From positions 1 through 40,414 of the forward strand of contig CACYSU010000018.1 in the NCBI GenBank assembly GCA_902777205.1: a DNA stretch of 40,414 nucleotides. The letters are read 5' to 3'. This document shows positions 1-40,414 of the stretch, piece by piece. Both the position numbers and the translations under genes were made by a program. Numbering within the stretch: position 1 is the stretch's first letter; every line of letters begins with the position of its first letter. The stretch is from an uncultured Rhodospirillales bacterium (lineage in GTDB: Bacteria > Pseudomonadota > Alphaproteobacteria > CAAGCB01 > CAG-977). The notes below the pieces were generated by a model, which searched no databases, was not told where the DNA came from, and saw only the letters and a program-made list of their open reading frames with translations.

Positions 1-730
1 GTCCGATGGCGACGAAAGCGCCGTCAACGGCCAGTTCGGACAGCTCGCCCGATTTGACGTTTTTCAATTTCAATCCGGTCAGGCCGCCTTTGTCGCGTTC
101 GCCGACAAATTGTTCGACGACGGTGTCCCACACGGGGGTGACTTTCGGATTGGAAAGCAGGCGTTCCTGCAAAATCTTTTCACAGCGCAGGGCGTCGCGG
201 CGGTGGATCAGGAACACTTCGGACGCCAGATTCGCCAGATACAGCGCGTCTTCAACCGCGGTGTTGCCGCCGCCGACGACGGCGACCCGTTTGTTGCGAT
301 AGAAAAATCCGTCGCACGTCGCGCAGGCGGACACGCCGAAACCGCGCAGCTCCTCTTCGTTCGGCGCGCCCAGCCATTTGGCCGACGCCCCCGTCGCAAT
401 GATCAGCGCGTCGCAGGTCAGCGTGTCGCCGGAATCCAGTCCGACCGTGAACGGCCGCGCGGACAAACCGACCGAAACGGCCAGATCGTCAACGATTTGC
501 GCCCCCAGATTTTCCGTCTGTTCGCGCATCCTGTCCATCAGCTCCATCCCGCCGATTTTTTCGGGGAATCCGGGGAAGTTTTCGATGTCGCCCGTTTGGG
601 TCAGCTGTCCCCCCGGCTGCATGCCGGAAACGACGACGGCGGAGATCATGGCGCGCGCGGCGTAAATCGCGGCCGTGTATCCGGCGGGGCCGGAGCCCAG
701 AATGACAAGGGGGGTGTGTTGTGTGGTCAT
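1..730 (-). CDS. trxB: Thioredoxin reductase (N-terminal 243 residues; runs off the window)
   Basis: This FAD flavoenzyme passes electrons from NADPH to thioredoxin in the cytosol. The frame starts at the ATG at 730-728, preceded by AAGGA eight bases upstream, and is open to the window edge. Visible motifs are the FAD-binding GSGPAG at residues 12-17, the redox-active CATC (Cys136 and Cys139) in SACATCDGFF, the NADPH-binding GGGNTA at 153-158 and HRRDALR at 176-182. This order (FAD half, CxxC, NADPH half) is typical of bacterial low-molecular-weight TrxB, usually about 310-320 residues, so roughly 70 residues are missing beyond base 1. It is divergent from mipZ. Identity is close to certain. 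Confidence 0.95.
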   Translation of the reverse strand, partial: MTTQHTPLVILGSGPAGYTAAIYAARAMISAVVVSGMQPGGQLTQTGDIENFPGFPEKIGGMELMDRMREQTENLGAQIVDDLAVSVGLSARPFTVGLDSGDTLTCDALIIATGASAKWLGAPNEEELRGFGVSACATCDGFFYRNKRVAVVGGGNTAVEDALYLANLASEVFLIHRRDALRCEKILQERLLSNPKVTPVWDTVVEQFVGERDKGGLTGLKLKNVKSGELSELAVDGAFVAIG

Positions 731-828
731 GTTTCAAATCCTTCAGCCAAAGAAAAACGTTTCTTTCCTTATTATATGTTTTTGCGCCGCCGGACAAGTC
801 CGGAAAAGACGGAAAAGGATCAAACCCC

Positions 829-857
829 TTGCAAACGGGAAAGGTTAAGAATATGAT
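829..857 (+). promoter_or_regulatory. Sigma-70-type promoter of mipZ
   Basis: A -35 box TTGCAA (829-834) and a -10 box TATGAT (852-857) are separated by exactly 17 bases. Transcription would start near 864, just ahead of the AGGAGG ribosome binding site (871-876) and the ATG at 881. Predicted by eye. Confidence 0.6.
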
Positions 858-880
858 TTTTCACGAAAAAAGGAGGCGGA

Positions 881-1711
881 ATGAAGCGCGGAAAAATTAT
901 TGTCGTCGGCAATGAAAAGGGCGGAACGGGCAAATCGACGCTGGCTATGCACCTGATCGTTTGGTTTTTGCGCCAAAAAAAGATGGTGGCGTCGATTGAT
1001 CTGGACGGCCGGCAAGGGACGCTGACGCACTATATTCAAAATCGCGCCGCCTACGCCGCCGTGCGGCACGTCGATTTGGGGCTGCCGGAACATTTGTGCG
1101 TTTCCGTTCGGGAAAGCCCGACGGCCGCCGAACGCGCGGAGGATGAACAGGCGTTTACGGCGCAGCTGGATCGCCTGCAAAGCGAAAACGACGTGGTCGT
1201 GATCGACACGGCGGGGGCGGACAGCCACCTGTTCCGGCTGGCGCACGCGGCGGCGGACATTTTGATCACGCCGTTGAACGACAGCCTGATTGATCTGGAC
1301 GTTTTGGCGAAAATCGAACCGGAAAAGCTGACGGTCAAATCCCCCGGACATTACGCGCAAACCGTGTGGCAGGCGCGCCAGAAACGCGCGGCGCAGCGCA
1401 AGCCGCAAACCCGATGGTTCGTTCTGCGCAACCGCGTGATGCACGTTTCCACCCGCAATGAAAAGCTGATCTGGAAATTGCTGGAGGCGTTGGGCAAGCG
1501 CATCAATTTCACGCCGCTGGCGGGGTTGGGGGAGAGAATCGTTTTCCGCGAACTGTTTTTAAAAGGGCTGACGCTGCTGGATGTCGGCGCGGGCAAAGCG
1601 GGGGGCGCGATGTCGATGACCCATGTCGCCGCCCGACAGGAATTGCGGTCGATTTTGCAGGCGATCGGCGAAGACGCGTCCGCGGACGACGCCCCGAAAC
1701 CCGCAAAATGA
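881..1711 (+). CDS. mipZ: MipZ, ParA-family ATPase that places the division site
   Basis: In Caulobacter and relatives MipZ forms a gradient from ParB at the poles and inhibits FtsZ there, so division occurs at mid-cell. The 276-residue protein opens with a deviant Walker A motif, NEKGGTGKST (residues 11-20), containing the signature lysine of the MinD/ParA class. The switch region IDLDGRQ (39-45) and a Walker B-like VVVIDTAGADS follow. The C-terminal signatures WFVLRNRV, RIVFRELFLKGLTLLD and HVAARQELR are characteristic of MipZ rather than chromosomal ParA. An AGGAGG sits five bases before the ATG. It has its own promoter and stands alone between trxB and pgm. This family is essentially restricted to Alphaproteobacteria and is the best taxonomic marker here. 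Confidence 0.95.
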   Translation: MKRGKIIVVGNEKGGTGKSTLAMHLIVWFLRQKKMVASIDLDGRQGTLTHYIQNRAAYAAVRHVDLGLPEHLCVSVRESPTAAERAEDEQAFTAQLDRLQSENDVVVIDTAGADSHLFRLAHAAADILITPLNDSLIDLDVLAKIEPEKLTVKSPGHYAQTVWQARQKRAAQRKPQTRWFVLRNRVMHVSTRNEKLIWKLLEALGKRINFTPLAGLGERIVFRELFLKGLTLLDVGAGKAGGAMSMTHVAARQELRSILQAIGEDASADDAPKPAK

Positions 1712-1788
1712 CAGGCGGACGAAAGCTTGTCTTGACAGACGGCGTTTGATTCGTAATCCTGTTTGAAAGTCTTTTGTTTTTTTAATGA

Positions 1789-4843
<3,055 letters not shown>

Positions 4844-4863
4844 TGCCGTATTGGCCATTTTTG

Positions 4864-4905
4864 CCATAATTCGCCACAATTCCGACCATAATTTCGCCAC
4901 AATTC
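4864..4905. repeat. Two near-identical direct repeats, 22-base period
   Basis: CCATAATTCGCCACAATTC at 4864-4882 recurs as CCATAATTTCGCCACAATTC at 4886-4905, differing by one inserted T. A weaker partial copy, GCCATTTTTGCCATAATTCG, precedes them. The spacing is about two helical turns. The region is AT-rich compared with the flanking genes and lies just after the phosphohexomutase stop codon. It could be a protein-binding array or simple replication slippage. Confidence 0.6.
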
Positions 4906-5045
4906 ATCCGTATTCTGTAAACAGCTTAGAAAATATTTGTTTCAAATGTTTTTGACGTACTGGCAAATGATCCGGCGTTCCGGATAAACACAGACAAAGA
5001 ACGGGGGCAACCCGTCGGAACAAACGCTTGAATGTTCTTATATCC
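4906..5045. other. Intergenic stretch without a recognisable gene
   Basis: Between the direct repeats and the terminator I see no coding frame with a ribosome binding site and no tRNA or riboswitch fold I can name. The inverted pair GGGGGCAACCC and the AT-rich start are the only visible structure. Confidence 0.4.
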
Positions 5046-5080
5046 AAAAAAATCCTCCGTCCGCGCGGGGGATTTTTTAT
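5046..5080 (-). terminator. Rho-independent terminator, probably bidirectional
   Basis: AAAAAATCCTCCG and CGGGGGATTTTTT form a GC-rich stem flanked by an A-run on one side and a T-run on the other, so it can work on either strand. It lies 34 bases past the stop of the rquA-type gene and about 200 bases past the phosphohexomutase stop. Confidence 0.75.
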
Positions 5081-5113
5081 ATGGTCGGCAAAGGCGCGGC
5101 AAGACGCGCTTTT

Positions 5114-5845
5114 TTACCGCCGTTGCGCGATGACGCATTGGTACAAATCGCCGAAATAGGTCTTTTTCGCCCAGATCAGCTTGTCCGTTTTCGGCGCGAA
5201 AGATTCGATTTCGTTGTACCACAGGCTTTCGGCAAACGGCTCGAACAGGCGGTTGAACGTTTTTAAAACGGGTTTCAGCGGGTGGAACCGTTTCGGCGCG
5301 CCGTAATCGACAAAGATCATTTTCCCCGTCGGTTTCAACGCGTTGAACGCCCGTTTCAACACCGCTCTTTTCCGCGTGTCGGGCAGTTCGTGCAACGTGA
5401 AGCAGCCGATGACGACATCATAGCGTTTGTTGTCGGGAACGGTGAAGTCGCGTTCCTTGATCACGGTGTTCAGCCACGGCGACACGCGCGGTTTCATCGC
5501 GTTGATGTGGGCGGCGGAAACGTCTTCGATGCAATAGGTGCCTTTACCGTTCATTTTCGACGCCACTTCGCGTTCAAAACCGCCGGACGCGACGCCCAGC
5601 TGCAAAACGTCGTCGCCTTCGATGATTTCGTTCGTGACGGCCTTTGTCAGCTTTCCGGCAAGGAAACAGGTCGCGGGAACGGCGATTTTTTCGTTGTCAA
5701 ACAGGGCGGTCAGCCACGGGTGGAAATACCGCCGTCCGTAAACCGATGTCAGGTATTCGGGAACGGCCGTCACGTCCTTTTCGTTGACGGCGGGCGGGGG
5801 GACGGGGGCGAAAGTGGTCGCTTTTTTCTGTTTCAAATCGGTCAT
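5114..5845 (-). CDS. rquA: RquA-type rhodoquinone biosynthesis enzyme (methyltransferase fold)
   Basis: RquA converts ubiquinone to rhodoquinone, the low-potential quinone used for fumarate reduction without oxygen; the family uses S-adenosylmethionine as amino donor. The 243-residue protein shows the family pattern: VPEYLTSVYGRRYFHPW (28-44), a degenerate SAM motif I LQLGVASGGFE (81-91) in place of the usual DxGxGxG, GCFTLHELPD (147-156), and LKPTGKMIFVDYGAP (170-184). The missing acidic residue in motif I is typical of RquA and unlike ordinary methyltransferases. I start at ATG 5845, four bases after the response regulator stop; a TTG at 5857 is a possible earlier start. The alternative is an unrelated class I methyltransferase, which I consider less likely. 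Confidence 0.83.
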   Translation of the reverse strand: MTDLKQKKATTFAPVPPPAVNEKDVTAVPEYLTSVYGRRYFHPWLTALFDNEKIAVPATCFLAGKLTKAVTNEIIEGDDVLQLGVASGGFEREVASKMNGKGTYCIEDVSAAHINAMKPRVSPWLNTVIKERDFTVPDNKRYDVVIGCFTLHELPDTRKRAVLKRAFNALKPTGKMIFVDYGAPKRFHPLKPVLKTFNRLFEPFAESLWYNEIESFAPKTDKLIWAKKTYFGDLYQCVIAQRR

Positions 5846-5849
5846 GGCG

Positions 5850-6476
5850 TTAATCAATCAATCCCAAAGCTTTGCCTTTGATCACCGCGCCGGTGCGGTT
5901 GGTGACATCCAAAGCCTTTAATATCGCGGTGACGTGCAGTTTGACGGTTCCTTCGGACAAATTCAGTTCGCGGGCGATGATTTTGTTGGGCTTGCTTTGC
6001 CCGATCAGCCGCAGAACGTCCAGCTGCCGCGGTGTCAGCGGGCCCCTGTTTTCGGCGGGCGTTTCCTGCTTTTCGGACAGGGACAGCAGTTCGGACGGCA
6101 GGTAAAGGCCGCCGCTCAGCACCAGATGCAGCGCGCTGAGAATGATTTTGGCGGAGGACGTTTTCGGAATGAAACCGGATGCCCCGATGTCGATCGCCTG
6201 CAAAACGTTTTCCGGATCGGTGACGGCGGACAAAACGACGATCGGCGTGTCGGGATAGTGTTCCTTTAACAGCCGCAGGGATTCGTGCCAGCTCAGCCCC
6301 GGCATGGCCAGATCGGTCAAAATCAGGTCGTAGGGAACCGTCCCGTCGGCCTTTTGCTGCAATTCCCTGTGGTCGCGGACGGTGTCGATGCTGATGTCGT
6401 CGTCCAAATCGGATAAAACCAGACGCAAGCCGTCCAAAAAAAGCTCGTGATCGTCGGCTATCAGAATTTTCAGCAT
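5850..6476 (-). CDS. NarL/FixJ-family response regulator
   Basis: A DNA-binding two-component regulator of 208 residues. The receiver domain (1-120) has the acidic pocket ADDHE (7-11), the phosphoacceptor Asp55 in LILTDLAMPG, Ser83 in VVLSAV and the conserved Lys105 in GFIPKTS. The LuxR-type helix-turn-helix (about 147-205) reads LTPRQLDVLRLIGQ then NKIIARELNLSEGTVKLHV. I start at ATG 6476, which has GGGGGA six bases upstream; the in-frame ATG at 6482 would leave no spacing. It is first in a two-gene operon with rquA. No histidine kinase is adjacent; the only kinase in the window is 30 kb away. Its targets cannot be read from sequence. Confidence 0.93.
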   Translation of the reverse strand: MLKILIADDHELFLDGLRLVLSDLDDDISIDTVRDHRELQQKADGTVPYDLILTDLAMPGLSWHESLRLLKEHYPDTPIVVLSAVTDPENVLQAIDIGASGFIPKTSSAKIILSALHLVLSGGLYLPSELLSLSEKQETPAENRGPLTPRQLDVLRLIGQSKPNKIIARELNLSEGTVKLHVTAILKALDVTNRTGAVIKGKALGLID

Positions 6477-6503
6477 TGGCATCCCCCGTTCGTTTGGTAT
6501 AGT
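6476..6503. promoter_or_regulatory. Overlapping divergent promoters (methyltransferase forward, response regulator reverse)
   Basis: Forward: TTGGCA (6476-6481), 16 bases, TATAGT (6498-6503), serving the gene at 6537. Reverse: TATACC (complement of 6496-6501), with TTTAAA 17 bases upstream on the minus strand, serving the gene starting at 6476. The two -10 boxes share four base pairs, so both promoters could hardly be occupied together. The forward -35 also overlaps the start codon of the regulator. Confidence 0.5.
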
Positions 6504-6536
6504 GTAGCGTAAAAACAATTTAAAAACAGGAAAAAA

Positions 6537-7784
6537 ATGCCGCAGGGAAAAGTTTTTGATTTGGGTCGTCAGGGCGACGGTTTGATCAGGGCGGACGACG
6601 GCCGCGCCGTGTTCGTCGCGGGCGCGCTGGCGGGGGAAACAGTCGAATATGAAACGGCGGACGCGGGGCGCGCGCGGTTGGTGCGCGTGATCGACCCGTC
6701 GCCGGACAGGGCGGAACCCGTCTGTCCGTGTTTCGCGCAATGCGGCGGATGCGCGTTGCAGCACCTGAAAACGGAAGCTTACCGTGCGTTCAAACTGCGG
6801 TGTTTAAAGGAGCTGCTGCCCGCGGCGTGGAACTTGCCGGATTTCGACGAACCGTTTTTCGCCCCGTTTGAAAGCCGCCGCCGCGCGACGTTCGCCGTGA
6901 TGTGGAACGGATCGGTTCGCCGGTTCGGGTTCAACGCGCGGCAAAGCGACCGGATCGTCGAAACGGCGGATTGTCCGGCGCTGGTGCCCGCTTTGCGCCG
7001 CCTGATCGTCCCGCTGCGCGAATACGTCGCCGGCCGGAATTTTCCGAAGAAAAAGGGCGTGGGCGACGTTTCGGTTCAAATGACCGGCGCGGGGGCGGAT
7101 ATCCTGTTCACTTTGCCGTTTGAACCGTCCGCGGATTGGCGTTCGACGGCGGCGGATTTCGTCGCGAAAGTCGGGGCGGCGCGCGTGTCGTGGCGCACAA
7201 GCGAACGGGAGGAGGCCGAACCGCTGGCCGTGTTGAGCGCGCCGGAATTGCGGATCGGCGATTTCACCCTGAAACCGCCCGCCGGCGTGTTTTTGCAGCC
7301 GTCGCAGGCGGGGCAGGACGCTTTGACGGCGGCCGTCGTCGAATACGTCGGCAAAGCCAAGCGCGTTTACGACCTGTTTTGCGGGGCGGGGACGTTCACT
7401 TTGCCGTTGTTGCAGAAAAAGCGGGTGATCAAGGGGGCGGACAACGCGCCGCAGGCTTTGGCCGCACTGCGGGCGGCGTCGGACGGGCGCGTGGAAACGT
7501 CGGTGCGCGATTTGTTCAAAACGCCGCTTTACCCCGACGAACTGTACGGGATCGACGCCGTCGTTTTCGATCCGCCGCGCGCGGGGGCGAAAGCGCAATG
7601 CGAGCAGTTGGCGGCGTCCGAAGTGCCCCGCGTCGTCGCCGTATCGTGCAATCCCGTCAGCTTTGTGCGCGACGCGGAAATACTGATGCGCGGGGGATAT
7701 GAACTGAAACGCCTGCGTCCGGTCGATCAGTTCGTGTTCACGCCGCATATGGAATTGGCGGCTTTGTTTGAAAAGAAGCTTTAG
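6537..7784 (+). CDS. rlmD: 23S rRNA uracil-C5 methyltransferase, RlmD/TrmA family
   Basis: Methylates uracil C5 in RNA, most likely U1939 of 23S rRNA, using SAM. The 415-residue protein begins with a TRAM RNA-binding domain (1-55). The iron-sulfur ligands are Cys63, Cys69 and Cys72 in VCPCFAQCGGCALQHL plus Cys146 in TADCPAL. The SAM motif is YDLFCGAGTFTLPL (278-291). FDPPRAG (344-350) and the catalytic Cys371 in VSCNP complete the active site. AGGA lies before ATG 6537. Its stop codon overlaps that of rex, read from the other strand. RlmC and TrmA are alternatives within the family; RlmD is favoured because of the four-cysteine cluster plus TRAM layout. Confidence 0.85.
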   Translation: MPQGKVFDLGRQGDGLIRADDGRAVFVAGALAGETVEYETADAGRARLVRVIDPSPDRAEPVCPCFAQCGGCALQHLKTEAYRAFKLRCLKELLPAAWNLPDFDEPFFAPFESRRRATFAVMWNGSVRRFGFNARQSDRIVETADCPALVPALRRLIVPLREYVAGRNFPKKKGVGDVSVQMTGAGADILFTLPFEPSADWRSTAADFVAKVGAARVSWRTSEREEAEPLAVLSAPELRIGDFTLKPPAGVFLQPSQAGQDALTAAVVEYVGKAKRVYDLFCGAGTFTLPLLQKKRVIKGADNAPQALAALRAASDGRVETSVRDLFKTPLYPDELYGIDAVVFDPPRAGAKAQCEQLAASEVPRVVAVSCNPVSFVRDAEILMRGGYELKRLRPVDQFVFTPHMELAALFEKKL

Positions 7785-8416
7785 CCGTTTTCTTCGGATT
7801 GGAAATCGCGGCAGGCGAATTGCAAAAAGCTGGCGATCAGGTTTTCGTTCCACACCTTGATCTCCGCGGGGACTTTCAACACCGCGGGGGTGAAGTTCCA
7901 GATGTATTTGATCTTTGATTCGATCAGGAAATCCGCCGTTTTCTGGGCGCAGGAACGCGGAACTGTCAAAATGGCCAGCTCGATTTCCGGTTCGCGGATC
8001 AAATCGGGCAGGCGGGACAGGTCGAAAACCTGCTTGCCGTTGACTTCGGTGCCGATTTTGTTCGGATCGACATCGAACAGGGCGCGGATGTTCAACCCGT
8101 AATCGTTGAATGCGACGTATTTCGCCAGCGCCGATCCCAGCAGCCCCGCGCCGACGATGACGGCGTCCTTTGATTTTTTAAAGCCCAGCGTTTCCTCGAT
8201 GGAATCCTTCAATTCGGAAACGCTGTACCCCACGCGGCACCGGCCGGCGTTGTTCAGCAGCTTGAAATCCTTTCGCACCTGCGAATCGTCGATGTTCAAT
8301 CGGGCGGCGATCTGCGGGCTGGAAATGGTGTCGATGCCGTCTTCGATGTATTCGATCAGAATACTGTGATACAAAGTCAGACGGCCGAGAACCTTTTCCG
8401 GAATTTCTGTTTTCAT
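7781..8416 (-). CDS. rex: Redox-sensing transcriptional repressor Rex
   Basis: Rex binds NADH or NAD+ and leaves its operators when NADH rises, switching on fermentative and anaerobic genes. The 211-residue protein has an N-terminal winged helix (about 10-75, recognition region SSPQIAARLNIDDSQVRKDF) and a Rossmann domain with GAGLLGSALAKY (89-100) and FDVDPNKIG (114-122). The C-terminal helix with FLQFACRDFQ is used for dimer exchange in the family. I start at ATG 8416, with AGGAAA seven bases upstream, not at the in-frame TTG at 8449. Rex is common in Gram-positives and rarer in Alphaproteobacteria. A matching operator lies over the adhE start site in this window, but none is visible in front of rex or the divergent hydrogenase-like gene. 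Confidence 0.95.
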   Translation of the reverse strand: MKTEIPEKVLGRLTLYHSILIEYIEDGIDTISSPQIAARLNIDDSQVRKDFKLLNNAGRCRVGYSVSELKDSIEETLGFKKSKDAVIVGAGLLGSALAKYVAFNDYGLNIRALFDVDPNKIGTEVNGKQVFDLSRLPDLIREPEIELAILTVPRSCAQKTADFLIESKIKYIWNFTPAVLKVPAEIKVWNENLIASFLQFACRDFQSEENG

Positions 8417-8577
8417 AACGTTTCCTGAATGTTGAACGCTGTTTTCCAACGGGCGGATTAAGCACAGATTAGGCGGAAAAATCGAAAAAATCCAGTCCGT
8501 ATTTCCGATTTGCGCTTTTTTTCACGATTTCGGGGCGCGGCCGGAAACGGAAAAGAACGAAAAAAACGGGCGGACGG

Positions 8578-8606
8578 TTGATTTTTATATAACGATCGGC
8601 TAAATT
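8578..8606 (+). promoter_or_regulatory. Candidate promoter of the hydrogenase-like gene
   Basis: TTGATT (8578-8583), 17 bases, TAAATT (8601-8606), giving a leader of about 57 bases before the ATG at 8670. The rex/hydrogenase intergenic region (8417-8669) is AT-rich and holds no TTGTGA-type Rex palindrome that I can see. Confidence 0.4.
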
Positions 8607-8669
8607 CCAATAAACCCGTGTCGGGCGTTCCATTCCGGCCAAGGGATACACTTTTGCAAAGGGAAGAAA

Positions 8670-10130
8670 ATGCAGACTGAAACCAATACCGTTCTTTTGC
8701 GGCGCGAAGTCATGGTGCGCCTGATCAAATCGTTCCTGTCCGGAAATCTGGAAAAGGCGGCCGACGACCTGCCGTTCGATATGCGTCCGAAAAACGCGGA
8801 CGCGCCGTTCCGCTGCTGCATCCACAGCGAACGCGCCGTGCTGCGCGAACGCGCGATCGCGGCTTTGGGCTGTTCGGTTGAAGACGACGACGACAAAACG
8901 CCGCTGTCGGAATATGCGCGCCGCGCGTTGACCCGCGAAAAACCGGACGATACGGTTCTGACCGTCGTTGAATCGGCGTGTCACGGATGCGCCGCCGGCC
9001 GTATCTATGTCACCGACCTGTGTCAGGGATGCGTCGCCAGACCCTGCACGACGGCGTGCGCTTTCGGCGCGATTTCCGTGCAGAACGGCCGTTCGTCGAT
9101 TGATGCGACGAAATGCAAGGCCTGCACGAAATGTATGCAGGTTTGTCCCTATGGCGCGATCGCCAAGATCAAAGTTCCGTGCGAAGACTCTTGTCCCGTC
9201 GGCGCGATCGCCAAAAACGACGCCGGACACGCGCAGATCAATTCCGCCCGCTGTCTGAGCTGCGGGGCGTGCTTGGCGCACTGTCCGTTCGGCGCGGTGG
9301 CGGAAAAGAGCCAGATGATCGACATTTTGCGCGCGATCAAATCGGATAAAAAAGTCGTCGCCATGGTCGCGCCCGCCGTCGCGGGGCAAATGGCCGCCGG
9401 CATCAACAAAATCGCGTCCGCTTTGATCAAGGCGGGATTCGACCGCGTTGCGGATGTCGGTGTCGGCGCGGACATCACGACCGCGAACGAAACCGTCGAT
9501 TTCGCCGAACGGATGAAGCGCGGCGACAAGTTCATGACCACGTCGTGCTGCGCCGCCTATCGCGAAATGGTGAAAAAGAATATGCCGGAAATCGCGCCGT
9601 TCATGTCCGAAACGGGAACGCCGATGCACTATACCGCCGAATTGGTCAAAAAGGCCGATCCCGACTGCGTCACGGTGTTCGTCGGCCCCTGCGTCGCCAA
9701 ACGCCGCGAAGGTTTCGGCGACGAAAACGTCGATTTCGTCATGGATTTCGAGGAAATGGCCGCTTTGTTTGAAGCGGCGGGCATTGATCCGGCGCAGTGC
9801 GACGAATACGATTTCGGCACGGAAACGTCCAAACAGGCCAGAAACTTCGCCGTTACGGGCGGGGTGGCCGAATCCGTCCGCGTGGCCGCGGGCGGCAAGC
9901 TGGACATCCGTCCGACGTGCATCAACGGGCTGAACCCGAAATCCGTGCGCGAAATGGCGATGTGGGCGAAAAAGGGCGAATGTCCTTTGGGCAACATTGT
10001 CGAAGTCATGGTTTGCGAAGGCGGATGCGTCGGCGGGGCGGGATGCTTCGCCAACCAGAAAACGGCGGCGCGCGGCGTCGCGAACTACGCCGCCAAGGGC
10101 GCGGACGTGAAAACGGTCGAAACCGAATAA
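8670..10130 (+). CDS. Monomeric [FeFe]-hydrogenase-like iron-sulfur protein (group B-like)
   Basis: A 486-residue protein with three parts: a novel N-terminal region with a CC pair (49-50), a ferredoxin region, and an H-cluster domain. Ferredoxin cysteines are 118/121/126/130, 149/152/155/159 and 195/198/201/205, with Cys171 and Cys175 extra. The H-cluster domain keeps all ligands: L1 TTSCCAAY (Cys293, Cys294), L2 VGPCVAKRRE (Cys341) and L3 EVMVCEGGCVGGAG (Cys449, Cys453). Alanine replaces the usual proline in L1 (TSCCA). The GPC and CEGGCVGG forms resemble group B hydrogenases of Bacteroidetes and Clostridia rather than the group A bioenergetic enzymes. It may evolve or oxidise H2 with ferredoxin, or sense H2. 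AAGGGAAG precedes the ATG and a strong terminator follows. No HydEFG maturases are in the window. Confidence 0.82.
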   Translation: MQTETNTVLLRREVMVRLIKSFLSGNLEKAADDLPFDMRPKNADAPFRCCIHSERAVLRERAIAALGCSVEDDDDKTPLSEYARRALTREKPDDTVLTVVESACHGCAAGRIYVTDLCQGCVARPCTTACAFGAISVQNGRSSIDATKCKACTKCMQVCPYGAIAKIKVPCEDSCPVGAIAKNDAGHAQINSARCLSCGACLAHCPFGAVAEKSQMIDILRAIKSDKKVVAMVAPAVAGQMAAGINKIASALIKAGFDRVADVGVGADITTANETVDFAERMKRGDKFMTTSCCAAYREMVKKNMPEIAPFMSETGTPMHYTAELVKKADPDCVTVFVGPCVAKRREGFGDENVDFVMDFEEMAALFEAAGIDPAQCDEYDFGTETSKQARNFAVTGGVAESVRVAAGGKLDIRPTCINGLNPKSVREMAMWAKKGECPLGNIVEVMVCEGGCVGGAGCFANQKTAARGVANYAAKGADVKTVETE

Positions 10131-10160
10131 GTCGAAACCGGATAAAACGGATAAAAACGG

Positions 10161-10186
10161 AAAAAGCCCCCGCGAGGGGCTTTTTT
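10161..10186 (+). terminator. Rho-independent terminator of the hydrogenase-like gene
   Basis: AAAAAGCCCC, loop CGCG, then AGGGGCTTTTTT: a perfect GC-rich stem with a T-run, about 30 bases after the stop codon. Confidence 0.9.
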
Positions 10187-10202
10187 CATACTTCGGGCGA
10201 TC

Positions 10203-10231
10203 TTTTCATTTCGTCCGCAAAACGGTATAAT
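10203..10231 (+). promoter_or_regulatory. Promoter of the cupin gene
   Basis: TTTTCA (10203-10208), 17 bases, perfect TATAAT (10226-10231) preceded by GG. The ribosome binding site AGGGGG is at about 10246-10251 and the ATG at 10257. Confidence 0.6.
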
Positions 10232-10256
10232 GGGCGAAAAAACGCAGGGGGATGCC

Positions 10257-10580
10257 ATGTATAAAAACATCGAAAAGCAAACGGTTTTGAAATTAAAGGA
10301 TCTGGTCGAATATCAGGCGGGGCAGGTTGTCAGCAAAACGCTGGTTCAAAACGCCGCGGTTGGCGTGACGCTGTTCGCGTTCGACAAAGGCGAGGAGATT
10401 TCCACCCACACGGCGGGCGGCGACGCGTTGGTCACGGTGCTGGACGGCGTCGGCCGGTTCACCGTCGGCGGGGACGAATTCTTTTTGACCGCGGGCGAAT
10501 CGCTGGTCATGCCCAAAGGGATTCCGCACGCCGTGTTCGGCGAGGAACGCTTTAAAATGCAGTTGACGGTTTCCTTTTAA
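10257..10580 (+). CDS. Small single-domain cupin protein
   Basis: A 107-residue protein filled by one cupin beta-barrel. The first cupin motif reads GEEISTHTAGGDALVTVLDG and the second is GESLVMPKGIPHAVF, which offers a histidine as metal ligand; the first has one histidine where two are usual. The start is ATG 10257 with AGGGGG five bases upstream; an ATG at 10230 lies inside the -10 box and cannot be the start. It has its own promoter between a terminator and rarA. Small stand-alone cupins bind metals or small ligands and their substrates are rarely known, so no function is assigned. Confidence 0.85.
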   Translation: MYKNIEKQTVLKLKDLVEYQAGQVVSKTLVQNAAVGVTLFAFDKGEEISTHTAGGDALVTVLDGVGRFTVGGDEFFLTAGESLVMPKGIPHAVFGEERFKMQLTVSF

Positions 10581-10651
10581 AAAAGACTGGTGCAACCGCG
10601 GGCGGAATCTGATAATACGGTATAAGCTTTTTTATCAAAGGAAGAACAACC

Positions 10652-11962
10652 GTGCCGTCCTTGTTTGACACTACCGTAGCCCAGCCGTTGGCGGACAGAT
10701 TGCGTCCGCAGACGATCGACGATGTCGTCGGGCAGGATCACCTGCTGGGCGTCGACGCGCCGTTGGGGCGGATGCTGATCACGGGGAAAGTGTCGTCCTT
10801 TATTTTATGGGGGCCGCCGGGGTGCGGCAAAACGACGATCGCGCGGCTGTTGGCGCATCACACCGATATGGCGTTCGAGCCGATTTCCGCCGTGTTTTCG
10901 GGCGTGGCCGATTTGCGTAAAATATTCGACACGGCCAAGCAACGCCGGCAGGCGGGGCGGGCGACGATTTTGTTCGTTGACGAAATCCACCGTTTCAACC
11001 GTTCGCAGCAGGACGGATTCCTGCCCTATGTCGAAGACGGCACGGTCGTTTTGGTCGGCGCGACGACGGAAAATCCGTCCTTTGAACTGAACGCCGCGTT
11101 GCTGTCCCGATGCAAAGTGTTCGTGTTGAAACGGCTGGGCGAAGACGCTCTGGAATCCATTATCGAACGCGCGGAAAAACTGGTCGGGCGGTCTTTGCCC
11201 GTCACCGCCGACGCGCGCGAACAGCTGAAAGCGATGGCCGACGGCGACGGCCGCTATCTGTCCAATATGCTGGAGGCGCTGTTCGACCTGCCCGACCGCG
11301 ATTTGGCGCAGGGGCCTTTGCCGGTCGAAAAAATGCTGACCGTCGTCGCGCGCCGTCCCGCCGTTTACGACAAAGACCGCGACGGGCATTACAACCTGAT
11401 CAGCGCGGTGCACAAATCGCTGCGCGGGTCGGATCCCGACGCGGGGCTGTATTGGGTGGCGCGCATGATGTCGGCGGGCGAGGATCCGAAATACATTTTC
11501 CGCCGGCTGACCCGTTTCGCGGTCGAAGATGTCGGGCTGGCTGATCCGAACGCGCTGGTGCAGGCGGTGTCGGCGTGGAACGCTTACGAACGCCTCGGTT
11601 CGCCGGAGGGCGATCTGGCGTTGGCGCAGCTGGTCGTGTATCTGGCGACCGCGCCGAAATCCGTCGGCGTGTACAAAGGGTGGAACGCGGCGGTGCGGCT
11701 GGCGCATGAAACGGGGTCGCTGATGCCGCCGATGAACATTTTGAACGCGCCCACGAAATTGATGAAAGAGTTGGGCTACAACGAGGGATACGAATACGAT
11801 CCCGACACGGCGAACGGTTTTTCGGGCGCGAACTACTTCCCTCCCGAAATGGGGCGGCAAAAACTTTACCACCCGATCGAACGGGGGTTCGAGCGCGAAA
11901 TCGTCAAGCGGATTGCGTATTGGGACAAATTAAGAAAGGAAATCGAAAATGGCAGGCGTTAG
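10652..11962 (+). CDS. rarA: Replication-associated recombination protein RarA (MgsA), AAA+ ATPase
   Basis: Acts at stalled replication forks and is related to the clamp loader and to RuvB. The 436-residue protein starts at a GTG (10652) with AAGGAAG upstream. It has PLADRLRPQTIDDVVGQDHL (12-31), Walker A GPPGCGKT (54-61), Walker B ILFVDEIHRFNRSQQD, sensor 1 VGATTENPSFELNAALLSR, and the conserved C-terminal segments SLRGSDPDAGLYWVARM and EDVGLADPNAL. It is the first gene of a six-gene operon; its 3' end overlaps the next gene by 14 bases. Confidence 0.95.
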   Translation: MPSLFDTTVAQPLADRLRPQTIDDVVGQDHLLGVDAPLGRMLITGKVSSFILWGPPGCGKTTIARLLAHHTDMAFEPISAVFSGVADLRKIFDTAKQRRQAGRATILFVDEIHRFNRSQQDGFLPYVEDGTVVLVGATTENPSFELNAALLSRCKVFVLKRLGEDALESIIERAEKLVGRSLPVTADAREQLKAMADGDGRYLSNMLEALFDLPDRDLAQGPLPVEKMLTVVARRPAVYDKDRDGHYNLISAVHKSLRGSDPDAGLYWVARMMSAGEDPKYIFRRLTRFAVEDVGLADPNALVQAVSAWNAYERLGSPEGDLALAQLVVYLATAPKSVGVYKGWNAAVRLAHETGSLMPPMNILNAPTKLMKELGYNEGYEYDPDTANGFSGANYFPPEMGRQKLYHPIERGFEREIVKRIAYWDKLRKEIENGRR

Positions 11963-12953
11963 TATGGTCACGGTCGGCGAAGACGACGGCATCGTCCGTT
12001 TGGACCGGTGGTTCCGGCGGCATTACCCGCAGGTGACGCAGGGGCAGCTGCAAAAGCTGCTGCGCACCAAGCAGGTCAAGGTGGACGGCAAACGCGCCGA
12101 AGCGTCGCAGCGCGTGTCCGCGGGTCAGGTCGTGCGCGTGCCGCCTTTGCCGGAAAAAGGGTCGCCGATGGCGGCGGCCAAGGCGCGCCGCGACGCCGTG
12201 AAGGTCAGCGACGAAGACGCCGCTTTCGTTCAAAGTCTGGTGATTTACAAGGATAACGACGTTCTGGTTTTGAACAAGCCCGCGGGGCTGGCCGTTCAGG
12301 GCGGAACGGGGGTGACGCGGCATCTGGACGGGATGTTGTCGGCGCTGCGTTTCGACAAGGACGAAAACCCCCGTTTGGTTCACCGGTTGGACAAGGACAC
12401 CAGCGGCGTTCTGGTTTTGGGACGCACCCCCGCCGCGACCGCCAAGCTGGCCGACGCTTTCCGGTCGCGCGAAGCCAAAAAGGTTTACTGGGCTTTGGTG
12501 TTCGGCACGCCGGAAATCAAAGAGGGGCGGATCGCCGCCAAGCTGTTGAAATCGACGGGGGAATTCGGCGGCGAAACCATGCGCGTCGATGAAAAGAACG
12601 GCCAGTCCGCCGTGACGCTGTACCGCGTGGTTGACGAAGTGTATAAAAAGGCCGCTTGGCTGGAATTGATGCCGTTGACGGGGCGCACCCACCAGCTGCG
12701 CGTGCATTGCCAGTACATGGGGCATCCGATCATCGGCGACGGCAAATACACGGGCGATTTTCCGCCGGCGGATTACCTGAAATACGGCAAATCGCTGCAT
12801 TTGCACGCGCGCGCTTTGCGGATGCCGCTGCCGTCCGGAAAAATGCTGGAGGTCTATGCCCCGCTGAACGAAAAAATGGCCGACAGTTTCGATTTTTTGG
12901 GCTTTTCCTATAAAAAACCGGAAAACCCGTTTAAAAAATTTCCCGTGGATTAA
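11949..12953 (+). CDS. rluC: RluC/RluD-family 23S rRNA pseudouridine synthase
   Basis: Converts specific uridines of 23S rRNA to pseudouridine. The 334-residue protein has an N-terminal S4 RNA-binding domain (about 15-65, RLDRWFRRHYPQVTQGQLQK) and the RluA-type catalytic domain with HRLDKDTSGVLVLGRT (145-160), catalytic Asp148. LVLNKPAGLAVQGG (107-119) and PLTGRTHQLRVH are also typical. The start ATG 11949 has AAAGGAAA at good spacing and overlaps rarA by 14 bases, suggesting coupled translation. RluC fits better than RluD from the overall layout, but the target uridines cannot be read from sequence. Confidence 0.88.
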   Translation: MAGVSMVTVGEDDGIVRLDRWFRRHYPQVTQGQLQKLLRTKQVKVDGKRAEASQRVSAGQVVRVPPLPEKGSPMAAAKARRDAVKVSDEDAAFVQSLVIYKDNDVLVLNKPAGLAVQGGTGVTRHLDGMLSALRFDKDENPRLVHRLDKDTSGVLVLGRTPAATAKLADAFRSREAKKVYWALVFGTPEIKEGRIAAKLLKSTGEFGGETMRVDEKNGQSAVTLYRVVDEVYKKAAWLELMPLTGRTHQLRVHCQYMGHPIIGDGKYTGDFPPADYLKYGKSLHLHARALRMPLPSGKMLEVYAPLNEKMADSFDFLGFSYKKPENPFKKFPVD

Positions 12954-12965
12954 GGAGGGAACGGT

Positions 12966-15068
12966 ATGAAAAAAGCTCTGGCCGCAGTTTGCGTTTTCAT
13001 TTTGTTGTGCGCCGGCGTCGGGTATTGGACGCTGCGCGGATTTTCCAAAACGCTGCAATCGGAAATCGTCGCGGCCGTCGCCGGAAAAACGGGGCGGACG
13101 CTGACGCTGGGCAAAACGGCGGCGCGGTTTTCACTGACGCCGTCGGTGACGCTGCAAAACGTGCGGCTGGCCGACGCGGCGGATTGGGCGGGCGAAGCGA
13201 ATATGCTGGAAATCGGGTCGCTGACCCTGCGGGCGGAGCTGTGGCCGCTGTTTTCAAAACGGGTGGAGGTGCGCGACGTGGTCGTTGACGGCGTGCGGCT
13301 GAACCTGAAAACGGACGGGGAGAGGAACAACTGGACGTTCGGAACAAAAACGGACGGGGAAAACATTCCCGCCGCCGATGACGCGCCGTTGGCCGCAAAA
13401 CCGGAAAAAACGGCAAACTCCTCCGGTTTCGATTGGAAAAACGGCAAGCTGACCGTCAAGGACGTGGCGGCGTCGCTGACGGATTTCAAAACGGGACGGC
13501 GGATCGAAACGTCCGTCGCCGGATTGACGGCGTCGCGTGACGAAAAGGGCGTGTTTCTGGCGTCCGATCTGACGATCGGGGACGAAAGCTTTTCCGTTTC
13601 CATGACCGTGCGGGACGAAACGGCGGCCGCGCCGCGCTTTTCGATCGGTTTGAACAACGCCGGTTTGGCGTTCAAGGCGGCCGGAACATTCGATAAAGCG
13701 TCGGAATCGGTACAGGCGGACATCAGGGCGGTGATCACCGATCTGGCCGTTTTAAAGGCCTTTACCGGCAAAAACTGGCCGTCGCTGAAAAACACGACCG
13801 TGACCGCGCAAGTGGCCGGCACGGTGCGGAACGTAACGGTTCCCGCGTTTGAAATCGTGTCGAACACGCCGGACGCGCTGGCGTTGAAATTGAACGGGGA
13901 AGTGCGCTCTTTCAAGCCGGTCGATTGGCGGGTCAAGGCGGACGTTGACGCGCCGGCGGCGGGGAAAATCGACGGATTGCCCGCTTTTCCGGCGGCAAAG
14001 GCGCAATTCGACATTGAAAAAAGCGACAAATTCGCGCTGAACATCGCCGCGCTGGAAATCGGATCGTCCGCTTTGTCCGGAAAGGTCGCCGCGCGGGAAA
14101 ACGCTTTCGCCGCGGAGGTGAACGCGAAAAGGATCAATCTGGCCGAACTGGCTTTGATCCGTCCGGCGACGCTGAAAAAAGATCCGGCGCCCGCCGTCCG
14201 GACGGGCGGAGCGCAGGGAAAGCGCGCCGGCGGCGACGTGTTTTCGCCGGAACCGCTGCCGTTTGAAAAATTGCGCGCGGCGGACATCCGCGTCAAAATC
14301 AACGTGGGCGATTTGACGGGGGCGGACGGGTCGAAGCTGGGCAGGGCGGCTCTTTCGGCCGTCATGCAAAACGGCCGGTTTGTGCTGTCCGACGTGTCGC
14401 TGGGCGGACGCGCCGTCGTGCGCGCGAATTTCGACGCCGCGGGGAACGCGGCCGCGGCGCGGGTCGCCGCCCGTTTCGACCAAATGCCGCTCGGCTGGTT
14501 TTTTGCGAACGCGCGGCAGGGCGTTTTAAGCGGCGAGATCGCTTTGGCGGGGCGCGGCGGATCGGAACGGGAAATCGCGTCGTCCTTGGACGGGCGGGTG
14601 TTTTTGAACGCGCGCGGATTGCAGACGCGTTCGTCCCTCCCGCCGTTTTTGGCGTCGCTGCTGTCCCTGCCGTCCGACGACAAGCGGCCGCCGCTGAACA
14701 TTTCGTGCGCCGTCGTGAACGTTCCCGTGAAAAAGGGCATCGCAAGTTCGGAAAACAAAATCGCTTTGGAAAGCGACGCTTTCGATTTGCGGGCGAACGG
14801 AAAAATCAATCTGGGCGCGGAAAAGGTGGATATGAAAGTCGAAGTTTCGCCGAAATCCGGCGCGCTGCTGACCAAAATCATGAACGGCGTCGTTGTCAAA
14901 GGACGGCTGGGGCGTCCCGATTTCCGCGTTGACGGCGGGCAGGCGTTCGATCGGGTGATGGCGCTGGGCATGGCGTTTTTGGGCGGCGGTCGGCAGGGCG
15001 TCGAGGATTTCGCGCGTCAAAAAACGCTGGAAAACGTATGCGTAACGGCAATGGCGGGGGCGAAATGA
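12966..15068 (+). CDS. AsmA-family envelope protein
   Basis: A 700-residue protein with one N-terminal membrane anchor (about 4-26) and the rest in the periplasm. The start of the mature part, VAGKTGRTLTLGKTAARFSLTPSVTLQNVRLADA, is the classic AsmA N-terminal pattern. The C-terminal segment with GEIALAGRGGSEREIASSLDG and NGKINLGAEKVDMKVEVSPKSGA matches the AsmA C-terminal domain. AsmA-like proteins are related to bridge-like lipid transfer proteins and affect outer-membrane lipid balance; a lipid-transport role here is inference. AGGAGG lies seven bases before ATG 12966. Its stop overlaps the next start in ATGA. Confidence 0.88.
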   Translation: MKKALAAVCVFILLCAGVGYWTLRGFSKTLQSEIVAAVAGKTGRTLTLGKTAARFSLTPSVTLQNVRLADAADWAGEANMLEIGSLTLRAELWPLFSKRVEVRDVVVDGVRLNLKTDGERNNWTFGTKTDGENIPAADDAPLAAKPEKTANSSGFDWKNGKLTVKDVAASLTDFKTGRRIETSVAGLTASRDEKGVFLASDLTIGDESFSVSMTVRDETAAAPRFSIGLNNAGLAFKAAGTFDKASESVQADIRAVITDLAVLKAFTGKNWPSLKNTTVTAQVAGTVRNVTVPAFEIVSNTPDALALKLNGEVRSFKPVDWRVKADVDAPAAGKIDGLPAFPAAKAQFDIEKSDKFALNIAALEIGSSALSGKVAARENAFAAEVNAKRINLAELALIRPATLKKDPAPAVRTGGAQGKRAGGDVFSPEPLPFEKLRAADIRVKINVGDLTGADGSKLGRAALSAVMQNGRFVLSDVSLGGRAVVRANFDAAGNAAAARVAARFDQMPLGWFFANARQGVLSGEIALAGRGGSEREIASSLDGRVFLNARGLQTRSSLPPFLASLLSLPSDDKRPPLNISCAVVNVPVKKGIASSENKIALESDAFDLRANGKINLGAEKVDMKVEVSPKSGALLTKIMNGVVVKGRLGRPDFRVDGGQAFDRVMALGMAFLGGGRQGVEDFARQKTLENVCVTAMAGAK

Positions 15069-15535
15069 ACAACGGCCTGCGTGACAAGCTGATCCGCGAA
15101 CAAATCGAATTTTCCGCGGCGGACACGCTGTGTTTTATCACGCCGCGTCCGGCGGAGCTGGCGCAAATCCAGCGCGAACAATGGACGCCCGTGATCGACG
15201 CGGTGAATGCCGCAGGCTGTGATTTCAAAATGTCGGAAACGCTGGCCGTCCCGCCGGTCGCGGAACGGACGCGGGATTTTTTGGAAAAGCGGCTGTCCGC
15301 ATTGACGGACGCGGAGCTGTCCGCGTTTTGTCAGGTTTCCGGCGGGTGCAAATCCGTCGCGCTGGCCGTCGCGGTTTTGTCGGGGCTGCTGCCGGCGGAA
15401 CGCGCTTTCGACCTGTCCGTGCTGGAGGAAACGTATCAAAACCGTTTCTGGCCGACGGACGCCGAAGGGGCGGCGGCGCGGGAAAACAGGAAAAAGGCGG
15501 TCGTTGACGCCGCAAAAACGCTGAAAGGGGAATGA
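15065..15535 (+). CDS. ATP12-family F1-ATPase assembly chaperone, N-terminal domain missing
   Basis: ATP12 binds the F1 alpha subunit during ATP synthase assembly in mitochondria and alphaproteobacteria. Family signatures seen are AADTLCFITPRPAELAQIQREQW, the SGGCKSVALAVAVLSGLL helix and the acidic C-terminal LEETYQNRFWPTDAEGAAAR. The product is only 156 residues, while family members are usually about 230-260 and carry a separate beta-rich N-terminal domain that is absent here. The missing part is not present in another frame upstream, because asmA occupies that DNA up to the ATGA overlap. GGGGG precedes the ATG at good spacing. It appears intact but minimal rather than decayed. Confidence 0.82.
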   Translation: MNNGLRDKLIREQIEFSAADTLCFITPRPAELAQIQREQWTPVIDAVNAAGCDFKMSETLAVPPVAERTRDFLEKRLSALTDAELSAFCQVSGGCKSVALAVAVLSGLLPAERAFDLSVLEETYQNRFWPTDAEGAAARENRKKAVVDAAKTLKGE

Positions 15536-15536
15536 A

Positions 15537-15833
15537 ATGGCAGAAGAAACGGTGCATATCCGGATACACGGTCGGGTGCAGGGGGTGTTTTACCGCCAAT
15601 GGACGATGAGCGAGGCGCGCGCCCGCGGTTTGTCGGGGTGGGTCAGAAACCGCGTTGACGGCACGGTCGAAGCCGTGTTCAAAGGCGACACCGAAATCAT
15701 CAACGATATGGTCAAGGCGTGCAAACGCGGATCGCCCCGCGCTTTTGTGACAAAGGTTGAATACCAGCTGGCGCCGGACGCGGAAATGGAACCGGTCGTT
15801 GACGGCGTTTTCGATCAAAAACGGACGGTGTGA
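15537..15833 (+). CDS. acyP: Acylphosphatase
   Basis: Hydrolyses acyl phosphates such as acetyl or carbamoyl phosphate. The 98-residue length is typical. The phosphate-binding loop with catalytic arginine is seen in HGRVQGVFYRQW (residues 11-22), and the catalytic asparagine lies in GLSGWVRNRVDGTVEAVF. It starts one base after the ATP12 stop, with GGGGAA as ribosome binding site inside the preceding gene. Confidence 0.94.
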   Translation: MAEETVHIRIHGRVQGVFYRQWTMSEARARGLSGWVRNRVDGTVEAVFKGDTEIINDMVKACKRGSPRAFVTKVEYQLAPDAEMEPVVDGVFDQKRTV

Positions 15834-15834
15834 T

Positions 15835-16098
15835 ATGGAAATCGTGCATAATGAACGGGAACACGCGTTTGAAACCGTGATCGACGGGGCGCGGTCGCAT
15901 CTGGATTACGATCTGGCGGAACGGGACGGAAAGCGGCAGATCGTTTTCACGCACACGTTCGTCGCGCCCGAACACCGCGGCAAAGGGGTGGCCGCCGCGC
16001 TGGTCGAAGCGGGATTGGATTTCGCGCGCGAAACGGGACGGGAAATCGTGCCCGCGTGTTCGTACGTCGCGCAGTATCTGGAACGTCATCCGCAATAA
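15835..16098 (+). CDS. Small GNAT-fold N-acetyltransferase (YjdJ-like)
   Basis: An 87-residue minimal acetyltransferase. The acetyl-CoA loop is seen as FVAPEHRGKGVAAALVEAGLDFARE, followed by IVPACSYVAQYLERHP, the usual ending of this short GCN5-related family. The ATG at 15835 is one base after the acylphosphatase stop. An upstream in-frame start at 15757 would lie wholly inside acyP and is rejected. It is the last gene of the operon; the substrate is unknown. Confidence 0.88.
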   Translation: MEIVHNEREHAFETVIDGARSHLDYDLAERDGKRQIVFTHTFVAPEHRGKGVAAALVEAGLDFARETGREIVPACSYVAQYLERHPQ

Positions 16099-16106
16099 AA
16101 TTTAGG

Positions 16107-16135
16107 TTGCGCGGCTTGGAAAAGTCTGGTATTAC
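16107..16135 (+). promoter_or_regulatory. Promoter of tRNA-Leu
   Basis: TTGCGC (16107-16112), 17 bases, TATTAC (16130-16135) preceded by GG. It predicts a start about four bases ahead of the mature tRNA 5' end. Confidence 0.5.
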
Positions 16136-16145
16136 CGAAAAAAGC

Positions 16146-16232
<87 letters not shown>

Positions 16233-16234
16233 TT

Positions 16235-16260
16235 AAAACCCCCGTTTCGGGGGCTTTTTT
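16235..16260 (+). terminator. Rho-independent terminator after tRNA-Leu
   Basis: AAAACCCCCG, loop TTT, CGGGGGCTTTTTT: a perfect stem with a T-run, starting three bases after the tRNA CCA end. Confidence 0.9.
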
Positions 16261-16276
16261 GTAAGGGGAAAATCCG

Positions 16277-17722
16277 ATGGTTTCAATCGCCCTTGTTTAT
16301 CCCGCCGGTTTGATGTTCCAACGCGGCGAAGACAGATGCCAATCCAATATCAATTCGTCAACGGCCACGTCCATGCGCGCGTGCAACGATTTAGGATACG
16401 CCGCCGCCGTTTTGAAACAAAAGGGGTTTGATGTCTTTTTAAAGGATTATCAGACGGAAAACCTGACGTTCGACGATATGCTGGCCGATTTGACGGATCG
16501 CCGGTGCGCGATGATGATGCTGGCGACGACGAACGCGACCGTTTTTTCGGATCTGGCGGTTGTCGCCAAAATCAAAAAGGCTTTGCCGGAACTGTGCGTC
16601 GTTTTGAAAGGGGCGATCTTTTTCGATCCGGAGGACGGGTTGCTGGCGCAGCTGGATCTGACGGATGTCGATTACCTGATCGGCGGGGAATCGGATTTCA
16701 TCATCGGCGATCTGGCCGCGGCGCATTTCGGCGATAGGTCGAATCTGGCGGCAATCGGCGGCATTTTGTACCGCGACGGCGGCAAATGGGTGAAAACGGA
16801 TTTCACGCATTGGCACGACGATTTGGACGACCTGCCTTTCCCCGACCGGACGTTGATGAACAACGCGCTGTATTTGCGGCCGGACACGCAGGAAAAACAG
16901 GCGACGATCACAACGTCGCGCGGATGCCCGTCCAACTGCGTTTACTGTTTGACGCCGCGCATTTCCGGCAAAAGGCTGCGTTTGCGGTCGCCGGAAAACA
17001 TCTTTGCCGAAATCAGGGAATGTTATGAAAAATTCGGCATCCGGAATTTCTTTTTCAAATCGGACACGTTCACGATCAACAAAGCGTGGACGACGGCGTT
17101 GTGCGATTTGATCATCGCGTCGCCGCTGAACGGGAAGATCGAATGGGTGGCCAATTCGCGCGTCAACCCGATTGATCAGGAAACCTTGGTCAAAATGAAA
17201 CAGGCCGGATGCTGGCTGGTCGCGTTCGGATTTGAATCCGGATCGCCGGAATCGCTGGAAAAAATGAAAAAGGGCGCGACGGTCGAACAGAACAAAGCCG
17301 CCGCCGCCATGGCCAAACGGGCGGGATTGCAGGTGTACGGGTTCTATCTGATCGGCTTTCCGTGGGAAAGCATGGAACATTTGCGCCAAACGGCCGATTT
17401 GATGTTTGAAATCGACGCCGATTATGTCGAACTGCACATCGCGACGCCTTTTTACGGCACGAAGCTGTACGATATGGCCAAGGCGGACGGGCTGATCAAC
17501 GAAAGCGTGCTGGGCAGGGATTATTTCAACGCGCCGACGATCGGAACAAACCGTTTGTCGATCGCGGATGTCGAACGGTTCCGCAAAGGGATCATTCTGC
17601 GGTACCATTTGCGGCCGTCCTATATCTGGCGAAAGCTGCGGTCGGCGATCACGAAACCGCGCGTTTTGAAAAACTATTTCCGTTTCGGGTGGCGGCTGAT
17701 CAAAAACACGGTGGCGCGCTAG
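16277..17722 (+). CDS. B12-binding-domain radical SAM protein of unknown substrate
   Basis: A 481-residue protein with a Rossmann-like cobalamin-binding N-terminal domain (about 1-165, MVSIALVYPAG to DYLIGGESDF) and a radical SAM barrel holding the 4Fe-4S site CPSNCVYC (Cys217, Cys221, Cys224). FGFESGSPESLEKMKKG and FYLIGFPWES are typical of this BchE/HpnJ-like class. Members methylate or cyclise unactivated carbons in lipids, tetrapyrroles or natural products. No partner gene reveals the substrate: it lies alone between tRNA-Leu and a convergent transporter. The start ATG 16277 has AAGGGG nine bases upstream. Confidence 0.87.
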   Translation: MVSIALVYPAGLMFQRGEDRCQSNINSSTATSMRACNDLGYAAAVLKQKGFDVFLKDYQTENLTFDDMLADLTDRRCAMMMLATTNATVFSDLAVVAKIKKALPELCVVLKGAIFFDPEDGLLAQLDLTDVDYLIGGESDFIIGDLAAAHFGDRSNLAAIGGILYRDGGKWVKTDFTHWHDDLDDLPFPDRTLMNNALYLRPDTQEKQATITTSRGCPSNCVYCLTPRISGKRLRLRSPENIFAEIRECYEKFGIRNFFFKSDTFTINKAWTTALCDLIIASPLNGKIEWVANSRVNPIDQETLVKMKQAGCWLVAFGFESGSPESLEKMKKGATVEQNKAAAAMAKRAGLQVYGFYLIGFPWESMEHLRQTADLMFEIDADYVELHIATPFYGTKLYDMAKADGLINESVLGRDYFNAPTIGTNRLSIADVERFRKGIILRYHLRPSYIWRKLRSAITKPRVLKNYFRFGWRLIKNTVAR

Positions 17723-19020
17723 GCGGCGTCTTTCATCAATTTTCCGGATACCGCCCATAAAACCGCGGCGGCGGCGAACGCCGTTCCGGCCAGTGCCGCG
17801 AACACCGCGCCCGTTCCCATGTCTTCGGCCAGCGACCCGACAAAACCCGCGATGAAATTGGCCAGCGCGGCAAAGCAGAACCAGACGCCCATCATCAGCG
17901 ACAAACACCGCGCGGGCGCCAGTTTCGACACGACGGACAGCCCCGTCGGAGACAGGCACAATTCGCCCGCTGTGTGGCACAGGTACAGCGCGGCCAGCCA
18001 CAGGGGCGACGCCGATCCCGTCCGTTCCGCCTGATTGACGGCGCAGAGCATAAAAAGAAATCCGGCACCCAAAAACAGCAGGGCGAAAACGAATTTGGCG
18101 GTAAACGCCAGTTCCCTGTCGCCCGATCTGACCCAAAACCACGCGAATACGGGGGCGAGGATGATGATGAACAGCGGATTCAGCGATTGGAAAAAGGCGG
18201 CCGGAACCGTGTATCCGCCGACGACGCGGTCGGTTTGATTCGCCGCGAACAGGTTCAGCAATCCGCCCGCCTGCTCGAACCCCGCCCAGAAAACGACGGT
18301 GAACAGGCCTAAAACCGAAATGACGCGCAAACGTTTGAACTCGGCCTTTGTCAGGCGGTTGCGGCCTTTGCTTTCCGTCGATTTCGCGGCAGGATGCAAA
18401 CCCGCCGTTCCCAAATACCTTCCGGACAGGAACAGCTGTAAAAACAGCGCGGCCAACATTCCGCATCCCGCCGCGGCGAACACGGGGCGGAAAGAACCGT
18501 CGCCGGTCAGCACGCCCGCCGCCAATCCGGCCAGAAACGACCCGATGTTGATGCCCATGTAAAAAATCGTGAAGGCGCTGTCGCGGCGCAAATCGTCGGG
18601 CGCGTACAAATCGCCGACCATGGTCGATATGTTGGGTTTGAACAGCCCGTTGCCGCAAATCAGCAGCGTCAATCCGGCATACAGCGACGCGTCCGGCGAA
18701 AACGGGGCGAGGAACAGGGCGAATTGTCCCGCGGCCATTAAAACTGCGCCGGCCAGAACGGCTTTGCGCCGTCCGGTGACGTTGTCTGCGATCCACCCGC
18801 CGATCAGCGGCGTCAGGTAAACCAGCCCCGTGTATATGCCGTACAGCCGCAGGGCGTCCGCCTTTTCCCACCCCAGCCCGCCGTCAACCGTCAACGCGGT
18901 CAGATACAGCACCAAAACCGCGCGCAGGGCGTAAAACGAGAAACGTTCCCACAATTCCGCCCCGAACAGCAGAAAAAGCCCTTTCGGGTGGCCGAAAATC
19001 TCCGTTTTGTTTTCAGTCAT
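17719..19020 (-). CDS. POT-family proton-coupled di/tripeptide transporter
   Basis: Imports small peptides with protons across the inner membrane. The 433-residue hydrophobic protein has the POT signature ELWERFSFYALRAVLVLYL near the N terminus (the ExxER proton/peptide motif), GLVYLTPLIGGWIADN, and GNGLFKPNISTMVGDLY followed by FTIFYMGINIGSFLAG. It is shorter than the usual 14-helix bacterial members (about 490-500), so it may have 12 helices. Its stop shares CTAG with the stop of the convergent radical SAM gene. It is divergent from adhE, with 238 bases between them. Confidence 0.92.
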   Translation of the reverse strand: MTENKTEIFGHPKGLFLLFGAELWERFSFYALRAVLVLYLTALTVDGGLGWEKADALRLYGIYTGLVYLTPLIGGWIADNVTGRRKAVLAGAVLMAAGQFALFLAPFSPDASLYAGLTLLICGNGLFKPNISTMVGDLYAPDDLRRDSAFTIFYMGINIGSFLAGLAAGVLTGDGSFRPVFAAAGCGMLAALFLQLFLSGRYLGTAGLHPAAKSTESKGRNRLTKAEFKRLRVISVLGLFTVVFWAGFEQAGGLLNLFAANQTDRVVGGYTVPAAFFQSLNPLFIIILAPVFAWFWVRSGDRELAFTAKFVFALLFLGAGFLFMLCAVNQAERTGSASPLWLAALYLCHTAGELCLSPTGLSVVSKLAPARCLSLMMGVWFCFAALANFIAGFVGSLAEDMGTGAVFAALAGTAFAAAAVLWAVSGKLMKDAA

Positions 19021-19138
19021 GCCGCTTCCCCTTTCCCGACCATTTTACACCGCCGCGCCGCCGCGATGAACCCGTCCGTCCGGTCAGGCGGGGACGGCAA
19101 AGGGTTTTATGTCCGAATGATTTTTTTATAGAAAACGC

Positions 19139-19167
19139 TTGTCTTTTGCGTCCAATCGTTTTATATA
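19139..19167 (+). promoter_or_regulatory. Promoter of adhE
   Basis: TTGTCT (19139-19144), 17 bases, TATATA (19162-19167). The predicted start near 19174 leaves a leader of about 85 bases before the ATG at 19259. Confidence 0.6.
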
Positions 19168-19171
19168 CGTA

Positions 19172-19189
19172 GCGTGAAATAAATCACGA
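19172..19189. promoter_or_regulatory. Candidate Rex operator over the adhE start site
   Basis: GCGTGAAATAAATCACGA contains the inverted pair CGTGA/TCACG around a six-base AT centre. Aligned to the known Rex form TTGTGAAATATTTCACAA it matches 13 of 18 positions, including the GTGA and TCAC half-site cores. It lies immediately downstream of the -10 box, where binding would block initiation. Rex itself is encoded at 7781-8416. Confidence 0.7.
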
Positions 19190-19258
19190 TTGGGGATTCG
19201 CGCTTGCCGGCGCGGTTCCGCAGCAATCAATTCGCACGAATCTTGAAAAGGTAAGGAC

Positions 19259-21853
19259 ATGGTAAGCGAAGTTAAAACAGCAGAAGATTTAGAGGTCGTC
19301 ATCTCTAAAGCGCACGAAGCGCAGGCCGTTTATGCCACTTATACGCAGGAACAGGTCGATAAGATTTTCAGAGCGGTTTCTCTGGCCGCGAACAAAATGC
19401 GTATTCCCTTGGCGAAAATGGCCGTCGAGGAAACAGGCATGGGCGTCGTTGAAGACAAGGTGATCAAAAACCACTTCGCTTCCGAATACATTTATAACAA
19501 ATACCGCGATATGAAAACCTGCGGCATCATTAAAGAAGACAAGGCCAACGGCATCAAAAAAATCGCCGAACCCATCGGTGTGATCGCCGGCGTCGTCCCG
19601 ACGACGAACCCGACCTCCACCGCGATTTTCAAAACGCTGATCGCTTTGAAAACCCGCAACGCCATCGTCTTTTCGCCGCACCCGCGCGCCAAAAACAGCA
19701 CGATCGCCGCTGCGAAACTGTGTCTGGAAGCGGCCGTCAAAGCCGGCGCGCCCGAAGGCATCGTCGGTTGGATCGACGAACCGTCCATCGAATTGTCCGA
19801 TATGCTGATGAAACACCCCAAGGTGGACATCATTTTGGCCACCGGCGGCCCCGGCATGGTCAAAGCCGCTTACTCCTCCGGCAAACCCGCGCTGGGCGTC
19901 GGCCCCGGCAACACGCCCGCCGTCATTGACGAAACCGCCGACATCAAAATGGCCGTTTCCTCGATCCTGCTCAGCAAAACGTTCGACAACGGCATGATCT
20001 GCGCGTCCGAACAATCCATCATCGCCGTTTCCGACGTGTATGACGAAGTCAAAAACGAACTGAAATACCGCGGCGCCTACATCCTGAACGACGAAGAACG
20101 CGAAAAGGTCGCGGCCATCATCCTGACCCCGCGCGGCGTCAACCCCGCGATCGTCGGCCAGCCCGCGTACAAAATCGCCGCTTTGGCCGGTTTTGAAGTG
20201 CCCGAAGAATCCAAAGTTCTGGTCGGCGAAGTCGAAGACGTGACGACGGCCGAACCGTTCGCGCACGAAAAACTGTCGCCGGTTCTGGCTTTGTACCGCG
20301 CCGAAAACTTTGAAGACGCGGTGGAAAAGGCCTACACGCTGGTCGATCACGGCGGCGCCGGCCACACGTCCGTGCTGTACACCGACGAACGCAAGGAAGA
20401 CCGCATCAAAGCGTTCGGCAACAAGATCCACACGGGGCGCATTTTGATCAACACGCCCGCGGCGCAAGGCGCGATCGGCGATTTGTTCAACTTCAAACTG
20501 GAACCGACCCTGACGATCGGCTGCGGTTCGTGGGGCGGAAACGCCACCAGCGAAAACGTCGGCCCGAAACACTTGCTGAACATCAAAACCGTCGCAGAAA
20601 GGAGAGAAAATATGCTCTGGTTCAAAGTTCCGCCTAAAGTTTACTTCAAACGCGGGGCAATTGATCCGGCTCTGCGCGAATTGAAAGGCAAGAAAAAAGC
20701 GTTCATCGTCACCGACCGCTTCCTGTTCAACTCCGGTATGTCGAAAAAGATCACCGACGTGTTGGAAGAAATCGGCGTCGATTACCAGATTTTCTTCGAC
20801 GTGAAGCCCGATCCCGATCTGTCCACGATCAACAAGGCGTTCACGATGGTCAAAGCCTACGAACCCGACGTGTTCATTTCCATGGGCGGCGGTTCGCCGA
20901 TGGACGCGGCCAAGATCTTGTGGTTGATGTACGAACAGCCCGATGTCAAATTTGAAGACGTCGCCATGCGCTTTTTGGATATCCGCAAGAGAATTTGCGA
21001 TCTGCCCGCTTTGGGTCAGAAAGCCGACATGGTCGCCATTCCGACGACATCCGGCACGGGTTCCGAAGTCACGCCGTTCGCCGTTATCACGGACGACAAG
21101 ACGCACATCAAATACCCGATCGCCGACTATGCGCTGACCCCGACCATGGCCATCGTCGATCCGGATCTGGTTGACACCATGCCTCCCGGACTGTGCGCGG
21201 CCGGCGGTATCGACGCTTTGGTTCACGCCGTCGAAGCCTATGTTTCCATTATGGCGACGAACTTCACGAACTCCATGGCTTTGGAAGCCGCGAAAAAGGT
21301 GTTCAAATACCTGCCGCGTTCCTACCACGAAGGCAAAAACGACCCGTTGGCGCGTGAAAAAATGCACTACGCCGCGACGTTGGCCGGTATGGCGTTCGCG
21401 AACGCGTTCCTGGGACTGTGCCATTCCATGGCGCACAAACTGGGCGCCATGTACAACGTGCCGCACGGCATCGCCAACGCGTTGCTGATTTGTCAGGTCA
21501 TCCGTTTCAACGCGGCTGACGCGCCGGCGAAACAGGCCGCTTTCGCGCAGTACAAATACCCGAACGCGAAGGAAAAATACGGCCAAATCGCCAACCAGCT
21601 GAAACTGGGCGGCAAGAATGACGACGAAAAGCTGGAATTGCTGATCAACGCCATTCAGGGTCTGAAAAAAGAAATCAACATTCCGCTGTCGATCCGTGAA
21701 TACGGTATTCCGGAAAAAGAATTCTTTGACAGACTGGACGAACTGACCGAAATGGCGTTCGACGACCAGTGCACGGGCGCGAACCCGCGTTACCCCTTGA
21801 TGAAAGAAATCAAGGAACTGTACATCAAAGCTTATGAAGGCATTACTGATTAA
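19259..21853 (+). CDS. adhE: Bifunctional acetaldehyde-CoA/alcohol dehydrogenase AdhE
   Basis: Reduces acetyl-CoA to acetaldehyde and then ethanol, regenerating NAD+ in fermentation; AdhE forms long cytosolic filaments (spirosomes). The 864-residue protein has an N-terminal aldehyde dehydrogenase (about 1-440, catalytic Cys248 in [16 protein letters not shown] at 216-222) and a C-terminal iron-dependent alcohol dehydrogenase (about 452-864). The latter shows [44 protein letters not shown] and VPHGIANA, which supply the NAD and iron sites. The ATG at 19259 has AAGGTAAGGAC upstream. A Rex operator covers its start site. Oddly, an excellent ribosome binding site and in-frame ATG sit at the domain junction. 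Confidence 0.97.
20598..20614 (+). promoter_or_regulatory. Internal ribosome binding site and in-frame ATG at the AdhE domain junction
   Basis: AAAGGAGAG (20598-20606) lies five bases before an in-frame ATG (20612-20614), codon 452. The Shine-Dalgarno is written by adjacent AGG and AGA arginine codons, where most arginines in the neighbouring genes use CGN. Initiation here would give a 413-residue protein that is exactly the alcohol dehydrogenase domain ([15 protein letters not shown] onward). Confidence 0.55.
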
Positions 21854-21878
21854 CCCCTTTACAGATGCTTTCAAGGGA

Positions 21879-21911
21879 ACGGGCTTCGGTTTAAACGCCG
21901 AAGCCCGTTTT
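21879..21911 (+). terminator. Rho-independent terminator of adhE
   Basis: ACGGGCTTCGG, loop TTTAAACG, CCGAAGCCCGT then TTT: an 11-base-pair perfect stem 25 bases past the adhE stop. Confidence 0.85.
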
Positions 21912-22146
21912 CGTATGGCCGGCCGCCGCGCGCATAACGGCGGGGGCGGGAAAGTCGGAAGCCCGAACGGGGAAGAGCGGCAGGGGCAAGGGCGGGAACA
22001 GAGATGCGGGGCGACGGCAAGCGGCCGCGGCGCGGGGCGTGTGCGGGAATAAGCGACGGAAAAAAAGAGGGGAAAACGGACGCGCGAAACGGACGGCGGC
22101 GGTCTGAAAACGGCGGGCGGGAAGAAAAAAAGCCGGAACGGGAAAG
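21912..22146. other. Purine-rich intergenic stretch, no gene seen
   Basis: The plus strand is nearly all G and A from about 21950 to 22140, with few pyrimidines. No frame has a ribosome binding site or recognisable product. Read from the minus strand, as the 3' trailer of the hydrolase gene ending at 22147, the RNA would be C-rich and G-poor, the composition of Rho loading sites. Confidence 0.5.
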
Positions 22147-22983
22147 CTATTTCGTTTCGGCGTATTTGTTCAAAAACCGCAGCAAAACGTCTTTGGCGTG
22201 TTCGTTGTTCAACGCGCGGATATGGCCGCCCTTGGCGACGATTTCCAATTCCTTGGGCTGTACGGCTTTGGCGTACAGGCGGCGCGTGTGGTCGGGCGGG
22301 ACGACGATGTCGTCTTCGGTCGTTAAAAACAGTTTCGGCACGGTGATTTTCGTGACGTTCCCCTCGGCGTCGTTTTCGGGCACCAGAAACGACAGCGGGT
22401 ATTGGAACGGCCACAGCAGCCAGACTTGCGCGACCTTTTCCCGCGCGATGCGGCGGGCTTTGGCAAAGGCGCTGTCGATCACGACGCCGGCGATTTTGTT
22501 TTGCAGAGGCGATTTCGCGACGGCCGAAACGGCGATGGCCGCGCCGATGCTTTGCCCGAAAACGAACAGCGGCGTGTCCGGATCCGTTTCAACCAGATGC
22601 GCGATCGCGGCCTGCGCGTCCTTTTCCGCGCCCGACAGGCTGACCGATCCGTCCGATTCGCCGAACCCGCGGTAATCCAACGCGATCAGGTTGTATCCGT
22701 ACAGCACCAGCCACACAACGCTGAACGTGTGCGTCGATATGTTTTCCGCGTTGCCGTGCAGGTACAGGATGTTCGCTTTGGCCGGACAGGGTGCCGCGCC
22801 GTCGCAATACGCCGGAATGCGCCACGCGTTCAGCCGGATGCCGTCGGCGGAATCCAGATAAAAATCATCGTAAGGCAACCCCAGTCTGGACGGGCGCAGA
22901 AAGATTTCCTTTTCCGGATGGAACAACAGCCCCGAACAGCCGGAAAGCACGAACGTCAGGACGAAAAGGATCAGTTTTTTCAT
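22147..22983 (-). CDS. Alpha/beta-hydrolase lipoprotein
   Basis: A 278-residue serine hydrolase with a lipoprotein signal (lipobox LSGC, Cys16), so it is probably anchored in the envelope. The oxyanion region LYLHGNAENI (74-83), ALDYRGFGESDG (101-112) and the nucleophile Ser145 in GQSIGAAIA are clear. TTEDDIVVPP supplies the acid and GGHIRALN the catalytic histidine. This is the BEM46/YqiK-like hydrolase type, whose substrates are mostly unknown. Its start overlaps the stop of the OmpA-like lipoprotein gene (ATGA), so the two form an operon. Confidence 0.9.
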   Translation of the reverse strand: MKKLILFVLTFVLSGCSGLLFHPEKEIFLRPSRLGLPYDDFYLDSADGIRLNAWRIPAYCDGAAPCPAKANILYLHGNAENISTHTFSVVWLVLYGYNLIALDYRGFGESDGSVSLSGAEKDAQAAIAHLVETDPDTPLFVFGQSIGAAIAVSAVAKSPLQNKIAGVVIDSAFAKARRIAREKVAQVWLLWPFQYPLSFLVPENDAEGNVTKITVPKLFLTTEDDIVVPPDHTRRLYAKAVQPKELEIVAKGGHIRALNNEHAKDVLLRFLNKYAETK

Positions 22984-23531
22984 TTAACAAAAGTCGGCGT
23001 CAACACGATGACAACGCGATCGACACCCGATTCCCCCGCGACCGTTTTTTCATCGCCGCGCCCTTCGACCCACAGGCGGACGGGGGCGATTTTTGCATTT
23101 TCTTTCAATACGTTGGCGACGGCCGCCGCGCGCTTTTCACTCAGCAGACGGCAGGTGGCCGGTTTCAAACCGAACACGCGTCCGGTCACGCTGATCCGCG
23201 TTTTGGCGTAGGACGCCAGAACGGGCGCGACCTTTTTCAACGCCTCTTGCGCCGTCAAAGCGGGTTGATAGGCGTTTTCGGCGAACACGTCCGTGCCGGA
23301 AAACACCATGGCCAATATGTTGCCGTGGCGCGTCAATGTAAACGGCGTTCCGGCCAAAGCCGTCCGCAATTCGTTTTCCTGCGCCGTCATGTAATCCGCC
23401 GTCGTTTTCGGACGGGCGGGAACGGTTTGAACCGCCGTTTCGGGGGCGGGGAGGGCGTCCGTCCGATCGGCGGGGGACGCGGCGCACGCCGACAGGGTCA
23501 AGGGCAAAATCAACAGGGAAAGACGGTTCAT
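22980..23531 (-). CDS. OmpA-C-like lipoprotein with degenerate peptidoglycan-binding site
   Basis: A 183-residue protein with a lipoprotein signal (LTLSAC) and a C-terminal domain that resembles OmpA/MotB: a beta strand ending VFSGTDVFAENAY, then LKKVAPVLASYAKTRISVTGRV, LLSEKRAAAVANVL and VEGRGDE. The usual TDxxG aspartate that holds diaminopimelate is not in place (ISVTGRVFG), though the SEKRAAAV arginine is. It may therefore bind peptidoglycan weakly or not at all. I start at ATG 23531, which has AGGAG at proper spacing. Confidence 0.72.
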   Translation of the reverse strand: MNRLSLLILPLTLSACAASPADRTDALPAPETAVQTVPARPKTTADYMTAQENELRTALAGTPFTLTRHGNILAMVFSGTDVFAENAYQPALTAQEALKKVAPVLASYAKTRISVTGRVFGLKPATCRLLSEKRAAAVANVLKENAKIAPVRLWVEGRGDEKTVAGESGVDRVVIVLTPTFVK

Positions 23532-23562
23532 GGTCAACTCCTTTTAATGACGGCTCTTTTCT

Positions 23563-23568
23563 ATCATA
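23563..23568 (-). promoter_or_regulatory. -10 box for the lipoprotein operon
   Basis: On the minus strand GGGTATGAT places TATGAT about 30 bases ahead of the OmpA-like start codon. No strong -35 is visible 16-18 bases upstream. Confidence 0.4.
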
Positions 23569-23618
23569 CCCGATCGCGGCTTAAAACGTGACGAAAAAAT
23601 GCGCCCGCCCGTTTTTTT

Positions 23619-25385
23619 TTAAAAAGCCGGCAATCCGGAATAAAACAGTCGGAAGTCACCTTGAGTCAGCCGTTTGATGTACATTTTCACCGACGGCGCG
23701 AACCCTTTGCGCAGCGAAACCGCCGCGTCGGAATCCAGCAGGCCGAGCAGCATTTCAATTCTGGACGGGACGGCAGGATATTCGACAACCGGCGCGTTTT
23801 CGGGCAATCCCGCCATTTGAACGGCGGCGGCGACCGCGTCGGCCAATCCGCCCGTTTCGTCGATCAGCCGGTTCGCTTTCGCCCGCACGCCGGTAAACAC
23901 CCTGCCGCGCGCGACGGCGTCGGTTTCGGCGGGGGTGAAGCCGCGGCGGTCGGCGACTTTGGCGGTGAAATCGCTGTAAACCCTGTCCAGCGATTCGTTG
24001 AAGTATTTCCTTTGCGGCGGGGTGAAATCCCGCGCGGCGGAAAACATGGACGCGTTTTCCCCCGTTTGGATCAGTCCGACGGACACGTCCAGCTTTTTCA
24101 GCAGGTCTTTGAACACCAGCTTGCCGCCGAAAACGCCGATCGACCCCGTCAGGGTCGCGGGGTCGGCGAACACCCGATCGCAGCCCAGCGATGCGAAATA
24201 CCCGCCCGACGCCGCCGTTCCGGCCATACTGCACACGACGGGTTTTTGCGAAACGGTTTTGACGTATTCGATTTCCCGCCGCATCGCGTCCGACGGCGTG
24301 TATCCGCCCCCCGGCGAATCCAAGCGGATGACGATCGCTTTGACCGTTTCGTCGTCCGCGGCGTCGCGCAGTTGTTCGCTGAACGTCGAAAATCCCAAAA
24401 TCGAACGGTAGGCGTCGCCGCCGAAAACGGACGGGCCGGACTGGATGATCCCGACCGCCGGAATTAAAGCGACGACGGGCGTTTTTTTGCCGGCTTGCGG
24501 ATACGTCGCCGCCGCGTAGTCGAACAGATCGACGATGTCGGCGTCGCGTTCTTTCAATTCGCGTTCCAAAACGTCGGCGTATTCCACCTTGTCAATCAAT
24601 TTCATTTCCAGCGCCTGCTGCGCGAAATAGGGACCGGAAGTCAGGATTTTCCGCACTCGCGCGGGATCGGCGAACGGACGGTCGGCCGCGATGTCCGCCG
24701 CCATGACATCCAGAAAGTCGTTGAAAACGGCGGTCAGGTTTTCGCGTTCGGCGTCGGACATTTTTTCGGCGCTGAGGCTGTCCGCCCCCGTTTTGTATTC
24801 GTGGCGCGCGGAAAAGGACGGTTTGATTCCGACTTTTTCCAACGCTTTTTTCAAATAGGGCGTTTCGACGGCGATGCCCGCGACGCCGACTTCGCCCCCC
24901 GGCTGAATCCGGATCTCGTCAAACGCGGACGCCAGATAATACATACTCAGCCCGCCGCCCAGTTCGCCGATCGTCGGAGCGTAAAAAACGGTTTTCTTGC
25001 CGGCCTTTTTAAACCGTTTCACGGCGGCGCGAATCTCTTGCGTCTGCGCTATGGTCAGAGGCATTTGCGTCATGTACGCAACCAATCCGGAAATCGCCGG
25101 ATCGTCCGCCGCGCGGTTCAATCCGGAAACGACATCCCAAACGGTCGGCGGATTGCCGAACGTCAGCGACCCGATGAAATCGTCGGGGCGCGTTTCGTAC
25201 AGGGCGTCTTCCAATCCCAAACGCAAAACCGTTCCCTGTTCAAAGGACGTTTTCGATCCGCCGGTCATCCGGTAAAGGCAGAAAGCCGCCGTCAAAGTCG
25301 CAACAAGGCCGGTGACATAAAAGAAAACGTCAAAAAAACGCCGGATTCTTTTAAAAAAAGAAAAACCAGAGGAGGAAAAAGACAT
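23619..25385 (-). CDS. sppA: Signal peptide peptidase SppA, 67-kDa type
   Basis: A membrane-bound serine protease that degrades cleaved signal peptides in the periplasm. The 588-residue protein has one N-terminal membrane segment (about 18-38) and two tandem protease halves. The catalytic lysine is Lys198 in RHEYKTGADSLSAEKMS in the first half, and the nucleophile is Ser393 in GTAASGGYFASLGCDR in the second, matching the Lys/Ser dyad of the E. coli enzyme. RLDSPGGGYTPSD is also conserved. I start at ATG 25385, six bases after AAGGA; an in-frame TTG at 25391 lacks spacing. It follows aroC by nine bases. Confidence 0.94.
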   Translation of the reverse strand: MSFSSSGFSFFKRIRRFFDVFFYVTGLVATLTAAFCLYRMTGGSKTSFEQGTVLRLGLEDALYETRPDDFIGSLTFGNPPTVWDVVSGLNRAADDPAISGLVAYMTQMPLTIAQTQEIRAAVKRFKKAGKKTVFYAPTIGELGGGLSMYYLASAFDEIRIQPGGEVGVAGIAVETPYLKKALEKVGIKPSFSARHEYKTGADSLSAEKMSDAERENLTAVFNDFLDVMAADIAADRPFADPARVRKILTSGPYFAQQALEMKLIDKVEYADVLERELKERDADIVDLFDYAAATYPQAGKKTPVVALIPAVGIIQSGPSVFGGDAYRSILGFSTFSEQLRDAADDETVKAIVIRLDSPGGGYTPSDAMRREIEYVKTVSQKPVVCSMAGTAASGGYFASLGCDRVFADPATLTGSIGVFGGKLVFKDLLKKLDVSVGLIQTGENASMFSAARDFTPPQRKYFNESLDRVYSDFTAKVADRRGFTPAETDAVARGRVFTGVRAKANRLIDETGGLADAVAAAVQMAGLPENAPVVEYPAVPSRIEMLLGLLDSDAAVSLRKGFAPSVKMYIKRLTQGDFRLFYSGLPAF

Positions 25386-25394
25386 ATTCAATCC

Positions 25395-26474
25395 TTACAC
25401 GGTGTATTGGGCGCGCAGGCGCAACAGGTGGTCGGCCAGAACGCAGGCGGTCATTGCTTCGGCGACGGGGACGGCGCGGATGCCGACGCACGGATCGTGC
25501 CGTCCGGTTGTTTGAATGACGGTCGCGCGGCCGTCCGCCGAAACGGTTTTCAGCGGCGACGCGACGGACGGCGTCGGTTTGACGGCGATGCGGGCAATGA
25601 TCGGTTGACCCGTGGACAGGCCGCCCAAAATCCCCCCCGCGTGGTTTGACAGGAAAACGGTGCCGTTCGCCGATTCCGTCATTTCATCGGCGTTTTGGCG
25701 GCCGGTCGATCGGGCGGCGGCGAATCCGTCGCCGATTTCGACACCTTTGACCGCGTTGATGCTCATCAAAGCTTTGGCCAGATCGGCGTCCAGCCGGTCG
25801 TAAACGGGTTCGCCCAATCCCGCGGGGAATCCGGCCGCCCTGATTTCGATGATTGCGCCGACGGAATCGTTTGCCGCCCGCGCGTCGTCAATAACCTTTT
25901 CAAAGCGGGAAACGGCATCGGAATCGGGGCAGAACAAGGCGTTGTTGTTGATTTCCGCGGCGTTCCACACGTCCGTTTTTTCCGAACCGACTTGGATTAA
26001 TCCGGCGGTGATGTCGAACGGCGAATTTAAAAAGTGTCGCAATACCTTGACAGCCAAAGCCCCCGCCGCGACGCGCAAAGCCGTTTCACGGGCGGACGAC
26101 CGGCCGCCGCCGCGGTAATCGCGGTTGCCGTATTTCAAAAAATAGGGATAGTCGGCGTGCGCGGGACGGAATTTTTGCGCGATTTCGGAATAATCTGCCG
26201 AACGGTGGTCCGCATTTTCGATCAACAGCCCGATCGGTGTTCCGGTGGTCATTCCGTTAAAAACGCCGGACAGGATTTGAACGGCGTCTTTTTCATTACG
26301 TTGCGTGGTAAAGCGCGACCGCCCCGGCCGACGGCGGTCAAGGGCGGTCTGAATATCGTTTTCCTGCAACGGGATGTTGGCGGGAACGCCTTCGACAACG
26401 CAACCGATCGCCGCCCCGTGGCTTTCGCCGAAAGTCGTAAAGCGGAAGATTTCGCCGAAACCGTTCCCAGTCAT
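25395..26474 (-). CDS. aroC: Chorismate synthase
   Basis: Last step of the shikimate pathway: 5-enolpyruvylshikimate 3-phosphate to chorismate, with reduced FMN. The 359-residue length and motifs are standard: [18 protein letters not shown] with catalytic His19, [47 protein letters not shown] and [18 protein letters not shown]. The ATG at 26474 lies three bases after the fabI stop, so translation is probably coupled. It sits in the order fabI-aroC-sppA. Confidence 0.97.
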
Positions 26475-26477
26475 CCT

Positions 26478-27311
26478 TTATCCTTTTTTCGCCACGCCGG
26501 CCAGCAATTCGGACATTTCGTGCGCGTATTCGGGATTCATCATGCCGATCGTGTTGTATCCGGCGTCAACGTGCAGCACTTCGCCGGTCACGCCGCTGGC
26601 CAGATCGCTGAGCAGATAGACCGTGCTTTTGCCGACTTCGTCCTGCGTGACGTTGCGGTGCAGGGGGGCGTTGTATTCGTTCCAGTTCAGGATCAGGCGG
26701 AAATCGCTGACGCCCGACGCGGCCAGCGTTTTAATGGGGCCGGCGGAAATGGCGTTGACGCGGATGCCCTGCGCGCCCAGATCGCGCGCCAGATAACGGA
26801 CGGACGCTTCCAAAGCGGCTTTGGCGACGCCCATGACGTTGTAGTTCGGCAGAACCTTTTCGGAACCGTAGTAGGTCATGGTGACAAAGCTGGCGCCCGG
26901 ATTGGCGATTTCGGCGGCGCGGCGGCAGATGTCCGTGAACGAATAGCACGAAATGTGCATCGAATTCAAAAAGTTGCCCAGCGTCGTGTCGCAATAGCGG
27001 CCTTTCAGTTCGTTTTTATCGGAAAACGCGACGGCGTGGACGATGAAGTCGATCGCCCCCCATTCCTTTTTCAGGGTATCGAACAACGCGTCCAACGTTT
27101 CCTCTTTCGTCACGTCGCAGGGCAGAACCATGTCTTCGCCCAAAGAGGCCGCCAACGGACGGACACGCTTTTCCAACGCTTCGCCCTGATATGTGAAAGC
27201 CAGTTTTGCGCCGTGATTGTGCAATTCGGAAGCGATTCCCCAAGCGATCGACTTGTCGTTCGCCAATCCCAGAATCAGCCCTTTTTTGCCTGCCATCAAA
27301 CCTGTTGTCAT
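26478..27311 (-). CDS. fabI: Enoyl-[acyl-carrier-protein] reductase (NADH), FabI
   Basis: Reduces the trans-2-enoyl-ACP double bond in each fatty-acid elongation cycle. The 277-residue short-chain dehydrogenase has the FabI nucleotide signature GLANDKSIAWGIA (15-27), the catalytic tyrosines and lysine in YYGSEKVLPNYNVMGVAK, and SAGPIKTLAASGV. The order and spacing match the E. coli enzyme, including its substrate-binding loop. GAGAGG lies six bases before ATG 27311. It leads the fabI-aroC-sppA operon. Confidence 0.97.
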   Translation of the reverse strand: MTTGLMAGKKGLILGLANDKSIAWGIASELHNHGAKLAFTYQGEALEKRVRPLAASLGEDMVLPCDVTKEETLDALFDTLKKEWGAIDFIVHAVAFSDKNELKGRYCDTTLGNFLNSMHISCYSFTDICRRAAEIANPGASFVTMTYYGSEKVLPNYNVMGVAKAALEASVRYLARDLGAQGIRVNAISAGPIKTLAASGVSDFRLILNWNEYNAPLHRNVTQDEVGKSTVYLLSDLASGVTGEVLHVDAGYNTIGMMNPEYAHEMSELLAGVAKKG

Positions 27312-27408
27312 AAAAAACCTCTCCGAAAGATTAAATGTTTTGTCTGGAAAAAGAGGAATAACACAAAAAAAAACGGATGAAAAGCTTAATCGGTCGATTG
27401 AACTTTTT

Positions 27409-28380
27409 TTATCCCAAGCCCGCTTTCGCCCTCGGATCCTGCGCGGCGGGCTTCCATTCCCGCATGAACTGCGCCAGATCGGCGTCCGGTTTTTCCGGCA
27501 GGACGATGTACAGCTTGACCAGCAGGTCGCCCGTTTTCGTTTGCGTTTTGATGCCTTTGCCGCGCAGACGCAGGGTCGATCCCGAATTGGAATTGGCCGG
27601 AATGCTCAGCGCGACCTTGCCTTCCAGCGTCGGGATGGTGACTTTTCCGCCCAGCACGGCTTCCTGCAATGTCACGGGGACATCCAGCAGGATGTCGTCG
27701 CCCGACCGCGTGAAATACGGATGCGGCTGAACCTGAATACGGATCAGCGCGTCGCCGTTCGCACCGCCGCCGACGCCGGCCGCGCCTTGTCCTTTCAGGC
27801 GCAGAACCGTCTGGTCGTTCGTGCCGGCGGGAATTTTGACGTTCAGCACTTTGCCGTTGGGCAACCGGATTTCCTTTTCCCGCCCCACCGCGGCGTCCAA
27901 AAACGAAACGGTCAGGTCGTAATTGACGTTTTCCCCCTGTGATTTGCGCGCGCGGCCTTTCATATTGGCGAAAAAGTCTTCGCCTGCGCCCGCGCCGTCG
28001 AACATCGAACTGAAGAAATCAAAGCCGGAGCGTTTGCGTCCGCCCGCGCCCTGCGCGCCGCCGAAATCGAAATTGAACCCCTCGAACCCGCCGCCGGCGC
28101 GCCGCCCCTGATACGGGTTGCCGCCGCCGAAACCGCCAAAGCCGTAACCGGGGCGTTCCTTGCCGTTTTCGTCGATTTCGCCCGCGTCGAAACGCTTGCG
28201 CTTTTCGGGGTCGGAAAGAATGTCGTAAGCGGCCGAAATCTCTTTGAATTTATCTTCGGCCTTCGGGTCGTCGGGGTTCAAATCGGGGTGCATCTTGCGC
28301 GCCAGTTTGCGGTAGGCCTGCTTGATTTCATCCTGCGAAGCCGTTTGGGAAACACCTAAAAGAGTATAAGGATTAGCCAT
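27409..28380 (-). CDS. CbpA-like DnaJ co-chaperone without zinc domain
   Basis: A 323-residue J-domain protein that stimulates DnaK. The J domain (1-70) has NPYTLLGV and the HPD tripeptide at 31-33. A glycine/phenylalanine-rich linker follows (about 78-110). The two C-terminal substrate-binding beta domains are seen as VNYDLTVSFLDAAVGREKEI and ILLDVPVTLQEAVLGGKVTIPT. The four CxxCxGxG zinc repeats of DnaJ proper are absent, as in CbpA. It is 97 bases upstream of fabI with its own promoter. Confidence 0.92.
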   Translation of the reverse strand: MANPYTLLGVSQTASQDEIKQAYRKLARKMHPDLNPDDPKAEDKFKEISAAYDILSDPEKRKRFDAGEIDENGKERPGYGFGGFGGGNPYQGRRAGGGFEGFNFDFGGAQGAGGRKRSGFDFFSSMFDGAGAGEDFFANMKGRARKSQGENVNYDLTVSFLDAAVGREKEIRLPNGKVLNVKIPAGTNDQTVLRLKGQGAAGVGGGANGDALIRIQVQPHPYFTRSGDDILLDVPVTLQEAVLGGKVTIPTLEGKVALSIPANSNSGSTLRLRGKGIKTQTKTGDLLVKLYIVLPEKPDADLAQFMREWKPAAQDPRAKAGLG

Positions 28381-28413
28381 TTTCTTCTGCCGTCAATTAA
28401 AATCGCTAGCTAT

Positions 28414-28443
28414 AAAATAAAGTCGCGCGGGCGTTCAGGCAAG
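28414..28443 (-). promoter_or_regulatory. Promoter of the CbpA-like gene, possibly heat-shock type
   Basis: On the minus strand TTGCCT (complement of 28437-28442), 17 bases, TATTTT (complement of 28414-28419). The -35 reads CTTG, and a TTTATTTT stretch follows at the spacing of the alphaproteobacterial RpoH consensus (CTTG, 17-18 bases, CYTATnT), though the leading C and final G do not match. It fits a vegetative promoter about equally well. Confidence 0.4.
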
Positions 28444-28550
28444 CCATTAAAACGTTTTTTTTGAAATTTTTTTCGGATTTTAAGTTTCCAATGCGCGCGC
28501 GGTTTTGGTATAGTAAAACGCTTTTGTGTTTTTATGGGGAAGCTTGCGCC

Positions 28551-29465
28551 GTGTCAGAGGAAAAATCTTCGGCGTTTTTGATGAAATCCGCCGCCGCCGC
28601 GTCGGTCGCGGTCGCGGTCGTTTTGATCGGGGTGAAGCTGTTCGCCCTGATCATGACGGATTCCGTTGCTTTGCTGTCCAGCCTGATTGATTCCAGTCTG
28701 GATGTCGCGGCGTCCCTGCTGAACTGGTGGGCGGTGCGCCAATCGCTGGTTCCCGCGGATTCCGGCCACCGTTTCGGACACGGCAAGGTCGAACCGCTGG
28801 CGTCGATGGGGCAGGCGGCCTTTATCGCCGGTTCCGCCGTTTTGCTGATTTTCCAAAGCATCCGCCATTTCCTGCATCCGGCTTTGGTCGCGAACGCCGC
28901 GGCGGGCATGGGGGCGATGGCCGTGTCCATCGCGTTGACGCTGGTTCTGGTGTCCTTTCAAAAATACGTGGTCAAGAAAACGAAATCCGTCGCCATTTCC
29001 GCCGATTACGCGCATTACGCCGGCGACGCGCTGATGAATCTCAGCGTCATTCTGTCCCTGTTTTTGGGGGCGCGGTTCGGGTTGACGTACATCGACCCGC
29101 TGTTCGCCCTGTTGATCGCCGCGTATTTGATTTTCAGCGCGCTGCGCGTCGTCAGGGCGTCGTTGGGGCAGCTGATCGATGCCGAGCTGCCGGCCGAGGA
29201 AAAGAAAAAAATCGCCGATATCGTTCTGCAATCGCCGGATGTGATCGGATTGCACGACCTGCGCACCCGTTCGTCGGGGACGCAATGGTTCGTCCAGCTG
29301 CATCTGGAGCTTGATCCGCAATTCACTTTGGCCAAAGCGCACGCCGTCGCCGACAACGTCGAAAACAGGCTGAAATCGGCATTCCCGAACGCGGAGATCA
29401 TCATTCATCAGGATCCCGCCGGATTGAACGAACACCATCCGCTGTGGTGCTATGAAAAACCGTGA
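28551..29465 (+). CDS. Cation diffusion facilitator (FieF/YiiP type)
   Basis: A proton-driven exporter of zinc, iron or related divalent metals. I start at GTG 28551 (SEEKSSAFLMK), with GGGGAAGC upstream, giving 304 residues close to YiiP; the frame is open further upstream but the added residues are unlike the family. Six membrane segments can be traced. The metal site is DSSLD in helix 2 and HYAGDALMN in helix 5, the DxxxD/HxxxD pattern of zinc/iron transporters. The C-terminal cytoplasmic domain has HDLRTRSSGTQWFVQLHLELD and IIIHQDP. A -10-like GGTATAGT (28507-28514) lies ahead of it. It leads a series of closely spaced plus-strand genes. Confidence 0.92.
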   Translation: MSEEKSSAFLMKSAAAASVAVAVVLIGVKLFALIMTDSVALLSSLIDSSLDVAASLLNWWAVRQSLVPADSGHRFGHGKVEPLASMGQAAFIAGSAVLLIFQSIRHFLHPALVANAAAGMGAMAVSIALTLVLVSFQKYVVKKTKSVAISADYAHYAGDALMNLSVILSLFLGARFGLTYIDPLFALLIAAYLIFSALRVVRASLGQLIDAELPAEEKKKIADIVLQSPDVIGLHDLRTRSSGTQWFVQLHLELDPQFTLAKAHAVADNVENRLKSAFPNAEIIIHQDPAGLNEHHPLWCYEKP

Positions 29466-29499
29466 CATTTAATTTATCAACCCTCTTGAGGAGAATGAA

Positions 29500-30591
29500 A
29501 TGAGAATTGAAGAAGATATGAAACTGGATTTCAAGGACGTGCTGTTCCGTCCGAAGCGCAGCACCCTGCGTTCCCGTTCGGAGGTCGATCTGAACCGCAC
29601 GTTCACGTTCCGGAATTCCAAAAAAACGTGGACGGGCGTGCCCATTATGGCCGCGAACATGGACACCGTCGGCCGGTTCGAGGTGTTCAACGTTTTGAAA
29701 CAGTTCCGTATGTTCACCTGCATCCAGAAACATTACACCAAAGAGGAATGGCGCGAATTCCATTCCAAAACCGCGGCCGCCGATTACGATTATCTGGCGA
29801 TCACGTCGGGTACGTCGGACAAGGATTATGAACGCCTGTTCCGCATTTGCGGCGAAAACCCCGCGATCAAATTCATCTGCATCGACGTTGCGAACGGGTA
29901 TTCCCAGCACTTTGTCGAATACGTCCGCAAAGTCCGCGAAAACTTCCCCGAAATGACGATCATCGCGGGCAACGTCGTGACCGGCGAAATGACCGAGGAA
30001 CTGATCCTGTCCGGCGCGGACATCGTCAAAGTCGGCATCGGCCCCGGATCCGTGTGCACGACGCGCATCCAAACGGGCGTCGGCTATCCGCAGCTGTCTG
30101 CCATCATCGAATGTGCGGACGCGGCGCACGGGTTGGGCGGATTGATCATCGGCGACGGCGGATGCACCTGTCCGGGGGACGTGTCCAAGGCGTTCGGCGC
30201 AGGCGCGGATTTCGTGATGCTGGGCGGAATGTTCGCCGGCCACGACGAATCCGGCGGCGATCTGGTGATTGACGAAGACACGGGCAAGAAATACCGCCGT
30301 TTCTACGGGATGAGCTCCGACACCGCGATGGAAAAATACGCGGGCGGCGTGGCGGATTACCGCGCCAGCGAAGGGCGCACCGTTTTGGTGGAATACAAGG
30401 GCGCGCTGGAAAACACGGTCAAGGAAATTCTGGGCGGCGTGCGTTCGACCTGCACCTATGTCGGGGCGAAAACGCTGAAGGAATTGAGCAAACGCACGAC
30501 GTTCGTGCGCGTGACGCAGCAGTTCAACGCGTCGCTGGCCAACCAGCCGCAGAACCTGCGCAACGTCAATCCGTCGCACAAACCCGAATAA
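29500..30591 (+). CDS. guaC: GMP reductase
   Basis: Converts GMP to IMP with NADPH, allowing guanine nucleotides to be recycled to adenine nucleotides. The 363-residue TIM barrel starts [21 protein letters not shown], near-identical in pattern to E. coli GuaC. It has AANMDTVG, the catalytic cysteine loop [32 protein letters not shown] and [11 protein letters not shown]. It lacks the CBS insert and ends as in GuaC, which separates it from IMP dehydrogenase. GAGGAG lies seven bases before ATG 29500. The C terminus is about 15 residues longer than in E. coli. Confidence 0.96.
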
Positions 30592-30609
30592 AAAACGGAG
30601 GATCCGTCC

Positions 30610-32178
30610 ATGCTGATCGACGACCAGTCCGCGGTGATCGCCGCGTTGTCCGAACCCGAAGCCTACGGGTTGAAGCGGCCGCGCAAAATCGCCGTCAAGG
30701 AAACGAACATTTGCGACGTTTTCATGACGGGGGAAAAGGCGTACAAGCTGAAACGCGGGGTGAAATATCCGTATGTGGACTATTCCACGGCGGAAAAGCG
30801 GGCGGCCGCCTGTCGCAGGGAATTGGAAATCTGCACCCGTTTCGCGCCGGAACTGTGTTTCGGCGTCGAAGAGGTCGTTTCGGACAGGAAAGGCCGGATA
30901 TTTGTCCGTTCCGCCTGTCCGGACAAAGACGCCGAAGTCGTCGATTACGTTTTGGTCATGCACCAGTTTGAAGAGGGGATGCTGTTCGACAACATGGTTG
31001 ACCGCGGCGACCTCGACCGTTTTGAAATGATGGACACGGCGGAAAAGATATACGGCCTGCATCGGGACGCGCCGGTCGTGACGACCGTCGATCCCGTCGC
31101 GGTCATCCGCGGCCGCATTGACGAAAACAACGCGATGATCCGGTGTTTCGTGCCGGACATTTTCGACGCCGAGGACGTTGACGCTTTGGAACGCGACCAG
31201 ATGTCGGAGTTGGAACGCAACACGGCTTTGCTGGAAAAACGGCGGGCGGACGGAAAGATCCGCGTTTGCCACGGCGATTTGAACCTGCGCAATCTGGCCA
31301 TGTGGAACGGTCGGGTGACGCCGTTCAATCCGATCGAATTCAACGACGCGCTGACGAACATCGACACGCTGTACGATTTCGCGTTTCTGCTGGTGGATAT
31401 GGAAAGCAAGGGGCAGCGCCGTCTGGCCAGCATTTTGTACAACCACTATATGGCTTTGTCCGCGGATTGGGACGGCGTGCCCGTCCTGCCGCTGTACCTG
31501 TCGTGCCGCGCGGCGGTCAACGCCTATGTGTTCGCCCAGCGGTCGGCGGAAATGAAAGACCGCCACGATTCCGCGCTGATGGCGAACAAAGCCTATGAAC
31601 AGCTGGTGATCGCCCGCCGGTTTTTGAACCGTCCTCGCCCCGTTTTGGTGGCGTGCGGCGGCCTGTCCGGCAGCGGAAAGTCCAGAATCGCCCGCGAATC
31701 CGCGCCGTTCATCGGCAATCCGCCGGGGGCGGTGATTCTGCGCGACGACGTGCTGCGCAAAAATATGCTGAACACGGATTTGGAAAAGCACGTTGACACG
31801 GCGACCTATACGCCGCAGCTGGAAAGCGCGGTGTTCGGCCGTTTGTGCGACGAATGCCGCACGTTGCTGCGCGCGGGGCAATCCGTCGTCGCCGACGCTT
31901 TGTTCCACGATGAAAACCAGCGCCGCGCGATCGAAGAGCTGGCGCGCGAAGAAAACGCCGATTTCCAAGGCTTGTGGGTTGACGCGCCTTTGGAAGTCCG
32001 CATCGAACGCGTCATGTCGCGCAAACGCAATCCGTCGGATGTCAAAACCGCCGACGAACTGAGAAAACAGCTGGACATTGATGTCGGCAAGGTCGATTGG
32101 GACAAAATCGACACGTCCGGCGACCGGATGGCGACGCTGACGCGCGTGCGCACGCTGCTGGCGGACAAATGCGGCTGA
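30610..32178 (+). CDS. Fused aminoglycoside-phosphotransferase-like and P-loop kinase protein
   Basis: A 522-residue two-domain protein. The first half has an APH-type fold with HGDLNLRNL (221-229) as catalytic loop and NPIEFNDALTNID (240-252), where the usual metal-binding aspartate is in the IEFND motif. The second half is a small-molecule kinase (AAA_33 type) with Walker A GGLSGSGKS (350-358) and ADALFHDENQRR. The family is widespread and often lies beside universal stress protein genes, as here; the substrate is unknown. The APH label does not mean antibiotic resistance. GGAGG precedes the ATG. It lies 18 bases after guaC and 23 before the Usp gene. Confidence 0.88.
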   Translation: MLIDDQSAVIAALSEPEAYGLKRPRKIAVKETNICDVFMTGEKAYKLKRGVKYPYVDYSTAEKRAAACRRELEICTRFAPELCFGVEEVVSDRKGRIFVRSACPDKDAEVVDYVLVMHQFEEGMLFDNMVDRGDLDRFEMMDTAEKIYGLHRDAPVVTTVDPVAVIRGRIDENNAMIRCFVPDIFDAEDVDALERDQMSELERNTALLEKRRADGKIRVCHGDLNLRNLAMWNGRVTPFNPIEFNDALTNIDTLYDFAFLLVDMESKGQRRLASILYNHYMALSADWDGVPVLPLYLSCRAAVNAYVFAQRSAEMKDRHDSALMANKAYEQLVIARRFLNRPRPVLVACGGLSGSGKSRIARESAPFIGNPPGAVILRDDVLRKNMLNTDLEKHVDTATYTPQLESAVFGRLCDECRTLLRAGQSVVADALFHDENQRRAIEELAREENADFQGLWVDAPLEVRIERVMSRKRNPSDVKTADELRKQLDIDVGKVDWDKIDTSGDRMATLTRVRTLLADKCG

Positions 32179-32201
32179 CGATTAACTGAAAGGAAACGGG
32201 C

Positions 32202-33089
32202 ATGAATATGTTCAAAGACATTCTGGTGCATCTGAATTCACGGGCGACGGCGGCGTCCGTCCTGCAAACGTCGCTGCTGGTCGCCAAGAAATTTTACGGG
32301 CATCTGGACGCGTTCCACGTTCATCTGGAACCGTCGTGCATCCTGCCCGTTCCGGTCGTCAGCGCGGACATGGCGGGATTCGTCGTCAGCGATGTCGTGC
32401 AGGCCGAGGAAAAGGCTTTCGCCGCGAACGCCGACGAAATGCGCGCCGCGTTTGAAACGTTCGTCGCCGAACACGGCGTGCTGGTCAGGGAAAATCCGCA
32501 GCCGGAATTGAAAGAAGTGACCGCGCGTTTCCGCGAAATTTTCGGCAGTGAAGAGGAAGTGATCGCGTGGTGTTCCCGCGTGGCCGACCTGACCGTTTTG
32601 GGGCGTCCCGATCCGGACGTTCCGGCGTCGGGGGACGGCCTGTCCGTTTTGAATGCGGCGTTGATGGAAAGCGGTTCGGCGATTTTGATCGCGCCGCGCC
32701 AAGCGCCGGAATCGGTCGGCAACCGCGTGATGATCGCTTGGGACGCGACCGAGGAAGCCGCCAAAGCCGTTACGCTGGCGATGCCGTTTCTGGTCACGGC
32801 GCAAGAGGTCGCCATTTTGGAAACCGATCAGCCCAACGACGAATGGGCGGGCGCGCAGGCGTTGGCCGACCGGCTGGCGTGGCACGGAATCAAAGCGGAA
32901 ACCGTTAAAATGCCGGAATCGTCGTCCGTCGCCGTCCGCGGCACGGAAATCGTGCGTCAGGCGTGCGGCCGGTTCGATCTGCTGGTGTCCGGCGCGTTTA
33001 CGCAAAACACGATGCGCCGCTGGATTTTGGGCAGCATGACGAAATATCTGATCGACAACGCGGATATCGCGCTGCTTATGACGCACTGA
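32202..33089 (+). CDS. Universal stress protein, tandem UspA domains
   Basis: A 295-residue protein with two Usp folds: residues 1-150 (MFKDILVHLNSRATA start) and about 155-295 (RVMIAWDATEEAAKAV). The second half ends in LLVSGAFTQNTMRRWILGSMTKYLIDNADIALLMTH, which carries the ATP-binding G-type motif; the first half is more degenerate. Usp proteins are linked to survival under starvation and low oxygen. AAGGAAACGGGC precedes ATG 32202. The last 14 bases overlap the convergent aquaporin gene. Confidence 0.9.
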   Translation: MNMFKDILVHLNSRATAASVLQTSLLVAKKFYGHLDAFHVHLEPSCILPVPVVSADMAGFVVSDVVQAEEKAFAANADEMRAAFETFVAEHGVLVRENPQPELKEVTARFREIFGSEEEVIAWCSRVADLTVLGRPDPDVPASGDGLSVLNAALMESGSAILIAPRQAPESVGNRVMIAWDATEEAAKAVTLAMPFLVTAQEVAILETDQPNDEWAGAQALADRLAWHGIKAETVKMPESSSVAVRGTEIVRQACGRFDLLVSGAFTQNTMRRWILGSMTKYLIDNADIALLMTH

Positions 33090-33762
33090 TGTCTTTGTCT
33101 TTGGCGCGTTTGAAAACCGGCAGGTAAATCAGGCCGGCCGCGACGGCCGCCGCAAACGCCGCGCCGCAGAAAACGGGCAGCTGGGCGACGGCTTCGGGTT
33201 CCGCGAACAGGGCGGACGCGACGGTGCGCGCGGGATTGACCGCGCCCTTTGTCACGGGATAGGACAGCAGATAGGCCGCGCAGACGAACAAAGCGCAGGC
33301 GGCGGGCTGGCGGCCTTTGTGTTCGTCCGTTCCCAAAAACACGCAGACGAACAGAAAGTTCAGAACGACCTCCAGCCAGAAAACGGCGGACAGGGCGTAG
33401 CGTCCGGCGATGTTGGCGTCGGGCGATCCCTGATAGACATAGCCGTTTTTACCGGAATAGACGAAGTAGATCAGCGCGACGGCGGCGCACGCCCCCGCGG
33501 TCTGCATCACAATGAAACCGGCGGTTTCGGCCAAGGTCAGCCAGACGTTTTTGCCGCGCGCGCGTCCGCAAACGGCGGCGGCGACGGTGACGGCCGGATT
33601 CAAATGGCTGCCCGAAAACGTGAAGTTCATCGCGCCATAGGCCGCCCCGAACGCCAGCGCGATCCCCAGATATCCGATGAACGGCGCGGCAAAGACGACG
33701 GCGCCGCATCCGATGAAAACAAAACCGAACGTTCCCGCAAATTCCGACAGATATTTTTTCAC
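33076..33762 (-). CDS. Aquaporin (MIP family, AqpZ-like)
   Basis: A six-helix water channel of the inner membrane. Both pore motifs are present: SGSHLNPAVTVAAAVCG in the first half and KGAVNPARTVASALF in the second, with an arginine after the second NPA as in AqpZ-type channels. I start at GTG 33762 (KKYLSEFAGTFGFVF), which has AGGAG five bases upstream. This gives 228 residues, close to AqpZ; the in-frame ATG at 33786 has no ribosome binding site. Water specificity over glycerol is likely but not proved by sequence. Confidence 0.9.
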   Translation of the reverse strand: MKKYLSEFAGTFGFVFIGCGAVVFAAPFIGYLGIALAFGAAYGAMNFTFSGSHLNPAVTVAAAVCGRARGKNVWLTLAETAGFIVMQTAGACAAVALIYFVYSGKNGYVYQGSPDANIAGRYALSAVFWLEVVLNFLFVCVFLGTDEHKGRQPAACALFVCAAYLLSYPVTKGAVNPARTVASALFAEPEAVAQLPVFCGAAFAAAVAAGLIYLPVFKRAKDKDISAS

Positions 33763-33850
33763 GGCTGCTCCTGTGACTGATGTCATTTTTTTTAATTCGA
33801 CCTTATGGCTAGAATATCCGATCTTTTTACAAAGAAACGGTTAAAAAGTC

Positions 33851-34624
33851 ATGTTGCGACGGTTGTTTTTTTTCACGGTTTTGACAATGTTCGCCGGCGG
33901 ATGCGCTTCGCTGCCCGCGCCGGAGGGGTTTTCCTATCAGGAAATCAAAACGGACGGCTTTCCTTTGGCGTCGTGGTCGCGCGTCGCCAAAAAAGGCGGG
34001 ACGCTGCGCGTTTACATCGAAGGCGACGGCTACGCTTGGATCAATCCGCACACGCCGTCCCTTGATCCGACGCCGTCGGACAGTCTGGTGTTGAAACTGG
34101 CGCAGCGGGACAGATTCAAAAACGTCGTGTATCTGGCGCGGCCGTGCCAGTATGTGACATCGCGCGAATGTCGCCCGTATTACTGGACATCCGGCCGTTT
34201 CGATCCGAAAGCCGTCGCGTCGGTCAAAGACGCCGTCGCCAAACTGGCCAAGCAGTATCAATCTCCGAATGTGGAGCTGGTCGGCTATTCCGGCGGGGCG
34301 GCGGTCGCTTTGCTGGTCGCGGCGCAATCGCCGTCCGTGGCGAAAGTCTATACGGTCGCCGGCGTATTGGATCACAAGGCGTGGACGGCGCATCACCGCG
34401 ATTCTCCGCTGAAAGGGTCGCTGAATCCGGCGGATTACATGAAAAAACTGGCCGCCGTGCCGCAAGTTCACTATGCGGGCGGTCGCGACAAAACCGTTCC
34501 GTCGTCATTGGCCGAGGAGTTCGTCCATTCGTTGCAGACAACCTCTCAGGCCGACGTGATCATCGTTCCCAACGCGACGCACAACGCGGGGTGGGTCGAA
34601 GTCTGGCCGCGGCTGATCAATTAG
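33851..34624 (+). CDS. Second alpha/beta-hydrolase lipoprotein
   Basis: A 257-residue protein with a lipoprotein signal (AGGC near residue 18) and a hydrolase fold. YIEGDGYAWINP may provide the oxyanion hole, VYLARPCQYVTSRECRPYYWTSGRF is family-typical, the nucleophile serine is in VGYSGGAAVA, and YAGGRDKTVP and NATHNAGW supply the acid and histidine. Substrate unknown. The ribosome binding site is weak (AACGGTTAAAAAGTC before ATG 33851). The 3' end overlaps the convergent tcdA gene by eight bases. Confidence 0.85.
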   Translation: MLRRLFFFTVLTMFAGGCASLPAPEGFSYQEIKTDGFPLASWSRVAKKGGTLRVYIEGDGYAWINPHTPSLDPTPSDSLVLKLAQRDRFKNVVYLARPCQYVTSRECRPYYWTSGRFDPKAVASVKDAVAKLAKQYQSPNVELVGYSGGAAVALLVAAQSPSVAKVYTVAGVLDHKAWTAHHRDSPLKGSLNPADYMKKLAAVPQVHYAGGRDKTVPSSLAEEFVHSLQTTSQADVIIVPNATHNAGWVEVWPRLIN

Positions 34625-35360
34625 TCTGATACAGTTTGCAAATCACATAATTCGCCAAAGTCAGCCCGAAAATCCCCGTGATCGTCGGCAGGCTGCCCAT
34701 GACGGCGCGGTCGCGTCCCAATCCGGGGGTTTGCTCGCTTTCCGCGCTGTATTGAGGGGCGGGGATGCCTTCGCGCGACTGGGACGAATAAACGCACGGG
34801 AAATCCAGCGCGATGCCGCGGCGGCGCAACCGTTTACGCAACATATACGCCAACCGGCAATGGTTGACTTTGGCCATTTTGTCAACGGCGATGAAACGCG
34901 GATCGGTTCTCAGCGCCGCGCCCATGGATGATATGAACGGGATTTTATTGGTGTAAAGGTGGGCGATCAGCTCCGTTTTCGGGTTCAGCGAATCAATCGC
35001 GTCAACGACGAAATCCGGATCGTCGGAAAACAGGTCGGGAATGGTGTCTGCGTTGATGAACGTTTGGCGCGGATCGGTTTGACACGCGGGATTGATGTCG
35101 CGGACGCGCAGATTCGCGATTTCCGTTTTCGGCCGGCCGATCGTGGAATGAAGGGCGAACAGCTGGCGGTTGATGTTGGAAACGCTGACCGTGTCGCTGT
35201 CGATCAGGCGCAACCGACCGATGCCGGCGCGCGCCAACGCTTCGACGGCGTAGCTGCCGACCGCGCCCAGCCCCGCGACGATGACAAAAGCGTTTTGCAG
35301 CCGTTCCAACCCGTCTTCGCCGACCAGCTGCCGCAGCCGTGTGAATTGGTCATTCGCCAT
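34617..35360 (-). CDS. tcdA: tRNA threonylcarbamoyladenosine dehydratase TcdA
   Basis: An E1-like enzyme that uses ATP to cyclise t6A37 of tRNA to ct6A. The 247-residue protein has the nucleotide motif VAGLGAVGSYAVEALARAGIG (starting at residue 28), the adenylation motif LIDSDTVSVSNINRQ, DAIDSLNPKTEL and SSMGAALRTDP, followed by the family C-terminal region VMGSLPTITGIFGLTLANYV. GGAGG lies before ATG 35360. It overlaps the upstream tatD gene by 11 bases, so the two are an operon. Confidence 0.92.
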   Translation of the reverse strand: MANDQFTRLRQLVGEDGLERLQNAFVIVAGLGAVGSYAVEALARAGIGRLRLIDSDTVSVSNINRQLFALHSTIGRPKTEIANLRVRDINPACQTDPRQTFINADTIPDLFSDDPDFVVDAIDSLNPKTELIAHLYTNKIPFISSMGAALRTDPRFIAVDKMAKVNHCRLAYMLRKRLRRRGIALDFPCVYSSQSREGIPAPQYSAESEQTPGLGRDRAVMGSLPTITGIFGLTLANYVICKLYQTN

Positions 35361-36120
35361 TTCCGCCTCCTGACAAAAACCGCCGCGCGTTCGCGTCCAG
35401 CATGGCGGTGAAAGTTGAAAAATCCGTTTTTCTTATGGCGGCAAACGCTTGAATAATCAAGGGCAGATTTTCCCCGACGTTGCGTTTTTCGTCCGCGTTC
35501 GCGCGAAACCGTTCGGGCGGCATCCCGTCGGGCGCGTCCGTTTCGGCCAAGAGCCGGTCGGCGGGCAGGGCGGCCAAAACCGCGCGCGCTTTCGCCCTGT
35601 TTTCAGACAGAACGGTTCCGGAAAATGAAAAAAAGGCGTTGAACCGCATCAAAAATTCCGCCTGCTGCAGCGTGCCGGAAAACCCGTGGAACAGCAGGGC
35701 GGGCGGCAAAGCGAGCGTTTGTTTCAAAACGGCGGCGACCGCGTCGAACGATTTGACGCAATGGATGACGCACGGGCGTTTGAACAACGCGGCGATTCGC
35801 AGCTGATCTTTGAAAACGTCCGTTTGTTCCGGCGCGCCGCGCGGGGCGTCCAATCCGGTTTCGCCGACGCCGGCGTCCGGATGACGGTTCAAAAAATCCG
35901 TCAAAACCGCCGGATCGTATTCGTTCGCATACCACGGGTGCGTTCCGGCGAACGGGACAACCTCCGGCCGTTGCGCCAGATTTTCAAGGATCGGAAATTC
36001 CGACGGACGGGCGGCGGCGCAGAAAAAAGCCGTCACGCCGGCCGATTTCGCCCGTTCGATCACGCGTTCGCGGTCGGTTGAAAAGCGGTCGTCCGCCAAA
36101 TGGATATGCGCGTCAATCAT
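35350..36120 (-). CDS. TatD-family metal-dependent hydrolase
   Basis: A 256-residue TIM-barrel nuclease or deacylase with two-metal centre ligands: DAHIHL at the N terminus (HxH), GETGLD, VIHCVKSFD, HGFSGT and ETDAPDG. Members include 3'-5' DNA exonucleases and D-aminoacyl-tRNA deacylases. I start at ATG 36120. It is divergent from the pseudouridine synthase at 36201, and the genes do not overlap with the starts chosen here. Confidence 0.9.
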   Translation of the reverse strand: MIDAHIHLADDRFSTDRERVIERAKSAGVTAFFCAAARPSEFPILENLAQRPEVVPFAGTHPWYANEYDPAVLTDFLNRHPDAGVGETGLDAPRGAPEQTDVFKDQLRIAALFKRPCVIHCVKSFDAVAAVLKQTLALPPALLFHGFSGTLQQAEFLMRFNAFFSFSGTVLSENRAKARAVLAALPADRLLAETDAPDGMPPERFRANADEKRNVGENLPLIIQAFAAIRKTDFSTFTAMLDANARRFLSGGGNGE

Positions 36121-36140
36121 CAAAAAGGTTCCCGAACAGT

Positions 36141-36169
36141 TTGCGAAAACGACGGTTTTATTTTAAAAT
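36141..36169 (+). promoter_or_regulatory. Promoter of the RluE-type gene
   Basis: TTGCGA (36141-36146), 17 bases, TAAAAT (36164-36169). The in-frame ATG at 36168 falls inside the -10 box, which argues for the next ATG at 36201 as the true start. Confidence 0.55.
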
Positions 36170-36200
36170 GCCGCAAAGTGAAAGAAAACGGATTTTTTCA

Positions 36201-36755
36201 ATGTTTCAATATATCGCTTTTTACAAACCCTACGGCGTGTTGAGCCAATTCACCTCCGAAGCGGGGCATCCGGCGTTGGACGGGTTCGGTTTTCCGCCCG
36301 ACGTTTACGCGGCGGGGCGGCTGGATCACGACAGCGAAGGGTTGCTTTTGCTGACGGACGACGGCCGGTTTGTCAAAAAACTGCTGGATCCGGCGTTCGC
36401 CCATCCGCGTTCCTATCTGGCGCAGGTGGATGGCCAAATCACGCCGCAGGCGGCCGATCGGCTGCAAAAGGGCGTCGTGATCAAGGGATATCGGACGAAG
36501 CCGTGCCGTGCGGAAATCCTGTCCGTTCCGCCGGAACTGCCCGACCGCGATCCGCCCGTCCGGTTTCGCAAAAACATTCCGACATCGTGGGTGCGCCTGA
36601 CGCTGACGGAGGGAAAAAACCGGCAGGTGCGCCATATGACCGCCGCCGTCGGATTTCCGACGTTGAGGTTGGTGCGCGTTTCGATCGGCCGGTTGAAACT
36701 GGACGGATTGCGCGCGGGGGAATGGAAACGCGTTGAAAAACGTGATATCCTTTAA
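36201..36755 (+). CDS. rluE: RsuA/RluE-family pseudouridine synthase
   Basis: Probably forms pseudouridine 2457 of 23S rRNA. The 184-residue product lacks an S4 domain and opens FQYIAFYKPYGVLSQFTSEAG, as in RluE. The catalytic aspartate is in AAGRLDHDSEGLLLLTDDG. PTSWVRLTLTEGKNRQVRHMTAAVGFPTLRLVR is the family signature and matches RluE more closely than RluB or RsuA. The frame is open to 36078, but ATG 36168 lies in the promoter and 36078 in tatD. No strong ribosome binding site is seen before 36201. Confidence 0.86.
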   Translation: MFQYIAFYKPYGVLSQFTSEAGHPALDGFGFPPDVYAAGRLDHDSEGLLLLTDDGRFVKKLLDPAFAHPRSYLAQVDGQITPQAADRLQKGVVIKGYRTKPCRAEILSVPPELPDRDPPVRFRKNIPTSWVRLTLTEGKNRQVRHMTAAVGFPTLRLVRVSIGRLKLDGLRAGEWKRVEKRDIL

Positions 36756-36788
36756 CCGCCCGTTTTCGACCCAACAAGGATGCCCGAT

Positions 36789-38492
36789 ATGACAAACCAG
36801 AAAAACAAGCGGTTCCTCAGCCTGAACGCGAAAATATTCCTTGTCCTGTTTTTGAGCATCGCGGGAATATGTTCGCTGTTTTTATCCACGTTTATGATCA
36901 GTTATGTCCGTCAGCTGGATCAGGAATCCGTCATCAGCCGCAAAAAGGCCGAGGCTCTGTTTGATTTGTACGAGGAAAACATCCGCCTGCGTAACGCCGT
37001 GTCGAAACTGTACGCCCGACTGAACACGCCGGAAACGGATTCGATCACAAGGTTGTGGAATGATCAGGACGACGATTATCAAATGCGTTCGCTGGACGAC
37101 CGGCAACTGAGCATCCGCAAGGAATTGATGCAGGATATCAAAGGCGTCGGCGATCGCGACCGGAAAATGCGCGAGCTGGGATATTTCATTTTATCCGGTT
37201 TTCTGCTTGTTTTTTTCATTTTGGAAATTCTGTGGCTGATCGTGCGGCGGTGGGTGCTGCGGCCGGTCGCCGATTTGTTGGACGCGACACGCCGCATTTC
37301 GTCCGGCGATTTGGGCGTCCGGATATCCGTCGCGCCGCGTTTATCCAAACAGGACGAGCTGGATTTGCTGGCGCGCGATTTCAACAGCATGGCCGACAAT
37401 ATCGAACGGTCGATCCAAAATCTGGAGGAAAACAAAGAGCTGTTGCAAAGCCTGATCGACACGATTCCGGACGGCATCCGCGTTTTGGATGAAAACTGCG
37501 ATATCATAATGACCAACCGGTCGTATGGTGCGCTGTTTGATGCGTCGGCGAAAAAATGTTACGCGCTGTTCGGCCGCGACACGCCCTGCGCGTCCGGTTT
37601 GTCGCCCTGTCCGCTGGTTTTGCTGCGCGAAAACGGCGGTGTGCCCGTCAACGTGATCCAGCGGTACACGGACAAAGAGGGGCGCGACCGTTTTATGGAG
37701 GTTACGGCGGCCGCTTTTCATCATAAATCCGATGAAAAGCCCGTCATGTGGATTGTCGAACAGATCCGCCCGCTGGACAAGGCCATCCTGTTTTCGCACC
37801 AGCAAAAACTGTCGTCCGTCGGTATGCTGGCCAGTTCCGTCGCGCACGAAATGCGTAATCCGCTGGGATCCGTGCGGCTGGTTTTGGAAAACATACTGGA
37901 CAAGATGGATACCAAACCGATGAAACCCGATGATTTGAAACGTTATTTGCGGCTGGTCAACGAACAGATCGGTTTTTGCATCAACGTCACGTCGCGGTTG
38001 TTGAAACTGTCGCGCAAACCGGAAAAGGAATACAAGCCCGTTGATATGAACGAAGTCGTTTCCGAAACGGCGTGCCTGTTGGAATACGAGGCGAAAAAAA
38101 CCGGCATCGACATTCAAATCGTCGAATCGGACAGACCCGCCGTCGTTTTTGCCGCCGACGCGGAAATGCGTATGGTGACGGTGAATTTGATGCAAAACGC
38201 TTTTCACGCGATGCCGGACGGCGGGAATATGTGTATTGCGATTGTTGCCGACGACGAAAACGTCACGATTGATTTTACCGATACGGGCATCGGAATTTCT
38301 CCGGAAAACCTGACGCGCATCTTTGAACCGTTCTTTTCCGAAAGCGTGCAGAACGGAGAAAACACCGGAACGGGATTGGGGCTGTCCATTGTGAAAACGA
38401 TCATTGAAAACGGCGGCGGTGAAATATCGGTCGAAAGCGAAATCGGCCGCGGAACCGTGTTTCATTTGAAATTCAAGGCGTACAAGGGATGA
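36789..38492 (+). CDS. Membrane sensor histidine kinase with HAMP and cysteine-bearing PAS region
   Basis: A 567-residue orphan kinase. Membrane segments at about 15-40 and 131-153 enclose an extracytoplasmic region rich in charged coiled-coil-like sequence. HAMP (about 153-207) contains LRPVADLLDATRRISSGDLGVRI. A PAS-like region (about 217-325) follows, with KKCYALFGRDTPCASGLSPCPL holding Cys257, Cys267 and Cys274. The HisKA box has His353 in SVAHEMRNPLGSV. The ATPase domain has the N box NLMQNAFHAMP, DFTDTGIGIS and GTGLGLSIV. I start at ATG 36789, because AAGGATG just upstream is its ribosome binding site and includes the other candidate ATG (36780). No response regulator is adjacent. The next gene overlaps in ATGA. 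Confidence 0.93.
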   Translation: MTNQKNKRFLSLNAKIFLVLFLSIAGICSLFLSTFMISYVRQLDQESVISRKKAEALFDLYEENIRLRNAVSKLYARLNTPETDSITRLWNDQDDDYQMRSLDDRQLSIRKELMQDIKGVGDRDRKMRELGYFILSGFLLVFFILEILWLIVRRWVLRPVADLLDATRRISSGDLGVRISVAPRLSKQDELDLLARDFNSMADNIERSIQNLEENKELLQSLIDTIPDGIRVLDENCDIIMTNRSYGALFDASAKKCYALFGRDTPCASGLSPCPLVLLRENGGVPVNVIQRYTDKEGRDRFMEVTAAAFHHKSDEKPVMWIVEQIRPLDKAILFSHQQKLSSVGMLASSVAHEMRNPLGSVRLVLENILDKMDTKPMKPDDLKRYLRLVNEQIGFCINVTSRLLKLSRKPEKEYKPVDMNEVVSETACLLEYEAKKTGIDIQIVESDRPAVVFAADAEMRMVTVNLMQNAFHAMPDGGNMCIAIVADDENVTIDFTDTGIGISPENLTRIFEPFFSESVQNGENTGTGLGLSIVKTIIENGGGEISVESEIGRGTVFHLKFKAYKG

Positions 38493-39307
38493 CGGAAAAA
38501 CGTTTGACGATCAAGGGCGCGCGCTATGACATCCCCGCGGTTTTCACCGTTCCGGATCGAACGGGGGCGGCACCGGCGGTCGTTTTGATCCACGGCACGG
38601 GATCGGATAAAAACGAGGTCGGAAATATGTTCGGCCGGTTGGCGTCGGCTTTGGAACGGCGGGGGATCGCGTCGATCCGTTTCGATTTCGCCGGATGCGG
38701 CGACAGCCCCGCTTCGCCTTTGGAATTGACGTTTAAAGGGGAGGTCGTCGATCTGGACGCCGTGTTCGATTGCGCGCGCGGATCGGCCGCGATTGACGCG
38801 CGGCGGATCGCCCTGCTGGGGTTCAGTCAGGGGGCGCGGGTCGCGGCGGATCTGATGGGGCGGCGCGGCGATGAAATTCCGGCCGCCGTGTTCTGGTCGG
38901 GGGCGTGCCAACAGGGCGTTCACGACATTTTTGAAATGTGGCGCGACACCTATTACGCGGACGCCGTCAAAAACGGGTACGCGGTGCTGCCGTCAACGTG
39001 GCGCGACGATCTGTGGCTGACCAAAGACTGGTTCGATGAAATCGGGGCGTCGCGGCCGCTGGACTGTCTGGCGCGGTACAAAGGGGCGATGCTGGCGATC
39101 GCGGGCGAGCTGGACGATCTGGTGCCATGTGCGCACGCGGCGGAAATCGCCGGCGCGGTTGCGGGCGGCGACGCGGCGTCGTGTGTTTTCAAAGGCGTCG
39201 GGCATACTTACAACGCCGGAACGGGTGAAAACGATTTGTCGGAACAGGTGATCGCGATGACGGCGGATTGGCTGGCCGAACGGTTGAAAGGAAAAAGCAA
39301 TGAATAA
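38489..39307 (+). CDS. Cytosolic alpha/beta hydrolase
   Basis: A 272-residue serine hydrolase without a signal peptide. LIHGTGSDKNEVGN gives the oxyanion turn, FDFAGCGDSPAS follows, and the nucleophile is in LLGFSQGARVAADL. IAGELDDLVPCAHA supplies the acid and GVGHTYN the histidine. It resembles esterases of the cinnamoyl/feruloyl-ester and acyl-peptide hydrolase type, but the substrate is unknown. It overlaps the kinase stop by four bases and the EF-hand start by eight, so it is the middle gene of a three-gene operon. Confidence 0.88.
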   Translation: MTEKRLTIKGARYDIPAVFTVPDRTGAAPAVVLIHGTGSDKNEVGNMFGRLASALERRGIASIRFDFAGCGDSPASPLELTFKGEVVDLDAVFDCARGSAAIDARRIALLGFSQGARVAADLMGRRGDEIPAAVFWSGACQQGVHDIFEMWRDTYYADAVKNGYAVLPSTWRDDLWLTKDWFDEIGASRPLDCLARYKGAMLAIAGELDDLVPCAHAAEIAGAVAGGDAASCVFKGVGHTYNAGTGENDLSEQVIAMTADWLAERLKGKSNE

Positions 39308-40070
39308 AAAAACTTTTTTAGGCGCGCTGGCCGTTTTGGCCTTGGCCGCTCCGGCGAACGCCCTTGAATGCGGGGCGGCGGCCGGTTTTAATTTCGGCGA
39401 CGCGTTCGATTTGATGGACGTGAACGGCGACGGGTTCGTTTCCGCAAACGAATACGCCGGTCTGGTCGATGCGGCGGATCAAACCCCTTTGCTGACCGAC
39501 GCGCAGAAACAGGCGAAGAAAAAACGGTTGGAAAAGGCGTTCAAACAGTTCGACGCGGACAAGAACGACCGGTTGGAAAAGGAAGAGTTCATCCGGTTGA
39601 TGACGGCGGAAACGCAATTCGCCATGAAAGACCAAATGGAGCAGATGAAAAAATTCGCGGATGATCCCGACTATGCGGAAAAACAGCTGCAAGCCGCCAT
39701 GGAAAAACTGAACCAAACGATGGAAAAGGTGAAATCCATGCCGACGGAAAAACTGGCCGACAATTTCCTTGCGAATATTTCAAACGGGATCGCCGATGAA
39801 AACTTTTTCCAAATGGACAAGAACGGGAACGGGTGCGTTACGGAAGACGAATACGCCGTTTATATGGCGGAATACACCAAAAAAATGGTGAACGATCCGC
39901 AATTTCAAATGTCCGAACAGGATTTTCGCGAAATGTATCGCGAAGAAAAGAAAGCCAAGCCGAATTGTTTGACAAAAGACGAATACATCCGAAATTTCAA
40001 CAAAATGGCGACTGCGCCGGACGATTTCGACGACGTTGACGCGCTGTTGGCGGAAACGGGCGAGGATTAG
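39300..40070 (+). CDS. Secreted EF-hand calcium-binding protein
   Basis: A 256-residue protein with a cleavable signal peptide (about 1-21, ending APANA). It has three good EF-hand loops: DVNGDGFVSANE (40-51), DADKNDRLEKEE (85-96) and DKNGNGCVTEDE (173-184). A fourth, around 217-228, has lost its ligands. Between loops 2 and 3 is a long charged, methionine-rich helical stretch (about 100-160) that may form a coiled coil. It would bind calcium in the periplasm or outside. It overlaps the hydrolase by eight bases and is last in the kinase operon. No homologue with known function comes to mind. Confidence 0.85.
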   Translation: MNKKTFLGALAVLALAAPANALECGAAAGFNFGDAFDLMDVNGDGFVSANEYAGLVDAADQTPLLTDAQKQAKKKRLEKAFKQFDADKNDRLEKEEFIRLMTAETQFAMKDQMEQMKKFADDPDYAEKQLQAAMEKLNQTMEKVKSMPTEKLADNFLANISNGIADENFFQMDKNGNGCVTEDEYAVYMAEYTKKMVNDPQFQMSEQDFREMYREEKKAKPNCLTKDEYIRNFNKMATAPDDFDDVDALLAETGED

Positions 40071-40414
40071 TATTTCCCCGCCGTCGCTTTGCAGATGTAG
40101 TTTTCGTATTTGATGATCTGGTATTTTTGCTGCACCAGCTCTTTTTTCGCGGTGTTTTCGGCGCGGATCGCGGCCAGCAGGTCTTTGAATTCGGATTTTC
40201 CACCGCTGTAGCGGACGCGGTAATAGGCCGTGATTTCGGCGTTGCTTTGAACGTTTTTCAACGCGTTGTCGTAAACCCGCTTCGATTGTTCATAGGCGAA
40301 CGTGTAATAGGCCAGTTCGTTGATCGCCTGCGTCAGCGCGTCTTTGAAATCAAGGACGGCGATTTGATAGTCGGCTTCGGCGATTTTGACGTTGTTTTTC
40401 ACGCGGTTCCAATC
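40067..40414 (-). CDS. TolC-family outer-membrane efflux protein (C-terminal 115 residues)
   Basis: Only the 3' end is inside the window; the frame is open to the edge. It shows the last coiled-coil hairpin of the TolC/NodT fold: NRVKNNVKIAEADYQIAVLD, ALTQAINELAYYTFAYEQSK and the strand-turn ITAYYRVRYSGGKSEFKDLL, followed by a long helix. Such proteins form the outer duct of tripartite drug or type I secretion systems. Its stop shares TTAG with the stop of the convergent EF-hand gene. Confidence 0.85.
   Translation of the reverse strand, partial: DWNRVKNNVKIAEADYQIAVLDFKDALTQAINELAYYTFAYEQSKRVYDNALKNVQSNAEITAYYRVRYSGGKSEFKDLLAAIRAENTAKKELVQQKYQIIKYENYICKATAGKY

Follow-up and report, generated by a model that had tools for sequence, protein, structure and literature searches.

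A NarL-type response regulator gene adjoins rquA in an uncultured Rhodospirillales bacterium, with phosphorelay genes beside rquA through one RquA clade

With rhodoquinone, the respiratory chain can run on fumarate in the absence of oxygen. Two-component systems tied to the quinone redox state are represented by ArcB/ArcA and RegB/RegA, whose regulators belong to other families than the response regulator described here, RR1; to our knowledge, neither system has a link to rhodoquinone synthesis. Phosphorelays with regulators of the NarL/FixJ type are found in the pairings BarA–UvrY/GacA, EvgS–EvgA and RcsC–RcsD–RcsB. These unorthodox systems resemble the loci related to ours in combining a HisKA-HATPase-REC-Hpt kinase with a REC-LuxR output regulator, but differ, since here rquA is the linked gene and our locus itself, by profile search, contains neither a kinase nor an Hpt gene. 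Kinases at the related loci scored best against models of TorS, BarA and ArcB, all far below the cut-offs.

Within the same phylum, FNR controls ubiTUV, the oxygen-independent ubiquinone pathway, according to the accessible part of a previous report (PMC11707229). This is likewise anaerobic control of a quinone pathway; it differs, as far as that part of the report goes, in using a one-component regulator, in acting on the ubiquinone pathway and in having no link to rquA. For rquA itself, the accessible text of an eLife study of 2018 reports that the gene often lies at most 15 genes from respiratory genes, while a paper from 2022 (PMC9814641) states in its accessible sections that genes with a genetic link to rquA could not be identified. 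The rquA transcript of R. rubrum is more abundant without oxygen, with an RPKM ratio of 8.4 (PMC6529003, accessible part), and the accessible parts of PMC9814641 and PMC6529003 name no regulator of rquA in this organism, whereas in our case rquA adjoins a response regulator. A search of the open-access literature listed no study that describes a regulator of rquA.

In this study, we explored the pair of RR1 and rquA in the window, by which we mean the whole analysed stretch of 40,414 nucleotides from an uncultured Rhodospirillales bacterium. The pair is real and conserved, and it is part of a larger pattern, with phosphorelay parts next to rquA across one RquA clade. The features are as follows.

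5044 to 5079, minus strand: hairpin 3' of rquA, flanked by A and T runs
5114 to 5845, minus strand: rquA, rhodoquinone biosynthesis protein RquA, 243 aa (NF038261 match, tree, invariant Asp)
5846 to 5849, minus strand: gap CGCC between the RR1 stop and the rquA ATG
5850 to 6476, minus strand: RR1, 208-aa response regulator of the NarL/LuxR type with a receiver and a GerE/LuxR DNA-binding domain
6477 to 6536, no strand assigned: divergent RR1/rlmD intergenic region of 60 bases, with the -10-like TACACTATA on the RR1 strand
6537 to 7784, plus strand: rlmD, divergent from RR1
36780 to 38492, plus strand: orphan HAMP-PAS-HisKA-HATPase kinase, 570 aa, candidate partner of RR1

A sequence-only reading of this DNA had let rquA start four bases after the response regulator gene, and its coordinates and spacing proved correct: the TAA stop of RR1 is followed by CGCC and then by the ATG of rquA at 5845. 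The pair is flanked upstream by the divergent rlmD and downstream by the convergent pgmG, and the hairpin at 5044 to 5079 is likely a terminator between rquA and pgmG; taken in full, the folded stretch is no stabler than shuffled sequences (z -0.67). Since four bases leave no room for a promoter, rquA would be read through RR1 or from inside RR1. On the RR1 strand upstream of RR1, TACACTATA is present exactly in 9 of the 11 family members aligned and may represent a promoter -10-like element. With such an element before RR1 and none possible before rquA, both genes are probably read together in the window. A second conserved block in the RR1/rlmD region could be the ribosome-binding site of rlmD on the opposite strand. 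Conserved blocks in this region were also considered as an operator of RR1; this was rejected, the -10-like element and the rlmD ribosome-binding site accounting for the conservation, and no operator upstream of RR1 was recognised in the alignment of the RR1–rlmD intergenic region from the 11 family members.

The assignment of the second gene product as RquA is supported by tree and residue evidence and by a full-length profile match just under the curated cut-off. Against NF038261 (rhodoquin_RquA) the window protein matched over the full profile with E 5.8e-51. Its score of 173.3 bits lies 1.7 below the curated cut-off of 175 and its branch evolves fast, so it might be thought that this methyltransferase-like protein is a different class I SAM enzyme. 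We consider this extremely unlikely, as the next-best family reached only 37.3 bits, RquA from 9 of the 12 genomes of the same family exceeds the cut-off, none of 14 control genomes matches the model at E 1e-20, and the protein, which keeps the invariant Asp, is placed well inside the RquA tree and not outside it. This tree comprises 45 rows, picked by NF038261 or by homology to such rows, with no outgroup of other methyltransferases; its row f48_G182 has an internal stop from over-extension, which was read as X. Residue D108 is invariant in all 45 rows and presumably corresponds to D118 of R. rubrum RquA, which together with D143 is reported as a catalytically needed Asp in the accessible part of PMC9814641. 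Where D143 is placed, the window protein also has an Asp (in KERDF), in a column that is variable (Asn in f48_G058). The R. rubrum enzyme thus shares the family with the window protein by NF038261 and tree, and by this assignment probably also the invariant Asp.

RR1 shows a Response_reg domain (E 2.9e-20) and a GerE/LuxR domain (E 2.3e-15). Its closest solved structures by sequence are NarL, the best match with E 2e-26, and VraR, so that the term NarL-type used in the earlier reading is correct as a fold class. No NCBIfam cut-off was reached, with ErdR as the top model at 135 of 390 bits. The acidic pocket D8 D9, the phospho-acceptor D55, S83 and K105 are all in place, and D8, D9, D55, the S/T position and K105 are invariant in the 14 RR1 rows aligned. 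Judged from its sequence, the window RR1 was thereby shown to have the receiver residues required for phosphorylation. Degeneration is found in two relatives: the RR1 of G011, located at the rquA locus (L023 8173-8772), has D9 replaced by K, has lost the MPG after D55 and represents a degenerate receiver, and the regulator of G010 gives only a weak receiver match of 34.9 bits.

A second LuxR-type regulator, RR2 (L206 4561-5208, G000:C2:33863), has DN instead of DD in the receiver and a weak match of 37.9 bits. In the regulator tree, RR2 is recovered as a clade of 13 rows (100/100) that includes the f22 regulators, while the RR1 rows together with G049 lie across an unstarred split (88/71) from RR2. 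Monophyly of RR1 (25 rows) is not rejected, with p-AU 0.54. The RR2 clade is ancient and occurs also where RquA is absent. For this tree, f22_G260 (twice) and f68_G367 were left out, and G061, in which the RR1 frame is broken near its end into two pieces in different frames, was represented by the first 187 residues only.

The survey of rquA neighbourhoods proposed by the sequence-only reading found the regulator beside rquA in nearly all relatives. The window's family (f1) comprises 12 genomes, which are the whole order in the genome set, and all 12 contain RquA. RR1 lies directly upstream of rquA in ten of them (G000, G002-G009, G011). G001 has a 642-aa HisKA-HATPase-REC-Hpt kinase between RR1 and rquA, with overlapping ends, and G010 has rquA with no adjoining regulator, its response regulator being located on another contig (G010:C47, L214 4082-7273), where a divergent pair of nuoE/nuoF-like genes lies about 100 nt away. 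The locus is adjoined by rlmD in 11 of 12 genomes, and the downstream flank varies, with ribF/lspA-side genes in most and other genes in G000, G009 and G011, the pair being retained. Beyond rlmD, rex and [FeFe] hydrogenase genes follow in the window and several siblings; in the window, positions 7781-10130 carry rex on the minus strand and, next to it, a group B [FeFe] hydrogenase on the plus strand. L022, L025 and L028 carry an additional FeFe-hydrogenase-matching ORF between rex and hydrogenase (cut off in L029) that is missing from the window, and in L025 this ORF encodes 569 aa with FeS and weak PAS matches.

The association could be followed at larger scale in the order of genome G058, where 140 of 153 genomes have RquA matches. 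Scores against the RR1 profile split into a high group of at least 268 bits, which we take as RR1 (117 genomes), and a low group of at most 232 bits, corresponding to the paralogue RR2. In all 117 genomes RR1 is directly upstream of rquA on the same strand, and none of the 13 genomes lacking an RquA match has a high RR1 match, so that in this order RR1 is found only together with an RquA match. Since one missing contig would remove RR1 and rquA together, complete genomes matter here: at 90% completeness or more, RR1 is found in 0 of 6 genomes without RquA versus 87 of 103 with it (Fisher p 3.7e-5, kinship ignored). At a lower threshold, RR2 was found in all four of these six RquA-less genomes that were searched. 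Conversely, 23 genomes have an RquA match and no RR1 match; eight of them, searched at lower threshold, yielded RR2 only in seven cases and nothing in one. The window's genome (1.94 Mb) has only nine receiver-domain matches. Given the few receivers in this genome, the 10 of 12 family genomes and the 117 of 117 RR1 genes, the adjacency of RR1 and rquA exceeds chance.

Gene layouts were examined for 111 loci among the 140 RquA genomes, 27 from the order-wide RquA search, 80 chosen to spread over genera and away from contig ends, and 4 from the class survey. RR1 is present at 92 loci. In 55 of these, an Hpt gene (profile E < 1e-5) separates it from rquA; in the other 37, the distance from RR1 to the first aligned rquA residue is -13 to 89 nt. 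The 19 loci lacking RR1 have Hpt before rquA in 6 cases and neither gene in 13, where rsmE directly precedes rquA. Of the 73 RR1 loci tested for rsmE, 62 have this gene before RR1, with gaps between -23 and 22 nt, and 11 have no rsmE match. The flanks differ by family (rlmD in f1, rsmE in f48), yet the RR1–rquA pair persists. Because RR1 lies so close behind rsmE, rquA in this order may be expressed from a housekeeping promoter, and as RR1 trails rsmE with no promoter gap, a strict switch at an RR1 promoter is disfavoured there.

In the class Alphaproteobacteria, RquA was found at E 1e-25 in 25 of 385 genomes, of which five belong to the window's family, and all 21 rquA loci of the other 20 genomes were inspected. 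In f48, RR1 is upstream of rquA at all four loci, with a small Hpt-like gene between them in three. The single f51 locus (G061) has the order RR1, a 788-aa PAS-HisKA-HATPase-REC-Hpt kinase, rquA. At two of the three f22 loci (G032, G163), a HisKA-HATPase-REC protein and Hpt precede rquA, with no LuxR regulator there; at the third, rlmD and rquA are side by side. In G032 and G163 (L068, L069), rlmD is followed by the HisKA-HATPase-REC protein, which is sensorless, Hpt, rquA and ribF-like and lspA-like genes, a gene order closely resembling that of the window's family. With hybrid kinases and Hpt proteins sitting at the matching place in related lineages, the earlier reading, in which a phosphorelay possibly responding to oxygen or electron acceptors would control quinone switching, was supported in part. 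The 13 other rquA loci, all outside the clade, showed no receiver or kinase domain with custom profiles at E 1e-4; one of them, L061, ends at the start of rquA. In addition, G049 (1.2 Mb), from another family, has an RR1-like gene at the start of a contig (L203 200-841), with an RquA match absent at E 1e-25. In the RquA tree, f1, f22 and f48/f174 form one clade (31 rows, 99/99), and f51 joining this clade is not rejected (p-AU 0.20). From the regulator and RquA trees and the loci surveyed, the link between signalling genes and rquA probably goes back a long way within one RquA clade, and it is missing from the loci examined outside it.

Free Hpt proteins have invariant His52 and Glu74, and a Pfam Hpt match with E of at most 0.01 was obtained for 27 of 42. 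A structure model of the Hpt protein (mean pLDDT 85, pTM 0.68) had HptB (7c1i) as its top Foldseek match with TM 0.77 and E 0.013; no match reached E 0.001, and helical receptors appeared further down the list. As the hybrid kinases of G001 and G061 are likewise recovered with the Hpt profile (E about 1e-13), the free Hpt may be the remnant of a kinase at this place. For the window's genome, a partner of RR1 has to be sought elsewhere among ten HATPase matches. Four of these are presumably GyrB, ParE, MutL and HtpG, based on protein length and match pattern and, for MutL, on inspection of the sequence, and six are kinase-like proteins: two (C4 and C1) beside an OmpR-type receiver gene, one with its own receiver (CckA-like), one (C19) with no HisKA match, one (C3) that looks PhoR-like, and the orphan at 36780 to 38492. 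The names PhoR, CckA, DivL, ChvG and EnvZ are labels that we presume for such proteins. The orphan, a membrane kinase, is tentatively the best candidate partner in this genome, since a full-length orthologue is present in the same 10 of the 12 family genomes whose RR1 is canonical (split in G003 into two pieces on separate contigs), and no full-length orthologue was found in G010 and G011. As the RquA tree places G010 and G011 as sisters, this pattern reflects about one event and is weak evidence for the pairing. Where placed, the orthologues are on a different contig from RR1, and RR2, with its DN receiver and low score, is a possible alternative partner of the orphan kinase. The hybrid kinase of L026 was tried as a lost partner of the window RR1 and rejected, giving no match in the other 11 family genomes at E 1e-20.

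A functional link between the phosphorelay genes and rquA is likely. With moderate confidence, and from gene content and order, we propose a model in which RR1 serves as output regulator for a phosphorelay belonging to the rhodoquinone branch. The ancestral locus may have had the order RR1, hybrid kinase with Hpt, rquA, from which individual lineages would have lost the kinase, the Hpt or RR1. A signal linked to the anaerobic energy state would pass from the kinase, possibly via Hpt, to RR1, and phosphorylated RR1 would bind DNA and set expression of RR1–rquA and/or of other genes using rhodoquinone; in the window's genome the membrane HAMP-PAS-HisKA protein at 36780 to 38492 could act as the direct kinase. 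This model is supported by the survival of the neighbouring genes through large rearrangements of the flanks and by the hybrid kinase with C-terminal Hpt, or free Hpt, found between the genes or beside rquA. Its simple form is opposed by rquA genes lacking RR1, the rsmE arrangement, the lack of a recognised operator, the 13 loci without signalling domains and G049. In particular, RR1 appears dispensable for rquA, as seen from the 23 genomes with no RR1 match and from G010 with its regulator elsewhere.

Among the nine family relatives with canonical RR1, RR1 is 71-89% conserved and RquA 41-74%, and this better conservation of RR1 would also fit targets beyond rquA. RR1 could govern a wider anaerobic programme including hydrogenases and fumarate reduction, with rquA as a co-expressed member and not a regulated target, the shared operon keeping output regulator and enzyme present together. 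The position of RR1 within the rsmE transcription unit at most loci in the order of G058, the nuoE/nuoF-like pair near the regulator of G010 and the rex and hydrogenase genes beyond rlmD agree with such a role. However, no RR1 was found away from rquA in this order, nor in its RquA-less genomes, which points to rquA as the focus of the association, and we regard the wider programme as a possible but doubtful explanation. It is less likely still that a frozen neighbourhood is observed, in which RR1 and rquA were placed together once and co-inherited with no working link. The mostly vertical trees and the loss of RR1, Hpt or kinase in many genomes would be expected in this case, but the two genes stay together despite changing flanks (rlmD, rsmE or other), they are absent together, and the signalling parts at this place vary in form while always being of the phosphorelay kind. 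Returning to the phosphorelay model, a more specific version appears tentative and rather unlikely, namely that of a quinone homeostat, in which the kinase would sense the quinone pool, either its redox state or its composition, while Hpt and RR1 would set the conversion of ubiquinone to rhodoquinone by RquA. If it were true, an enzyme and the sensor of its product would form a closed loop in one operon in more than 100 species.

An RquA clade in which well over 100 genomes have signalling genes linked to rquA contrasts with the statement on linked genes in the accessible sections of PMC9814641. The linked phosphorelay genes provide a testable candidate for the control of rhodoquinone, a low-oxygen electron carrier, and the natural variants (RR1–kinase–rquA, RR1–Hpt–rquA, RR1–rquA, Hpt–rquA and rquA alone) make this control directly testable.

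Two contig ends of the same genome, at 39300-40402 of the window and 9976-11064 of L109, carry similar ORF pairs, in which an exported EF-hand-like protein is accompanied by a near-identical fragment of a second protein; the assembly probably broke here at a repeated gene.

What the first reader, a model, noticed from the sequence alone, without database searches (positions are those of the whole stretch)
20598..20614. Internal translation start that would release the alcohol dehydrogenase half of AdhE
A near-perfect Shine-Dalgarno, AAAGGAGAG, sits five bases before an in-frame ATG (codon 452), exactly where the aldehyde dehydrogenase half ends and the iron alcohol dehydrogenase half begins. 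It is spelled with adjacent AGG and AGA arginine codons, while most arginines nearby use CGN. The methionine itself is conserved in E. coli AdhE, but there is no need for this codon choice. A separate 413-residue subunit could cap or alter AdhE filaments, or add alcohol dehydrogenase activity without the aldehyde half.
Basis: partly seen in the sequence, partly recalled or inferred. Interest (0 to 1): 0.6.

Follow-up and report, generated by a model that had tools for sequence, protein, structure and literature searches.

The report
Conserved hidden start inside adhE gene
Inside the gene for the two-part fermentation enzyme AdhE, exactly where the first enzyme ends and the second begins, there is a strong ribosome landing site kept unchanged across distantly related gut bacteria although the protein does not require that spelling, so these cells probably also make the second enzyme on its own.

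Summary
AAAGGAGAG (20598-20606) precedes in-frame ATG codon 452 of adhE (19259-21853, +) by five bases, at the aldehyde/alcohol dehydrogenase junction. The AGG-AGA spelling is not codon bias. In the window's family 11 of 12 species keep it, while AGG is used at only 6 of 244 other Arg codons of the same genes. In 85 adhE genes, column R448 is the most extreme synonymous outlier of 445 (z 27.8; next 12.4). Elsewhere in these genomes Arg-Arg is spelled AGG AGA in 2 of 95 pairs (Gastranaerophilales) and 0 of 141 (alphaproteobacteria), against 59/59 and 11/12 here. An 81-gene clade shows no codon change at 448-450. The site is absent in cyanobacteria, Collinsella, E. coli and most Elusimicrobiota, present in Ruminococcus albus: a lineage trait. 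Best explanation: a selected internal translation start making a 413-residue alcohol dehydrogenase (about 0.72). An elongation pause is the main rival. No protein evidence exists here. From memory, C. acetobutylicum adhE was reported to yield both products (Thormann 2002; not readable here), so the phenomenon is probably not unprecedented; I found no report of its deep conservation.

The parts
19259..21853 (+). adhE, bifunctional acetaldehyde-CoA/alcohol dehydrogenase, 864 aa
   Evidence: NCBIfam NF010378 1403 bits against cut-off 951
19248..19257 (+). weak Shine-Dalgarno region of the full-length adhE start (AAGGTAAGGA)
   Evidence: read; anti-SD duplex -4.0 kcal/mol
19259..20611 (+). aldehyde dehydrogenase half plus linker (codons 1-451)
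   Evidence: TIGR02518 match to residues 14-447
20598..20606 (+). internal Shine-Dalgarno AAAGGAGAG, spelled by GAA AGG AGA G
   Evidence: synonymous conservation; codon-pair control
20607..20611 (+). 5-nt A/T-rich spacer AAAAT
20612..20614 (+). proposed internal start codon ATG (M452)
   Evidence: ATG in 85/85 genes; protein-conserved as well, so not by itself evidence
20612..21853 (+). predicted 413-aa ADH-only product, with NAD motif GGGSPMD and the conserved Asp/His motifs of iron alcohol dehydrogenases
   Evidence: matches PDB 6scg/6sci (E. coli ADH domain alone) and 3zdr from its first residue
20627..20629 (+). V457 GTT, a second synonymous-invariant codon 16-18 nt into the predicted ADH ORF in the 81-gene clade
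   Evidence: 0 codon changes against a median of 16 for Val columns; meaning unknown

Best explanation
The junction of adhE carries a selected internal ribosome binding site. Ribosomes initiate de novo at M452 on the adhE mRNA and make a 413-residue iron-dependent alcohol dehydrogenase besides full-length AdhE. SHOWN: the site, its strength, spacing, position at the domain boundary, and purifying selection on its synonymous codons in several lineages. INFERRED: that initiation happens; that the product is a stable dimeric ADH (from the E. coli ADH-domain construct that starts at the equivalent residue); that it adds NADH-dependent ADH capacity and can join or end AdhE filaments through the ADH-ADH interface, since it lacks the linker needed for the domain-swapped dimer. 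The role in filaments is the weakest step (about 0.3 given that the protein is made).
For: AGG AGA in 11/12 family genomes while the flanking GTN and GCN codons vary. Strongest synonymous outlier of 445 columns over 85 genes from alphaproteobacteria, Gastranaerophilales and Endomicrobium. Not codon-pair bias: AGG AGA 2/95 and 0/141 of other Arg-Arg pairs. No codon change at 448-450 in an 81-gene clade, other Arg columns 1-17 changes. Present in Ruminococcus albus at 61% protein identity, and Subdoligranulum, with 85% GC3, has AAG AGG AGG GTC AAC ATG. Internal SD stronger than the gene's own SD in 10 of the 11 family genes that carry it. Region around the ATG is less structured than most of the gene (101st of 850 positions). 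Cyanobacteria, whose SD use is weak by established knowledge, keep the RRENM protein but spell it mostly CGG CGG. The ADH half from E. coli residue 451 folds as a dimer (PMC7470043).
Against: No ribosome profiling or N-terminal peptide data for any of these organisms. M452 and both Arg are protein-conserved, so the ATG carries no independent signal. The spelling is lost in G008 (CGC CGC), Collinsella, cyanobacteria and most Elusimicrobiota (AGA CGC) without loss of AdhE, so it is not essential to AdhE. Low structure is partly a result of A-richness. Genes sampled are related, so the number of independent retentions is small (5 label changes on the tree).
Confidence: 0.72

Rival explanations
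1. The AGGAGA codons are a programmed elongation pause (anti-SD pairing by the translating ribosome or two rare Arg codons) that helps the aldehyde dehydrogenase half fold before the alcohol dehydrogenase half is made.
For: Sits exactly at a domain boundary; AGG and AGA are rare in the window; the same conservation would be expected.
Against: The pause would come while the last 30-40 residues of the first domain are still in the exit tunnel (established ribosome geometry); a folding pause is expected further downstream. It would not need start-like spacing to an ATG. In AT-rich Gastranaerophilales AGA is the commonest Arg codon, so rarity is not what is kept; AGG at 448 specifically is. Lactobacillales genes in which M452 is replaced by Pro also lack the SD, though these are only three genes.
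Confidence: 0.15
2. Codon bias, codon-pair bias or recent horizontal transfer from an AT-rich donor left the codons as they are; no function.
For: The alphaproteobacterial genes are closest to those of AT-rich Gastranaerophilales.
Against: Other Arg codons of the same genes have changed to CGN: AGG 6/244, AGA 43/244 elsewhere in the 12 family genes. Even in the AT-rich group AGG is not the usual codon (345 of 4055 Arg) and AGG AGA is 2/95 of other Arg-Arg pairs. Mean pairwise codon identity of conserved columns in the family is 0.48.
Confidence: 0.05
3. A fossil: AdhE arose by fusion of an aldehyde dehydrogenase gene with a downstream iron-ADH gene, and the ribosome binding site of the second gene survives without present use.
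For: Position and architecture are what a fusion of neighbouring genes would leave.
Against: Neutral synonymous sites are scrambled at this divergence; zero changes in an 81-gene clade need present selection. May be the origin, not the reason for upkeep.
Confidence: 0.04
4. The SD-like stretch stimulates a -1 ribosomal frameshift that ends translation just after the first half, giving an aldehyde-dehydrogenase-only protein.
For: 60 of 85 genes have a -1 frame stop four codons after M452.
Against: That stop is a by-product of Phe-Lys spelled TTT AAA; it is not conserved in the window's family, whose window copy has TTC AAA. No canonical slippery heptamer is present.
Confidence: 0.02

Closest known systems
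Clostridium acetobutylicum adhE (sol operon), reported to be translated into full-length AdhE and a separate butanol dehydrogenase domain (Thormann et al. 2002, J Bacteriol 184:1966)
   Same: As I recall the abstract, the same gene family and the same two products.
   Different: Content is from memory: the paper is not held (only its reference was seen) and pSOL1 is not in the plasmid collection, so whether the start is at the equivalent Met with the same SD is untested. The conservation across phyla shown here was not found described.
In-frame internal translation starts giving N-terminally truncated proteoforms (for example the clpA 65-kDa product, arcB, infB)
   Same: SD plus in-frame start inside a coding sequence, truncated product; alternative starts found by Ribo-RET tend to have a stronger SD than annotated ones (PMC11005335), as here.
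   Different: No profiling data here; the AdhE site releases a complete second enzyme and is conserved between phyla.
Recombinant ADH domain of AdhE (PDB 6scg/6sci E. coli, 3zdr Geobacillus)
   Same: Starts within two residues of the M452 equivalent and is a stable dimer.
   Different: Made by cloning, not by the cell.

Membership tests
AdhE, bifunctional acetaldehyde-CoA/alcohol dehydrogenase | matches the equivalog model above cut-off over both halves | tested here: met
   NF010378 1403.1 bits against 951, residues 4-862
In-frame internal translation start | SD with start-like spacing before an in-frame start codon | tested here: met
   AAAGGAGAG-AAAAT-ATG; duplex -9.0 kcal/mol
In-frame internal translation start | SD kept beyond protein and codon-usage constraint | tested here: met
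In-frame internal translation start | product is a complete foldable unit | tested here: met
   homologous ADH domains solved alone as 6scg/6sci and 3zdr (dimer in solution)
In-frame internal translation start | initiation seen in cells | not testable with these tools
   needs ribosome profiling or N-terminal proteomics
Co-translational pause site | location lets the upstream domain clear the exit tunnel | tested here: not met
   site is at the boundary itself (codons 448-449; ALDH family match ends at 447), with the last 30-40 residues still in the tunnel by established geometry
C. acetobutylicum-type dual-product adhE | same SD and ATG in the C. acetobutylicum gene | not testable with these tools
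   record and paper not held

The most novel reading that the evidence does not exclude
A phylum-spanning, selected internal ribosome binding site makes AdhE a two-product gene: the free ADH dimer sets filament length or ADH-to-ALDH ratio, with its SD written in the very linker codons that the full-length protein needs for filament assembly. In E. coli AdhE deletion of residues 446-449, the equivalent of these codons, is reported to affect the linker and dimerisation (PMC12204686).
Probability: 0.3. Interest if true: 0.75.

Novelty: new member of a known kind. Interest (0 to 1): 0.58.

Why it matters
AdhE is a central fermentation enzyme and a target for biofuel engineering, and it works as filaments (spirosomes). 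If many gut and rumen anaerobes also make the alcohol dehydrogenase half alone, then the subunit make-up of their filaments, the ratio of the two activities, and the interpretation of adhE knock-outs and transplants all change: moving or recoding adhE by codon optimisation would silently delete the second product. The claim is directly testable with two synonymous codon changes.

Tried and rejected
C. acetobutylicum pSOL1 was looked for under six accessions and by two protein searches and not found. Viral contigs hold no relative. The 16S 3' end was not found in the assembly, so the anti-SD is assumed from the SDs of the window's genes, such as AAAAAAGGAGGCGGAATG. A second phylum search repeated the cyanobacterial set. 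Anti-SD energy alone is not specific: Met548 and Met200 score nearly as well, apparently because of protein-determined Gly codons, so the argument rests on codon choice. A tree test over all 162 genes, including lineages that lack the site, ranks 449 first but 448 only fourth of 17 Arg columns; the invariance appears within the carrying clade. That clade was chosen as one with at least 90% carriers, so its zero at 448 and 449 is partly by selection; searches do not depend on that choice. The frameshift idea was checked and dropped. Literature searches found no description of this site.

Full report
What is there. The window holds adhE at 19259-21853 (+), 864 codons, an AdhE by the NCBIfam equivalog model. 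At the junction the sequence reads GCA GAA AGG AGA GAA AAT ATG CTC TGG, with AAAGGAGAG at 20598-20606 and ATG at 20612-20614, codon 452. All numbers in the finding are right. Twenty-one of 26 arginines of adhE are CGN; in 29 ORFs of the window AGG and AGA make up 4.1% and 3.7% of Arg codons. Among internal in-frame start codons of those ORFs only two have a strong SD at start-like spacing, and this is the only ATG.

Close relatives. The family holds 12 genomes in three genera; all have the RRENM peptide, and 11 spell it AGG AGA GAA AAT/AAC ATG, one CGC CGC. In the same 12 genes the other Arg codons are AGG 6/244 and AGA 43/244. The neighbouring Val, Ala, Leu and Pro codons vary freely; mean pairwise codon identity of 374 protein-invariant columns is 0.48. 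Anti-SD pairing at the internal site is -9.0 or -9.1 in all 11, usually stronger than at the gene's own start (-2.8 to -10.8).

Distant relatives. Eighty named loci were fetched by peptide patterns that do not include the two arginines: alphaproteobacterial rumen and gut MAGs, many Gastranaerophilales (non-photosynthetic cyanobacterial relatives) and Endomicrobium. In a codon alignment of 85 genes the AGG at 448 is seen 76 times where the genes' own codon usage predicts 6.8: z 27.8, first of 445 columns, the next being 12.4. Sequences are related, so z is a ranking device, not a probability; the comparison with other columns of the same genes carries the argument.

Codon-pair control. In other genes and places of the same loci, Arg-Arg is spelled AGG AGA in 2 of 95 cases in the Gastranaerophilales-like set and 0 of 141 in the alphaproteobacterial family, against 59/59 and 11/12 at this site. 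Neither codon usage nor codon-pair preference explains it.

Tree control. On a tree of 162 genes the carrier state changes five times. In the largest clade of carriers (81 genes, 5.4 substitutions per site in total) there is no codon change at 448, 449 or 450, while other Arg columns show 1 to 17 changes. That clade was picked as one with at least 90% carriers, so its zero is partly by choice; the tests are free of that choice. V457 (GTT) is invariant too, against a median of 16 changes for Val columns; I have no explanation.

Where it is absent. Photosynthetic cyanobacteria spell the same peptide mostly CGG CGG or CGC CGG, Collinsella CGC CGC, most Elusimicrobiota AGA CGC or AGA CGT, E. coli has KRAENM with CGA GCT. 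Ruminococcus albus has AGG AGA GAG AAT ATG, Subdoligranulum AGG AGG GTC AAC ATG in a gene with 85% GC3. Some other alphaproteobacterial families carry it as well. So the protein sequence is general, and the ribosome-binding spelling is a trait of certain lineages of gut anaerobes.

How it most likely works. A strong SD at the classical spacing, an invariant ATG, relatively low RNA structure (101st least structured of 850 positions in the family) and a boundary position that releases a complete enzyme fit de novo initiation. The product begins within two residues of the start of the E. coli ADH-domain construct solved as 6scg/6sci, which runs from residue 451 to the C-terminus and is a dimer in crystal and solution (PMC7470043). 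The SD is written in the codons of the linker; in E. coli, deletion of linker residues 446-449 is described as disturbing the domain-swapped dimer, and a second interface of the filament is formed by ADH domains only (PMC12204686). From this I infer that ADH-only dimers could add ADH activity and could end filaments; neither is shown.

Rivals. An elongation pause would give the same conservation and cannot be excluded by sequence alone. It is less likely because the spacing to the ATG is that of a start, because the first domain would still be partly in the exit tunnel, and because AGG rather than rarity is conserved in AT-rich genomes. A codon-usage or transfer accident is contradicted by the controls. 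A fossil of gene fusion may be the origin but does not explain upkeep. A frameshift is not supported.

Known or new. Internal in-frame starts are a known kind. From memory, Thormann et al. 2002 reported that adhE of C. acetobutylicum is translated into AdhE and a separate butanol dehydrogenase domain; I could only see the citation, not the text, and could not fetch the gene. If right, the present site is a new member, and its contribution is deep conservation and a defined two-codon test. Searches of the held literature found no mention of it.

Limits. No translation data; MAG sequences; the anti-SD of this organism was not read directly; few Bacillota could be reached; carriers are phylogenetically clustered.

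Noticed in passing
window 20627-20629: V457 codon GTT is invariant in the 81-gene clade (median Val column 16 changes), 16-18 nt into the predicted ADH ORF; unexplained.
   Followed up: partly
window 19259-21853: R687 and R48 are conserved as CGT and S431 as AGC beyond codon usage (z 12.4, 9.2, 10.9); possibly other synonymous constraints in adhE.
   Followed up: no
window 19259-21853: The alphaproteobacterial AdhE is closest to Gastranaerophilales and Endomicrobium AdhE (70-76% identity), which suggests transfer among gut anaerobes.
   Followed up: no
L200: Subdoligranulum adhE (85% GC3) has AAG AGG AGG GTC AAC ATG at the junction, a near-perfect SD at a different protein sequence; possible independent case.
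   Followed up: no
G300 (genome of L050): One genome holds two adhE-like junctions, one spelled AGG AGA and one CGC CGT.
   Followed up: no
L113: Kovacikia minuta plasmid adhE is split into two pieces by tblastn, perhaps a broken gene or sequencing error.
   Followed up: no
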